The notes under the pieces: model-generated
What the model was told of the DNA's origin: nothing
The model's database searches: none
Seen by the model: only the letters and a program-made list of their open reading frames with translations
Shown: piece by piece, positions 1 to 64,000 of the stretch
Numbering within the stretch: the stretch's first letter is position 1
How the letters are laid out: each line of letters starts with the position of its first letter
Program-made: the position numbers and the translations under genes
Assembly: GCF_029633865.1 (NCBI RefSeq)
Contig: NC_079212.1
Coordinates: 103,067,584-103,131,583, forward strand
Reading direction: 5' to 3'
Length of the DNA: 64,000 bases
Origin: Lampris incognitus
Lineage: Eukaryota; Chordata; Actinopteri; Lampriformes; Lampridae

Positions 1-282
1 TTCTGCGGGTTCAAACATGAATGAAACAAGGAGCCCTCATCTCAAGTCTCCAGATGATGATTATCTTGGCGAGAGGTAACGATTTGTTCCCTAAATTGGA
101 GAGACCAGATGAGATCCCCCCCCAAATGGGGGTGAAAAGTTTGACACCTACTATGACTTGCCATAAAGCTTTTTAAAATTCCACATTTTATACTTAATTT
201 ACATAAGGTTTATGTAGTGCTTTAACCTGCATTTTAAACAACGGACATAAGTTATTTTTAAACAGCTATTTAAGATAGATCA

Positions 283-775
283 GGAATCAGGAACACTTTA
301 TTTGTCATTTTATCTCATGTAGTACTTGCGTACATGAAGTGAAACGAAATATCGTTTCCCACAGCAGTGCAAGCACAAAGACAAAAACACATATCCAAAA
401 ACTACAAGTACAAGAACACATAAATCCAAACGAGCACATTTATCCAAACCAAACAAAAAAAAAACACTCTCCAGGAGAACGAACGCCAGCCAGGATGACT
501 GTCGGAACTGCCGGTCTGCATGGGCTAGCAGTTAGCTTAGCCTGCCCTGTTTCCGTCCGCGTCCTGTCAGACCGCCCTCGGCGTGTTACCTCTTCGGGCG
601 CAGCTACAGGCAGGGCCGTGGTCCTTGCTCCCCCAGCTGATGGAGCACCAGATCTCCCAGCCATCAAACAAAGACAAACAGACACAGACGTGGGCAAAGA
701 AACTGCATGGACGGTACTGGGTTAGGCCGCCGCAAACGTGAATTCGCGCCGCCATCTTCCCCACAGCAAGCGGAA
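283..775 (-). mobile_element. Unnamed retroelement R1, copy 1
   Basis: Read on the minus strand, the element begins near a GAAGATGGCG box (760-775). It runs through a GC-rich body that includes the phrase GCAGACCGGCAGTTCCGACA, then a T-rich stretch, and ends in AATAAAGTGTTCCTGATTCC at 283-310. The same sequence in the same internal order is present on the + strand at 44588-45392, which shows that this is a dispersed repeat and not a host gene. The 128-aa and 85-aa open frames inside it are not conserved between the two copies. A GAAGATGGCG start and an AATAAA-containing 3' end are typical of LINE-derived or non-autonomous retroelements, but I cannot assign a family. Confidence 0.75.
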
Positions 776-1237
776 ATGACGATATAAATCATCGCCCGTT
801 ATCCGGGCTGCGGCGGATTCCCGGCTGCACCCTGAATTCGCCACAGTGGCGTCAGAAGTGGGACGATGGGACCGATTGGAAACCGAAAAGATAAGTACAG
901 AGTTTACTACACATCTCAAACATAACCAAGTCACATTCAGAAGAGTCTGCCGTGGGTCACTATCAAACATACCTAACAGATGCAAAGAAGCGACAGAAAC
1001 CTTAATGTAATCACAGTGATGTCGGCTTCTGTTGTGGCTAGCGCTAGTCAACCTTTTGTTTGTTTTGCTCCGCTAAAACTACAATGTATATCTCACCTGC
1101 CCCTAGTCTTCAGTTTGAGATAAGTCGGGCCTAAAAGTCCTCTGCATACAGTTGAGACGTGTCTGTCTATGGACTTAAAAACTGGAGATCTGTCCAAACA
1201 GCCTGAGAGTTATTATTCAAACCACACTTTTACTAAA
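776..1237. other. Non-coding flank, no feature seen
   Basis: No gene, tRNA head or microsatellite is visible. The 109-aa open frame on the minus strand has no recognisable domain. Confidence 0.5.
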
Positions 1238-1250
1238 TATTATTTCAAGG

Positions 1251-1667
1251 GGGCATCCGGGTAACGTGACCGTCTTTTCCGTGGCCTACCAGAACGGGGA
1301 TCGCGTGTTACCTCCTTGCTTGGTCGGGCGTCCTTACAGACACAATTGGCCGTGTCTGCGGGTGGGAACGGGTGGGGATGTGTCGCTGCACTAGTCGCTG
1401 CATCCTCAAGTCGGTCGGGGCGCCTGTTCGGGGGGGCTGGGGGAATAGCGTGATCCTCCCACGCGCTACGTCCTCCTGCGAAACTCCTCAGTGTCAGGTG
1501 AAAAAAAGTGGCTGGCGACTCCACGTGTATTGGAGGAGACATGTGGTAGTCTGCAGCCCACTCCGGATTAGCAGGGGGTGGAGCAGCGACCGGTACAGCT
1601 CGGAAGAGTTGGATAATTGGCCGGATACAACTAGGGAGAAAAAAATCAAAATAAATACATAAATTTA
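1251..1667 (+). mobile_element. tRNA-derived SINE, family A copy 1
   Basis: The 5' head (GGGCATCCGGGTAACGTG) is tRNA-like. It is followed by the family's fixed central domain (GACACAATTGGCCGTGTCTG; CTCAGTGTCAGGTGAAAA; GGCGACTCCACGTGTATTGG; GTAGTCTGCAGCCC) and the terminal phrase GGATAATTGGCCGGATACAA, then an A-rich tail. The copy is flanked by a 13-bp target duplication with one mismatch (TATTATTTCAAGG at 1238-1250, TATTATTTAAAGG at 1668-1680). Six copies occur in the window. The B-box region has decayed, so this is not a functional tRNA gene. The body carries a deletion of about 15-20 bp after the first third relative to the other copies. Confidence 0.85.
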
Positions 1668-1680
1668 TATTATTTAAAGG

Positions 1681-2012
1681 GCGTGCCTTGTTATGGAAGC
1701 CATGTGGCCAATTATGCAGTTTATTCCTACTACAACGAGACATTGTCACCAAAGTCAAAGCTACAAAACCTTGTAATAACACCCTTCTCTATGTTCCCGC
1801 AAAGCTGATGTTTAAAGGGGCTGGTTCACGACTCCTGGGTCCACCCTTCTCCCAATATCAGCCCTTGTAAAGGTTTCTAGAAACTACAATAGGACACACT
1901 GAAATGGATAGGAAATTCATGTCTGGGTCACCTGACATGGCCACTATAGAAGTTTTGGAATGGTATCACATTGGTATAATAATGCATGATGCTCAGAAAC
2001 TCTTTTTTTACT
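1681..2012. other. Non-coding flank, no feature seen
   Basis: AT-rich unique-looking sequence without a coding or repeat signature that I can name. Confidence 0.5.
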
Positions 2013-2356
2013 ACTTTATTAATCCCTGTGGGGAAATTCTTTCTCTGCATTTAACCCATCCTAGCTGTGTAGCTAGGAGCAGTGGGCAGCCACCGTGCAG
2101 CATTCGGCGACCAGCTCCAGTTCATCTTGCCATGCCTCGATCAGGGGCACAGACCCCTAACATGCATGTGTTTTTGATGGTGAGGGAAACCGAAGCTCCC
2201 AGACAAAACCCACGCAGACACAGGGACAACATGCAAACTCCACACAGGGTACGGCCTGGGATAAACCCCCAAGGTTGGACAACTGTGGGGTTTGAACCCA
2301 GTACCTTCCTGCTGTGAGGCAACAGCGCTAACCGCTGGGCCACCGTGCCACCTCTG
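2013..2356 (-). mobile_element. V-SINE-type SINE (DANA/HE1-like core)
   Basis: On the minus strand the head reads GGTGGCACGGTGGCCCAGCG, a tRNA A-box region, and the phrase GCCTCACAGCAGGAAGGTAC follows. The V-SINE core GTGTGGAGTTTGCATGTTGT comes next. The 3' half carries a tail different from DANA and ends in a motif similar to CCCACAGGGATTAATAAAGT at 2013-2035. The core is shared with the copies at 42384-43110 and 62359-62720. V-SINEs are tRNA-derived SINEs of fishes that share a conserved central region, and that assignment is by motif. Confidence 0.8.
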
Positions 2357-2924
2357 ATCATTTCCACAAGTGAGGAAACGTGGGACTGGCCTCTGTGGTT
2401 TCATCTGAACTGTCACTGGGATGTTGAGTGAGATTAAGGCTTCTTCAGTGTGACAACTCAGGTCACCATCTGCCCACTGAAACACATCACCTCTCTCGGA
2501 TCTTCCTCTTCTGCTTGCTCTGGTTTTCTCCTTTCAGGAAAGATCTCCTCCTTTCGCACTCTTTTGCTCCTATTTTTTCACTAGCTTTCCCCAGCACTTT
2601 TCTCCCACGACATCTCTCTGGGGGTCAAAAAATCGTATTGTCAGGCACTTTGGCTTTTGACCTTGCCATCTTCAGTATCGTAATGGTTGTGTATATTGTC
2701 GGTGGTCCAGGCTTTGTACTGTATTGCATTTTATTGCACCGTATTGTATTGCCATTGTAGGTTACTCTGGAAGATAGCATCAACTGCACTGAGGTTTTTT
2801 GCAGGGGCTGTCTGGCAGTCAGTTGTTGATGCTGCATGGGACAGTGCAAGCATCCCAAGTGTTTTAGTCTTACATCTTTCACTACGTCAGCCCATCAGCA
2901 CCTATTGCATGCCTATCTGGAAGA
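2357..2924. other. Non-coding flank, possible repeat body
   Basis: No gene recognised. The segment 2690-2924 includes a short (TATTG)-rich patch and may be the upstream body of the retroelement tail that follows. Confidence 0.4.
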
Positions 2925-3155
2925 GATTCTTCCTCCAGTGATCTTCCTGAGGTTTCTCCCATTTGTTTAATTATGACTTTTTTTTTCTATGTGGAAGTTC
3001 CTCATTCCAGCTGATGGTCTAAGGATAGCTGTGCTGAGCATCGGTTGTTGTCCACTGTCATTACTGCAGCTACCTGTTTTCTACTGTATGAATGTAAAGC
3101 CCTCTGAGACTCTTAACTGTGATTCAGGTATATGAAAATAAACTTGATGCGAATA
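2925..3155 (+). mobile_element. 3' end of a teleost retroelement
   Basis: The sequence CTTCCTGAGGTTTCTCCCAT at 2944-2963, a T-rich stretch, then GTAAAGCCCTCTGAGACTC at 3094-3112 and AAAATAAACTTGAT near 3136 form the familiar 3' end of an abundant fish retroelement (gene-free, ending in an AATAAA-like, A-rich tail). Only the 3' end is recognisable, so the copy is 5'-truncated or badly decayed. The exact family is not certain. Confidence 0.55.
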
Positions 3156-3258
3156 TAAAAATGACCAAACAAACAGGCAAACAAACAAACAAAAAAGTCT
3201 ATCCTCACCAGTGTGCCCGTCTTTCCCTGTTTGGTCACAGACAAAAATAACAGTAAAT

Positions 3259-3262
<4 letters not shown>

Positions 3263-3329
<67 letters not shown>
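3263..3329. repeat. (TA)n microsatellite
   Basis: An uninterrupted (TA)n tract of about 67 bp. It generates spurious YIYIYI open frames on both strands. Confidence 0.98.
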
Positions 3330-4010
<681 letters not shown>

Positions 4011-4166
4011 CGTAGGGAGACATCAGAAGTTATTTGGTCACCACAGTGAAGAATGAGAGACTTGTGACAGAAACCATTAGTTGGATTCAAACCCTTGATA
4101 TTATGGGAATGTTGCATTTGCCCTAGGCTGTTGATTCCCCAGGATGCAGAATTTAGTAGCTTTTGA

Positions 4167-4169
<3 letters not shown>

Positions 4170-4222
<53 letters not shown>
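4170..4222. repeat. (GT)n microsatellite
   Basis: An uninterrupted (GT)n tract of ~53 bp. Confidence 0.98.
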
Positions 4223-4225
<3 letters not shown>

Positions 4226-4369
4226 GGGCACATCTCGAGCTTCCATTTGCTGACTCAGACAATGACCATACAAGGCATCAGGACCCACTTCCCAACAGAA
4301 ACAATGGCCAGCGCAGAGGATTACAGCAGGACAGTTCAATGTGAGAGAGCTGCCGGGCACCCCCAACTC

Positions 4370-4847
4370 TTTTTTTTACCTCCCCCCCTTGTCTGTTTTT
4401 TTCTTTAGTCTCTCTTCTTCTCTCTTGTCTCCTTACACTGCCTCAATATTTTTCTTTGTGTCTGTTATTCTCTCTGTCTGTCCATGTTTCCCTTGAGCTC
4501 TCCCCATGTGTCAATTCCTCCTCCATTTATCTTCTCTACTCCTCCTCCTCCTCTATGGTTGTCTGTTTGTCGCTCTGTTTCTGTCTTTGCCTGTCATTCT
4601 GTTTGCTCCCTTTATTTCCTATAGTGTCTGTCTCTCCTTCTCCACGTCGGTCTGCATCTCTCTCCTTCCTTTCCCTCTCTGCTGCTATATTTCATTCACT
4701 CTCCTTTTCCTACGCTGATCTCCTTTTCCCTGCTTTCTCCTTCCTGCTCACTCTTTTCTACCCACTCCGTCTCCTTCTCTCCTCCCCCCTTTCTTTTCTT
4801 CTCAGCCCGCAAATAATCAGGATGTTCTAATAGACCTCCCTCAGCTT

Positions 4848-4899
<52 letters not shown>

Positions 4900-5395
4900 C
4901 TCCTCCCTCACATTTCTCTCCTCTTTTCTGTGTCCACCTCCTTCCCGCCTCCCTCATTCCTCGCCTTTCTCAGCTGGCCCAAGATAAGAAGGGGGCAGAA
5001 GTATTTCTCCTTGGCCACTTGTGAAACTGAAGCCACCAAAGCAGGATGGGAGGGGGGGAAAAACTCCACTTTATCTTTCTTTCTCTCAGTCTTTCTCTCT
5101 CCTGTTCTTTGACTTCTAGACATTTGAAGATTGAGAAGTCCACTTAGATGACCCCTCAATCCCTCTCTCTCTCCTAATATCTTTCTCTCTCTCTCTTTCT
5201 TTTTGGCTCAGTTTGGGCACTCTTTTAATCTCCAGTGTCAGCCTTCACTTTCTTCCCCCAAGTCCTGCTTTTGCTCTGTGGATTCAGACCACCTCAGCCT
5301 CCTTTCCCTCTTCCCTACTCTTTCTCGTCTCTTTCCTCTCTCTGATTCTCTTTCTCTGGCCATTGAAAGTGCCCGGCGCATGCCTGTCCTCTCAT
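4370..5395. repeat. Pyrimidine-rich tract with (CT)n
   Basis: About 1 kb of strongly C+T-biased + strand, including a perfect (CT)n run at 4849-4897. Only 4978-5065 is compositionally mixed. It lies directly upstream of the angpt1 5' UTR. Such tracts can act as GAGA-type or triplex-forming promoter elements, which is an inference and not shown by the sequence. The serine/leucine-rich open frames in it are compositional artefacts. Confidence 0.85.
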
Positions 5396-5960
5396 GTTAG
5401 AGTGGTGTCGGTCCAGGCGGATCTAACAGAGACCAACTCAACACAAAGGAACGGACCCTTGGAGAAAAAAAACAGCAAAAACAAAAAAAAACAAAAAACA
5501 AGATCAACAACAAAAACTCTTACTACAAGGGCGTGATTGTGGACAAAAAAAATCTCTTCACTTTAAAAGAAGGACAACGGACAGAAGCGAGGGAGGAGGA
5601 GAAGAAACAGGAGTCAGCATATTCTTTTGGACCTGTTCATCTGTGTTGGTGGAAGTCATCGTGATGCCGAGAGAAGGTTAAGAGGCAGTTTTTTAAGCAG
5701 CACAGGTGCTGCCGCTTGTGTTGTAATTTCACAAAAAAGAGGTCACATTCATCCTTAAAGGACCCCCTGAAGTTCAGCAAAGTGAGCCAAGACAACCACG
5801 TGTGCAGATACAACAGCTCACTTGCACACAATTTGCGCTTCCTGTCTACACTCCCTTGTTCTACTTTCAACTTTGAATTGGGGTCAAAGCGTGAATGGGA
5901 CGCTCTTAACCCTCTTTGCGGACTTTAAGAATACACTTGGAGTTGCATAAGAGGAGTGCC
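5396..5960 (+). promoter_or_regulatory. angpt1: Probable 5' UTR / proximal promoter of angpt1
   Basis: This stretch runs from the end of the pyrimidine tract to the predicted start codon. It holds an A-rich segment (5465-5550) and a purine patch at 5585-5615. There is no TATA box at an obvious distance that I would trust, and no long open frame. Upstream ATGs are present (for example 5663 and 5895), as is common in long angiopoietin leaders. The in-frame reading extends upstream only to a TTG at 5916, so the ATG at 5961 is the first in-frame ATG. The transcription start cannot be fixed by eye. Confidence 0.45.
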
Positions 5961-6347
5961 ATGAAAAGCCTACTGCTGGGCTGGGGGCTGCTGACCCTCC
6001 TGCAGCTTGGCACATTGTTGGCAGTCCCTGCTGCAGCAGGTGTCACCAACGGAGAGCGAGGAGGACTCGGGAGAGGCCAACGCAAAGGAGGTGGAGGAGG
6101 AGGTGGCAATGCAGAGAGGAAAAGGAGGTTCCACCGCATCCAGCATGGCCAGTGCAGCTACACCTTCATCCTCCCGGAGATGGACGGGTGCCAGGGCGGA
6201 GGACCGCAGCCGGAGCAGTATGGCGGCTCTCACGCAGGGTCGAGCGTGGTGCAGAGGGATGCTCCACCCATAGACAGCGAGTGGTCGACACAGAAGCTGC
6301 AGCACCTGGAGACGGCGATGGAAAACAATACACAGTGGCTGAGGAAG
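5961..6347 (+). CDS. angpt1: Angiopoietin exon 1 (angpt1-like), partial gene
   Basis: This exon encodes the first 129 residues of a secreted angiopoietin, the ligand family of the endothelial receptor Tie2. It begins with a hydrophobic signal peptide (residues 2 to about 22). A Gly/Arg-rich linker follows (about 31-56), with seven consecutive glycines at 43-49 and a basic RKRR at 53-56. The family block RIQHGQCSYTFILPE (59-73) contains C65, with a second cysteine at C77. VQRDAP (97-102) and QKLQHLE (111-117) are further family blocks, and N122-N-T is a glycosylation sequon. The exon ends in phase 0 at AAG|GTAAGA (donor at 6348), where angiopoietin exon 1 normally ends before the coiled coil. 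RIQHGQC, FILPE and QKLQHLE favour angpt1 over angpt2. Angpt4 is the main alternative. The Gly-rich insert makes the exon longer than human exon 1 (about 100 residues). The start is the first in-frame ATG, with G at -3. Coiled-coil and fibrinogen-like exons are not in the window. Confidence 0.85.
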
Positions 6348-6353
6348 GTAAGA

Positions 6354-7045
6354 GACAAATCATTTTAGTTATGTAGGCAAAAATTATGACTATCTATTGG
6401 AGATTTCACACTGTGTGATCTAAACCTGCATCTGTGAAACCAGATGAGTGTAAATTGAGGGTTTATTGTTTGTCTGATGTGTTGAATAATTAGACGCTAA
6501 GTGGTTTTCAGGCTTCTTATCAGGCCTATCAGTTACTAATATTCGGTTTTTTATTGTATATTTGAACACGTCAGTGAGTATAGTAAGTGCTTCGTCAGCA
6601 TTCGAGTGTCATACAATAGACTTGTGTGTCTCATTAGACAGCATCACACAAGCATCAAACCAGGGGGAAGTTATTCAAAGTGCCATGCCATGTATTTCCT
6701 TGGGTGATGGAGGGAAGTAGTTTCATGGTCAGTTAAACCCTCAGAAATTATTAGCAGACATGGAGACAGACAAGAGGAGAAAAGTATTATATAAAACATG
6801 AATACATATGCTGTCACAAGAACCTTCAGGTTGTGAGGTGGTTAAGTATGCTACCTCTGAAGCCTCATGCATGATCCTACTGGGGCGAACCAAGTCCTGT
6901 TGTGTTGTTCCCGCTGTCTTCTCCTCACCTTTCTGATTTTCTCAGTGAAAAATCACAGAGTAGAGAGCGTGAGCTGTTTAAAATGCTACAGGGACCCAAG
7001 GTACCTAACATAACAGTCATGCAGAAATTTTTTGCGATGAGTGAC

Positions 7046-7050
<5 letters not shown>
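6354..7050. other. Intronic sequence, no feature seen
   Basis: AT-rich intron without a recognisable repeat. Confidence 0.5.
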
Positions 7051-7055
<5 letters not shown>

Positions 7056-7127
<72 letters not shown>

Positions 7128-7152
7128 CGAGAGAGAGAGACAGAGAGAGAGA
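7056..7152. repeat. Compound (GT)n-(GA)n microsatellite
   Basis: A ~62-bp (GT)n run passes directly into (GA)n with single CG interruptions. Confidence 0.95.
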
Positions 7153-7275
7153 TTAGCGTAGACCTGTATAGTAGCATAGCCTTGGCATATTGCATGATGT
7201 TTACCACTGTCAAAGTCAATCTTCTCACATAAAGTATGCTCATGTGCCAGTAATAGAAGGATACACCCTGTTCCA

Positions 7276-7455
7276 ATATATATATATATATATATATATC
7301 AACACAGATACAGGGAAAACGGTTTTGATACATTGTGGTACAGGCCTGTTTCGTGTGTCTTGCACTCATCAGCTGCTAATGTTTATATATAAATATATAT
7401 ATACGTGTGTGTGTGTGTGTATATATCTATATAGATAGATAGACAGATAGATATA
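7276..7455. repeat. (TA)n / (GT)n / (GATA)n cluster
   Basis: (TA)n lies at 7276-7299. A mixed TA-GT-TATA-GATA stretch lies at 7385-7453. Confidence 0.85.
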
Positions 7456-9355
7456 CCTGCACTTCTGACAGTCAACCTCAGTGATGCTACTGAAATAATG
7501 TTTCACTTGTCATAAGACAAGTAAGATTTTTAGAATAAATATAGATACAAGATCTAAGGGCTTGTGAAGTTGGACAGTTTTTGTAGTGTTCAGGCTGTGC
7601 TTTCTGATCCCATGTACAGATGAATCCATTGTGTAGTTCTTCATTTAAAACTGTCCATGAAATTGACATTTTGTGCTATTCATGAATATTGTAAAGAGAG
7701 GCAGTCAGGGTGGAGAGGAGAGAGGGGATGACGTTTAAGTCATGGACCAGCGTAAGCCAAATCTACACAACCACAAAGAAATGACATGCCACTTTGCCCT
7801 GTGAGATCAGCCGGGTGGCCACAGGTTATGTCTTTATAAGGAATGTCCTGGGAGCCATGGAGTCATTTGAGGGACATGTGCTTTTTATTACAATATAGCT
7901 ATTCAGTAATATCAAGGGTGTCTTCTCTAAGACTGACCTGGAGAGAACAAGGCAGACAAACTGAGAGTGAAAGAGAAATTCAGAGTGGAAAAAGTGGCAA
8001 TGTGCCTAAAACTCTTAAATCTTAAGTTAAGAGTTAAAGCAAACATTTAATCAGACTTTGTGCTCATCATGTCCTGACGTCTTCTAACCAGAACATGATC
8101 GACACAAATCACTTTGTGTCCATCCACATGGGTTACATTTCAGCTGGACATTCAAAAGTAAGAAATGTGGCATTGTGCACAAACAGCTTAATATTCTCCA
8201 GTATGCTTATTTTGTACAGTGCCAAATATGTCCAGACACCAGCAGCACGATAAGGTCAATCAATGAATGTGGTATTCATGACTTGAACTAGAAGGCAAAG
8301 TGTTGGACAGTTTAGTTCTATCTACATGTTACATGGCAGTCTTGAGACTGTAGTAATAACAGTGATAGATGACGTGAAAATGCTGCATACGCATGAATTG
8401 AATCGACTACACATGGCATACATTCATTATTCATATATAACCCACTGAAGCAATTAGTAGGCAAAATGATATGTAGTTTTCTAAAGAGATTTGTTATAGT
8501 AGTGAATGAAGACATCTCAATAGTTGGAAAGCTTATGTGTTGAAAATCAGCAGTGGATTTATACTTGCATGCACAAAAAACAGACTAGACGTGTAAAAAC
8601 TGCAGAAGCAGATTGATTGGCATGTGTGTGAGAGAGCCAAGTCGCTTGTCTTGACAATCCAGAAAGACCCAGTGTAGACAGCTGTAATGATCCAATTTAA
8701 AATCCTGAGTAAGACATTTCTGTTGTAGACACTGGAAAAGAATCATCAGTCCCTACTCAGGTGTCAAGCCATTATGTGGACTGCCATGCTGACAGAAGGG
8801 AGATTTTGGGGGCTTTCTCACCTTTTTTTTTTTTTTAACCCATCTTTGGGGACAGAGCTGCTGGGTGTAATTTTGCTTGAATACTGACCCCTATTGTTCA
8901 GTATTGCAAATAATAATAATAAAAAAAAGCAAATTAAAGCAAGCAAGACAAAGAAATTTGCATCAAAAAGTAATTGATACAGGCACATTCGTCAACATCT
9001 GCCATTTATGAACTCGGTTATTAGATATAATAAACAAGCCAAGTATTTTTCGGGCGGCGGGGGGGGGGTACTGTTTTCAATGCAGAAATGTTAGGAGTGA
9101 GGGGGCCTATAAATCATTTACTTTGTTTCACGCAGTACCTTTCAGTATCCCCTACTGATATTAACTAGTCAATTTATGCTTCAGGAAAGTCGAATCCTAC
9201 ACTTAGAGCCTATTTTCTGAGCAGTAGTGGAAAAAATAACTGTTACAATAACACTGCCCTTTATAAAGGATTTAGGTTTATAATTAGGTTTTAAATACTT
9301 TGAAAATCATTAATATACAATTATAAATAAGTTTTAACACAGTTTTCATACATCG
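7456..9355. other. Intronic sequence, no feature seen
   Basis: About 1.9 kb of AT-rich intron. Short homopolymers occur (T at 8822-8836, G at 9059-9068). No gene or named repeat is recognised. Confidence 0.5.
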
Positions 9356-9358
9356 ATA

Positions 9359-9545
9359 TGGGCTCACTATTTGGCAAAATCAAGTTACTACTGCTTTTTT
9401 TTTTTTTACAAATCTGTTAAATCTCAGATCTTGCTAGTTGCCAGCAGATCTTGCTAGTTGCTAGCTAAGTAACCAATGAGATCTGAGGCTTAACAGTACA
9501 AATAAATGTGGGCTCACTATTTGCCAAGCAACTTGTCACTGTTGC
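9359..9545. repeat. Diverged local tandem duplication
   Basis: GGGCTCACTATTTGGCAAA at ~9360 recurs as GGGCTCACTATTTGCCAAG at ~9510. Between them a 20-bp unit (AGATCTTGCTAGTTGCCAGC) occurs twice in tandem at about 9427-9466, with one mismatch. This fits a local duplication followed by divergence, or the repeated ends of an unrecognised element. Confidence 0.6.
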
Positions 9546-9631
9546 CCTTTTTATCTAATGCGTTATAGCAGCTTTTTATGATTCATCAAGTGTCCACAAC
9601 CCAATTAATAAACTAATTATAAACATAATAA

Positions 9632-11975
9632 CTTTATTTATATAGCACTTTTCTTAAACAATCTCATAAAGTGTTTTACAAAGAAATAAAACAATACAAG
9701 ACAAAGAATAAGACCAAATAAGTAAGAATACTTATGACCTCTAATGACTAGTAATTATCCTGATTTCCTACATTAAATTCACTTATTGTAAGTCGCTTTG
9801 GATAAAAGCGTCGGCTAAATGACTGTAATGTAATTTACTGTAATAAGTAAAAATAAAAACAGTATTGATATTGATTTTATTTCAAACATGTTAAGATAAC
9901 AAAATAAAATATATAGGCAGGAATACAAGAACAAATGGAAATAATAGTGAACATATTTTGCAAACTCTGTAAAAACACAAGTAATAACTGGACCATGTTC
10001 GAAAAGGGTGTAGGATGAAGTAAAGAACTTTTCTATGAATATATGAATAAATAAAAAAACAACTATCAAACATTTGAAAAAACTTTCACAAAAAAAAAGT
10101 TTTAAGAAGAGATCTAAAAGAAACTAGAGACTTGGTTTGCCTTAGTTCAATAGGAAGCGAGTTCCATAGTGTGGGGGGCAAGCTCGATCACCCTTTGTGA
10201 CAAACTGAAACCTGGGAATAACCAGCAGGGCTCCATCTGTGGATTTTAATGGTCGAGAGGATGTATACCAGGTCAATAAATCACAAATGTATGTCGGGGT
10301 AAGACTGTTTAAGGCCTTAAACATGAGCAATAACATTTCAAAATCAATACGAAATATAACAGGCAGCCAGGGTAGGGAGGCAAGCAAAGGAGTGATATGG
10401 TCATGCCTCTTTGTCCTGGTAATGAGCCGAGCAGCGGTGTTTTGTACCAACCACAGATGGTGAAGGGAGCCCTTGCTGATACCTGAGTAAAGTGCATTGC
10501 AATAGTCAGGCAAGAATAGATAAAATGCATGTACAGCTTTTTGCAAATTGGCAATTGATAAAAATGACCTAATTTAGGAGATTACCTTTAGCTGGAGAAA
10601 GCATGACTGAACAACATGTTTGATTTGATTATCAAAACTGAGGTTAGTATCAAATATTACCCCAAGATTCCTAGCAGCCTGCTTAAGACTACCTGACAGA
10701 CCACCAAGATTAGTACCAAAAGAGCTGATGGAATTTGGGGGACCGAACCGAATGACCTCAGACTTACCGTCATTAAATTTAAGAAAATTTTTGGACATCC
10801 ATGATTTAATGTCAGAGAGGCAAGTTGTGAGATTTGCTAGGGTGCTAGGATCTGTGGATTTTAGTGGCATGTATAACTGAGTGTTGTCAGCATATAAATG
10901 GTAGAGAACATTGTGATTTTGAATGACCTGGCCAAGGGGTAGCATGTATATAGAAAACAGAAGGAGGCCAAGAACTGAGCCTTGAGGGATACCACAACTC
11001 AACTGGGCCATCGAGGAAGTAGAGTTACCCAGAATAACACAAAAAGTTCTGCTGGTGAGGTAAGAGTGTAATAAACTAAGAGCTGAGCCCTTAATGCCAA
11101 CCCAAGTCTAAGCGATGTAAGAGGATGCTGTGATCGACTGTGTCAAAGGCAGCAGTTGAGTCTAAAAGAAATAAAATTGAGCAGTCACCTCTGTCTGGAG
11201 TCAGTAGTGCGTCATTAGTAACCTTAACTAGAGCTGTCTTGGTACTATGAAGTGCTCTAAAACCGGACTGGAAACTGTTAAAACACTTAGTGTTCATAAA
11301 AGGAATCAATTGAGATGAAATTACTCTCTCCAGAACTTTAGATAAAAAAGACAATTTGGAGATTAGTCTGTAGGTACTAAAGGATAGGGAATCTATATTG
11401 GGTTTCTTCAGCAATGGGTGAACAATGGCATGCAACTGTCTCAAAAAAAATGCACGGCAACTCTCAAAAAGAGCCAGAGGCCAGAAAATTATTAAGAATT
11501 TGCAGAATAATGGGGCTAACAGTTGAAAATACCTCCTTGATCAGCTTAGTGGGAATGATGTCTAAGATGCAAGAGGAGGAGTTCATATTGGAGACTATAC
11601 TCTCTAACACTGAAACTGTAATTGGTTGGAACTGGGTAAAAGAGGCAGAATTAACACGGGAAATGGAATGAATGCAAGGGCCAGGCTGGATTTGGGACCT
11701 GATATTCTCAACTTTATTTACAAAATGAGTGAGAAATTGTTCGGACAACTCAACATCAGATTCAAAAAAAGAAGTGGAGGGACCATTATTAACAGAATCA
11801 ATTACCCTAAAGAGAACTTTAGGATTGCGGTTATTTCTTGATATCAGTTCAGAGAAGTATGCTGATCTCACATCCTTAACTGCCTTTTGGTAAATTAACA
11901 TTAACAAACCATTCGTAAACACTTTGTAAGGGTAGTCATATTTTAACATGGTACCAAATGACTAGTGAGGCAGTC
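9632..11975 (-). mobile_element. Degenerate L2/Maui-type LINE
   Basis: Minus-strand reading fragments in order are: a linker upstream of the RT (11464-11949); RT fingers with LSFLSKVLERV, FQSGFRALHST and [11 protein letters not shown] (11091-11444); RT palm/thumb with GIPQGSVLGLLLFSIYMLPLG and a catalytic box altered from YADD to YADN (10574-11011); and the L2-type C-terminal block with LWLVQNTAARLI and GDRACPPHYGTR (10142-10546). The 3' UTR probably extends to TTTATTTATATAGCACTTTT at 9632-9651. The endonuclease domain is missing, so the copy is 5'-truncated. Frameshifts and stops separate the fragments, so it cannot encode a working protein. A separate element is nested at 9730-9841. Confidence 0.85.
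9730..9841 (+). mobile_element. Nested L2-family 3' tail insertion
   Basis: The segment contains GTAAGTCGCTTTGGATAAAA and GCGTCGGCTAAATGACTGTA, the common fish L2/SINE 3' tail. A near-perfect 13-bp duplication flanks it (AATAAGTAAGAAT at 9717-9729, AATAAGTAAAAAT at 9842-9854), so only the tail was inserted. The insertion is in the 3' region of the surrounding minus-strand LINE. Confidence 0.75.
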
Positions 11976-13340
11976 TTCTCAGTACGGCACTATAAAAAAA
12001 AAGTATACCAGTGTTAGGGCCTGTTTAAAATGATCTTAGGTGGCAGCTGTAATGGCGGTGTTTAGATTAGTGAAGGCTACCACCATGGCCTCCACTGTAT
12101 GTGGACCACACAAAAGCTCCTGTGGTTTTATAGCTGTTACTGCTGTCATTTTATGATGCAAGCCCCTTCACTTTAATTACTGGCTCGTTTTGAAAATGGA
12201 GCAGTTGGGTTACACTAGGTGATGTTGATCCATGAAATGAAATTAACAAAGCAAATATTTCTGAAATGGATCTTTGTGCGAGAACGTCACATTCATCATC
12301 ATTACAATCCTTTCAGTATCTGAGAGGAAAGAGAGCTGCAGTAAAGCTTGCAAAGCCATGCCTTTTAAAAAGGGGTTGATATTAATCACACAGAGGGAAT
12401 GTTCAGCTATAGTAGGACTGACTGGCTGTCCTATGTGTAGTTACTGTCTATATACTGTCTTATTTTTTCAGTTCTTCTCCAGAAGTTTGACGTTATTTAA
12501 CTTTCTCACAAAGGCTTTATTCTATACCCTTTTTTTTTTGTCAATGATAACATTTCGACACATCAAAAAAAAAAATACTGGTTTTTATATGACATGCTTT
12601 TGGCCCTTACATAAAAGGTACAGGACAATAGACTTGATATTATTAGCTTGATTCTGATGCAATAATTTTCATAGTTAGGCCATAAGCTTTCAGTTTCAAG
12701 CAACAATCTGCTTTCATTCCCATATGAATGAACTACAGATGTGCATTCATATAATGACCTTTATTAAAGGCCAATTCATGAAACTTATAGATGGAGGGGA
12801 GCCTTGCACTGCTCCTGCTCATCCCTTGCCTTCCTAAATCTCAATAGATCCCATGAAAGGGTTGCATTTAATAGATTGTACCAAAGACTGTCGACTCCAC
12901 TTCCCTCCCACTTAAATCATTGTATATACATTTCGGATCACATTTTACATTTCTCACATGGTGCAGATCTCAGGGGAAAAAGGAAATTTAGCTGTAAATC
13001 ACAGCTTCTCATCTTAGAAGCTCATCTTTAAAGCAGAACTCAATTTCCCCCTTGGGGATTGTTACAGTCCCATCTAATCGGACGCTTATGAGGTCAGATC
13101 TAAACTGATTCATTTCTTGAGCTGAAATACATTCCAATGTAAATGAGGCGAGCTAGAATTTAATTTTTCATTATTTCTGCAGCACACCAGAGTTGATTCT
13201 ACATTGTATGGGAACTTCTTTCTTCTCCTCCACTCCCAATGTTGTTAAAGGGAAGGAATGAGTTACTCTCAGTGATACTAATCTGGAGAAGTCATAAATA
13301 CAGATTGGTGTTTTACTGGCTTTAATCGGATGTGAAGTGA
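11976..13340. other. Intron, possibly conserved non-coding
   Basis: No gene or named repeat is visible. The part at 12780-13240 has mixed composition and no simple repeats, and it reads like typical vertebrate conserved non-coding DNA. That is only an impression. Confidence 0.35.
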
Positions 13341-13359
13341 TAACGAATGTTTATGGCAG

Positions 13360-13575
13360 ACATGTGCGTGTGTGTGTGTATTTGTGTATATAGTATGTGT
13401 ATGTGTGTGTTGAGTTCAGTTGTTTGCTTGCAAACATACATTCAGTTTTCTGTTAAAGTTGAACGAATACATTTATATATTTCTGTAAGAAGGTTTGTGT
13501 GTGTGTGTGTGTGTGTGTACACGTGTGTGATATGCATGTTAATGCATGCATGTATGTGTGTGCATGCACGTTTAC
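13360..13575. repeat. Degenerate (GT)n region
   Basis: Interrupted GT-rich sequence with a pure run at 13498-13518. The 92-aa open frame across it is repeat-derived. Confidence 0.85.
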
Positions 13576-14340
13576 CACCCACATGTTTAAACCTCAGCAG
13601 AGTTGGGGGTCAAGTCCAGAGTTGAGGTCTGCATCACCCCAACCGGACAGAAACGATTAAGCTTTAACCTGTGGGGTTTATGGGGCCAACTGGCCATATC
13701 ATGTCCCTCCTCAACCCCAAAATATCAGCCCATACTTACTCCTTCATCTTTCTTCTCCTTTAATTCAATTAAGATAAAATTCTAATCATTCAACGTCTTT
13801 CTTTCTTTCTTTGTGTGGTCAAGCCAAGCAGTAAGACGGATTTACGGCTATGCAACCTCTGCATGTCTTTCTCTTTGCGAGCGAGAGAGCAACATATTAA
13901 CATCTAAACTTGCTTAAGGATGTGTCACCTATGCTTTTACCCAAGGATGAAACGAGAAGAGATTCAGACATTTCATACTTTTTAAGTTGAACCGATTTTG
14001 TGTGTGTCGTCGGTGTGTGCGTATTGGCCGCTGAAGTGGGAAGGTGGTTTTGGGTTTTGGGCAGAGTGTGCCTGTGTGAGCTGACTGGATGTCTGTAAAT
14101 ATCAGTAAGTGAGGCAGTTAACGGGGGAGTTGTTTAGCTTTCTGCCAAATGACTGACTTCAAATGAACCTCTCTCCCCAGGCCTGTCAGCCCACAGAAAG
14201 TGTGGGTAATTGAGACAGAGCGGGTGAGGCAGTGAGGCAGCGAGACAGCGAGCGAATGAGTGAGCGGCTGGGAGGGAGGGAGGGAGGTAGAGATACGGGC
14301 AGGCACAGGGCCTGTCTCTACTTTGATGTGGGCAAAGGTT
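13576..14340. other. Intron, no feature seen
   Basis: Mixed intronic sequence. Short runs (TTTC)n occur at 13797-13811 and (GGGA)n at 14270-14286. Confidence 0.5.
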
Positions 14341-14344
14341 CTTT

Positions 14345-14570
14345 ACATGATAACCTGCACCACAAAGAGAGAGAGAGAGCAAACGAAAGAGAGAGAACAA
14401 AGAAACAGGAGAACAGAGAGAGGAGAGGAGAAAATAAGACAACTTTAGAGATAGAGAGAAGGGAGATAGAGAAACATTGGGGAAAGATTGCAACAGGACG
14501 GACAGGAGGGGGAAGAAGGCAGTGAATATAGAAAGGCACACAGAAAGAGGAGGATAGGGAAAGAATAATG
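14345..14570 (+). repeat. Purine-rich tract
   Basis: About 220 bp of strongly A+G-biased + strand with GAGA runs. It produces Arg/Glu-rich frames on + and Ser/Leu-rich frames on -, which are not genes. Confidence 0.8.
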
Positions 14571-14794
14571 TAGAGAACAAATTCCAGAGGAAGGCTGATT
14601 GGCCTCATTTAAACCTCCATTCTATTTACACGTTTCAATTGTGTCTGCTTTTTATCAGTCAACATACAGTAAAAAGTCAAATAAAACAGGAGTGAGATGA
14701 TGGTGTGGGACTGTAGACTCAAAAGTCAATCTTATTGGATTTTACAATTCAGTACAGATACAGTAAAGCCTCAATTTACCAGCCCTGACATTCT

Positions 14795-15226
14795 TTCTTT
14801 TTTTGGGGGGGGGTTCCCCCGGTTCCCCCTTTTTCTCCCCAATTGAGTCCGGCCAATTACCCCACTCTTCTGAGCCGTTCTGGTCACTGCTCCACCCCCC
14901 TCTGCCGATCTGGGGAGGGCTGCAGACTACCACATGCCTCCTCCGATACATGTGGAGTCGCCAGTCACTTCTTTTCACCTGACAGTGGGGAGTTTCCCCA
15001 GGGGGACATAGCACATGGGAAGATCACGCTACCCCCCCCCCCCCCCAAACAAGCATCCTGACCGACCAGAGGAAGTGCTAGTGCAGTGACCAGGACAAAT
15101 CCGCAGACACGGACAATTGTGTCTGTAGGGATGCCCGACCAAGCTGGAGGTAACACGGGGATTTGAACCGGCGATCCCTGTGTTGGTAGGCAACGGAATA
15201 GACTGCTACACTGCCCGGATGCCCCC
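14795..15226 (-). mobile_element. tRNA-derived SINE, family A copy 2
   Basis: On the minus strand the head starts at GGGCATCCGGGCAGTGTAGC (15226 downward). It includes a recognisable B box (GGTTCAAATCCCCGTG), the shared central domain and the terminal GGCCGGACTCAATTGGGGAG, followed by a G/A-rich tail. A C-homopolymer (15031-15047) replaces part of the middle. Confidence 0.85.
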
Positions 15227-16278
15227 CTCCCCGACCTGATATTATTGAATATAGGAAACTCTTTAGTAAATTCTCCTCTCGTGTGCCTCATTGTAAGTTA
15301 TGACATGTTTAAAAGGATTAAGCAAATGTTGCAGAGTGAAAATGGTAATGTGTTGAAATGTACTTTACAGCTCATTTAAACTTCTCCTCTGTTTTCAATA
15401 GACGGGCACATGGAAATCCTATCTTGTCCCCAGCGTCTCCCTCTCAGTTTTTATATTGAGTGTAAATAAAAAACAGGAAGTTGAGCAATCGTGCCTATCT
15501 ATTTTATGGCATGTATGCTTTTTACATTATTACTGTGACGCTTTACAGAAAAGACAAGAAAGAGAAGGTATTAGGCTCATTGTGAGGAAAGGTACCTTAT
15601 CATGAATGAGTAGATAAAATACATTAACCAACATTCAGCCCCAAATAGAGTTGGAGGGATGTCCGAGGATCACCTCAGACAGTTGCCACTTTTAGTTTGT
15701 AATGGTTAAGTTTTCAGTCCAAGTGTAGCTCACTGACTTTCAAAAACCTTATTGTAATTGTCTTAACTTTCCAATACAATTTTTTCTTACTTTCCTCCAT
15801 GTTAAATCCCCACCCACCTGGCATTTAAGCTGGATAAAAATAATCTTCTTTTCTTTTTTTTTCCAAATACGACTTGATTTGGAACTGGGTCTGTAAAAAC
15901 AGCTGGTCCATAGGATGCTGAGTGAGGCCACTGCTGCGTGCTCCATCATCCTTTGCAGTCATACATCAAACAGCCCAGAGGAGCTGCCCGGGACAGCGCT
16001 AATAGCAGCTAATAGCAACGGCAATCTGTGGCCATTATCCCTCGCGCACTCCCGCTCAGTCTAAACACAACTGCTGACCATTCTCTGATTCAGCAGCAAA
16101 TGGCCTTTAATTGCATCGTTTAAAGAGGACCGCAGTGAAAAAAGTAGAAAAAGTTCTATGTGCGATTGAAAAATGAAGATAGGCAGTGGTCCAGGGTGTC
16201 TTGATGGCTCAGCAAAGACTTAATTGTCCTCTTGGCTTGATAAATTTAAGGGCTGCAGTCCACTAATGCCACATAATG

Positions 16279-16309
<31 letters not shown>

Positions 16310-18570
16310 TTGATTCCAAATGGGGACTTCTCCATGGTGAGCTCAGATGTGTATGGTCAGCTACTGAACAGCGGTTAAAGATGGGAGGTGCCTTGCTAAA
16401 GGACATTTCAGCAGGATGGATGCCTTCCTGATACAGAAACTCACCAGTTCCTCATTTGAAGGTTGATGTACCTAGACACTCCACCCTGCAGCTCCATGTC
16501 ATCACGCCTCATTTTTGCTCTCCCCCACAAGGCAAATTATCAACAACAAAAAAAGTAGAACAGTAAATGTTCACCTTTTTTCCCCCAAGTTTGCTTTTGC
16601 AATATGTTTCCTCTTATTAGAAAGGACAGTGAGGACGCAAAGGGAATGACATGCAAAAAACCCCAAAACAAACAAACTTCTGAGCTGCAATTGAAAGCCG
16701 GTGTGTTTAGATTTGGCCTAAGCCAAGTTGGAGGGCTGGTTTGAGCCACCAAGATGGTCCAGATCTTTCCTCTTTATATCAAAAGTGTTGGGTACCAAAG
16801 TATAGTTTATCAAAGAGCTTGTCCAAGAGATGCTATGTTTACATCTTATGATAGCAAGGTGTTGATAGGCAGGTCATTAGGTCAACTTCCAAAAAATGCC
16901 AACATGTCAATCGCTACCTGCCCCGAAGAGCCCTGCTGACTGCCCCGCTAGCTACTAACTCTCCCACCCACAGTGCATGGGGTATGGATATAAAGATCAC
17001 TGTGTATTTGTGATGTGCAATGAAATAGTTTCGGTTTAGACCTTTTGTATCATCGAGCTGTAAAGCTCCCAACTTAAAATGTCAAAAGAAACAATTCCTG
17101 TTTTTTTTTTTTTCACAATACATTAAATCATTCAGTCTTTCCTAACATGCACTGCATTGGCAGTCACAGCTCCCCAAAGGCTGAGTCATCAGGTTTGAGA
17201 TCCTGGGATTCTCTTTGGGTTTATTCCCCTGTTGGGAATCAAGAATGACTGTCAAGACTGAAAGGAAGCATTAGGAATGGCTTCCCCCATGGCAGGGCTA
17301 TTTTATTGTGTTTTATGGAGAGTTGAGGTTTGGATTGTGTTTGGAGTGTTTTTAACTGGCTTGTTAAAGGTTTGACTGTAGCTGCAGCTGAGTGGCTAGT
17401 GCTTTATGATGTGACAATGAAATCTGCAGAAACCTCACAGCCATGTTGAGTTTGGTTCAGTGTAATTCTGTTTAGTTTAGTTTAATTTCGTTTAGTTTAG
17501 TCAATTGTAACATCAAAATCAAATGCAATGGAATATGATGCCACTCCCTTTAGCGCCTATTGTCAATTGCCCCACCTGCCTTATTGAATTACAGTCTGCA
17601 GCCCTGTCCATTGTTCAGTTCATTTTGGTTATTTGTAACGAGACCTATTCAAAAACCAAAACTTACTGTATTGTTGTACTTAGTATAAGTCTAAATTAAA
17701 GTGTCATCTAAATGCCTTGAATGTAAAGGAAATTAAAACAAATGGCAAAAAACGAAAACTGAAAGTGTTCAATGGCAGAACATTCTCTGTATTATATTAA
17801 CAGATCTGTAAATGGCAGTTTAACTGCAGCGTAAACTATTTATATTGTGTCTGAGTGTTTAACAACTGCTACCAACCACTGGATGCACCTCTGGATATGC
17901 TATCATGTGCAGCCTCAATGTGGCTGCTCTCTGACCACATGTGGCTCATTTTCAAGCCTGGTTAGTGGGAAGTCTTTAAGAGGAAGAAAGGGTCTTGAGG
18001 GTTTACGGGAGTTTCTTTATAGTGAGAGCCAGGTCAGCCGTCCATGTCACTGTCGCTGATTACTGGGCTGTTATCAACCCGCTGGATCTGTCTGCTGCTG
18101 GAGAGACACTTCAAACAAACCCCTGCAAGGAGAACGATAGAGAGAGAAGTAGAGCGCGAGAGACATGGGAGATAGAAAGTGGAGAGAACGAGCAATTCAG
18201 AGGGAAATGCAAAGAGAGCTAGGAGACAGAGAGGGCAAGAGAGAGAGAGAGACAAAAAAGAGAGGGAGAGATAAAGGGGGTAAAGAGAAGTAGAGGAGCC
18301 GGGGTGTTTCAGTCAGTTGCAGTGCTGACAAAGAGGTCTCTTGTTTTACTGCCTGGGTAGAAACAACATTTATCATGGCTACAGTGCTAACAACTTTGCT
18401 TTAACCAATATAAGATGCAACTGGATGAACACATAGAGTGCAGGTTTGTTTTTTTTATTTGTTGAAAGTGTTGCTGCAAATGCAACACACGTCCATTTCG
18501 TTGCTAACTGTAGTCATTTAGTTTAAGTGGTATGAAAGAGGCAAGTTCCTAGTAAGACAGAAAACAAGTG
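15227..18570. other. Intron, no gene; one (AAT)n
   Basis: About 3.3 kb of intron. An (AAT)n microsatellite lies at 16278-16306. The segment 15940-16140 is GC-balanced and repeat-free, with homeodomain-like TTTAATTG, and could be conserved non-coding DNA. Purine-rich GAGA sequence lies at 18130-18300 outside the gene context. Confidence 0.45.
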
Positions 18571-18574
18571 ACTG

Positions 18575-19075
18575 TTAGCGGCATGCTCCACCCAGGCTCA
18601 TCTTGGCTGGTTTCAAGTATGAGATCAGGTCATAGCTTCTCCATCCATTTCTACGTGTAGCGCTTTCGATACACAGCTCCCCACACTTGAGATTTGGGTC
18701 TGGCCTCACAAAACTAGCAAAGAGGTTTAGCACAGCGTCCTGGGGGTAAAATATGTGATGCACATCATCCCGTAAAGTCTGAATATGTCTTATCAAGATT
18801 CAAGATTGACTTTATTGTCCCACATTGCAGGAAATCTGGATCGGGCTTCCACCCATGCTGCATCCATAAAAAAAAAAAGACCCCACATATAAAAAGACAG
18901 GGTAAGACAGCTACAGGGAACAAGAAACATACATATCTTAAAACATATAGTAAAAAAGACACACACCGATGGTAAACTGATAAAAACCTGTAGTACAGAA
19001 TAAAAAGCAGAGACAGGCACCACAAGTGGAAACAGTCAATCATCAATAGATAAGTAAGATTAAAGCTCTGCAAAG
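18575..19075 (-). mobile_element. Probable retroelement 3' region
   Basis: On the minus strand, GGGACAATAAAGTCAATCTT followed by GAATCTTGAT (18795-18826) resembles the polyadenylation end of a fish retroelement such as R1 or V-SINE tails. Upstream (to 19075) is A+T-rich 3'-UTR-like DNA. Downstream (18575-18796) is a 73-aa frame that I do not recognise. Assignment is tentative. Confidence 0.35.
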
Positions 19076-19345
19076 ATCAGCCAAGCTAATTTGCACAAAC
19101 AAGGATTTTGACTTGGTTAATTCCTTACATGAAACACATGAGACATATCTTGACACGTAAAGTAGAAAGAGATCCAAGACCCAGATAGAGGAAAATAAAA
19201 CAAAAACAGTTTCTGTCCTCCGTTTGGTAAATATTTGAGGTTTTGATGAGTGAACTATTGGCAAATTACACCCGGTGCCCTCATGAGTCTCCTTAAAATG
19301 TTTGGTTAAAATGTTTGTGGAAATGGCATCTCGGGCACCTTTTAT
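19076..19345. other. Intron, no feature seen
   Basis: The open frame on the minus strand has no domain that I recognise. Confidence 0.5.
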
Positions 19346-20570
19346 CACTTAAAAAGAAAGAGAGGCGGACAAAGTATGGGGGCGTGTGAGAGAAAAGAAA
19401 GACAAGAACAAGAAGAGCGATAAGGAAAAGCAGTGAGGGAGATTAAAAAAAATAGAGAGGGCGATGACCAGAGAGAGGGAGGAAGAGAGAGAAGGAAAGA
19501 GAGAGGGATTGATGGAGAGATCGTGAGAAAAAAAAACAACGGAGAGGAAGACACAGCTCGGCCCAGCCAGATGACATCAGTCAGAAGAGAAGGAGCGAAA
19601 GAATGAATCAAGGCTTGCATAGGCCATGTTAAGATAATGAGAGAGCGAGGAAGAGAGGAGGATGGGAAAGACAGACAATGTGAGTAAAGGAGAGAGGGGA
19701 AGTGAGAAGGAGGCAGGCTGACAGAAGTGAAAGTGTGGGAGTGAAACTGAGAGAAGAGCGAGGAAGAGGAGGAGAGCAACGATGAAAAAAGGCAACAGAG
19801 AAGAAAAAAGAGAGGGAGAGAGAAGGAGAAGTGTCTGGGTTTAATGTCATTTTCACAACACACACACACATGCACATCAGTATGAACAGCAGAAATGATT
19901 GGTATTCACTATATTATATGCAGATTTGTGCAGTCCAACCTTCATCGAAAGTGCATTGCACAGTAATTCATCCATGTGTACGACACGGCAATACCAGAGA
20001 GCAGAAAAGAAGAGAGATGGAACAAAAAAGACGGGCAGAAAGACAGCGAGAAAAGACAACAGTGGGAAGGACCGCCAAGGGTGAGACGTTGAGCCGTGTG
20101 TGGAAAAGTGAAAAGAGGCAGGGAGAGATGGAGAGAGTGAGGAAAAAAAGAGAGGTTGGCACTACTCATAGAAACACACAGTCTCTCCATGTGACTGTGT
20201 GAATAAGACAGAGATAGACAGGAAGGCGACAGACGCAAAACCCCCACTGATAGAGGAAAAGAAGAGAATGGCAGAGGGAAACTGAAGGAAGTCATTAAAG
20301 TGTAAGGAGGCAGAAAGACACTTGGTTATCATCAGTCTGTCGAACAGAGAGAGAGGGAAAGGGAGTGAGTAGGTGGTGGGAGGGGGCTCTGAAATCTTTG
20401 TAGCAGGAGATGGACAGTGAGAGAGAAGATAGATGGAGGACAATGGACAGGGGGAAGGGGAGGTTTCTCCACTATCAGTGTGGCGTAAAGACAGACAGTA
20501 ATAATAGTGCTCTAAAGTAGTCACTGCAAGACATCACACAGACCGCAGCCCTCAGCTGGTTAATGTCTTA
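19346..20570 (+). repeat. Long purine-rich region
   Basis: About 1.2 kb of A+G-biased + strand with many GAGAGA runs, in two blocks (19346-19835 and 19995-20570). It ends at the (CA)n array at 20582. The long Ser/Leu/Phe minus-strand frames (up to 176 aa) follow from this composition and are not genes. Confidence 0.8.
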
Positions 20571-20581
20571 TCTCTGAGAGA

Positions 20582-20629
<48 letters not shown>
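20582..20629. repeat. (CA)n microsatellite
   Basis: A pure (CA)n run followed by about 310 bp of degenerate CA-rich sequence to ~20945. Confidence 0.97.
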
Positions 20630-20633
<4 letters not shown>

Positions 20634-20945
20634 CGACACTAAGACACACAGACACACACACACACATGGACATGCACATACAGATGCTCACAATACTATG
20701 TAAAGATGCACATAGAGATGCATACAAACAGATACACACAGACACACACACACACACAGGTATGCAAGTACACAAACCATGTTTGTACACATACAGAAGA
20801 GGCACATGGATTCACATATAGGCAGACACAGAAACACACAGACACTAACTACACACACACTATATGTATATGCATGCACGCACAGACCTAGACATGCACA
20901 AGAACATGGACAAACACACAGACATACAATCATAGAGACGCACAC

Positions 20946-21310
20946 ACTTTATGCTGGGAGTTAACTGACTTAGAAAACACAGCAGGGCCCGATCATGTTG
21001 TACTAAGGGGTCAAAATAATACATTTCATGGTTACAGTATATAATATTCAAAACAATAGAAGAAAATATGTTTCTCTTGTTTTCTGTTGGAAGTGATGAA
21101 TAAGCAGTGGGCTTTTTGCTTTCTTGCCTTCTTGACTACAGAGTGCATGTGCTCACGTAGACAAAGGCTAACAGTCCATGAGCCAATCCAACGCATAAAT
21201 TCTCATCATTTCTCTGCGTTAGGCACATTCTGCAGCTGGTCTTTGTCAGGGGACTTTTTTTTTCAAAGTTTTTGAGACCTTTTAATAGCAATTAAACAAA
21301 ACCAGAATGA
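20946..21310. other. Intron, no feature seen
   Basis: No recognisable repeat or coding sequence. Confidence 0.5.

Positions 21311-21311
<1 letters not shown>

Positions 21312-21370
<59 letters not shown>
21312..21370. repeat. (CA)n microsatellite
   Basis: An uninterrupted (CA)n run of ~59 bp. Confidence 0.98.
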
Positions 21371-21372
<2 letters not shown>

Positions 21373-21621
21373 TTAAATCCCCCATTGTTGAGCCTCGGGG
21401 CAAAACACGTCCTACAGAGAAGACTCATGTTGAAAATCAAGACCTTTCTAATGATAACTGTACATAAAAAGTTACATGTAAAAGTACTGCGTATGCCCAT
21501 AACATTTTTTAAATGTTTTATTTGAATACATAGCAATGTTATTTGTTTACAAATCTACTACGTACCTGGAAATAACTTGTCCTCAGCAATAAATCAATAT
21601 TTCAAATTGCCCAGAAAAAGG

Positions 21622-21710
21622 ATTTTCACGGATATATACCAAGTCTAGTTGCACTTGATTCAACTCCTTTGGATAACCATGACCTGGATGAATGACAACA
21701 TTCACAGACA
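21622..21710 (+). mobile_element. 89-bp retroelement-tail insertion with TSD
   Basis: This segment is flanked by a perfect 14-bp direct repeat, TGCCCAGAAAAAGG (21608-21621 and 21711-21724). Its core (TTGCACTTGATTCAACTCCT, then GGATAACCATGACCTGGATG) recurs at 27161-27235, where it is flanked by a different perfect duplication. It is therefore a short mobile unit, most likely the extreme 3' end of a longer retroelement. The sequence resembles terminal repeats of fish Penelope-like elements, which is an inference. Confidence 0.8.
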
Positions 21711-21724
21711 TGCCCAGAAAAAGG

Positions 21725-22200
21725 TTTAAAAAATCTTCAAATGTTTAAATATGAGGATAATTTAGAATGTTACAATGTCAACTTGTATAATAAACAGTGA
21801 GTATGGTGATGTCATAAAATTTTCAGTAAATATCTGCTTATTACAAACACGTGCTCAATTTATATCAAACCATCAGATAGTTACATTATCGTGAATGAAT
21901 CAGGAATTACCCTGGGCACCTATATTCTTGAGGACCCCTTGGTCACTTACTGCTCATGCTGACCGCAACTGTACTACACATGGTGTGGTAAGTTGTTTGA
22001 TCATTTTAAGGAACAATATTGATTATTACTGAGCTCAGCTTTTACACATTCACCATCTCTCCAGTATATAAACATGTGTTAATAATTGTGGAATACATGC
22101 CGATGTTTTGGTCGGGGTTTAGAGCTCACTAGCAACTGAGGAAAAGCTATATGGTTCTATTGCAGACCACACTGTTTAGATGTAAAAACATGACGTTTTG
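21725..22200. other. Intron, no feature seen
   Basis: AT-rich, no named repeat. Confidence 0.5.
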
Positions 22201-22256
22201 TCAACACCGTCAGATTTTTGATCTGACGGTGTTGATGCGCAATCTGACGGTGTTGG
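22201..22256. repeat. 15-bp perfect hairpin plus third copy
   Basis: TCAACACCGTCAGAT (22201-22215) is followed after a 5-nt loop by its exact reverse complement ATCTGACGGTGTTGA (22221-22235). A third copy, in the second orientation, follows at 22242-22255. Diverged copies lie at 32347-32380. Confidence 0.9.
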
Positions 22257-22615
22257 TAATTGTTCCAATAACACACACACACACACTCACCTTAAAGTGA
22301 TAGTTTGATAGGACTATTTAATAAGGTCTCTCATAATCTAGCTAACATACACTCACACACACATAAATATGCATGCACGCATACACACATAAGAATCTGC
22401 ATGTGCATGTGCACACATGCACACACACGTGCACACACATGCACACGCGCGCACACACAATACTGTTTATCAATATATTTCACACCAGGGTCCCCCAATT
22501 AGTTTCTCCCGAGGATCAAATCATGTCAAGCATACCGAATCAAGGACAAAAACATCCAGGTTTTTTTCCCATTGCGCCAGTAAAAGTTGTTTTATATGCA
22601 GATGTTGTTGTTGCT

Positions 22616-22712
22616 GCGATTATGATTATTATGATTATTATTATCATTATTATCATCATTATTATTAGTAGTAGTAGCAGTAGTAGTAGTAGTGGTGGTG
22701 GTAGTAATGGTA
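22616..22712. repeat. (ATT)n / (AGT)n / (GGT)n cluster
   Basis: Trinucleotide-type low-complexity sequence: TTATTA-rich, then GTAGTA, then GTGGTGGTAG. Confidence 0.9.
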
Positions 22713-22857
22713 ATAATTTAGGCCTGGGATACTTAAAGCCTGTGTTGAGGGTCACACAAGTAAAAAAAAAACAAAAAACAAAAAAACACTCTTGAAACAA
22801 ATTAAATTCCAAAACCAAGCATTTAATTATGGACAAATGGACAAAATTAAATTGATG

Positions 22858-24725
22858 TTCATTCACCAGTCAGTGAGAGAAGTGAGAGCAATGGGATGAG
22901 GCAACCTTTCTGATGTCGGTCTGTTTTCTGTCATGGCGATCCTGAGGGACTGGCCAAGATGTGCATTGGAGAGTCTGTTTCTTTCCTGGTTCTTGATCGA
23001 GTTTATTGAAGAAAATGATGACTCACATATGTATATGGAGGGGAAAATTGCGAGTAGGAGAATTGCAATAGCTCTCATGTTTTTGAATCGAGCCTGGGGA
23101 ACCATGTTGATCCAAAAATCACTCATCCAAACGTCCTTGTGTTGTGCTTTGAGCAAATCAGATGTTCCCATCTCCAAGACCTCCATCTGAAGAGTTGCCT
23201 CATCTATGGAAGGTACCAGCCTTTTGACCTCTGCAGTCTACAGGTCATCAGCCAAAACAGACAACAGCTGTCTCAGGAAGAGGAGGATGTCACCTGAGAG
23301 TTTAGGGGAGCTTTCAAATCATTCCTTGAAATGTTCTGCCACACCCATCATGGAATCCTGCATCACTGGATCCTCCCACATTTCATTGTTCTTGCAATGC
23401 TCCTGCAGACATGGGAAGTGCAACTTTCTCCCATGAATGTCTCTTTCCAAAAGGTTCAGCTTTGACTGAAAAGCTTCAACTACCTTGCGCATGTCTGCAA
23501 CAGTGTTGTTCTTGCCTTGTAATTGCAGATCAAGGTGATTTAGATGAAAAATGATGTCACAAAAAAATAACGTATGCCATCACTTTATGGTCACTTAAAA
23601 ACCTCTGATATTCTTCGGCTTTTTTTCTCTGTAGTCCGGATAAAAATGACTCAAGCTCATTGTGTAGGTCCCACACCCTCTCAAATACATGGCCTTTGCT
23701 CAGCCAGTGAACATCGTTATGCAGCAAAAGATCCTTGTGTTCCATTTATACTTCCTACAGCAATGCTCTGAAAAATGTGATGTGACAGACTAGAACTCTC
23801 GCAAATGAAATTTACCAGTCTTGTCACAGTATCCGTCACCTCTTTCATTTCCCCACAAAGTTTAGTGACAATACTGATTTGTGAATAATACATTGAATGA
23901 AATGCTAAGAGCTGGCTTAACAGCAGCAAGCCTGCTTACCAAGCCCTTGTGTTGTCCCACCATTGGCAGGGCCCCATTGGTGACAATGGACACGATTTTG
24001 CTCACATCCAAGCCATTCTTCTCAAAGAACTGTGTTAATTCATTAAAGATGATTTCCCCAATTGTGTGCCCAGACAGAGGAAACAAAAAAGTAGATCTTC
24101 CCGAAAGGTCTTCCCATCAAAAAAAATCTTGTGAACACAGGTAAGCTGTTCGATATTGGTTCGGTCACAGGACGAGTCTGTGTTACTGATATAGCTTCTG
24201 CTTTCTTCAAATTGGTGAGTAGATTAGAAAAACACTCCTCCTCTAAAAGTTCTCCTTTTCTTGTTGCCATGTGAGCCGACAATGGCACGTGCTTTAATAG
24301 CGCCACAATCATTTTCTTGTTTTTCTCATCATGATTTAAAACTTCGCCAACCATATCAGTTGTACACATTTTAATCAACTCAGCATCAGTGAATGGCTTC
24401 TTAGCTTTAGCAAGATTCCAAGAAACATATAATGATGCAGCTCTTGCACTCTTTTGTGCCGATGTTGATTTACAGATAGTACAAATGTAGTGCTTGCATG
24501 ATGTTATCATATTTGCAATTTTTTTGTAGGGTAGTTGGCATTAAAATTGGCAGCATGCATAGTGTTGAAATGCCACTTGAGGTTATCTGCTTTGCAGACA
24601 GCTATGGTCTGCATGCATATCAAGCATATCGGTTTGGCATTTGCGTGGTTCGGTAAAATAAAACAAAACTCATCAGTCCAGTTAGATTTGAACTGAGTTT
24701 TCCTGGTTGACTTTCCACTTTTTTG
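22858..24725 (-). pseudogene. hAT transposase (ZBED5/SCAND3-like) remnant
   Basis: Minus-strand fragments keep the order of a BED-zinc-finger hAT transposase. At 24530-24660 lies the BED finger (CLICMQT...HFNTMH, residues C-x2-C ... H-x4-H). Next comes the block ARAASLYVSWNLAKAKKPFT with DAELIKMC (24043-24510). Then follow TIGEIIFNELTQFFEKNGLD (23862-24086), MKEVTDTVTRLVNFICESSS (23717-23929), EHKDLLLHNDVHWLSKGHVF and LHNELESFLSGL (23557-23745). The C-terminal hAT dimerisation region ends it, with LLAIFPSIYICESSFSSINS and NRLSNAHL (22863-23186). Stops and frameshifts separate all blocks, so this copy is dead. A CAGGGTCCCCCAATT motif at 22485-22500 resembles a hAT terminal repeat. No matching right end is seen, and the adjoining L2 LINE 3' end starts at 24766. 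The GTF2IRD2/SCAND3/ZBED group are host genes derived from the same transposase. Confidence 0.85.
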
Positions 24726-25019
24726 TGCAGGCCATGTTCTTGGTTAAGGACAGTTATTTATTATCAATCAATCAATCAATCAGATTTTATTTGTATAGCA
24801 CTTTTCATACAAACAAATGTAACACAAAGTGCTTCACACAATAAAACAATGAAATCAATAACCCCCCCCCTACAAAAAAGAAATAAATAAAAGTACAGGC
24901 AAATTCTAGAAAAGTACAAACAAGTTTAAAACTGAGTTAGTGAAATAAGTAAAAGTGCCATAAACACTGATTAATTAAAAGTAACAACAGAGCAGAATAT
25001 ATAAAAATAGCAAAATATA

Positions 25020-25021
<2 letters not shown>

Positions 25022-25080
<59 letters not shown>
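25022..25080. repeat. (CA)n within LINE 3' UTR
   Basis: A perfect (CA)n run of ~59 bp between the C-terminal block and the 3' tail of the L2 LINE. Confidence 0.95.
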
Positions 25081-25082
<2 letters not shown>

Positions 25083-27160
25083 TGAATTTAGCTGTAGGGT
25101 GTTTTGAAAAGTAATGTTTTTAACCTGCTTTTAAATGTGTCCAGTGTGGGGGCCTCTCTCAGGTCCTCAGGCAGGGCGTTCCATCTACTTGGGGTGTAAA
25201 TAGAAAATGCAGCTTCCCCTGCTCTAGACCTAGCACGAGGGATGGTTAAAAGACCACTGCCATTGGATCTGAGAGTTCTCGCTGGTTTATAGGGAATTAA
25301 CATATCTTAGCGTGGTGCAAGGCCATTTAGCGCTTTGTATACAATTAAAATAATTTTAAAATCAATTCTAGTTTTTACGGGGAGCCAATGCAGAGATCTA
25401 AGAACAGGTGTAATGTGCTCATACTTTTTAGTTCTGGTGAGAACACTTGCTGCCGCATTTTGAATTAATTGTAGTTGGTACACAACGGATTTTGGGAGGC
25501 TGGTGAATAGTCCATTGCAGTAGTCTAGTCTACTTGTTATAGAAGCATGGATTAATTTCCAAAGTCTGATATTGATAGAAAGCCCCTTAGTTTTGAAATG
25601 TTTTTAAGATGGTAGAAGGCTGATCTTGTGAGATGATTGATGTGGCTCTTAAAATTTAGATCACTGTCCATGATTCCACCAAGATTTTTAGCTTCACCTT
25701 TGCACTCCAGAGACAGAGAGCTGAGATGAGCTGCAATTCTCTGTCTCTGAGTCTTTGCACCGAAAATAAGTATTTCTGTCTTGTCTTTGTTCAGTTGTAA
25801 AAAGTTATCTGACATCCATAAAGTAATATCGTCAATACACTGAATTAGGGAACGTATGGGAGATAGGTCATCAGAAGATAGGGATATGTAGAGTTGTGAG
25901 TCATCTGCATAATTATGGTAATTTATTTTGTGTTTCTGTATAACCTGTGCAAATGGGAGCATATAGAGATTGAATAGTAGTGGTCCAAGAATCGAACCTT
26001 GGGGTAGCCCACACGTTATACCCACTTTGTCCGAGGAAAAGTCTCCAATAGACACAAAAAACTGCCTGTCCTGAAGGTATGTTCTAAACCAGTTGAGAAC
26101 CGGGCCAGAGAGGCCGACCCATTTTTCTAATCTCTCTAGAAAATATCATGATCAACAGTGTCGAAAGCAGCACTGAGATCCAGGAGCACAAGAACAGACA
26201 ATTTATTAGAATCTGTGTTCATATGCAGATCGTTCACAACTTTGATAAGTGCTGTTTCTGTGCTATGGTGAGATCGAAAACCCGATTGACAAATGCCTAG
26301 AAGGTTGATAGATATTAGATAGTTATTAACTTGAGAATAAACTGTTTTTTCAAGGATTTTGCTGAGGAATGTTAAGTTGGAGATGGGCCTGTAGTTGGCA
26401 ATAACTGTCGCATCAAGATTACTCTTCTTCAGAAGTGGTTTAACGACAGCTGTCTTAAGTGCTGCAGGAAATATACCTGCCTGAAGAGAGTAGTTAATAA
26501 TTTCTAAAACATCATGTGCTAAGCAATTAAAAACATTTTTAAAAAATTTGGTAGGGAGAGGATCCAAGCAGCAGTTGGACGACCTGAGCCGCCTAACAAT
26601 ATTGTCTAGACTTTTAAGGTCTAGAGTGTCAAAGTGAGACATGGTACCAGTAATATTTCTGGAGAACTGGAGGGTAGGTTCATTACTGGATCTTGAGGCA
26701 CTAATGTTCTGTCTAATGGCAATAATTTTGTTATTGAAGAATGTAGCGAATTGCTCACATATTTGAGTGGACAGCATCTCTGATGGGTTTGGAGATGGTG
26801 GATTAATAAGTCGGTCAATAGTGGAGAAAAGCACTTCACTGTTGTTAATATTTTCATTAATGATTTTAGAGAAAAAAGACTGTCTGGCCTGTTTAATTTC
26901 TTTGCAGTACTCATTCAGTCTGTCCTTGTAAATTTCATGGTGAACCTGAAGTTTAGTCTTTCTCCACTGTCGTTCTGCTTGGCGACAGTCTCTCTTAAGC
27001 TGCCTAATAACCACTCCATTTCTCCAGGGGGCTTTTTGTTTTTCTATGTTTTTAGTTTTAACAGGTGCAATGTTGTCAAAGATATTCCGTATTTTTGAGT
27101 TGAAGTCGTTCACAAGATCCTCAGTTTGTGATGACATGAATGGCGACAACTCATTTACGG

Positions 27161-27235
27161 ATATATACCAAGTCCAGTTGCACTTGATTCAACTCCTTTG
27201 GATAACCATGACCTGGATGAATGAGAACATTCACA
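27161..27235 (+). mobile_element. 75-bp retroelement-tail insertion in LINE ORF
   Basis: A perfect 16-bp direct repeat GACAACTCATTTACGG (27145-27160 and 27236-27251) flanks a 75-bp segment nearly identical to 21622-21710. The insertion lies between endonuclease and RT of the L2 LINE on the opposite strand and breaks its reading frame. It therefore came after the LINE. Confidence 0.88.
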
Positions 27236-28569
27236 GACAACTCATTTACGGTTTTCTGAAAGGTTTCAATTGTGTAATTATCAATGAAGTGTTTTGTTAG
27301 CATGTGAGTGCTCTTCTGTTGTACAGGAAGAGCAGACACATCAAAAATATACAACAGTGATCAGAGATAGCAACATCCATGACAGGGGGTACAGTAATAT
27401 TAAGTCCTTCTGATATGACTAAGTCTAGAGTATGCCCCTACTTGTGTGTGGGTCCAGAAACATGCTGAGTGAGAGAAAATGCCTCCAGTAAGCCAATTAG
27501 GTTTCTAGCATCGGGGTCTGTTTGATTGTCAACATGAACATTAAAATCACCCAGGATGATGAAATAATCATAGTTAGTGGAAACCGTAGACAGTAGGTCC
27601 GAAAATTCGTCAAGAAAGCCATGTTTAGATTTTGGTGGCCGATAGACAGTAATTATTAAAATCGTAGCAGTACAATGTATGGTAAGAGCAAGGTGTTCAA
27701 AAGACGTGAATTTCCCGAGGGGGGTTTCCTTGCAGCTATAGGAATCAGAGAAGACAGCAGCTATTCCACCGCCTCTCTTATCAGATCTGGTGGTATGGAT
27801 GAATTTGAAGCCCAGAGGTGTAGTCTCAATAAGCGCGATTGCACCATTTCTATCCAGCCAGGTCTCGATCAGTAGGGTGAAGTCCAGGTTATACGTACTT
27901 ATAAGATCATTAACTAAAAATGACTTATTAGTTAGCGACCTGACATTTAATAAAGCCATTTTTATTGTCTGAGGTGCATGGCTTTGTTGGGGACTGATAA
28001 CGGAAGTCCGAACTGGCAACAAATTGTTTAGCTCCCTGTATGTTACAGGGAGATTACGGGGTCTGTGTCTATTGTTTATTATTACAGGAAATAGTATAGC
28101 AGAGTGACAGTCATTGGTATGATGGATCGAACCCACCAAAGGACCTGAATAAGTGGTTTACAACGGAACCAAAATTGAAACCACTCTGCTCCTGTGGACG
28201 TCAATTAGTGACGGAACTGTCTGCACCTGTGTGTGGGCACCAAACGTTATTGTCTCTGTGATTTAGCTGGTTAGTGGCTCTGTCTAGTCAAGGAGTAGAC
28301 AGCATAGGTCAAGTGTATGGTGTGGGGTGAGGTCAAAATAAAGTAGAGCAGCATGCACTTTATTTCACATGTTTTGCACTTTCTTTCACATGTTATCCCT
28401 CCATTATGATCTAGCATACACAAACACATACATAGGACAGGACTCTATGATATTATGTCTCCACTGTAATTGGGCCTACAGACAGACAGAAAGACTGAGA
28501 ATTTTGAATACAGTTTTCCAACATGCCCTTTCTTATCATAATGACATTCAAATAATCTGTATGTTAGGC

Positions 28570-31141
28570 AAGCAGAAACTGCCAGTGGAGGAGCGGAGGA
28601 AAAGGGATAGGGAGTGCCAAAATAAGAGAAGAGAGAAAGTGTACAGTCAGCCAGAGATGAAAAGAGAGATACTAGAGAAGGAAAACAAAGGTGGAAGAAA
28701 GGATTCAAGAAGGATTCAACTTGGAAAAATTCACAGTAAAAACACAGACTGCGAGAGAGAGCAGTATATCACTACAGGCTGACACGCTCCCTGATGGTCC
28801 ACTAGACTAGAGTGTAGAATTGCCGAGCAGCCGAAGATGTTTTCTTACAAGTCAAAGGCAAAGGAGAAAAACTCGGAAAAGACATCTAGAGAAATTTTGA
28901 ATATGAAAAGGAAACGGAGGAAGGTAAAACAAGTGTGGAACAAACTGTGAAAGCAAATATGGCAACGAAAGCAGGTACAAAATAAAACCCAAATAAATTA
29001 TCCAGAGAGAGAGAGAGAGGGAGACCAACAAAATTATGCAAAGAATTACACTTAAAAATCTTTTGATCAGAAGAACGCTTCTCTTCACAATGTTCTCACC
29101 AGAAAGCTTCCGAGGAACAAACAGATTTGGTCAAAGAATAAGACACTTCACAAGTCCAGTGGTCAACCATTGACACTATCTGGCTGGATTCTGAAAAAGC
29201 ATCACCTTCTTCATAAGATTCAATGGCTTGTTGATGTAAAAGTTGATGAGAGAAAGGAAACACACAACACAGAAGAAATCAACAATCATTGATAGTGTCA
29301 CCAAGACTGTCCAGGAGTTCTTCATTAGCTCTGCACGTCTTACGACAGACAAAAGTGACATGATCACACAAAAAAAGGTCAAGCAGCAGAGAATAATCCT
29401 TACTGTCACTATGATCAACCTACATAGTGGGTACATCTTTGTGTCTTAATTGCATCCACGTTTCCCTCATTTGCGTCTTTTATTTGCGTCTACGTCCCTC
29501 CCACCGGGGATCATGGTGAGACACAAGGAGAAAAGAAATGAGGAAATATATTTTTAGAGAAATGAGACATCCTTTCCTCTCAAGCGTCATAGGAAGCAAC
29601 GTCCATTTACGATAATGGAGGCACAGCTGGGTTCCCTGTCTGCATTACATATCAAAAAGAAAATAACGGGCACTTACACATGTGGTGTTTCTCCACCATC
29701 TCGTTCAAATGTGCCGGGTGGAGAATTGGCTCCTCAGAGATTCCTCCTCATTCCTCGATCCTCAGAGCAGAAATAAGAGCTTTGGGACGGCCTTCAAAAT
29801 GGTGGACCAGAACTACTTCTAGCTCAAGTGAGGATTGAGGAGTGAGAAAATACCAAATAAGAGACTTGAGATGTGCTCACTGACTTGCTAAGATGTAACC
29901 CAACTGTGAGACTCAGTTATTCATCATTCTGTGCTCTGCAACCATTCTACATCACACCACCAAAAGCCTCTGATTGAAAGACCTGTTTTTATCAGTAACC
30001 TTCCAGAGTGTGGTTTCATGAAGACTACAATATTGGAAGAGAGCTTTAATCTGGTGAGTTGTTCTTCTGCAAGTGAGGCATGCCTTCTTCGGACCTGCTG
30101 AAGATGTGCTAACAAATGCACAACTCTTACCCTGGAACAAGACAGAACCCCTGTCGAATGGAAGCAATGGAAACATGTTGAGGAACAAATAGGGAACAGC
30201 AAATTCACTAAAACAAAGCTTTTAAAGCATGGTAGTAGTCTGTCTATGTTCATCCAATTGTATGAGGAAAAGATCAAAACTGAAACCACAACACATATGT
30301 GCTTAGTAAGAAACCAGTCCCAGGTAAACAGGAATTCAATTCAAATGTGTGATAGAAATAGCGTACATGTCGCCTTCTCAGAAATTTGGAAATGTATACA
30401 ACTCTGAAGTTCAGGCTTGCCATTTTGGACAAAATTTGTTACAGATAATTCTTCATACTTAAATGTACTGGACTAAAGGACAAAAGAGTAGATTTTGCAC
30501 AGTATCTGAGTTGAAAAGACACAAGATGCCTCATTGATTTGGACATACATGGATCCAGTGCTCAGAGACATCAATTCAAAGTTCCTGTCAGTTGACACAT
30601 TTCATTTTTGGTATGATTGTCCTAGTAAGCAGTATAAAAACAAGAAGAACTTCCTTGTTCTTTGTGAAGTCCCACCCGCAGTGGGTATCAAATCATCAAG
30701 CTGGAATTTTTTCCCCCTACATCACATGGCAAGAGTGTTCCAGATGTCATTGGGGGAACACTAAAAAGAACAGCTGACAGCCTTGTACTGAAAGAAAGGA
30801 TATAGAAGATGGGAAAACCTTCTATGAAACTGTGTCTAATACTTCAAATGGTGTCACGCTGTATTACATTGATGAAAATTACATGACAAGATATGACACT
30901 TCTCACACAACCACTCAAACAAGTTCTGTCAACATACACAGGCCATCCCGTCCAATCAGAGTAGCATTTGCTACAGAGTGATGTGTTTTTGCGGTAAGGC
31001 ATTTATTTGCCAGTGCTTCAACCCCAGTGCTTTTGATTTCCATGGCTCTACAGAAGAACACAAGAGGGACAGCACAGAGGTCAGTTCTGATGAACGCACC
31101 GTGTCAGATTCCAGTAGGGTAAGTCCTCTGGCATTGTTAAT
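28570..31141 (+). pseudogene. Decayed gene of an unnamed repeated family (5' part)
   Basis: Reading fragments in all + frames keep the order of a family that I recognise from many fish and invertebrate genomes as 'uncharacterised protein', without a settled name. A basic N-terminal segment lies at 28573-28760 (EERRKRDRECQNKRREKVYS, later KENKGGRKDSRR). A block ending KKVKQQRIILT lies at 29290-29420. ALQPFYITPP is near 29935. WKQWKHVEEQIGNSKFTKTK and MFIQLYEEK lie at 30160-30270. VHVAFSEIW is at ~30368. FHFWYD and SKQYKNKKNF lie at 30600-30655, and FYETVSNTSNGVTLYYIDEN at 30820-30880. The family order D(F)SEN ... FWSDG-QY-NK ... HGKG-DG-GG hints at an RNase H-like nuclease (inference). The gene has several stops and is not expressible. 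A SINE (31153-31595) splits it. The piece from 31607 is a separate entry. Confidence 0.6.
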
Positions 31142-31152
31142 GGAAGAGATGG

Positions 31153-31595
31153 GCCTGGGTGGTGTGGCGGTCTATTCCATTGCCTACCAACATGGGGATA
31201 GGCGGTTTGAATCCCCGTGTTACCTCCGGCTTGGTCGGGCATCCGTACAGACTCAATTGATTGGCCGTGTCTGTGGGTGTGAAGCCAGATGTGGGTATGT
31301 GTCCTGTTCGCTGCACTTGCGCCTCCTCTTGTCAGTCGGGGCACCTGTTCGGGGGGGCTGGGGGGAATAACGTGATCCTCCCATGCGCTATGTCCCCCTG
31401 GCAAAACTTCTCACTGTCAGGTTAAAAGAAGTGGCCGGTGACTCCATATGTATTGGAGGAGGCATGTCTGCAGCCCTCCCCGTATTAGCAGAGGGGGTGG
31501 AGCAAAGATTGGGATGGCTCGGAAGAGTGGGGTAATTGGCCAGATACAAATGGGGAGAAAAAGGGGGAAAAGTCCAACAAAAAAAAAAAGGAACA
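31153..31595 (+). mobile_element. tRNA-derived SINE, family A copy 3
   Basis: The tRNA-like head contains A-box and B-box-like segments (GGTGTGGCGGTCTATTCCAT; GGTTTGAATCCCCGTG). The standard central domain follows, then GGGTAATTGGCCAGATACAA and a poly(A)-rich end (31578-31590). A perfect 11-bp target duplication GGAAGAGATGG flanks it (31142-31152 and 31596-31606). It sits inside the unnamed-family pseudogene, so it inserted after that gene was already in place. Confidence 0.92.
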
Positions 31596-31606
31596 GGAAG
31601 AGATGG

Positions 31607-31960
31607 AGCAGGAGCCCCTGAGTGGTCCTGAGGGCACTATCACAGAGATAACTATTGACAGCACTAAAAGTGGAGACTGGCTGCTGTTGTGTATGATGAG
31701 CACTAGTGGCTGACAAAGGCCGTTGCTGTTAATAATGAGCACCAAGACATCAAAGTAGAGTTTCTGCAACCCTATGGCCCAACAGCAAATTTTCACTCAA
31801 AGCATGGGAGGAAGGATATTTGTTTCTGCCCAGTTTCAGACATTCTAGTAATGCTATGGGGAAAGTCAGCCCCCCTTCAATCCAGTCACACAACAGAGCC
31901 TTACACCATAGATTCTCAAGTAATGGACTTCATAGAGGAGAAGCATGCCCATCGTCTGTT
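31607..31960 (+). pseudogene. Unnamed-family gene, 3' part after SINE
   Basis: This is the continuation of the decayed gene upstream. The frames carry DIKVEFLQPYGPTANFHSKH and ICFCPVSDIL (31745-31840), which match the family's C-terminal 'KVEFLHPHGPx-SFHWP-x-D-C' block. A W-rich element precedes it (31670-31690). The reading frame has stops. Confidence 0.6.
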
Positions 31961-33125
31961 GCCGAATACCGAAATTATGCAGGTCAGACAAAAAAATTAA
32001 TCTATCCCTGGGGTACAATAAATAGCATTACAATAGCATTTTAAAACATTGTAGCTTAACATTAGATCAGGGTACCAAGGGTTTGGTTTCATTGTTGGAA
32101 GTGTTCTGAATGTTTCAGATAAAGTGGCTTGAGTATGGAATCAAATAACTGAGTAAGAGTGTCATGACTTTTTCCTGATGTTTTCCAGCAAGCCACCGAA
32201 AAGCAGGCCACTTAGCAGAGGCGTGTTATCCACTTTAGCTGGTGGGCCACTGCCACCCCCCCCCCACCCAACAGTTACAATAGGAAAATCTTGTTTTAAT
32301 AAAGAAAAGAAAGTTTCTTACTTTCATCACCTCAATCAGATTTTTGCCAACACTGTCAGATGTTCGTCAGCACCGTCACATGGTCATTTTTTTAAAATTT
32401 TCTAAGAAAATAAGTTACTGTTTGTTAAGTACATATTGTGAATCAGTTAACAGACCAACAATGTATGTCTTAGGGAATTTCCTTTTTTTTAGCAATGTTA
32501 TTTTATGTGCTTAATATTAAAAACAAAGTTTGGTTATAAAGAACTTTTGAAACTTCAGAATAGTATGGAATAGAAAGAAAACAATAAATAACACATTTAT
32601 TTAAATTTCTGAGTAACTGCACCAACATTAGATACCTGAGGACTTTAAACATTTGTTAGACTTAACAAATTAAAGTGTTTTTGGTTGGATCTGATGGCAT
32701 TGACATGGACGTGTTATGAATGGAATAAAGTTCATTTTTGAAAACTTTAGAATAAAAATCTCGTTTCTTTGCATGTTTCAATAGCTGAAGCTTATGTCTA
32801 CCAGCATATGCTTTTCAAATTCAAAAAGTATACTAAAACAAAAAACAGAAATAAAGAAATTCTTGGTATGTTTTGTCCCGAGTGTCAAGAATGGGTGACA
32901 GAAAAAAAGTCCTTCCCTAATCAGCTGTTGTATTTCCCATTGGACGGCTGTATTTACAGGGCTCATTTGTCAATCAGCTTTTCCCAGAGAAACACTGATG
33001 TCTGCAGCGCAAAGTTGGCAGGGTGACAAATCCACATTCAGCAGCAAACCACAACTTTCCCATTACTGCCCTGAGAGATGTGTGTGAGCATGTCTGTAGG
33101 GGTTGGAGTGTGTATGCATTTGATT
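31961..33125. other. Intron, no gene; motif pair at 32347
   Basis: AT-rich. A C-homopolymer lies near 32258-32267. Two diverged copies of the CAACACCGTCAGAT motif lie at 32347-32361 and 32367-32380. The segment 32870-33030 is repeat-free and balanced in composition. Confidence 0.5.
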
Positions 33126-33126
33126 A

Positions 33127-33128
<2 letters not shown>

Positions 33129-33171
<43 letters not shown>

Positions 33172-33172
33172 G

Positions 33173-33204
<32 letters not shown>

Positions 33205-33210
33205 TGTGCA
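33129..33210. repeat. (GT)n-(GTGC)n microsatellite
   Basis: (GT)n, then alternating GTGC/GCGT, then GTGCACGCGTG. The alternating purine-pyrimidine with CG steps is Z-DNA-prone. Confidence 0.95.
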
Positions 33211-34430
33211 CGCGTGTATGGGTGTATGCACAAAAGATGTCAACTAGATTAACTGCTTGATACTGCTAATCAAGCATGTAATCTAGTTTGTGGTCATATT
33301 TATGTGTGTTAGTGTGTTTGTGTGTGTATGGTGTGAGTGAGAGCGAGAGAGAGAGAGAAAGACAGAAAAATAAAGAGCGAATGAGGCATTTAGTCTGGTA
33401 TCATAATGAAAAAGAAAGGAATAGATTAAATGTTTTATTTTGAGAACTCAGCAGGTTACCATGGTTACATGCAGAATCTGTATAAGTGTACAACATCAAG
33501 TATTACTTTGATAATTGACGTAACGATATTGAAGTCAATAAAGACCCGTCTGTGTCTATAATTTGTTTGTTCAAGATTGAAGTTGGCTTGTCTATTTCCT
33601 GACTATTGAAAAAAAGCGCATTTTGAGCAATTTCTTGGCCATATCGCTTTCGGAGATTCTTGGATTACCTGATTAAAAAAGGTTGGAGAAAAAAAAATAC
33701 ACTTAAAGTTTGTAAATTGTAGTCCATAATGAATTGAACTTCAGTCAAAATTTTCGTACTGTCGTTTTAGGAAAACTCACCCCTGCCAATCAGAATCAGG
33801 AAGCCAACTCAAACATCGGTTAAATGATATTTAATCATGATTAAGAAAGTAATTGTACTTGATACTGTCGGCCAAATACGTGCTTCAGTGAACGAGAATC
33901 AATCAGCCCTTGTAAGCGAACACTAATACACCAGCACAACCTGGTAAAACGCACTAACAAACACAACCAGTCAGGTCTTCATATTGAGACGGATACCGAT
34001 ATTTAATCATTGACGTCTTTGGATAATGTTTATGTTGTTGGAGTACTCTTAAACGTGCGCTTAATGTTTGTAATGATTATTCAACCTGTCATCGAGCCAC
34101 CGAGCTACCGTCATTAATTCAGTCCACTCGCGGCTACGTGCAGCGCGGCGTTGCCAGGAACAGCAAGGCCTGCTCTGCTTTTACTCAGGCTTCATTGGCT
34201 CAAATTAGTAAATGGCAGACAATGTTGTTGTAAAAGATAAGATAAAGTTAATTGATACCTTGGGGGAAATTGGGTAACTGCGACTACAAAGGAAAGAATA
34301 TAACAACAAGACAGGGAAATCTGAAAACATACAATAAAGAAAAAGTGCATCAGTAATGCAAGAGGAATTTTCTACAAGTGAAGGCCACATTGCAGCGGAG
34401 CTAGTATCTAGCGTTAGCCATGTAGGTTGA
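33211..34430. other. Intron, no gene recognised
   Basis: A short (GA) patch lies at 33340-33356. A GC-richer segment at 34090-34200 contains GCAGCGCGGCGTTGCCAGG. Nothing is coding. Confidence 0.45.
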
Positions 34431-34437
34431 CTTATCC

Positions 34438-34478
34438 GCTGGAATTCCACGTGCCCAACAGCTGGAATTCCACGTGCC
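34438..34478. repeat. 18-bp direct repeat with paired E-boxes
   Basis: GCTGGAATTCCACGTGCC occurs at 34438-34455 and again at 34461-34478. Each copy carries a CACGTG E-box (34448-34453, 34471-34476). A CAGCTG E-box (34459-34464) spans the junction. Confidence 0.9.
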
Positions 34479-35162
34479 TTACCCTGACATGACTAATTAA
34501 AGACCTTTGCGCACCAAATTTTTTTGTCCAATATTTTGAATTGTACAACATGTGGAAACACATACTGTATATCTGTGGATGCTTACAGGTTGCTCGCCAA
34601 CCTGTCGCACATTTGCAATTCCTCGATTTTTAAATCCAACCAGGTTTTTTTTTTTTTTTGCATTTCGCATCAACTGAGCCAAGCACCTGTTTTTTTTTGT
34701 TTTTTTTGTTTTTTTTTTTGGCCATTTTCACCTTTTATTATATGGTGATGGCGAAGAGGCAGACAGGAAATGGGGAGAGAAAGAAAGAGAGATTTTTGAT
34801 TTTTAAAAAGTAACTTTTATTTAAAGAAAATACAATCATATTCAAAACACAGAGCAAATAAATAGATATTTAAAAATAAAAATGAATCACATCAGTTCTC
34901 CAGAAAAAACAAGTTGGTTGTCTTTTACCGAACACAACACATCCCCATGAGCCCAGATAACACAGGATTGCTGGATATCTTTCATTTCTCTGTAATAAAT
35001 GAAATCAATCATCATCCTGGCTTTTACCATTCTAGTAAACAGCGCTTTACATCAATGTCTACTGAGTCGTCGATCTTCCTCTTTCTGCTTACATAAATAG
35101 CCAGAGAGAGAGAGAGAGAGGTTACACATGCAACAATGGTCAGCATCAGTGGTCACCAGAGG
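34479..35162. other. Intron, homopolymer-rich, no gene
   Basis: Long T runs lie at 34645-34660 and 34690-34720, A-rich sequence at 34800-34880, and (GA)n at 35103-35119. Confidence 0.6.
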
Positions 35163-35605
35163 GGCGTCGTCTGGGTAGCGTAGCAGTCTATTGTGTTTCC
35201 TACCAACACGGGGATTGCCACTTCGAATCCCCTTGTTACCTCCGGCTTGTTCCGGCATCTCTGCAGACACAATTGGTCGTGTCTGCAGGTGGGAAGCCGG
35301 ATGTAGGTATATGTCCTGGTCGCTGCACTAGTGCCTCCTGTGGTTAGTTGGGGTGCCTGATCGGGGTGGGGGGGGGTAGCGTGATCCTCCCACGCGCTAC
35401 GTCCTTCTGGTGAAGCTCCTCACTGTCAGGTGAAAATAGGTGGCTGGCGACTCCACATGTATCGGAGGAGGCATGTGGTAGTCTGCAGCCCTCCCCGGAT
35501 CGGCAGAGGGGGTGGAGTACCGACCGGGACGGCTTGGAAGAGCGGGGTAATTGGCCAGATGCAATTGGGGAGAAGAAGGGGGAAAAAGCCAAACAAACAA
35601 ACAAA
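35163..35605 (+). mobile_element. tRNA-derived SINE, family A copy 4
   Basis: The head GTCTGGGTAGCGTAGCAGTC is followed by GGGATTGCCACTTCGAATCC (decayed B box), the central domain, and GGTAATTGGCCAGATGCAAT. The tail is (CAAA)n-rich (35590-35610). No clear target duplication is visible. Confidence 0.85.
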
Positions 35606-36584
35606 ACAATGGCCTAAAAACAAAGACCAAAATCAAGAAGTCAACTCTGTGATGGCAGAGTAAGAAGAGCTACTAAATTGTCCCAACACCACTATGCAGC
35701 AACGTACACAAACATTACAAAATTATTAGGAATGGGAATCGGCAGGTATCTCCCCATTTGATATTCCAATGATATTTTAGTACCAGTTTGGTACATATTG
35801 GGATTTTTCAAATATCGTATTGGTATTGCAGTTAACAATTCAAATTCACATATACAGAGATGTAGAATTAATTGGAAATGTTGCGTTATCAAAATCATCA
35901 CAACTTAGTATTGCAATTTCACAGACTCGATTTTAGCCCCCCACCCCTAAAATTATGTAATAAATCCTGAAGGTATTGGCTTTGAACAGACCCAATGGTC
36001 ATTGTTTATTATGCTGGCTTGGGCTGCATGTGTTAGCATGGTATTATGCGTAAGCATCAGTTAGCCTTTGTACCATATACAGATTGGTTACTTTTATTAT
36101 CAAAAGTTGAGTTGTACGGTGTAGTTAAGGCACATTTCAGGTGTTTCCAGGTGTGAATGTCACAAAATACACATTTTTTCAGACCCAGTCCCCACAAAAT
36201 GCATGGGACTCAGTTTGCAAGATAGAGTGAGTAAAATATTGGAACTGAATTTTTTTGTAATGCTGTCTCTGTAAAACACAGTTCTTAAGCACAATATCAT
36301 AAATCCTGTCTAAAGGGCTTGTTATTATCATTCCAGGCACAGTGAAAGCACTTCCCTTTTCCCCCTATTAGCACCACCTGTGGACACCAATCATGGTTTG
36401 GGCTCACTCATGAAGTGTTTATGCTGTGTGCTTGTGTATGTTGCTTGCAGATTTGTGTCTGTGCACATTTTTGTGTATACGCACCGGAATTTGAACATGT
36501 ACACAAATTATGTGTATTAATATGTGCATGTGAAGATAATGAGCATGACCTGTATTGTGCACATGCACGCACGCGCCCCCTCAC

Positions 36585-36585
<1 letters not shown>
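35606..36585. other. Intron, no gene
   Basis: AT-rich unique-looking sequence. Confidence 0.5.

Positions 36586-36589
<4 letters not shown>

Positions 36590-36665
<76 letters not shown>
36590..36665. repeat. (CA)n microsatellite
   Basis: A nearly perfect (CA)n run of ~75 bp. Confidence 0.98.
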
Positions 36666-36667
<2 letters not shown>

Positions 36668-37593
36668 TCACAAACACACACTCTGGTGGGATTCTGAACG
36701 TCATTACTTGGTCATTAGTTCAGCAACACGCTTTCTCAGGAGATTGTGTGATAAACATTTACTGCTTTTTAAGGCGTTTCTCTTCTCTGATCTAGAGAAA
36801 ATGGGGAGCACAGGGTACGCTACAAAAAATGTCCACTTACATTGTTAAAAAAAATGGTAGGTGCTGCTAGTACGTGATGACCATTTGGTTGTTCTTTTCT
36901 GATTCTTTGTGTTTTTGAGTAAGTTGAAGCGATTTTGATGAATAGTGTGTATTATTATTAATTTTATGGCTGTTTTTATGAAACAGCCACAGCGTTAGAT
37001 GAGACAAAATATGGCAGAAACATGGAAGATTCAAACCCAGGTTTTTTAACAGGCAAAAGAGCAAAAACTGAAAACAAATCCCAGTAGTTTTTCCACTGGA
37101 GGTAAAGTATTTAGGCAAGAGTCTGTATTTTAGAGTTTTAGAGATGAAAGACTTCAGACAATGCTATGATGCCAAAAGTGGAAATGTAAAGTTTTTGCAA
37201 GTGTTAAATATTGTGAATCATTTTTTGCAGTGTAATTCTGTAAGCTGAGGCAGAAACACGTTTTCAAAATACTTGTGCTGACATGCTGACTCTAATCTGA
37301 GTTTAATCAGACATATTACAGCGTTAGACAGGGGCGTGTGTTTATTTCAATGTAAACTTAGTACAAGCACTTTGCTTCTCTGATGTGTCATTTTGTCCTT
37401 TGATGTGAATACCAACGTTTGCCCTAAAACTGAAATGACATCAATGGCCAGCCTGCTTAAAAGAGTCGCCGGCCATCCTGCCTACAACAACCTGATTGGT
37501 GTTGATTTCAGTGGGGGGGAATGATCAAGTGTTGATTTAGAGGAGCACTTTATGCACAATGCATTTAAACAACTATTAAATATCCTAACATCA
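36666..37593. other. Intron, no gene
   Basis: Nothing recognised. Confidence 0.5.
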
Positions 37594-37594
37594 T

Positions 37595-37649
<55 letters not shown>
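37594..37649. repeat. (CA)n microsatellite
   Basis: A perfect (CA)n run of ~56 bp. Confidence 0.98.
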
Positions 37650-37650
<1 letters not shown>

Positions 37651-39550
37651 GAGCAATGGACACTCATGCATGTTGCAAGCCAACTGAACCGATCCACGGT
37701 GCGTAGTTTCAGTGGATGCAGTTATCATCATGTATCTTTGCACCGATAAGTTCATCCCACTCTAATGTAATAGGCAAAAAAAAGGTTCATTTTAAATTTA
37801 CTTTGATATCCCTTTCAAATCTAAGGGATAAGGAGAGATAAATAAGTAAGCAGGGTGCTTTCCTTGTCTTGTGAAAGTCAATGCTCATTTCCCTTTCCAT
37901 TGACCTTGTTCATACACAGGTTTTATTGCTATTGAAAGGGCAGACTTTTCCAATTCTTGGTCCTGCATTTGGTCTACATGAACATGGATGAATGACCCCC
38001 ATTCAAAATTAACCAAAGATCTTTCAAAGCTGCTCTTTGACTTCTACAGGTACTTTTTCAGGAGGTTTTCTGATAGTTAGTGCCACTTTCACGTGGGTAA
38101 CTTTGGGCTGAAGTAGTGGTATCTTGTAAATGGGTATCTCAGGACTCTTTCGACATGCGCTATTTGCTATGCTGTATTTGTTTATGTTAGCTTGAGAGAG
38201 GAATCTCCCCCCTTGCCCCAGCACAGCTCTCCTCCCTCTAGCATTGCCGGGCCACAGCTCTCTGGCCCAGTTTTGGGGGCAGCCAGCACCATCTGAATCA
38301 CTAAGAAAACAGTAAACTCACTTCCAGCTCAATCTCTGCTTTATGATAACACATAATTAATCGGTTGGAATCTGCTGGCGCAATCAAGCGGCCAATGAGG
38401 CCTTAACCTCGTCCCTCTCTGCCATTGCAGGACAACAAGAAGTTAAAGATGAAAAATATGAACCTCGGGATTTCGCAGGGAACTGTATTTTTTCTCCAAG
38501 TGTTTTCGTGTGAACAAACAACCGATCGAAAGTTGACAGTGTGTCTAGGACAGAAAATGTTGACATATCATATTTATTGCATTCATTGTTGCTTCCAGGA
38601 TGTTGCATTTACTGATCTGTGTGTGATTTTTTTTTATTTTATTAATAGTATTGTCTTTAAGGGAAACAAATAATGTAGAGTTTGGATGTCGACCTTTGAT
38701 ATTTAGAAATCTCAAGAGAGGCTCCTGAAGGCCGCAAATGTGAGTTTCAAATGGACCTATGCGTCATTGAATACGACTTGGAACTCGAATTTTTCAGGCT
38801 GGAAATTTCTGATTTCTGACATCACGCGTTCATACTGTTTATTCTGGGGAATGGGGGAGAAAAAAAAACCCAGATGTCAGAATTGTAATTTCATCTGCAG
38901 CTATTTTGAGCGAGCAAGTGTTTGCTAGCTGTGCTGGCTAGCAAAAACAGTGGGTGATAGATATCATAGCCTTTGAATTTGACATATTGCTATCATGAAT
39001 ACATTTTTTCTTACTAATTCACATTCGTTTTGAATACAGTATCATAGGCTGTAGTGTTCTTGTGAGGGTTCAGCAGGCTTAATTCATAGCAAGTAAGCAT
39101 TGTTACTGGGTTTTCTTAGCTAATGTTCACTATGGTCGGTGCAGGGAAAATGTAAAGGGTTGGGCATTCAAGGAACGAAATAATGTGAGCATAAAACATA
39201 AACAGTTGCAGCGTTTTATAAACGACAAGAATTTATATTTAAATGGGGACATTCAGACGGTCTCGTAGCATATTCCGGTTATTCTTAGAGTCAGAAGGAC
39301 CAGAATATCCATGTTTCCACAGTATAATGAAGACTGTGGTTGTTTGGTGAGATACATGTGCTATGTGTATCTCCATAAGAAGGGGTCAGTCACTTCTAGC
39401 ACCGCTTGGGCAGCTGAGCATTTGACGTCCTGCCCAAGGGCACTTTTTGAAGCCCCAACCCAACGCACCCCCAGCATTCAAGGAATAAATAAGCTCAGGA
39501 AAAAGCCATTTATCAAAAGATCCCAAATGCAAGTATGTCTGTATAAAGCC
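37650..39550. other. Intron; possible conserved element at 38.2-38.4 kb
   Basis: No gene. The segment 38225-38420 is repeat-free and GC-balanced, and contains ACATAATTAATCGG (homeodomain-like) and CGCAATCAAGCGGCCAATGA. It has the look of a conserved enhancer, which I cannot test here. The segment 38750-38840 resembles a decayed DNA-transposon MITE, but weakly. Confidence 0.35.
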
Positions 39551-39552
39551 AG

Positions 39553-39612
<60 letters not shown>
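39553..39612. repeat. (GT)n microsatellite
   Basis: A perfect (GT)n run of ~58 bp. Confidence 0.98.
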
Positions 39613-39616
<4 letters not shown>

Positions 39617-40457
39617 ACACACGTGTCACTTGTGTACATTACAGTAATGTAAGTTGCCCTCTGAGTGTAACTAATGGCCGAACAACTCACCCATCAAACC
39701 CAATGAAAAATGAATTGGACTGAGGGTTATTTAAAAGCCAATTTCAAAATAATTGCTTGTTTTTCAAGTCTTTTCTAGATCCTACAGAGTTGCTTGATGG
39801 TTTAGCCTAAATACAATACGCTGGAGGCTATTAGGAGAAAACAACAACTTTTCTTCAGCCTTCATTAATACTTTGGAGAAATAACAGTGGTACAATCTTA
39901 TTTCACATTTAAACAGCTGCCCAAGTACAACCACAGTCATTTACTCCCGGTCATTTATCTGCTGTCCTGGGGGAAGAACCATCAACTGCCTTGCTCAAGA
40001 GCTGTTACTGGGGTGGGAGTGTGTTTTTTTTTTTTTTGTCCTTCTCCAGATTTTTCTGTGCTGCTCTGACAATTCAAAGCCTGTGTCTCCTCCTTTCAGG
40101 CTCCCGCTGCCCCTAGATCAAATTCTTGCCATCTCACCTGATCTATCCGGCAGATATGCTTTATGTTGTGCTTCTGTTTTATATCCAGATTAGATCAACA
40201 AGTGGATATCAGCAGTCCGAAGCTTGGCAGCATAGACACTGGCTTCCAAAGTGCATATAAATCCATCGCTTTTACTTTAAATGTTTCACTGAGGATTTGA
40301 TGGGTGAGCTGTCTGGCCCTTCGTTCTCCTCAGATGGCAGTTAACATTACTCAAACGCACAACATGGACACAGCACAGAAAGAACATGGACACAACACGG
40401 ACACAACATGGACAGAACACAGATAGGAGACAGACAGAAGATGGACAGAACACATCT
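39613..40457. other. Intron, no gene
   Basis: A short minisatellite-like stretch at 40360-40450 repeats ACATGGACA/ACACGGACA units. Otherwise featureless. Confidence 0.5.
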
Positions 40458-40800
40458 GCTCTCTCTCTCCCTCTCTCTCCCTCTCTCTCTCTGTCTCTCT
40501 TGCTCTCACTCCCGCTCTCTCACTCACTCCCTCACACACACACTCTTGGACATTTACTTGTGTGTGCATACATTTGCTCATACATACAGGTATACTCATT
40601 CATATTCACACTCACGCACACACATTGCAAACACAAACACTAGCAATCAAGCACTCCATTACATGGACAGCGTTCAACAATTTTTGGACTCCACATACAA
40701 TAGAATAATAGTTTACACAGACAGACGTGCGCACACACACACACACACACAGACATGGACACACACAAACACACATCTGCGTGCACACACACAGACTACT
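40458..40800. repeat. (CT)n and degenerate (CA)n cluster
   Basis: CTCTCTCC-type repeats lie at 40458-40530. Degenerate CA-rich DNA follows, with pure (CA)n at 40731-40751. Confidence 0.85.
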
Positions 40801-41136
40801 CTTCAACAGAATAGTGCATATGTCCTCATCTGATTTGTAAAGCAGGGTTTTCTACACTACATCAGTGCCTAACTCCATGTGCTCATGTGCTCAGATGTGG
40901 TGTCACTTCTTTGCCATATCCTATCTGAACGTGGCACAGGAATTTCAGCACAACACAACTCAACATATCACAACAGGGGTTCTATATATGACAAAACCAT
41001 CAGTCAGCTCTGTGTGGTCTGAAAAATGTGTACTGCATAGTGATATTTTCTTCCACTTGATCTTCAATGCACTCTCAGGACACAGCTGTAGCCCCTGGAA
41101 AAGTTTAACAGTCACTCGAAATGCAAGAAGAATTAT
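40801..41136. other. Intron, no gene
   Basis: Nothing recognised. Confidence 0.5.
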
Positions 41137-41146
41137 TTTGAGTATT

Positions 41147-41282
41147 CATCCATCCATCCATTATCCAGACCGCTTATCCTGCTCTCAGGGTCGTGGGGAT
41201 GCTGGAGCCTATCCCAGCAGTCATTGGGCAGCAGGCAGGGAGACACCCTGGACAGGCCACCAGCCCATCACAGGGCTGAGTA
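41147..41282 (-). mobile_element. V-SINE-family tail-only insertion
   Basis: On the minus strand this is the 3' tail shared with the V-SINE at 62359-62720 (CCTGCTGCCCAATGACTGCT, GATAAGCGGTCTGGATAATG) ending in (GGAT)n. A 10-bp duplication TTTGAGTATT flanks it (41137-41146 and 41283-41292), so a strongly 5'-truncated copy inserted here. Confidence 0.85.
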
Positions 41283-41292
41283 TTTGAGTATT

Positions 41293-41524
41293 AGGTAGTG
41301 TTAAAATTGAATACAAAAAAAGATAATTATAATTATAATAATTACAATAATAAATAATAATAGCAATAATACATATTATTCAAAGAGTGTTTTTAAAACA
41401 GATGTTATGGAGTGCTTTGTGCGATACAAGTAATATACATCATTAAAACAAAAAGAAAATATCAAAATGGATAGTGGCGGAAGGAAGTATTAAGTAGTAA
41501 GGTAGTATTAAGTAGTAAGTAGCA
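41293..41524. other. Intron, AT-rich spacer
   Basis: (AATA)-rich low complexity and a small tandem AAGTAGTAAGGTAGTATT at 41485-41525. Confidence 0.6.
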
Positions 41525-41952
41525 TCCCCCCCTTTTCCTCCCCAGTTGCACTTGGCTAATTACCCCACTCTTCTGAGCCATCCCAATCGCTGCTCCACCC
41601 CCTCTCCACCCCCTCCGGGGAGGGATGCATGCAGCCTCCTCTGTTACATGTGGTATCGCCAGCCGTTTCCGTTCACCTCACAGTAAGGAGTTTCACAAGG
41701 GGAAGGTAGCACGTGGAAGGATCACGCTATTCCCCCTAGTTCCCCCTCCCCCCTCAACAGGCACCCCGACCAACCAGAGGACATGCTAGTGCAGTTACCA
41801 GGTTCCATACCCACATCCAGCTTCCCACCCGCAGACACGGCCAGTTGTGTCTGTAGGGATGCCCGACCAAGCCGGAGGCAACATGGGGATTTGAACCAGC
41901 GAGTCCTGTGTTGGTAGGCAACAGAATACACTGCTATGCTACCTGGATGCCC
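41525..41952 (-). mobile_element. tRNA-derived SINE, family A copy 5
   Basis: The minus-strand head starts at GGGCATCCAGGTAGCATAGC (41952 downward). The central domain (GACACAACTGGCCGTGTCTG; CTTACTGTGAGGTGAACGG) is intact. The end is GGTAATTAGCCAAGTGCAAC plus a G-rich tail. Confidence 0.87.
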
Positions 41953-42383
41953 AAATTCTTTCTTCTTACCAACAATGTGTTGGATTTCACAGTTGAATGG
42001 CTTAGGCTGTTGTATTGGGAAAGTAGGGAGGTAAAAAAGAAAGCTATCAGAACCATGGATAGTGCTCTGACACGCGGTAATGTAAACAAGACAGTCAATC
42101 ACATCAACAAGTCAACTAACCAACCACCTATAGCTGGAATGTTTACATAACAAAAGCTGTTATTAGGAAGGTATGTAGATCAGCAGGCGAGTCGTTAGAT
42201 AACTAGCCCATAAAATACTGTAAACATGTCTAGCTGACTGGCACTAATGTTAAAGTGGCTGTAGACAACTTTTCAGCTCCTCCTCCTCTAGTGTTTCCAA
42301 GTGGTATTATTGTTTGTGCCGCTGTTGCATAGACAACTGTCCAAAGCAAGAAACAACTATAAGAACTAGAAACCCTGATCTCA

Positions 42384-43118
42384 TGGGCACGGTGGCCCAG
42401 GCACTGTTGCCTCACAGCAAGAAGGTCCTGGGTTCGAACCCCAGGCTATCCCAGGTCCTTTTTTTTTTTTTTTTAATTTCTGATTTCCCTTTTTCTCCCA
42501 ATTTAGTGGCCAATCGATCCCTATTTTAATTCAATCACCCACCCTTGTACTGCATGCGTTCGCCAACTGCATCTCTCCGGCCGGCAGTCTCGGAGGAGAC
42601 GCCTCCCCACTTTCGTGACAAGGCGACTCCAGGCCGAACCTCTGCTTTTTCCGACACACCCAGAGACGCATTCATGTGACGAACACAAGCCGACTCCACC
42701 CCCCTCCCGAAGACAGCATTGCCAATTGTTGCTGCTTCACCGAGTCCGGCCATAGTCGGATCTGACGAGACCGAGGCACGAACCCTGGTCCCCAGTGGGC
42801 AACTGCATCAACACAAAGCCGATGCTTAGACCGCTACACCACCGCGGACCCCCCCAGGTCCTTTCTGTGTGGAGTTTGTGTGTTCTCCCTGTGTCTGTGC
42901 AGGTTTCCTTCGGGTGCTCCAACTTCCTCCTACCATCAAAAAGACATGCATGTTAGGTTTAATACTCCTGTCTGTGCCCCTGACCAAGGCAATGGAAAGA
43001 AGAACTGGAGTTGGTCCCTGGGCACTGCAGCTACCCACTGCCCGCTGCTCCTATACAATAGGATGGGGGATAATGCAGAAGACCAATTCATTGTAACCTG
43101 TGTGGGGGCAAACGTTGT
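42384..43118 (+). mobile_element. V-SINE copy, split by a nested SINE
   Basis: The head GGGCACGGTGGCCCAGGCAC and the B-box region GGTCCTGGGTTCGAACCCC (42384-42449) are interrupted by a different SINE. The element resumes at 42865 with the V-SINE core CTGTGTGGAGTTTGTGTGTT, AAAAAGACATGCATGTTAGG, and the same 3' half as the copy at 2013-2356 (CCCTGACCAAGGCAATGGAA). The duplicated CCCAGGTCCTTT at both edges of the insert proves the order. Confidence 0.88.
42462..42852 (-). mobile_element. tRNA-derived SINE, family C, nested
   Basis: On the minus strand it begins GGTCCGCGGTGGTGTAGCGG, an A-box region with the promoter-like GTGTAGCGGTCTAAGCATC. The B-box-like GGGTTCGTGCCTCGGTCTC follows. A GC-rich body follows (GAGTCGGCTTGTGTTCGTCA; GGGAGGCGTCTCCTCCGAGA). 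The 3' end is GATTGGCCACTAAATTGGGA plus poly(A). A 12-bp target duplication CCCAGGTCCTTT flanks it at 42450-42461 and 42853-42864. Only one copy is in the window. The shared '...TTGGCCA...TTGGGAGAAAAAGGG' ending suggests it uses the same LINE machinery as family A. Confidence 0.9.
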
Positions 43119-44587
43119 AATGGAAACAAAATAAAATCCTGAGTCAGTCCATACGGGTAGGAAGAAGAGAGAAGAGGAAGAAAAGAGAGAGAGCCCCAAA
43201 CCGGAGTACAAAGTTTTTATAGAGATACAAGGGTATGTGGTTTCTAAGCCAACCTAACCGATATCAGCCAGCTGCGACCTTACCTATCTGCAGACATTTA
43301 AGGACGTGCTGACATCTGTGGAAGGGTCACTTGTAGGCAAAACATACGTTGTAAGCAAAACATGTGAGCAGTTAGTACATGATGTCTAACTAGGAACAAG
43401 TGGTTCTGTATTTTTCTACGACACCTGTACAATGACAAAATAAAGTGGGTTTTTCTCAGTGCAATGATGAAGGCAGAGCAAAACATCCGGTAGTATTAAT
43501 ACATAGGCAGGCTGTGTTACTTACTGATCCAGTACAAAGAATGCCAACTGAGTGTCAGTTTGGAACTCTCAAGAACTCTGTTTTCACATTGAGATCTGTG
43601 TCCTCCTAGCCAGAGTTCGATACAACCCCGGGATACATATAAATAACCTTAACCTAACCTCAACCTAACTGTAACCTTAACCTAACTTCAACTTAACCCT
43701 AAGCTTATCCTAACATAATCAATAACCAGCCTGTTTCCATGTGAATCAGTGTTGTCCTGCTCACAGAGTCTTTCCCACAGTGCCTACATGTACCAGAATG
43801 TATTGCACGAAAGCTTCTGTATCGTCATCCATAAAATCCTATGCACTAGTGTTGTGGGGCATCATTTCCACCATTGGAAATGCTGTTTAGTTGAGAGAAT
43901 GAGGGTGTGTTCTTTGAACAGTGCATTTAGAGTAGTTCAGAGTATCAGAAACCCTGCTGGGCTGTAGTTTTCCAGCCTCCGAATGACGCCATGGTACATC
44001 ACTTGGCGGTCAGGCAAAAAAGTCGGTTTCACTGCTGCCTCAGAGATGCAAAAAGGATCGGGACAACGGCAGATGTTTTTTTTTTGGGGGGGGGGGTTTC
44101 CCTGCTATCCCTGTCATAGATAGACAAAGATAAGGTTGAAAATATGTGAAAATGCCCTTTAAGTCCATTTGGAAGGTCTTGAGGCTCCCAAAGAAAATGC
44201 CCCATTACCTCCATTCATAAATTTGAACCTGGTGATAGGAAGAAGAGCTTGTTGTGAGGATGAAAGGTAGATTTGTTAACTTGGCCAATGAGATTTAATT
44301 GCACATGTGTCACTTCTAATTGCATGTTAAATGCAAGGTCGAGGGTGAAACACAGTCTACTACGTCAGGGCAAAATTTCCTTACCTTTGTACATTACATC
44401 TGTGTGCATGGCTGCAATGTTGGGGCTGTCTTTCTTTAATAAACCAATATTTTACACCAGGGATCTAGGTTAAACCAAAAGAAAAACACAAAAGTAGATG
44501 TTCTGACTTAGATGCTATGACTCAACTCCTCAATCAAACTGTTGAATTAGTTTAAGAGTTTTGTGCAAAGACTAGACTCTAACTTGT
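43119..44587. other. Intron; interstitial CCTAAC-like block
   Basis: At 43648-43713 degenerate repeats of CTTAACCTAACC/TCAACCTAACT occur (telomere-like permutations of CCTAAC). Runs of T/G lie at 44069-44097. Otherwise nothing is recognised. Confidence 0.6.
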
Positions 44588-45392
44588 TCCGCTTTCGGTG
44601 TGGGAAGATGGCGACAGTAACTTACGTTTGCAGCGGCCTCACCCAGTACCGTCCATGCAGTGTCTTTGTCTATGTCTGCATCTAAGTTGTCTTTGTTTGA
44701 TGGTTGGGAGAGCTGGCACTGGATCGGCTGGGAGAGTTTGGTCTGCTGCATCCTGTGGGCCCAGAGACCACGGCCCTGCCCGGAGCTGTACCCAAAGAGG
44801 AAGCACCAAGCGCGGTCTGACAGGACGTGGAAGTGGGGCAGGTTAAGCTAACTGCTAGCTCATGCAGACCGGCAGTTCCGATAATACCGAGAGCGGTCTA
44901 GCGGCGGCCTCGCCTAGCATTAACCATGTTTTTAGTGTTGTCGTTTGGATTGTGGGGAGGTGTGTTGAGGGTGTCTGGCTGGGAGAGCTGGCATTGGATC
45001 GGCTGGGGGAGCCTGGTCTGCTGCGTCCAGTGGGCCCAAGGACCACGGCCCTGCCCGGAACTGCACCTGAAGAGGAAGCACCGAGGGTAATCTGACAGGA
45101 CACGAAAGCAGAGTAGGCTAAGCTAACTGCTAGCCAGTGCAGACCGGCAGTTCCAACAGTCATCCTGGCTGGCATTCGCGCTCTTGAACAGTGAAAAACT
45201 TTTTTTTTTGGATATGTTGGATATATGTGTTTTTGTACTTTCTGTAGTTTGGAAATATGTGTTCTTGTAGTTTGGGTATGTGTTTTTGTCTTTGTGTTGC
45301 ACTGCTGTGGGCTGGGAGAAATTATATTTCGTTTCATTTCATGTAGTCAGGTGCATGGAATGAATAACAAATAAATGTTCCTGATTCCCGAA
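44588..45392 (+). mobile_element. Unnamed retroelement R1, copy 2
   Basis: It starts at GGAAGATGGCGACAGTAAC (44601) and shares its 5' part (GCAGCGGCCTCACCCAGTAC; CCGTCCATGCAGTGTCTTTG) and its 3' part (TGCACTGCTGTGGG; ATATTTCGTTTCATTTCATG; AATAAATGTTCCTGATTCC) with the minus-strand copy at 283-775. The middle is duplicated: the ~240-bp block beginning TGGGAGAGCTGGCACTGGATC at ~44705 and ending GCAGACCGGCAGTTCC at ~44880 recurs at ~44981-45156. Neither copy has a conserved open frame. Confidence 0.8.
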
Positions 45393-46600
45393 CTTCTAAT
45401 CTAAAGCAATACAAAAGGCAGTACTGGTTTAGAAAATCTAAGGGGGGGGGGCTTTTAAATGTTCTTGATAACCATCTCTGGGATCCCTGACTATCCACAT
45501 TTTATTGGAAGATGTATAACACAGAGGAGGAAACACACAGACAGCATAAGTGAGATTTATCTTGCGTTCAAAAGGTCCCAGAATTTGTTAGCAGAAACGA
45601 CAGGCTTTTATCAGTTGGACAGGACTAAAATACTCCTCCTTACTGCCTCTGTGTCTGCAATTTGTACAATATGTTGTGTGCCTGGGTTTGTATGTGCGTG
45701 CATGTGTCTGAATGCGTCGTATTGATATTAAGCATGCTTGTTTATGTGTGTGTGCGTGCATGTGTGTATTGTGTCTGTATAAAGTGTATGTGTGCACTCG
45801 TCCGCATGCATGCACGTGAATGTTCACACATTTGCGCTTGTAAAAGAGAGACGGGGGGAAAAAAGAGAGAGCAGCATTGGAAAGCTTGCTCAGCTCCTGA
45901 CATCTGTGTTTAAAGAGCCATTTATCACTATGGGAGCTGTGACTTGGCATTCTGAGAGTTTTTAGTTGCCATGGAAATGTCAGGGGCAGATCCAGGGGCT
46001 TTTGGGGTGGTGGGAGTAGAGGGTTGGGGCAAATGGAGGACAACAGAGAAAGAAGGGTAGAGTTAGGACAAGACGAATGGAGAATACAAGAAGGGGAGGA
46101 GAAAAAGAAGAGTAAGGTGAGAAGGAGTCAGTGGAGAAAGAGAAAGAAAGAACGAGAGAAAGAATGAAAGAAAGGACAAAATTGCAGCGATGGGGGAGCC
46201 GATATAAAAGCTCTGTGGGGAAATGTACAACTGATTATAATTGAATGTAAACTAGCTGAACGAACACACATCGGGAGAGAACTGGGTGTGGATGGGGATG
46301 GATGGATGTGGAGAGGGAGGAGAGGGGTGACCTTGTGGATGTATGGATGGATGCAGGGTGGATTTCTATAGCGGAGGATGTGTTAAGTGAAATAGAAATG
46401 TTGGGATAGTCAGATGCAGAGAGATGAAGGGGCTTCAGAGTGAAAGGGTATGAGGGGCAGAAGGAGGAGAGATGGAGAGAAGAAAGATTGGGGTATGGGT
46501 AGGGTGAAAACAGGGGAGAGGGGTTCCCAGGAACATGTTGGTCCCATGCCAAACTGACCACAACTACACAATGTTCCTTGAAAACCATTGCTCTCCCTTT
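45393..46600. other. Intron, no gene; GT-rich and purine-rich patches
   Basis: Degenerate GT-rich sequence lies at 45675-45830. Purine-rich sequence lies at 46060-46180 and 46290-46520. G-homopolymers occur at 45443-45450. Confidence 0.55.
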
Positions 46601-46653
46601 CTCTTTATTCTCTCTCTCTCTCCCTACTCATGCTTGCACACACGTGTTGATGT

Positions 46654-46689
<36 letters not shown>

Positions 46690-47140
46690 AAAGACATACA
46701 TGCACGTACTAGGCAGTGCCCAACACTCGTGAGCACAATTTCTTTCCTTTTACACATGCGCGAGTATTTTCTCATATATACACACCCGTAAACATTGACA
46801 TGCACATTTGTGCACACACGTGCTGTACACATCCTTATACATACAATCTATATTGCTCTCTCTCACACACAGACACACAGACGGGCACATGCACGCACAC
46901 TCAGACAAACACACACACACACACACACACACACATGCTGCAGCCCCTGGAGTGTGGCCAAGCACCACAGCCACAGAGGAGCTCAAACATTCCCTTTTTA
47001 TCACCCATAAACAAGTGGCTGTAAAACGCTCTCTCTCTCTCTCTCTCTCGCTCTCTCTCTCTTCTCTCATTGCTACCTCTCTTCTTTCTTTCTCTCCATC
47101 CCTTCTTCCTCCTCTTCCTCCCTCTTTCTGCTCTCAATTG
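46601..47140. repeat. (CT)n, (CA)n, (CT)n cluster
   Basis: (CA)n lies at 46660-46687 and 46907-46934. (CT)n lies at 47029-47048 with CT-rich flanks. Confidence 0.9.
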
Positions 47141-48360
47141 TAGAGCCCCTCACTTCTTCGGGGAGGGAGCAGATAATGGAGGCCAGAACCAGGAGCAGAC
47201 CAGATTTTAAATCAGACTAATAAAAAACAGTTTTACCCATCACATTTTCAGGTGTCTGAGGACAACTTACTGTTTAAGTTGTGTATTGTAGGCCTTTCTC
47301 ATATTAAACGTATTTCAAAGTTCTTTGCGGCCAGATAGTGCACATATAATGGACATTGATACATTTTAATGGGGTTTGCTTGGCTGTAGGGGCTTTTTAA
47401 ATGATTTTTTTTTTTTGAAGGACAGGTTTTGGTTGCATCACCCACAAACTGTCATCCTATTAGTTCTTTTATATGGAGTTTGTTATCTATTAAAGCAAAG
47501 TATGCCCCTTAAAAGCAAAACAGAACAATTTAATTACTGCAAAGGGCCATGTTGCATGGGTGCCAAGTCTCGAATGTCTGTACCTGATCCTGACTCTTAA
47601 GATGCTCCAGACAGCTCTATTTGCTTTGCCTGAAAATAAACTTGCAGAGAAAACTGGATGAAAGGTGGGCCTGTAGTAATGTCATTGTCTGTCCGAGGTG
47701 TCGTTATTTTCAAGAGCCGACTGAAAGGAAGTTGGGGTACTCTCAGGAAGGACCCGCCATGTGCAATGTGACATTCAGGTAGCTGTACAAGTTTCTTCAA
47801 CGAAAAGTCAAACACAAACAAGCCCCATCTCACAGAACACAGCAGAAGTCCACTAGTTACTGCCCGTTTGTTCATAATCCAAACTCCAGTTTTTAGCAAA
47901 ACACTCAGTAGGTTTTCTCAATCCCCTCAAGACATGCAAACACATGTAAAGGAGGAGAATTTAACACAGTCTCCCTAAAAAATGAAAAAAAAAGACCTTC
48001 AAAAGTGAAATATCTCTTGAGGGTTGTTGAGGGGTGAATCTCCAGCAGGCGCAACATCTATCAGTTCATGAATCCCCTCATGAATCTGGCTTGGAAATCA
48101 CATTTAGTCTCATGTTTAGCTGCACCATCTGTGCAGATTTGGAAGGGAGAAGTTGCGACTCCTCCAAAAATGTTTGTGAATGAGTGCATCTAAAAACATA
48201 TCCTGCTATAAGACGGTAAAGATTCTGCATTTTTTTTTTGATTGTTTAAAATTGACAAAATTGACATAATTCTTATTGGTAAGGGATATTGTTTCTTATA
48301 TTCCATCACTTGGTATTGCCCACGTGGTTTCATTCGAGGCAGGATTTCACAGAAATGCCA
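47141..48360. other. Intron, no gene recognised
   Basis: Unique-looking sequence. A 100-aa minus-strand frame (47597-47899) has no domain that I know. Confidence 0.45.
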
Positions 48361-48377
48361 TGGATTTGTCAATCTTT

Positions 48378-48827
48378 TTTTTAATTTTTTTATTTTTCCT
48401 CCCTTTTCACCCCAATTGTAGCCGGCCAATTACCCCACTCTTCCGAGCCATCCCAATCGCTGCTCCACCCCCTCTGCTGATCCTGGGGAGGGCTGCAGAC
48501 TACCACATGCCTCCTCCAATACATGTGGAGTCACCAGCCGCTTCTTTTCACCTGACAGTGAGGAGTTTCGCCAGGTGGATATAGCGCATGGGAGGATCAT
48601 GCTATTCCCCCCAGTTCCCCCTCCCCCCTGAACAGGTACCTTGACCAACCAGAGAAGGCGCTAGTGTAGCAACCAGGACACAAACCCACATCTGGCTTCC
48701 CACCCACAGGCACGGCCAATTGTGTCTGTAGGGATGCCTGAACAAGTCGGAGGTAACACAGGCATTTGAACCAGAGATCCCTGTGTTGGTAGACAATTGA
48801 ATAGACTGTGATGCTACCTAGGTGCCC
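48378..48827 (-). mobile_element. tRNA-derived SINE, family A copy 6
   Basis: Minus-strand copy with all family blocks (GGGCACCTAGGTAGCATCAC; GACACAATTGGCCGTGCCTG; CTCACTGTCAGGTGAAAAGA; GGCTGCTGACTCCACATGTA-type block; GGTAATTGGCCGGCTACAAT). A perfect 17-bp target duplication TGGATTTGTCAATCTTT flanks it (48361-48377 and 48828-48844), making it the best-preserved duplication of the family. Confidence 0.93.
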
Positions 48828-48887
48828 TGGATTTGTCAATCTTTGACAAAAGATTTTAAGTGTTTCTGATGTCTCAGCTTGCAAGAT

Positions 48888-49133
48888 CTTTGGGTTCGCG
48901 AAGCGAACCCTAGTTATATGAACAACGACAAAATGGCTGAGAGGGTTGTTGCATTGTGACATCATCCACAATAGCTCGCTGGAAAAAAGAAAAACGATGG
49001 AGGTGCATTCCCCGTGCCAATCCTGGACAATATGACCCCCTGTGGTCATATGTCCTCCCACCGACCCCGTATTGGCACGCCCACCGGAAGCGCTATTCCT
49101 CTTTGTAAGTCGAACCATCTCCAACTAAATGAG
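48888..49133. repeat. DIRS left inverted terminal repeat
   Basis: The outer 41 bp (48889-48929) contain the near-palindrome GGGTTCGCGAAGCGAACCC and are unique to this end. From 48930 (AAAATGGCTGAGAGGG) to 49133 it is the inverse of the right terminus, with a 10-bp extra block near 49108-49117. Confidence 0.9.
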
Positions 49134-49175
49134 CACCACACCTGTGGCCCGGGTAGGAGGAGAACGGCTCTATTC

Positions 49176-49262
49176 TCAGCCATTTTGTCGTTGTTCATAT
49201 AACTAGGGTTCGCTTCACGAACCCAAAGTTACATTTCACGTACTCCAAAATGGCTGAGAGGG
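49176..49262. repeat. DIRS internal complementary region
   Basis: The left half (GTCGTTGTTCATATAACTAG ... CGAACCCAAA, to ~49226) is the complement of the left outer end. The right half (GTTACATTTCACGTACT ... AAAATGGCTGAGAGGG) corresponds to the complement of the right outer end (54763-54797). The two halves meet at 49226-49230. This is the arrangement described for DIRS-1, where this region templates the missing termini of the reverse-transcribed circle. Confidence 0.88.
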
Positions 49263-49366
49263 TTATTGCATTGAACAACGACAGGATTCGTGCCTCCGTT
49301 CCCTAGCCGTCCAATGAACCCTTCAAACCCCTGGTGGGAAGGGGTACGCGTTCTGATGAGAGCATC

Positions 49367-50480
49367 CTAAGAGGCCTGCTCCAGAACAGCGTCGGCAACC
49401 GACCGCACCTTAACGTGCCGGTAATAATGCCGTAAGAAAGTGGTCTCACCACTCCAAACCGCCGCCTGGCGGATGACCTCCCAGTCGATACCTGACAACA
49501 CAGCTATCGACGTAGCAGTCCCTCGGGTAGAATGCGCCTTCAGCTTAGGAGCTGTTTTACCCGCTTTGGTATACGCCTCCGTAATACCATCCACCAGCCA
49601 GTGTGCTAGCCTCTGGGTGGAAAGGGCATAACCTGGTTTGCTCACTCTGTAGGTCAACAGCAGCCTGTCAGACCTACGAATATCTGCTGTGCGCCGCATG
49701 TAAATGCGTAAAGCCCGTACAGGACAAGAGAGGTGCAAGCGTTTCTCATCCCTAGTCACCGGTGACGGATGAAACGCGTGTATCACCACCGGGGCCCTAC
49801 GCGTCAGGACAGACACAGTTTTGGGCATGAAGCTGGGGTCTGTAAAGAGCGTGACCATCAGATCACCAGAAAACACCATCCCCTTGATGGTGAGTGCAGT
49901 GAGCTCACAACCCCTCGCTGCGGTGGTAAGTGCCAAGAGCACAGCCAGCTTAGCCGAGACATAACGCATGTCTGCCGTAGACATGGGTTCAAAGGGATCT
50001 TTCTCTAGTGCGCGCAGAACAAGGGAAGCATCCCAAGTTTCAGCTCTCGTAAGCTCCTTAGCTGAGAGCTTCTTAGCACCCAACAGGTACTGCGTCATGA
50101 GCGGGTGCGTGAAAACCGTGCTACCCTCGATCTTCCCCCCGGAAGAACGTGAGAGCCGATACACAGACTTTGACCGAGGAGAAAGACCATAGTCTATCAC
50201 TCCTACAGACCTCCACAAAAGTCAGTATAGGGCCAATCCCTACTGACAAAGGGTCCATGTCGCGTTCAGCGCAAAATTGGTCAAATCGATTCCAGTACCC
50301 CTGGTACCTGGAATACGTGGAGTCTTTACGCGCCGCTAAGATGACACGAATCACTTGCGCACTAAGTCCCATAGCTAAGAGCCTGGCTTTGTAAGCATCC
50401 ACGCCGCTAATCGGGAGCCTCCTATCCAGGGGCCCTCCCGTAGCAGCCCTCCTGCTTGCGTGAGCGCGTCCGCCCACTCC
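49367..50480 (-). pseudogene. DIRS tyrosine recombinase (YR), frameshifted
   Basis: The YR would integrate the circular DNA copy. The 283-residue open frame (49367-50218) holds the catalytic domain: R102 (TAARGCEL), H229-x-x-R232 (AHSTRG), W255 and the tyrosine nucleophile at Y265/Y266 (FLRHYYRHV), so the R-H-R-Y set is present. The N-terminal SAM-like core-binding part (STYSRYQGYWNRFDQFCAER) lies upstream in another frame (~50260-50400). At least two frame changes lie between 50130 and 50220, where the two frames alternate. The YR overlaps the end of the RT/RNase H frame, as is usual in DIRS. Confidence 0.88.
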
Positions 50481-52280
50481 GGGCCGTCGAACCGCTCGCC
50501 TACTATCCAGGGCACTATTCGCGGAAACCACGGGGTGCTCGGTTCGTACGGGGCCACGAGAACTAACCGACCCCCTGTGCGCTCGAACTTGACCACCAGG
50601 TCTAGGAGGCACCTGCGCGGGGGGAATGTGTAAAGCGTCTCCTCGGGCCATGGATCTAGTCCAAGCGCGTTGACCCCCAACGGCGCTAGGTCGGACGGGA
50701 GCATCGAGTACCAACGAGGGCACTTGTAATTGAGTTTCGATGCGAACAGATCCACTTGAGCTACCCCGAACCTCTCCCAGATCATAGCCACTATGGCTGG
50801 GTTGAGGCTCCAATTGTCCGCATGCGGGCCGCCTCTCGAGAGGATGTCCGCTGCTTCGTTGTCCTTCCCAGGAACATGAAGCGCCCTGATTGATAGCACG
50901 TTGCTGTTGACCCAAATCCAAATTTGCATGGCCAACTCTCTGCAACGCTTGGACTTCATACCGCCTTGGCGGTGGATGTAGGCCTTGGCCGTCATGCTGT
51001 CTGTCATTATCAGTATGTGACGGCCTACGAGATCCTGAGCGAAATGCTGGATAGCCAGCCAAATCGTCTCTGTCTCGCGCGCGTTGATGTGGACCTTCTC
51101 CCCAGACGGCCACACTCCTCGCGCTGTTTTGTAGCCAAGGATGGCCCCCCAACCCGAGAGGGTTGCATCCGTATAAATCGTTACCTCGGGTCCCCTGGGG
51201 CCCATAGGGACCCCAGACATGTCCACGCAGGCTCTGTTCCAGTAGTCTAGGTCCTGCGCTACCACGCGCGGGACCAGGATAAGATGGTTGTTGTACCGGT
51301 GTCCGTTGCCGTATTTCAAGAAGTGAACTGCGAACCACAATTGCAGTCTCCTCATGAACAACAGACCTAAAGGAACAACTTGGTGAGCCGATGCCAGAAG
51401 GCCCAGCAGCCTCCTGATCATCCGATAAGTGACATATGTCGCCGGGACAAAATGTGCTAACGTGGTCCTGGTGGAATGCCATCTCTCTTGCGTAAGGGTT
51501 GCGCGCATGGATACCGTATCCAAACTCAGACCCAGATACGTTGCCTGGCACGAAGGCCATGGCACGCTCTTCTTTATGTTGATAGTGAAACCCATGTACT
51601 CCATGAATTCCATCAACTCCTGAGTATGGAGTATTGCTTGTTCCGGCGACCGGGCCAACACCAACAGGTCGTCTAGGAACCATGCCAAGCGCATACCTTT
51701 GCGCATCAACACTCCGAGCGCTGCTTTCACACACCTTGTGAATGTCAGAGGAGAGAGGCGATATCCGAACGGGAGGCGTGTACTGGTAACACTGACCCCG
51801 GTAACAGAACCGAAGATACTTTCTGTGTCTTTCCGCAATCGGACAATGATAGAAAGCATCTTTTAGGTCGACCGAAGTTAGCCAAACGGACTGTGTCACC
51901 ATTGACAGCAGAACCGGTGTGCGTAGCTTTTTGAAACTGACCTTCTCTACATACTTGTTGAAGGGTTTCAAATCTAGGATTGGGCGCATGCCCCCATCCT
52001 TCTTCGGGACCAGAAAGTAACGGCTGTAAAACCCGTCTTCTCTTTCTAGGGGAGGAACCACCGTGATTGCCCCTTTCGAGAGTAACTGTGAGTTCCTTGT
52101 CTAGGATTTGTGCTTCGGCCACCGACCCCGGTTCCGTATGCACTATTCCCAAGTACGGGGGTACAATACCGTTCTCGAAAAGGATTTGGTGTCCGTGGGC
52201 TATCTGATCCAAAACAGAAGCCAACGGGACCAGTTCCTTCCACCTGTGTAACATGCGTGACAGAGGTCTCATTGCCTCCT
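50375..52280 (-). pseudogene. DIRS reverse transcriptase-RNase H, frameshifted
   Basis: The N-terminal RT part is split over two frames. RPLSRMLHRWKELVPLA begins near 52272. After a frame change near 52068-52075, SRYFLVPKKDGGMRPILDLK and SVDLKDAFYHCPI follow. After another near 51775-51782, the main 494-residue frame (51859-50375) carries RLPFGYRLSPLTFTR, the catalytic box FLDDLLVLA (residues 61-69), and RNase H residues D231 (TDATLSGWGA), E262/E264 and D287 (MTDSMTAKAY). Its C-terminal region (VDLFASKLN, LDPWP, YTFPP) matches the block downstream of RNase H in DIRS proteins, where some members carry a methyltransferase-like domain. The two frameshifts make this copy inactive as it stands. 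Confidence 0.9.
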
Positions 52281-52812
52281 GTACCTTGCTGTTCAGGTAG
52301 CGCGCGTAAGTTGCGCGTCAAGGGTCTGGGGAAGCCCCGCCCGCCATGCCCTACATCCATGGGGGGCTTCGTCCTTGTAAAGGAGACCCAGATGGGGGAA
52401 TTGGCGTTTTGAACCTTTCCAAATTACCATTTGACCCATCAGAGAGACTAAACATTGTCGCATCATAGTCCCCTCCCAGGGGCTCATTTGCGCTCATGCC
52501 ATTATTATCCAATATTTCCAGCAGGGATGTTATTACATTGTTATCATCATCTTTACCTAAAGATTCAGACAGACAATCAGACTTGCGTTTCAAACCTTTT
52601 AAAACGCAATCACCATCATCACCAACATAAAAACTTTTATTCACATTCACAACCTTTGGAATAGAACAAGTAGACTGTGCATCAGAAACCAAAATAAAAG
52701 GCGCACTGTTTAGCCCTGCGCACGCTGTGTCCCCTGAACAAGCGTCTATATCGCCGGAGACGGCTCTGGAATCAGTCTGTTGGTGTGGGTCGTAACATCC
52801 TGCCGAAACACG
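52281..52812 (-). other. DIRS gag-RT linker
   Basis: An acidic, low-similarity region. A 113-residue frame (52351-52692) is in the same frame as gag but follows the gag stop at 52813. It may be the N-terminus of the RT polyprotein or old gag sequence. Confidence 0.5.
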
Positions 52813-54462
52813 TCACTTGGCAGCTCCCTTCTTGGAAGTGTCTGTGCTGTCCGGCTTGGCCGCCTTGGCCGCTGGATCTGTGGAAGACTGGGAGTTTGGA
52901 CGTGAGCCCTGTCCACGCCCGCGCCCCACTTTACCACCTCTTTTTGGATAAGTCTCTCTCCATTTCTGCTTGCGCGCAGGCTTGTCCCTCTGCCCTTTGC
53001 CCACCGCGGGCTTAGGGGTAGGCGGGTTCTTCATCATCGGGAGAAGCTCCTTGTGCAAGGTTTCGCGCTCGGCCTGGGCGGCCTTGTATTTGCTGATAAT
53101 GTCCGGGGTCGTTCCAAACAGGCCCTGGTTCCCTGCGCAGGAGTGGGCCATCCACTCCTTGCAGAATCCCTCTTTTACCCCGGCTGTCTCTAGCCAGAGA
53201 CGTCTGCGCGAAAGGGTGGAGGCAGCTGCGCTAGAACCGCACTCTAGAGCGATGGAATACAGCAGCGATCCCAGGGAGTCAGCTATGCATTCCATTTCCA
53301 AGATGTACTCACAACCTGCTTCGCTGGCCACTACGTCACCGAACTCGGCCCCGTCGATACCTGCTGTAGCGATGGCGGCTTTGCTTTGCCCGACGTTTGA
53401 TAGGCTGCAGAGCTTGCGCATGTACGCCGTTATCATCCCAGCCGCTGAGACGAGTCCAGCTGCGCGTGTACTGGCGTGCCATGCATCACACGTGTAACGA
53501 TCCACCTGTTGGCCCCACTGCGAAGGGTGTTTGGGAGTATCGCGAGACCCCACCTTGGTGTTAGGGTTGAACGATAAAACGTCCCTCTCTGGTTGCGGAA
53601 TTTTCCAGTCTTTGTAGTTGAGGTTCCTAACCTCGACTGCTAAGACGTCAACCCCCTTCTGACTGAACTTTGAGGACGATTTAAGTAGTGGATCCGCCTC
53701 CGCCCACTTAAACGCTCGTTCGATGTGAGGATAAGGTGGTAGAGTGGAGTCCCTGACCCTCTCTGCCATTCGTGGAAAATCGGCTACCACCGGATCTTGA
53801 GGATTGCCCGGCTCGGTAACGATGTCAGCAGACTAGACCGCTCGCGCGAACAGATCGCGGAAACTGGCGAGGAATGTTTCGGACCCATGTTGCATGGCGT
53901 CGCCATCTTTGTTTGGTTGAGACGAACTTGGCTGGTTGTCTTCCACGCCCTGATCGTCTACTTCCTCAGGCAGTGAATCCTCGGGTTCCGCACCCGCCGA
54001 ATAACATGCCACGGATTCACCAGGGAGAGATAGGATCTCATTGATCCAGTCCTCTCTAACTATCCCGGATGGTGGGATAGCCTCTGGCTCTGGAGGGATG
54101 CTAATGCCAGCCGCCGTCCCGTGACTGTAGCTAGGAAGCATCGGAGGGACGTTGCTAGCCTCCGCCCCATGGCTATAGCTAGGTAGCACCATGCTAGCCG
54201 CCTCGTTAGCAGGTGCGAAGGGATCTGCAAGTCCCCATCTTTGACGGTACAGGGCAGCCCACCTTTGGCGCCCCGATGCTCTGATGGTTTTACAGAAATT
54301 GCAGTTGATCTCATTACGGTCTACATCCCTCAAGTAGCCCGTGTAGTGAACATGCGGGATATGGGAGACACAGTCCGGATGGGGGTCCCATTGGAGCGTC
54401 GCCGGTTTAACACACCCGCACCAAGCGTAGAATCCGGCCACATCGACCGGATTAACGAACAA
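52813..54462 (-). pseudogene. DIRS gag-like ORF1, one in-frame stop
   Basis: ORF1 would make the structural RNA-binding protein. The N-terminal segment (209 residues from the ATG at 54462) starts with a cysteine/histidine cluster (CGC ... DPHPDC) typical of DIRS ORF1. It then has two copies of LPSYSHG and acidic linkers. The frame meets a TAG at 53833-53835 and continues in the same frame for 325+ residues. That part ends in a basic Gly/Arg tail (KRGGKVGRGRGQGSRP) near residues 285-300, suited to RNA binding. Apart from the TAG the frame is open for about 1.65 kb, so decay is recent or the stop is read through. Confidence 0.85.
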
Positions 54463-54797
54463 CTTGGCGATAAAAGGTAAGCTAACTATAAGTTAGTATC
54501 TAATATACCAGTATATCACTAGATTACTTGCGTATTTGCAGTTTTACTCTTGGTCCCAGCGAGAGAGAAACAGCCATCGACCGATCTCATTTAGTTGGAG
54601 ATGGAAAGAGGAATAGCGCTTCCGGTGGGCGTGCCAATACGGGGTCGGTGGGAGGACATATGACCACAGGGGGTCATATTGTCCGGGATTGGCACGGGGA
54701 ATGCACCTCCATCGTTTTTCTTTTTCCAGCGAGCTATTGTGGATGATGTCACAATGCAATAACCCTCTCAGCCATTTTGAAGTACGTGAAATGTAAC
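54463..54797. repeat. DIRS right inverted terminal repeat and leader
   Basis: The segment 54586-54779 is the inverse of 48930-49133 (GCGCTTCCGGTGGGCGTGCC; ACCACAGGGGGTCATATTGT; CGTTTTTCTTTTTCCAGCGA). The outermost 18 bp (54780-54797) is unique to this end. The segment 54463-54585 is the leader before gag. Confidence 0.88.
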
Positions 54798-54900
54798 CAG
54801 ACGAGCTGACTTTGGCTCTATTGAGCTGCTGCAAAAGCATATATTTTTCAATGTCAGTGTCAAGCATCCATTAAGAATATCATGTAAATAATATCTAATG

Positions 54901-55934
54901 GCTAAAAGCAATCCAGTCCTTGTATAACCAAAGTGAGAGCTGTGTCCACATTCTCGGCACAAAGTCAAACACGTTTTCAGTGGGTGCCGGACTCCGCCAA
55001 GGTTGTCCCTTGTCTCCGATTCTGTTTGTGATGTTTATGGACAGGATCTCAAGGCGCAGCCAAGGTGAGGAGTGTATCCATTTTGGGAACCTCAGAATTG
55101 CATCTCTGTTCTTCGTCGATGATGTAGTTTTGTTGGCTTCATCAGAAAATGACCTCCAGTGCGCATTGGGATGGTTTGCAGCTGAGTGTGGAATGGCTGG
55201 AATGAGAGTCAGCATCTCCAAGTCTGAGGCCATGGTTCTCTACTGGAAAATGGTGGATTGCCCCCTCCGGGTTGGGGATGAGACTTTTGCCTCAAGTGAA
55301 GGAATTCGAGTATCTTGGGGTCTCGTTCATGAGTGAGGGTAGGATGGAGTGGGAGATTGACAGGCGGATTGGTGCAGCATCAGCAGTAATGTGGCCCGTT
55401 GTGGTGAAGAGGGCGCTGAGTGGGAAGGCAGAGCTCTCAATTTACCAGTCAATCTTCATTCCAACCCTCACCTATGGTCATGAGCTTTGGGTAGTGACTG
55501 AAAGGGTGAGTTCGTGGATACAAGTGGCTGAAATGAATTTCCTCCTTATGGTGTCTGGGCTCAGCCTTAGAGATAGGGTGAGGAGCTCAGCCATCTAGAG
55601 GGAGCTCGGAGTAGACCCGCTGCTCCTTCGTGTCGAAAGGAACCTGTTGAGGTGGTTCGGGCATCTGAAAAGGATGCTTCCTGGGCGCCTTCCTTTGGAG
55701 GTTTTCTAGGCATGTCCAACTGGGAGGAGACCTTGGGGTAGACCCAGAACTCACTGGAGGGACTGCATGTCCAATCTGGCCTGGGAAGGCCTTGGGATCC
55801 CCCAGGAGGAGCTGGGGGGCGTTGCTGGGGGGAGGGACATCTGGAGTGCCCTACTTAGTTTGCTGCCACCGTGACCTGACCCTGGAGAAGCGGTCGATGA
55901 TGAGATGAGATGAGGTGAGATGAGATGAGATGAG
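54901..55934 (+). mobile_element. Rex3/RTE-type LINE, 5'-truncated
   Basis: The RT palm region contains GLRQGCPLSPILFVMFMDRI and the catalytic box FVDDVVLLAS (54920-55336). A frame change near 55270-55320 leads into EYLGVSFMSEGRMEWEIDRR and SIFIPTLTYGHELWVVTERV (55272-55598), and a TAG at ~55596 precedes further matching sequence (LLRWFGHLKRM). The 3' end is a GAGAT/GATGA short tandem array (55893-55934), as in Rex3-type elements that end in GATG-like repeats. A perfect 13-bp duplication ATAATATCTAATG flanks it (54888-54900 and 55935-55947). The upstream endonuclease is absent. Confidence 0.9.
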
Positions 55935-55947
55935 ATAATATCTAATG

Positions 55948-56544
55948 CTAGCTACCAAATTCAAAATGTGCATTCAATACTAGGCCTAGTGTAAAGCCAG
56001 GTGAAATGTCAAAGGAAAAATCAATATCCCTCCATGTTAGCAAAGCTCTGCAGCCACAGAGAGCTTCTCTTTTCTTCTTCCTGTCACTGTCTGTCTCATC
56101 ATTGTTTACATTTTTCCCCCGCAGTCTGTCTTTCTTTCCCCATTTCTTTTGCCACCTCTTTGTTCTTGACCAACTCAATTCAACCACATGGTCCATCGTG
56201 ACTCATCAATTATTTCATTATCAGGAGATGTCCAACTCCATCTGTTAAAACACACCAATAGATGAGCAGCATGACAACCAGCTGTTATTAATACTTCAGA
56301 CAGAGACTTTATTTATTGTTATAGTTAAAAAGAACAATTCCCTCGTGTAATGTTGTTTTTTCTGTCTCTTGAAAACTATAATATGATGCACTGGCAGATG
56401 AGTGCTGTTATTTACCCTAAAACTGATGAAATTTTTTTAATCATATTTAATTTCCATTCAGTTTTCCTCATTCACAACATTGGCAAAATTTGCATGAGAA
56501 AATGTCTTGGCAGAAACATAGCTATTACACAGTAAATCCCCATA

Positions 56545-56548
<4 letters not shown>
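55948..56548. other. Intron, no gene
   Basis: AT-rich, nothing recognised. Confidence 0.55.
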
Positions 56549-56601
<53 letters not shown>

Positions 56602-56608
56602 ACGCGCG
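56549..56608. repeat. (GT)n microsatellite
   Basis: A (GT)n run followed by GCACGCGCGCAC. Confidence 0.97.
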
Positions 56609-56981
56609 CACAGTTAAAAGCCTTGCTACATTATGACTGTGAGTGAGCAGGAAAGGAGAATATCTGAGCTGTTGCTTCCACCCCCTGCAGAGGCATTATT
56701 ACAGACTGCCTCTGAAAAGGGGATTTAGATCATTATAGAGTCAAGCCTCCAAATTTTATTTGTTTGACAAAATGTTGCATGGCTCTGGAGTGCTTGTTTA
56801 TTTGTATGTGCTTGAGATGGGATGGCTGAATGGGATGGCATTTCATCAAAAGCCATGGGGATTTTTATTGTCTTTGTTTTATTGTAAGAATGTCCTTGAG
56901 CAGTGACAAGTGGGTTTCTTTAAATTGATGCCTATGTTCTTTTTCCATTGTTCACAATACTTTTCAGATGCGGAAACGTTT
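56609..56981. other. Intron, no gene
   Basis: Nothing recognised. Confidence 0.55.
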
Positions 56982-56991
56982 ATGAGTTTAT

Positions 56992-57128
56992 CCATCCATC
57001 CATTATCCAAACCACTTATCCTGCTGTCAGGGTCGCGGGGCTGTTGGAGACTATCCCAGCAGCCCTGTGATGGAGTGGCAGTCTGTCCAGGGTGTCTCCC
57101 CGCCTGCCGCCCAATGACTGCTGGGATA
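56992..57128. mobile_element. Inverted (head-to-head) V-SINE tail
   Basis: The left half (56992-57063) is the V-SINE tail on the minus strand ((TCCA)n, ATTATCCAAACCACTTATCC, CAGGGTCGCGGGGCTGTTGG). The right half (57064-57128) is the adjacent part of the same tail on the plus strand (TCTGTCCAGGGTGTCTCCCC, GCCCAATGACTGCTGGGATA). A 10-bp duplication ATGAGTTTAT flanks the whole (56982-56991 and 57129-57138). The inversion inside a single duplication is the signature of twin priming. Confidence 0.85.
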
Positions 57129-57138
57129 ATGAGTTTAT

Positions 57139-57475
57139 ACAGTTAAAAAAGTGATGACGCCACAATAACAGAAAAGTGATAATTTCATTCCTCAGAATAT
57201 CCTCAGCGCATTAAAAGTTCTGTTTACAGACACTTAAATAGACACTTACTCAGCTGAGAGGAACCAATAAGTAGATGGCCTCTGGCAGGCAGAGTCCCAT
57301 GAGCGTGATGATTTGGTCTGTGAGTATTACATTCCAACATATTAATATCGATTTAACAAACAGTTAGTATTAAAGGTACAATTCTATGTTCAAAAAAGAA
57401 AGATATACCTACATGATGAGTACATGATGGACTCAAAGGGGGGTTCAGTGTAGCGCAACCAGATGGGGCTCTAAA
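57139..57475. other. Intron, no gene
   Basis: Nothing recognised. Confidence 0.55.
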
Positions 57476-57501
57476 AGATGGTCTCCTCATTGAGACCATC
57501 T
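57476..57501. repeat. 10-bp perfect hairpin
   Basis: AGATGGTCTC, a 6-nt loop, GAGACCATCT. Confidence 0.9.
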
Positions 57502-57600
57502 GGGTACAATATTTTCATATGTAAGAGTCATTTGCATTCAGCTTTTGGGAATCTCTGGTTCATATGTGTCCTTGAGGTTTGTTGTGTGAGAGGGTTGAGA

Positions 57601-57641
57601 CTTATTGCTTCTGACCCCTTTTACAGGTCCGAAGCAATAAG
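57601..57641. repeat. 16-bp hairpin, one mismatch
   Basis: CTTATTGCTTCTGACC (57601-57616) pairs with GGTCCGAAGCAATAAG (57626-57641) around a 9-nt loop. The outer 11 pairs are perfect. Confidence 0.9.
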
Positions 57642-59224
57642 AGGCCCCTTGGGCAAGCGCCATGATACTGTACTAAACTGGGTGCGTCGCAGTCGGACCA
57701 GTATAAAATCTTGTAAGGGGGCCCAGAATTCCAAGCTGCATCCGCGGATATGTGTCATCAGGGATATTTATTTAAAAGTCGACTCATTTACAATTTGCAT
57801 GCATAAAAGTGTCATTCTCAGCTTTGACTATCTTAAAAATGCCCTGTTGCTGGTCATATCCGTTCGTTGATATCATCTCGAGCCAGAATCTAAGCAGAGT
57901 TGCCTAATACTGTGGAAGTAACTCTGTGTAGGTGGTACGTTCATGGCTTGAGATGGCTGCTCCTTGATGCCTTACCAAACTTGCTGCCCCAGCCAACAAG
58001 CAGAGCGTTTGTTGCCCTACTTTGTCATGCCAGACAACTATGTGGCAAGAGTTGAAAAATGTTCAAGTCACGCCACAAAGTCTTCTTAAGCGACAAAGGA
58101 ACAACCAATCATTTTCGTTTGGGATCACAAGGTCAACCCCCCCCCCCCACAATGTCAAAACTGGAGAAGAGAAGCCTAAATGGAGGATGAATTGATTTTT
58201 TCTGTTTCTGCATGTCCCAAGTTGTATGATACAAAGACCAAACTAAGAAGGAAGGATCAGCTAAGTAACTGGATTCTCTGGTAAGTTTTTATTTGATTTG
58301 AAATCACTGAGACACTTTTGCTAGTGCTAATGTTGTGTAATGGTGTCATCACATGAACTTGGCAAGAAACTGACGCTACTCGAGCCACTTGGTAGCACTA
58401 TTTGGTTTGTAGCATGAATAAAGCAACATGTCGTTTTTGGTGTGAGTGCAGCATAAGACTATTGTAATAGGTATGCAGCGGTGGATGTGGCAGTTTCTTA
58501 TGAATATCCTAGCGTGCTACTAGCAAATTACTGATGTAGAGAAGGTTTTTTTTTTTGGAAAAAACCCTGAGAGACCCCCTGATACCATACCATAACACAT
58601 TTCAGTCAGGATATTGGCAGTGCAAGAGATAGACTATGGCTAGACAGGACTGTAATTGGCTTAGCTACATATTTTTTCCTAAATGGCCATCTGTTTTAAG
58701 TCATAGTCTGCATTCAAAACCACATTCTAGCACAATGTGCACAATATAGTGTACACTATGCTACGATGTGGTATAGCAAGAGACTGTCCTCACTGGTACA
58801 ATCAAAGGTAGGGCGCATCACCCCTCTAAAAGACAACATCATGAAAATGATTCAGATGTAACACAGAGATACACAAACGGGTCGAATAAATCATTCATTC
58901 ATAATTGATGAAATTCATTCCAATGTTTCAATAATAAAAATATGATGACCAAATATATGTATAAATCACACTGGTAGTTCGTTTCACTGCCCATTCAGCC
59001 CAGAAACATTCATCAATGACAGTCTGCCATACACAGCTACAAGTGACGGCTGTCCCTTAACCATAACCTATCATAGGGCATTTATCAGTACAAAAAAAGG
59101 TGGCTGATCTGGTGCTCACCGCAGTTAAGGCAGAGAGTACCGAGAAAGCAGATAGAGGGTGAAAGAATATTGACGTTTAAATGTAGTTCTGGGTTGCTGG
59201 AGTGGTTTTAGGTGAAAGGAAAGG
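57642..59224. other. Intron, no gene
   Basis: A 130-aa + frame spanning 57478-57870 has no known domain. A C-homopolymer lies at 58138-58149. No repeat named. Confidence 0.5.
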
Positions 59225-59396
59225 CAACACGCTGGAAAGAAAGGTCACTAGTTCATAACAGGACCCAAACACACAGTCACCCACACAACTTCTGTACGGG
59301 CAATTTCGAGCGCCCACTCCATCCTTGAATTGAACTTGCTTGCTGTATACAGTGTGATGCAGCAGTCCTAACCACAGAGCCACTGTACTGCCCTCA
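59225..59396 (-). mobile_element. SINE-like tRNA-headed fragment
   Basis: On the minus strand the head GGGCAGTACAGTGGCTCTGT followed by GGTTAGGACTGCTGCATCAC and a B-box-like AAGTTCAATTCAAGG resembles V-SINE heads (compare GGCACGGTGGCGCAGTGGTT at 62368). The body diverges, so this is an old or related family. Confidence 0.6.
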
Positions 59397-59867
59397 CAGA
59401 TCTGCTGTACGACTTTAGTGAAATGCAAGCTGTCATCGATATGATGACATTTACCAAGGTTGATATCCCCCATCATCCACTTATCCCAAAATGCATCTCA
59501 TATCAGCACTGGTGGAGCCACAGTAGCCATTTTTAAGGTGCAATTTAGGGCTGAATTCCATTTGTAATCCACCTCAGCGATTTGGTCGTGTTTGTGTTAT
59601 TTTATGTGAAACTGTGGGCTTGATACCCACTTTTATAGGATAGAATTACGTCCCTGTGGCCCATTTCAAAATAGCGATTTACACAGTAGGAGTGGTTATG
59701 GCTGTTCACAATAGTAGTCATTTTGAAATGTTTCTCAACCAAATAATCTGTTTCCCAACCCTGCTGCTATGACATGGATCATTTATCTATTTTGTTACAG
59801 TACTCTGACTTCAGATGGGATTCTCATGACTCTGTTCTTGTGCTTTTTGGCTTTTTTTTTTGTCTTG
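59397..59867. other. Intron, no gene
   Basis: Nothing recognised. Confidence 0.5.
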
Positions 59868-60165
59868 ACGCATGCTCAATAATCCAGGTAAGGAAATTCC
59901 AGAAAGTTGATTCAGGTCATCTGAACACAACATTTAGTGGGAGGAACATTTCATCACTCATCTAAATGAGTTCATCAGTCTTGGTTGACTGCAGGTTTCC
60001 CCACCCTTACAACAGAGAAGAGCTAACGTGTCAGGCAGGACCCCAGTCTACACCCATCTACAGGCCAGTGGCCACTCTTTCAAGGATGAGGGTGTGCAAA
60101 CGCTGGTTTGAACAGGGAGTCAAAGAGGCCATCTATGTGAAGAGGGATCGATAATCCCTGAACCC
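59868..60165 (+). mobile_element. Penelope-like element remnant 1
   Basis: The terminal part (GCATGCTCAATAATCCAGGT; CATCTGAACACAACATTTAG; GACTGCAGGTTTCCCCACCC) is shared with the reverse strand of 63505-63915. Near 60097-60150 the frame reads RWFEQGVKEAIYVKRDR. This matches the conserved C-terminal end of the GIY-YIG endonuclease segment of fish Penelope-like proteins (WFERGVKEAIYVK-type), a motif I know from that family. The rest of the gene is absent. Confidence 0.7.
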
Positions 60166-60484
60166 GGGGGGGGGGGGGGGGTCCCTCTCTGTGAGACAAG
60201 TGGCAGTGGACTCGGACACATGGGGATACTGGGTCATAAACTGAAAAAAAATCCACAGAGATAGAACTCACACATGCAAAAACACACATACACACAAATA
60301 CTCAAACCCACACACTCAAGCAAAGACAGACAGGCAAAGATACACACAAACATGCTGATAACTGGACACGAGGTAGAGACTGACAGAAGGAGAGACACAC
60401 ACACTCACACAGTTGAACTGCACATAATTACAGATGTGTATGCGCACAAATGATGGCAGTAGGCATGGGTGCAAGTCCATGAAT

Positions 60485-60712
60485 ACTGGGATGGCATCCA
60501 GCGCTTCATCTGTGCCCCTGTCCATAGGGGTAGTGGTTGTGTCAGGAAGAGCATCCGACGTAAAATTTTGCCAAATCATTATGTGGATTGACAAGACTGC
60601 CATCGGTGCTGTGCCCTCACAGGGTACCAATGGAAACTATTAAATCCGCTGTGGCAGCCCCTGGGAAACGGGGAACAGGCCGAAAGAAGAAGAAGAAGAA
60701 GAAGAAGATGTG
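60485..60712 (+). mobile_element. Retroelement 3' tail with (GAA)n
   Basis: The segment has GTGTCAGGAAGAGCATCCGA, CGTAAAATTTTGCCAAATCA, GGATTGACAAGACTGCCATC and CCGCTGTGGCAGCCCCTGGG, then CCGAAAGAAGAAGAAG. This is a common fish 3' tail ('GGCATCCGGCGTAAAA ... CCGCTGTGGCGACCCC ... CGAAAGAAGAAG') used by SINE/LINE families. Only the tail is present. Confidence 0.7.
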
Positions 60713-62346
60713 CACAAATACCTAACTACACCCACATGGATGTCCCCAGATACACACAGGGTTGGAGGGGTTTCCTTATGAATGTATTCTGTAACAATTA
60801 CAAATTACCTGTTGAAAAATGCATTCAGTAACTTACTTTGAGTATCACAATATGAACTGATGTAATCAGATTACTTTTAGTTGCTTTTGGATTACCTCAA
60901 TGCCAAATATGAAAAACAACAGAAGAAAAGATATTTGTAACATGACTTTACTTAAGTGCATTTTGTAAAACAACAAAACAATATAACCTTAGAAAGGACA
61001 ATGGGGACACCAAGATTTTAAGCATCAAAACATGTAGCAAAAAAGGCAAACAGACAATGGTGTTTTAGTTTAATACAAGGCATCCACACCCACCCCATCT
61101 TTTAGGTCTGCTACATGAATAAAGAGTATCCATGGTGTTTTTAATCAACAAATCAGGTGTAAAAAAAACCATAAAATAAATTCAGTCAGTAAGCCTATGG
61201 ATTCCACATTAAATTACAGGGTATATCTATACGTGTCCCACATTGTCCCACACAGACACACTGTTTGTCCCACATTTAGTTTGTTGGCATCTGGTCACCT
61301 TACATGCAAACTCAAAGTAAAAGAAGGTGCCACAGAGACACATTTGGGCAGCCCATCAGTAGGGTTGCCCACCTTTAGCTCAGAAAAATAGGAGACACTT
61401 AACCCTACCCCATCTCAGCTCCCACCATGACCCCCACCTCAATGGAAACTGCTTCTTTTTTTTTTTAGAAACAATTTCCCTGATTCTATTGCTGCACACA
61501 CGGTGTGGTATTGGTTCAGAATGTGGCAAGCTTGAAAGGTTCAAGTAAAGGGAAATATACAGTAGACTAGACACCTGCCTACAGTAAGTAGACCTGTCAG
61601 AGTAATGTGCCTCAAGAAAACACACATGTAGCCACATAATGTTTCACTTGAGAGCTTTATTGGCAAACAAACGCAACACACCAAATAAATTCAATGAACA
61701 TAAGAATGCACTATTCTACAAATGTACCGTTCATTCATTCATTCATTGAATGAATGGTACTTCTCAACAAACTTATTTTATTTGATTTAATAATAAATGT
61801 ATAATTTTAGGACTTACGGAGGCACTGCCTGCATATTTCTTCCTTCTCCGGTTGTGAGAATACGGAACAAATCACACTTCGTATCGGTTCAGCAAGAAAT
61901 GCATTATTTCCTTCTAAAATACAGGGTGAGTCCATCCGTATTTTAAGGGACGGGTGGCAATATAAATGAGACTGTCCAGACTAATGGTGCACCCGCCAAG
62001 AGTTAAATTGATCAGATGAACGGTTGTCGAGAAAATCAAAGGACAGACAGACAGACTCCTTCCATTTTAGTTACATTATTATTATTCAGAAGAATTTTGA
62101 AATGTATATAGGTAATACATGAAAGACTAACGAGCGCACATAAACGTCCCTACTAAACGTCCCTCTCAGGTCATCCATGTGTGAGTGATTGATCACAATT
62201 TGCGAAGAACAGCCAATGGCGGCAGTTGCGTGGCACTGTGGAAAAAACATTTTGTTTTATATAATTTTCAAAACGTAATCTCGGTAAATAATCTTTGTTT
62301 TCAAAAATTGTATCGGTAATCTGTTTACGTCTCTTTTTTCTGTAAC
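60713..62346. other. Intron, no gene; (ATTC)n hairpin
   Basis: A (TTCA)n/(TGAA)n inverted stretch, GTACCGTTCATTCATTC ... GAATGAATGGTAC, lies at 61724-61760. Otherwise nothing is recognised. Confidence 0.55.
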
Positions 62347-62358
62347 TGTATGGGAATA

Positions 62359-62588
62359 GGCAGCACGGTGGCGCAGTGGTTAGCGCGGTTGCCTCACAGC
62401 AAGAAGGTTCTGGGTTCAAGCTCCGGGGTAGTCCAACCTTGGCGGGTTGTCTCGGGTCGTCCTCTGTGTGGAGTTTGCATGTTCTCCCTGTGTCTGTGTG
62501 GGTTTTCTCTGGGAGCTCCGGTTTCTCCTACAGTCCAAAGACATGTAGGTCAGGTGAATTGGCCGTACTAAACTGCCCCTAGGTATGA

Positions 62589-62622
<34 letters not shown>

Positions 62623-62720
62623 TGGCCTGGCGGCCTGTCCAGGGTGCCTCCCTGCCTGCCGCCCAATGACTGCTGGGATAGGCTCCAGCATCCCGCGACC
62701 CTGAGAGCAGGATAAGCGGA
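62359..62720 (+). mobile_element. Complete V-SINE (family B)
   Basis: The tRNA-like head GGCAGCACGGTGGCGCAGTG with GGTTAGCGCGGTTGCCTCAC is followed by the B-box region GGGTTCAAGCTCCGG. The V-SINE core (CTGTGTGGAGTTTGCATGTT; GTGTGGGTTTTCTCTGGGAG; CAGTCCAAAGACATGTAGGT) follows. An internal (TG)n (62589-62621) precedes the tail (GCCCAATGACTGCTGGGATA; GAGAGCAGGATAAGCGGA). A 12-bp duplication with one mismatch flanks it (TGTATGGGAATA 62347-62358, TGTATTGGAATA 62721-62732). This is the reference full-length copy in the window. Confidence 0.9.
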
Positions 62721-62732
62721 TGTATTGGAATA

Positions 62733-62872
62733 AAGTTTAAAAAATTGTACCCTGATTACATAATGCCCATTACTGTGTTCCGTTACTCCCCAAGCCTGCA
62801 TACAAAACAATTCAGGAACACTCATTGCATGGGCATGCATACCCATGCTTATATTCAAAAATGAACATTTAG

Positions 62873-62913
<41 letters not shown>

Positions 62914-63321
62914 TTCATGAGCAATCACAAAAACAGTTACAGAACCAAGTACACAACCCACCCTCCCACCTCTAAACACACATTAGGAGCCCCCAACTAA
63001 AACACACATGCACACCACTGTGTTGACCTAGTCCATCTGGTCCTGATTGTGCTGAGATGAGTGAGTTATTTTTTTGTAGCTCATTTGCAGGGTTGTAGCA
63101 GTGACCGTTCAGTCTGACTCATTCTCAAACCCACACCCACCCACCCACCCACCCACCCACCCACACACACACACACACACACAGCTCTTCAAATTCATTC
63201 AAAGCGCTTGCACACAAATACAGCTCCCTCCAACACATAAAAATGCACAACACTTACACACACACATACTTGCATTATGCTAACAACACACACAGGCATG
63301 TGAACAAAGATTCACATACGT
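62733..63321. repeat. Intron with (CA)n and (CCCA)n
   Basis: (CA)n lies at 62876-62911. (CCCA)n passes into (CA)n at 63131-63182. Degenerate CA-rich sequence extends to 63300. Confidence 0.85.
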
Positions 63322-63500
63322 ACACCGATGAGCCAAAACATTATGACCGCCTGCCTAATATGCTGTTGGTCCGCCGTGTGCTGCCAAAACAGCATGGACT
63401 CTACAAGACCCCTAAAGGTGTCCTGTGGTATCTGGCACCAAGGCATTAGCAGCAGATCCTTCAAGTCCTGTAAGTTGTGAGGTGGTGCTGCCGTGGATCG
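63322..63500 (-). mobile_element. Tc1-like transposon 3' end
   Basis: On the minus strand this reads the end of a Tc1/mariner-type transposase and its terminal inverted repeat: LQDLKDLLLMPWCQIPQDTF and GLVESMLFWQ, then RQAVIMFWLIG-type terminal repeat sequence (TACACCGATGAGCCAAAACA at 63322-63341). The catalytic domain is not here. It continues beyond an insertion at 63925. Confidence 0.85.
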
Positions 63501-63504
63501 GCTG

Positions 63505-63915
63505 ATTGGATGATCGTTTCCTCTTAATATAGATGGCCTCTTTGACTCCCCATTCAAACCAGCATTCCTCCCTATCAAGGATGTGCACCATCCCCGAACT
63601 GGGGGGCTAAGAGTACATCTGTCCCCATTTTGCAACGTTGTGATTGCAAACATTCCCAAATCCTCTGTGAATAGTACACATGGCCATTGAAACTCTAGTT
63701 AATAGTCACACCCATATTTGCATATGAAACTGATTGTTGGTTTTGGTCGTTATGCAACTGTATTGCTTATAAGGGGTGCGGATACCTGCAGTTAGTTTAG
63801 ACTGAAGATGTCACTTAGTTGAGTGATGAAATGCATCTGTCAATAAACGTTGTGTCCAGATGAACTGATTCAACCTTCTTTGATTTTCTTACTTGAATTA
63901 TTGAGCATGCATCAA
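63505..63915 (-). mobile_element. Penelope-like remnant 2, inside Tc1
   Basis: On the minus strand it reads the same terminal sequence as 59868-60165 (CATCTGGACACAACGTTTAT; GACATCTTCAGTC; CTGCAGGTATCCGCACCCCC) and ends with CWFEWGVKEAIYIKRKR (63525-63580), the same endonuclease-end motif. It interrupts the Tc1 element. The ends are approximate and no target duplication could be fixed. Confidence 0.7.
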
Positions 63916-63924
63916 AACATTCTG

Positions 63925-64000
63925 AACCGCACACATTCCTGAACAATGTGTGCAGTGTGGCAGGGTGCAGTATCCTGCTGAAAGAGGCCACTGCCATCAG
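63925..64000 (-). mobile_element. Tc1-like transposon, continued (cut by window end)
   Basis: The minus strand continues the Tc1 transposase toward its catalytic part (DGSGLFQQDTAPCHTAHIV-type block, here CTGATGGCAGTGGCCTCTTT at 63981-64000, with CAGCAGGATACTGCACCCTG). About 90 bp expected between this and the 63500 end is missing or replaced at the insertion. Confidence 0.8.

Follow-up and report, generated by a model that had tools for sequence, protein, structure and literature searches.

How DIRS retrotransposons enter the genome has been modelled but, according to PMC5941688 and PMC5633606, awaits full experimental demonstration. We approached this question from one locus in a 64,000-nucleotide stretch of Lampris incognitus DNA (the window), where a first-pass annotation had proposed a structurally complete, recently inserted DIRS element. 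With about ninety readable junctions per end, the recent fish family to which this element belongs provides a natural experiment on DIRS integration. Taken jointly, the data are best read, with a probability of about 0.87, as those of a recently amplified fish DIRS1-like element whose target resembles its circle junction, whose exchange point is fixed, and which would integrate as a circle joined by its tyrosine recombinase (YR).

A DIRS1-like retrotransposon spans positions 48888-54797 on the minus strand, and its 5910 bp form one complete structural unit that holds inverted termini, an internal complementary region (ICR), a gag-like ORF, reverse transcriptase (RT)-RNase H and YR. Its features are as follows.

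48888..54797, minus strand: whole DIRS1-like unit, 5910 bp, with ends common to genomic copies and with inverted and internal repeats
54586..54797, minus strand: 5' (left) terminus, comprising a divergent outer part, GTTACATTTCACGTACT, and a conserved inverted repeat
54795..54797, minus strand: 5' core GTT; judging from other junctions, base 1 would come from the target and bases 2-3 from the element
52813..54492, minus strand: gag-like ORF with one in-frame stop at the 53832/53833 boundary; no match in a Pfam profile search
50375..52495, minus strand: pol, with RT, RNase H and a methyltransferase-like tail, and three frameshifting indels; the upstream limit is approximate, taken from alignment to other copies
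50121..52100, minus strand: long ORF in a frame other than that of pol, which it overlaps; the N-terminal (core-binding) half of YR is encoded at its end
49367..50221, minus strand: catalytic half of YR with R, HSTR, W and Y, which we take to be the catalytic motifs; its frame differs from that of the N-terminal half
49174..49273, minus strand: ICR, an inverted repeat complementary to both outer ends and thus equal to the circle-junction sequence, with a GTT core
48888..49133, minus strand: 3' (right) terminus with right extension
48892-48910, minus strand: perfect hairpin in the 3' terminus, with an 8-bp stem and a 3-base loop
48886..48888, minus strand: 3' core GAT; judging from other copies, base 1 would come from the element and base 2 from the target

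When 20 fetched copies were aligned to the window copy, 17 reached element base 1 and 18 reached base 5910. Because they align to the same first and last bases, the boundaries are exact to the base. The claim of a single unit held as well. Had the pieces arisen from separate insertions, a reading for which we found no supporting evidence and to which we attach practically no weight, their identical order and ends would not recur in other copies; instead, 11 of the 20 copies align to the entire unit over its full length as one continuous match, and in a twelfth only the final three bases of the match are missing. Matching copies, ends, repeats and domains thus agree that the element is structurally complete. 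It likely lies in intron 1 of an angiopoietin-1-like gene, since a motif match suggests the first exon of such a gene near 5951-6368 (plus strand), and scanning the window for that motif turned up no later exon.

The arms of the inverted termini (48929-49115 and 54594-54779) are 95% complementary, and the inverted terminal repeats (ITRs) carry a right extension, as in DIRS1-like elements. The ICR shows 98% complementarity to each of the outer ends, and the two complementary stretches overlap at the 3-bp circular junction GTT/AAC; in the window copy the match to the 3' end covers just one base of the core, as that end reads GAT. Ngaro elements lack ITRs with an ICR and carry split direct repeats in their place. 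PAT elements are described likewise in the relevant section of PMC3266345. Split direct repeats were not found in the window element, which has ITRs and an ICR instead, so that Ngaro and PAT identities are ruled out.

The coding regions point the same way. The RT matched the Pfam profile RVT_1 (E 5e-14) and contains FLDD, and the RNase H gave weak matches (E 5e-4 and 0.018) under the cut-off. As a whole, the predicted pol model fits RT-RNase H structures, including the RT folds of CaMV, MLV and Ty3, and among PDB sequences the pol ORF matched CaMV RT at 5e-9. The RVT_1 match and these folds indicate the Ty3-like RT and RNase H of DIRS1-like elements, with the RNase H profile under cut-off. For YR, a Phage_integrase profile match (E 3e-4, under the curated cut-off), relatives and a predicted Cre/XerH/lambda-Int fold support the assignment; a search of PDB sequences gave nothing beyond one chance match. 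The gag-like ORF is so called from its position and from the frame of 552-559 aa that stays open in 6 of the 20 other copies. ITRs, ICR, RT-RNase H and YR together bear out the proposed DIRS identity, specifically as DIRS1-like. The region after RNase H gave a Dam profile match under cut-off (E 0.034) and is conserved in relatives, some of them with PF05869. This putative methyltransferase-like region downstream of pol, of a kind typical of DIRS1, had been missed in the first-pass annotation, as had the minus strand, the separate frame of the N-terminal YR half and the 3' end GAT instead of GTT.

The plan of the element is nearly that of the published TnDIRS1a and GaDIRS2. TnDIRS1a of Tetraodon nigroviridis, compared here by its Table 3 description in a section that is silent on the target base and a flanking rule, resembles it in length (5931 versus 5910), GTT/GAT ends, AAC circle junction, long ORF overlap and ICRs (36-57 versus about 46-55) (PMC3266345). 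The stickleback elements GaDIRS2 and GaDIRS1, likewise compared by description only, share with our family GTT/GTT ends, the AAC junction, the long ORF overlap and an extension on the right only; they differ in length (5782 and 5322 bp) (PMC3266345). Dictyostelium DIRS-1, as far as PMC5633606 was consulted, has the ITRs, ICR, gag, and overlapping RT-RH and YR in common with the window element, together with an MT that is putative in the latter and a circular DNA intermediate that is predicted for it; in Dictyostelium, circles are reported from the agnA deletion strain. The corresponding table entry, DIRS1-2, differs in its TTA ends. Our element is a typical fish DIRS retrotransposon and adds to a kind already described.

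A recent insertion had been suggested, with copies of more than 95% identity and uninterrupted frames to be looked for elsewhere in the genome. Indeed, 39 copies besides the window copy are 98-99% identical to it over 1 kb (40 scored out of 232 candidates). Mean pairwise divergence among 21 copies is 1.2%, and their variants are mostly singletons (602, versus 57 shared). The proposed recency is therefore upheld, and the variant pattern indicates a star-like burst from few source copies. Gag is open in the 6 copies mentioned above, and pol (707 aa) in 9 of 20. The window copy itself, with its stop in gag, three pol frameshifts and YR frame shift, is dead and mildly decayed. Since the YR frame shift is common to 17 of 20 copies read, this lineage may depend on frameshifting or on YR supplied in trans; the shorter form of the YR homopolymer has 72 exact matches.

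We collected junctions by pattern. Of 156 matches to the 5' pattern, 100 were listed, 8 were dropped as ICR and 92 kept; of 115 to the 3' pattern, 100 were listed, 6 dropped as ICR and 94 kept. Both patterns require exact termini; ends with C at -10 escape the 5' pattern, and those with G at +10 or a flipped hairpin escape the 3' pattern. The eight dropped 5' entries fall into two groups: six, ending in CAAAG or GCGAAG, are about 5.5 kb away from a 5' end, and two, one of which has the core ACT, are 317 and 373 bases away from a listed 3' end, where the ICR is found. Among the matches listed, A stands at -8 in 75 of 92 5' ends (and is absent from 17), A at -7 in 52 and C at -6 in 35; the full AAC occurs in 21 of 92, with 1.6 expected. 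At 3' ends, A stands at +1 in 46 of 94 (34 of 83 in a uniform set). Against GTT contexts in the window, these biases have p values of 5e-26 (-8), 1.5e-8 (-7), 6e-5 (-6) and 4.5e-11 (+1). The preference, seen at first in 28 of 36 ends, recurred in 14 of 16 and 12 of 15 ends of two further sets; these sets and the pattern search rule out a chance effect of the first 36. Read from the flanks, the junctions show a target that resembles the element's own predicted circle junction, with consensus A-A-C-N5-G|T-T-A. The window copy departs from it, with C instead of A at -8.

Integration might instead run through microhomology, or through homologous recombination into older copies (homing), with no site-choosing YR; homing has precedents in DIRS elements of zebrafish and Dictyostelium (PMC5941688 and PMC5633606, in the parts consulted). 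Such a route is nonetheless very improbable here: the flanks are diverse non-DIRS sequences sharing the motif 8-6 bases outside the core, and empty paralogues carry a single core. Dictyostelium DIRS-1 is described as targeting its own copies without apparent sequence preference (PMC5633606, same parts), in contrast to the AAC-N5-GTTA of our family. Among the titles and opening lines of abstracts listed for DIRS repeats, integration and targets we found no sequence rule for DIRS targets, and hence no earlier report of this one.

The cores themselves locate the exchange. Among the matches listed, base 2 is other than T in 0 of 92 5' ends versus 31 of 94 3' ends (p 5e-11), and base 1 is other than G in 9 of 92 5' ends versus 1 of 94 3' ends (p 0.009). 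The base-1 effect at 5' ends is modest, and the single 3' exception starts with T. In our last set of copies, base-1 variation at 5' ends is inflated because 6 of 20 were picked for a non-GTT 5' core; the pattern-listed ends were not so picked. In the uniform set, a 3' end with core TTC (L097) is a five-error match and unreliable. These counts show an exchange point that, on the junction evidence, is fixed between core bases 1 and 2, base 2 coming from the element at the 5' end and from the target at the 3' end. Insertions into GAT or GGT targets accordingly have GTT at the 5' end and retain the target base at the 3' end.

Empty sites, which are paralogous repeats at other loci than the insertions themselves, agree with this. 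For six insertions with GTT at both ends, empty paralogues carry a single GTT. One of nine paralogous places of L027 and one of two of L042/041 are not GTT, and the sole paralogue of L116/136 (ends GTT), at 77% identity, reads GCT. L070/090 has ends GTT and GGT and sits in a tandem repeat, where two neighbouring units carry GGT and one carries GGC; L185/186 and L187/188, each with GTT and GAT as ends, sit in a SINE-like repeat that reads GAT in six uninterrupted copies and CAT in one. For L177/157, with a GAT end, the right flank is a common repeat, and matches extend only a few bases past the core. A search for paralogues of the window copy's flanks found no empty site for it. At insertions with empty paralogues there is no target site duplication, as had been expected of a DIRS element.

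Could the varying 3' base have a source other than the target, such as non-templated circle joining or later mutation? In its favour, two copies that end in GAT, the window copy and L009, have GTT as their ICR core, so that the GAT base was not copied from the present ICR; the same fact rules out GAT as an inherited variant. In three insertions, however, the empty paralogues match the 3' end base, and a mutation level of about 0.6% for each copy, half the pairwise 1.2%, is too low to account for 31 of 94. We therefore regard such a source as very unlikely.

From established DIRS models and the present data, RNA would be copied to cDNA, and the ICR would template the joining of both ends into a circle with the junction ...GAACCCAAAG|TTACATTTC...; YR would bind this junction together with a look-alike chromosomal site and exchange strands at G|T with one fixed outcome. 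The junction set locates the exchange within a single base step and reveals a circle-junction-like target rule, and both yield concrete substrates and predictions for biochemistry and for insertion mapping in other species.

How many strands are exchanged is a separate matter. YRs generally cut two strands 6-8 bp apart, and the predicted YR fold is Cre/Xer-like; a two-strand exchange with a 6-8 bp overlap, in which mismatch repair or replication always favours one strand, accordingly stands at slightly less than even odds. Against it, random resolution would mix outcomes, whereas T stood at the 5' end of every copy in which that end was readable and the second base of the 3' end was other than T (17 of 17 and 2 of 2). 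Moreover, the element's CCAAA stands left of the core in 0 of the 92 kept 5' ends; the dropped entries with CCAAA map to the ICR, being on the strand opposite to a 5' end and about 5.5 kb away from it. Integron cassettes and CTX-type phages join a single strand, the junction being resolved by replication. The DIRS circle is perhaps joined to the chromosome in a similar way, by only one strand exchange at the right edge of a heterologous overlap (NNNNNG|TT) that replication resolves. We offer this tentatively, as a possibility with the odds against it; it would give a fixed outcome although targets match mainly at AAC, G, T and A.

The source might possibly be a single-stranded circle, with the perfect terminal hairpin helping to form the site. 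Among copies whose ICR could be read, 3 of 17 have the hairpin loop inverted there; an inverted loop is also present in 5 of another 51 readable 3' ends, L144 being a doubtful case among the five. These inversions hint at hairpin extrusion.

The DIRS1-like retrotransposon at 48888-54797 (minus strand, 5910 bp) is, as the first-pass annotation had it, one unit: its termini are inverted, and it contains an internal complementary region (ICR) and the expected open reading frames (ORFs). Its whole length was matched in one piece by 11 of 20 genome copies, which argues against separate insertions, and in an alignment of copies fetched from the same genome its first base was reached by 17/20 and its last by 18/20. 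By the features tested, structure and domains, the element is DIRS1-like, and TnDIRS1a and GaDIRS2 are nearest to it in plan. The ICR is the sequence expected at the circle junction, with GTT as the 3-bp core.

48892-48910, minus strand: 3' hairpin with an 8-bp stem
49174-49273, minus strand: ICR, complementary to the two outer ends when these are joined
49367-50221, minus strand: ORF with the catalytic part of the tyrosine recombinase (YR)
50121-52100, minus strand: long ORF in a second frame, overlapping pol, with the N-terminal half of YR

The loop of the 8-bp-stem hairpin flips recurrently. It was inverted within the ICR in 3 of 17 copies whose ICR could be read and at 4 of 51 further readable 3' ends (5 of 51 if the doubtful copy L144 is counted); the observations, referred to the ICR and hairpin of the window copy, come from L019, L025, L027, L043, L094, L098 and L104, L-numbers denoting genome sequences with other copies and slash pairs a single insertion.

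Against Pfam, pol matched RVT_1 (E 5e-14) and, weakly, both RNase H and Dam profiles, the latter marking a putative methyltransferase (MT) domain, and its structure model (pLDDT 91) resembles the reverse transcriptases of CaMV, MLV and Ty3. The 284-aa YR ORF matched Phage_integrase weakly (E 3e-4), and its predicted structure (pLDDT 83) is similar to Cre, XerH and lambda Int. The Pfam profile search gave no match for gag. Relatives in the protein collection share 60-79% identity; those carrying an organism name, among the matches listed, are fish, at identities below that group. Of 28 described DIRS1-like elements, half have such a long overlap of ORFs (PMC3266345).

A recent insertion had been proposed, and comparison of copies bears this out. 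A 1-kb query returned 232 candidates; of the 40 scored, one was the window copy itself and 39 were other copies at 98-99% identity. Mean pairwise divergence among 21 copies is 1.2%, and singleton variants outnumber shared ones (602 vs 57), the pattern of a recent, star-like burst. Between the window copy and the others the divergence is 1.2-1.7%. In the window copy gag has one in-frame stop and pol three frameshifting indels; the YR halves are additionally out of frame, owing to the length of a short homopolymer. The pol frame is open for 495 aa in the window copy and for 707 aa in 9/20 other copies. YR has the longer, out-of-frame homopolymer in 17/20 readable copies, the window's included, and the shorter in 3/20 (one further copy was unreadable; the sample was chosen by likeness to the window copy). 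The shorter form has 72 exact matches genome-wide, 11 of which fall in copies listed from the 1-kb query. Proteins of relatives cross the boundary between the YR halves in frame, predicted proteins being biased that way. The amplified longer-form lineage may depend on YR supplied in trans by other copies, or on frameshifting.

Empty sites, that is, paralogous repeat copies elsewhere in the genome without the insertion, agree with the expected lack of target duplication. Repeat units vary slightly among themselves. For six insertions whose two ends both read GTT (L012, L014, L020, L027, L034/033 and L042/041), the empty copies have a single GTT, with 1/9 paralogous places not GTT for L027 and 1/2 for L042/041; for L014 the repeat units are shown without one base a few positions left of the site. 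The old repeat matching L116/136 reads GCT. The ends of L070/090 read GTT and GGT; this insertion sits in a tandem repeat, and in the units next to it the site is GGT at two places and GGC at one. L185/186 and L187/188, with ends GTT and GAT, both lie within a SINE-like repeat, the left flank of L187/188 having only about 19 matching bases.

Window near 1250-1500, 15150, 31223, 35239, 41878 and 48753; L012, L024, L027, L034 and L185-L190: SINE-like repeat, with a stretch that we take to be like a tRNA B-box

Uninterrupted copies at hand read GAT at the site in six cases (window near 15150, 31223, 35239 and 41878; L024; L027) and CAT in one (window near 48753). L012 and L034 also have GAT here, each cut just to the left by its own insertion, and a third insertion, L190, has a matching right flank and an unreadable 5' end. 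Two sites in this repeat have each been used at least twice by the element's family.

Genome pattern searches gave 156 matches for the 5' end and 115 for the 3' end; after 8 and 6, respectively, were dropped as ICR from the 100 listed of each, 92 and 94 remained. Among these listed matches, 5' cores read GTT 81 times, ATT 4, CTT 3, TTT 2 and GTA 2, and 3' cores GTT 63 times, GAT 21, GGT 7, GCT 2 and TAT 1. Core base 2 thus varied only at the 3' end (0/92 vs 31/94, p 5e-11) and base 1 mainly at the 5' end (9/92 vs 1/94, p 0.009). When 99 copies were analysed by one uniform rule (the 5' end could be read in 86, the 3' end in 83 and both in 72; 6 of the last 20 selected for a non-GTT 5' core), base 2 variants stood at 0/86 5' vs 20/83 3' ends and base 1 variants at 10/86 vs 1/83, the single 3' case being an unreliable match. 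Where base 2 at the 3' end was not T and the 5' end was readable, the latter carried T in 17/17 copies; with the two in the SINE-like repeat, the outcome was one-sided in 19/19 informative copies. Since empty-site bases match the 3' end while the 5' end reads T, the 5' end carries the element's T and the 3' end retains the target base, which places the exchange between the first and second core bases.

Mixed outcomes would be expected from two-strand exchange with random repair, in conflict with the 19/19; a one-sided result would follow either from one-strand exchange resolved by replication or from repair with a strong bias. In the reading that we favour, YR likely joins the circle to a look-alike chromosomal site, with exchange between G and T; hypothetically, one strand would be exchanged and the product resolved by replication.

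The flanks point to what such a site looks like. A at position -8, counted outside the core, was found in 28/36 of the first readable 5' ends and again in 14/16 and 12/15 of a second and third set. Among the 92 listed 5' ends, A(-8) occurred in 75, A(-7) in 52 and C(-6) in 35 (p 5e-26, 1.5e-8 and 6e-5 against GTT surroundings in the rest of the window), and the complete AAC in 21, vs 1.6 expected. Among the 94 listed 3' ends, A(+1) occurred in 46 and G(+2) in 9 (p 4.5e-11 and 0.007 against the same background). Chromosomal targets thus resemble the element's own circle junction, GAACCCAAAG|TTACATTTC, in which positions -8, -7 and -6 are A, A and C and position +1 is A; the window copy, with C at -8, is an exception. 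What counts in a target is AAC at these three positions and A(+1). Strict identity of the 3-bp core is unnecessary, GAT, GGT, ATT and others serving as targets.

In established DIRS models (PMC3266345, PMC5633606), the ICR templates end joining and YR recombines the circle with a site that shares its 3 bp. Our junction data agree with these models on the circle junction and the lack of duplications, and refine the target rule. Table 3 of PMC3266345 gives TnDIRS1a, AcDIRS1, AcDIRS2 and XtDIRS2 with NTT at the start and NAT or NGT at the end, which the present rule would explain. For DIRS-1, PMC5633606 reports that its own copies are the target and that no preference for a sequence is apparent. 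In the mostly open-access literature covered, no report of a sequence rule for DIRS targets was found, and the rule is perhaps new.

The surroundings of the window copy include a first exon at 5951-6368 (plus strand), presumably like that of angiopoietin-1 by its motif; the element lies about 42 kb downstream of this exon and antisense to it. A decayed LINE-type reverse transcriptase fragment (54899-55598, plus strand) adjoins the element, and the ORF list shows two further stretches of long LINE-type ORFs with GIPQGS/GLPQGS and YADN/YADD, at 10142-11961 and 25552-28157, both on the minus strand.
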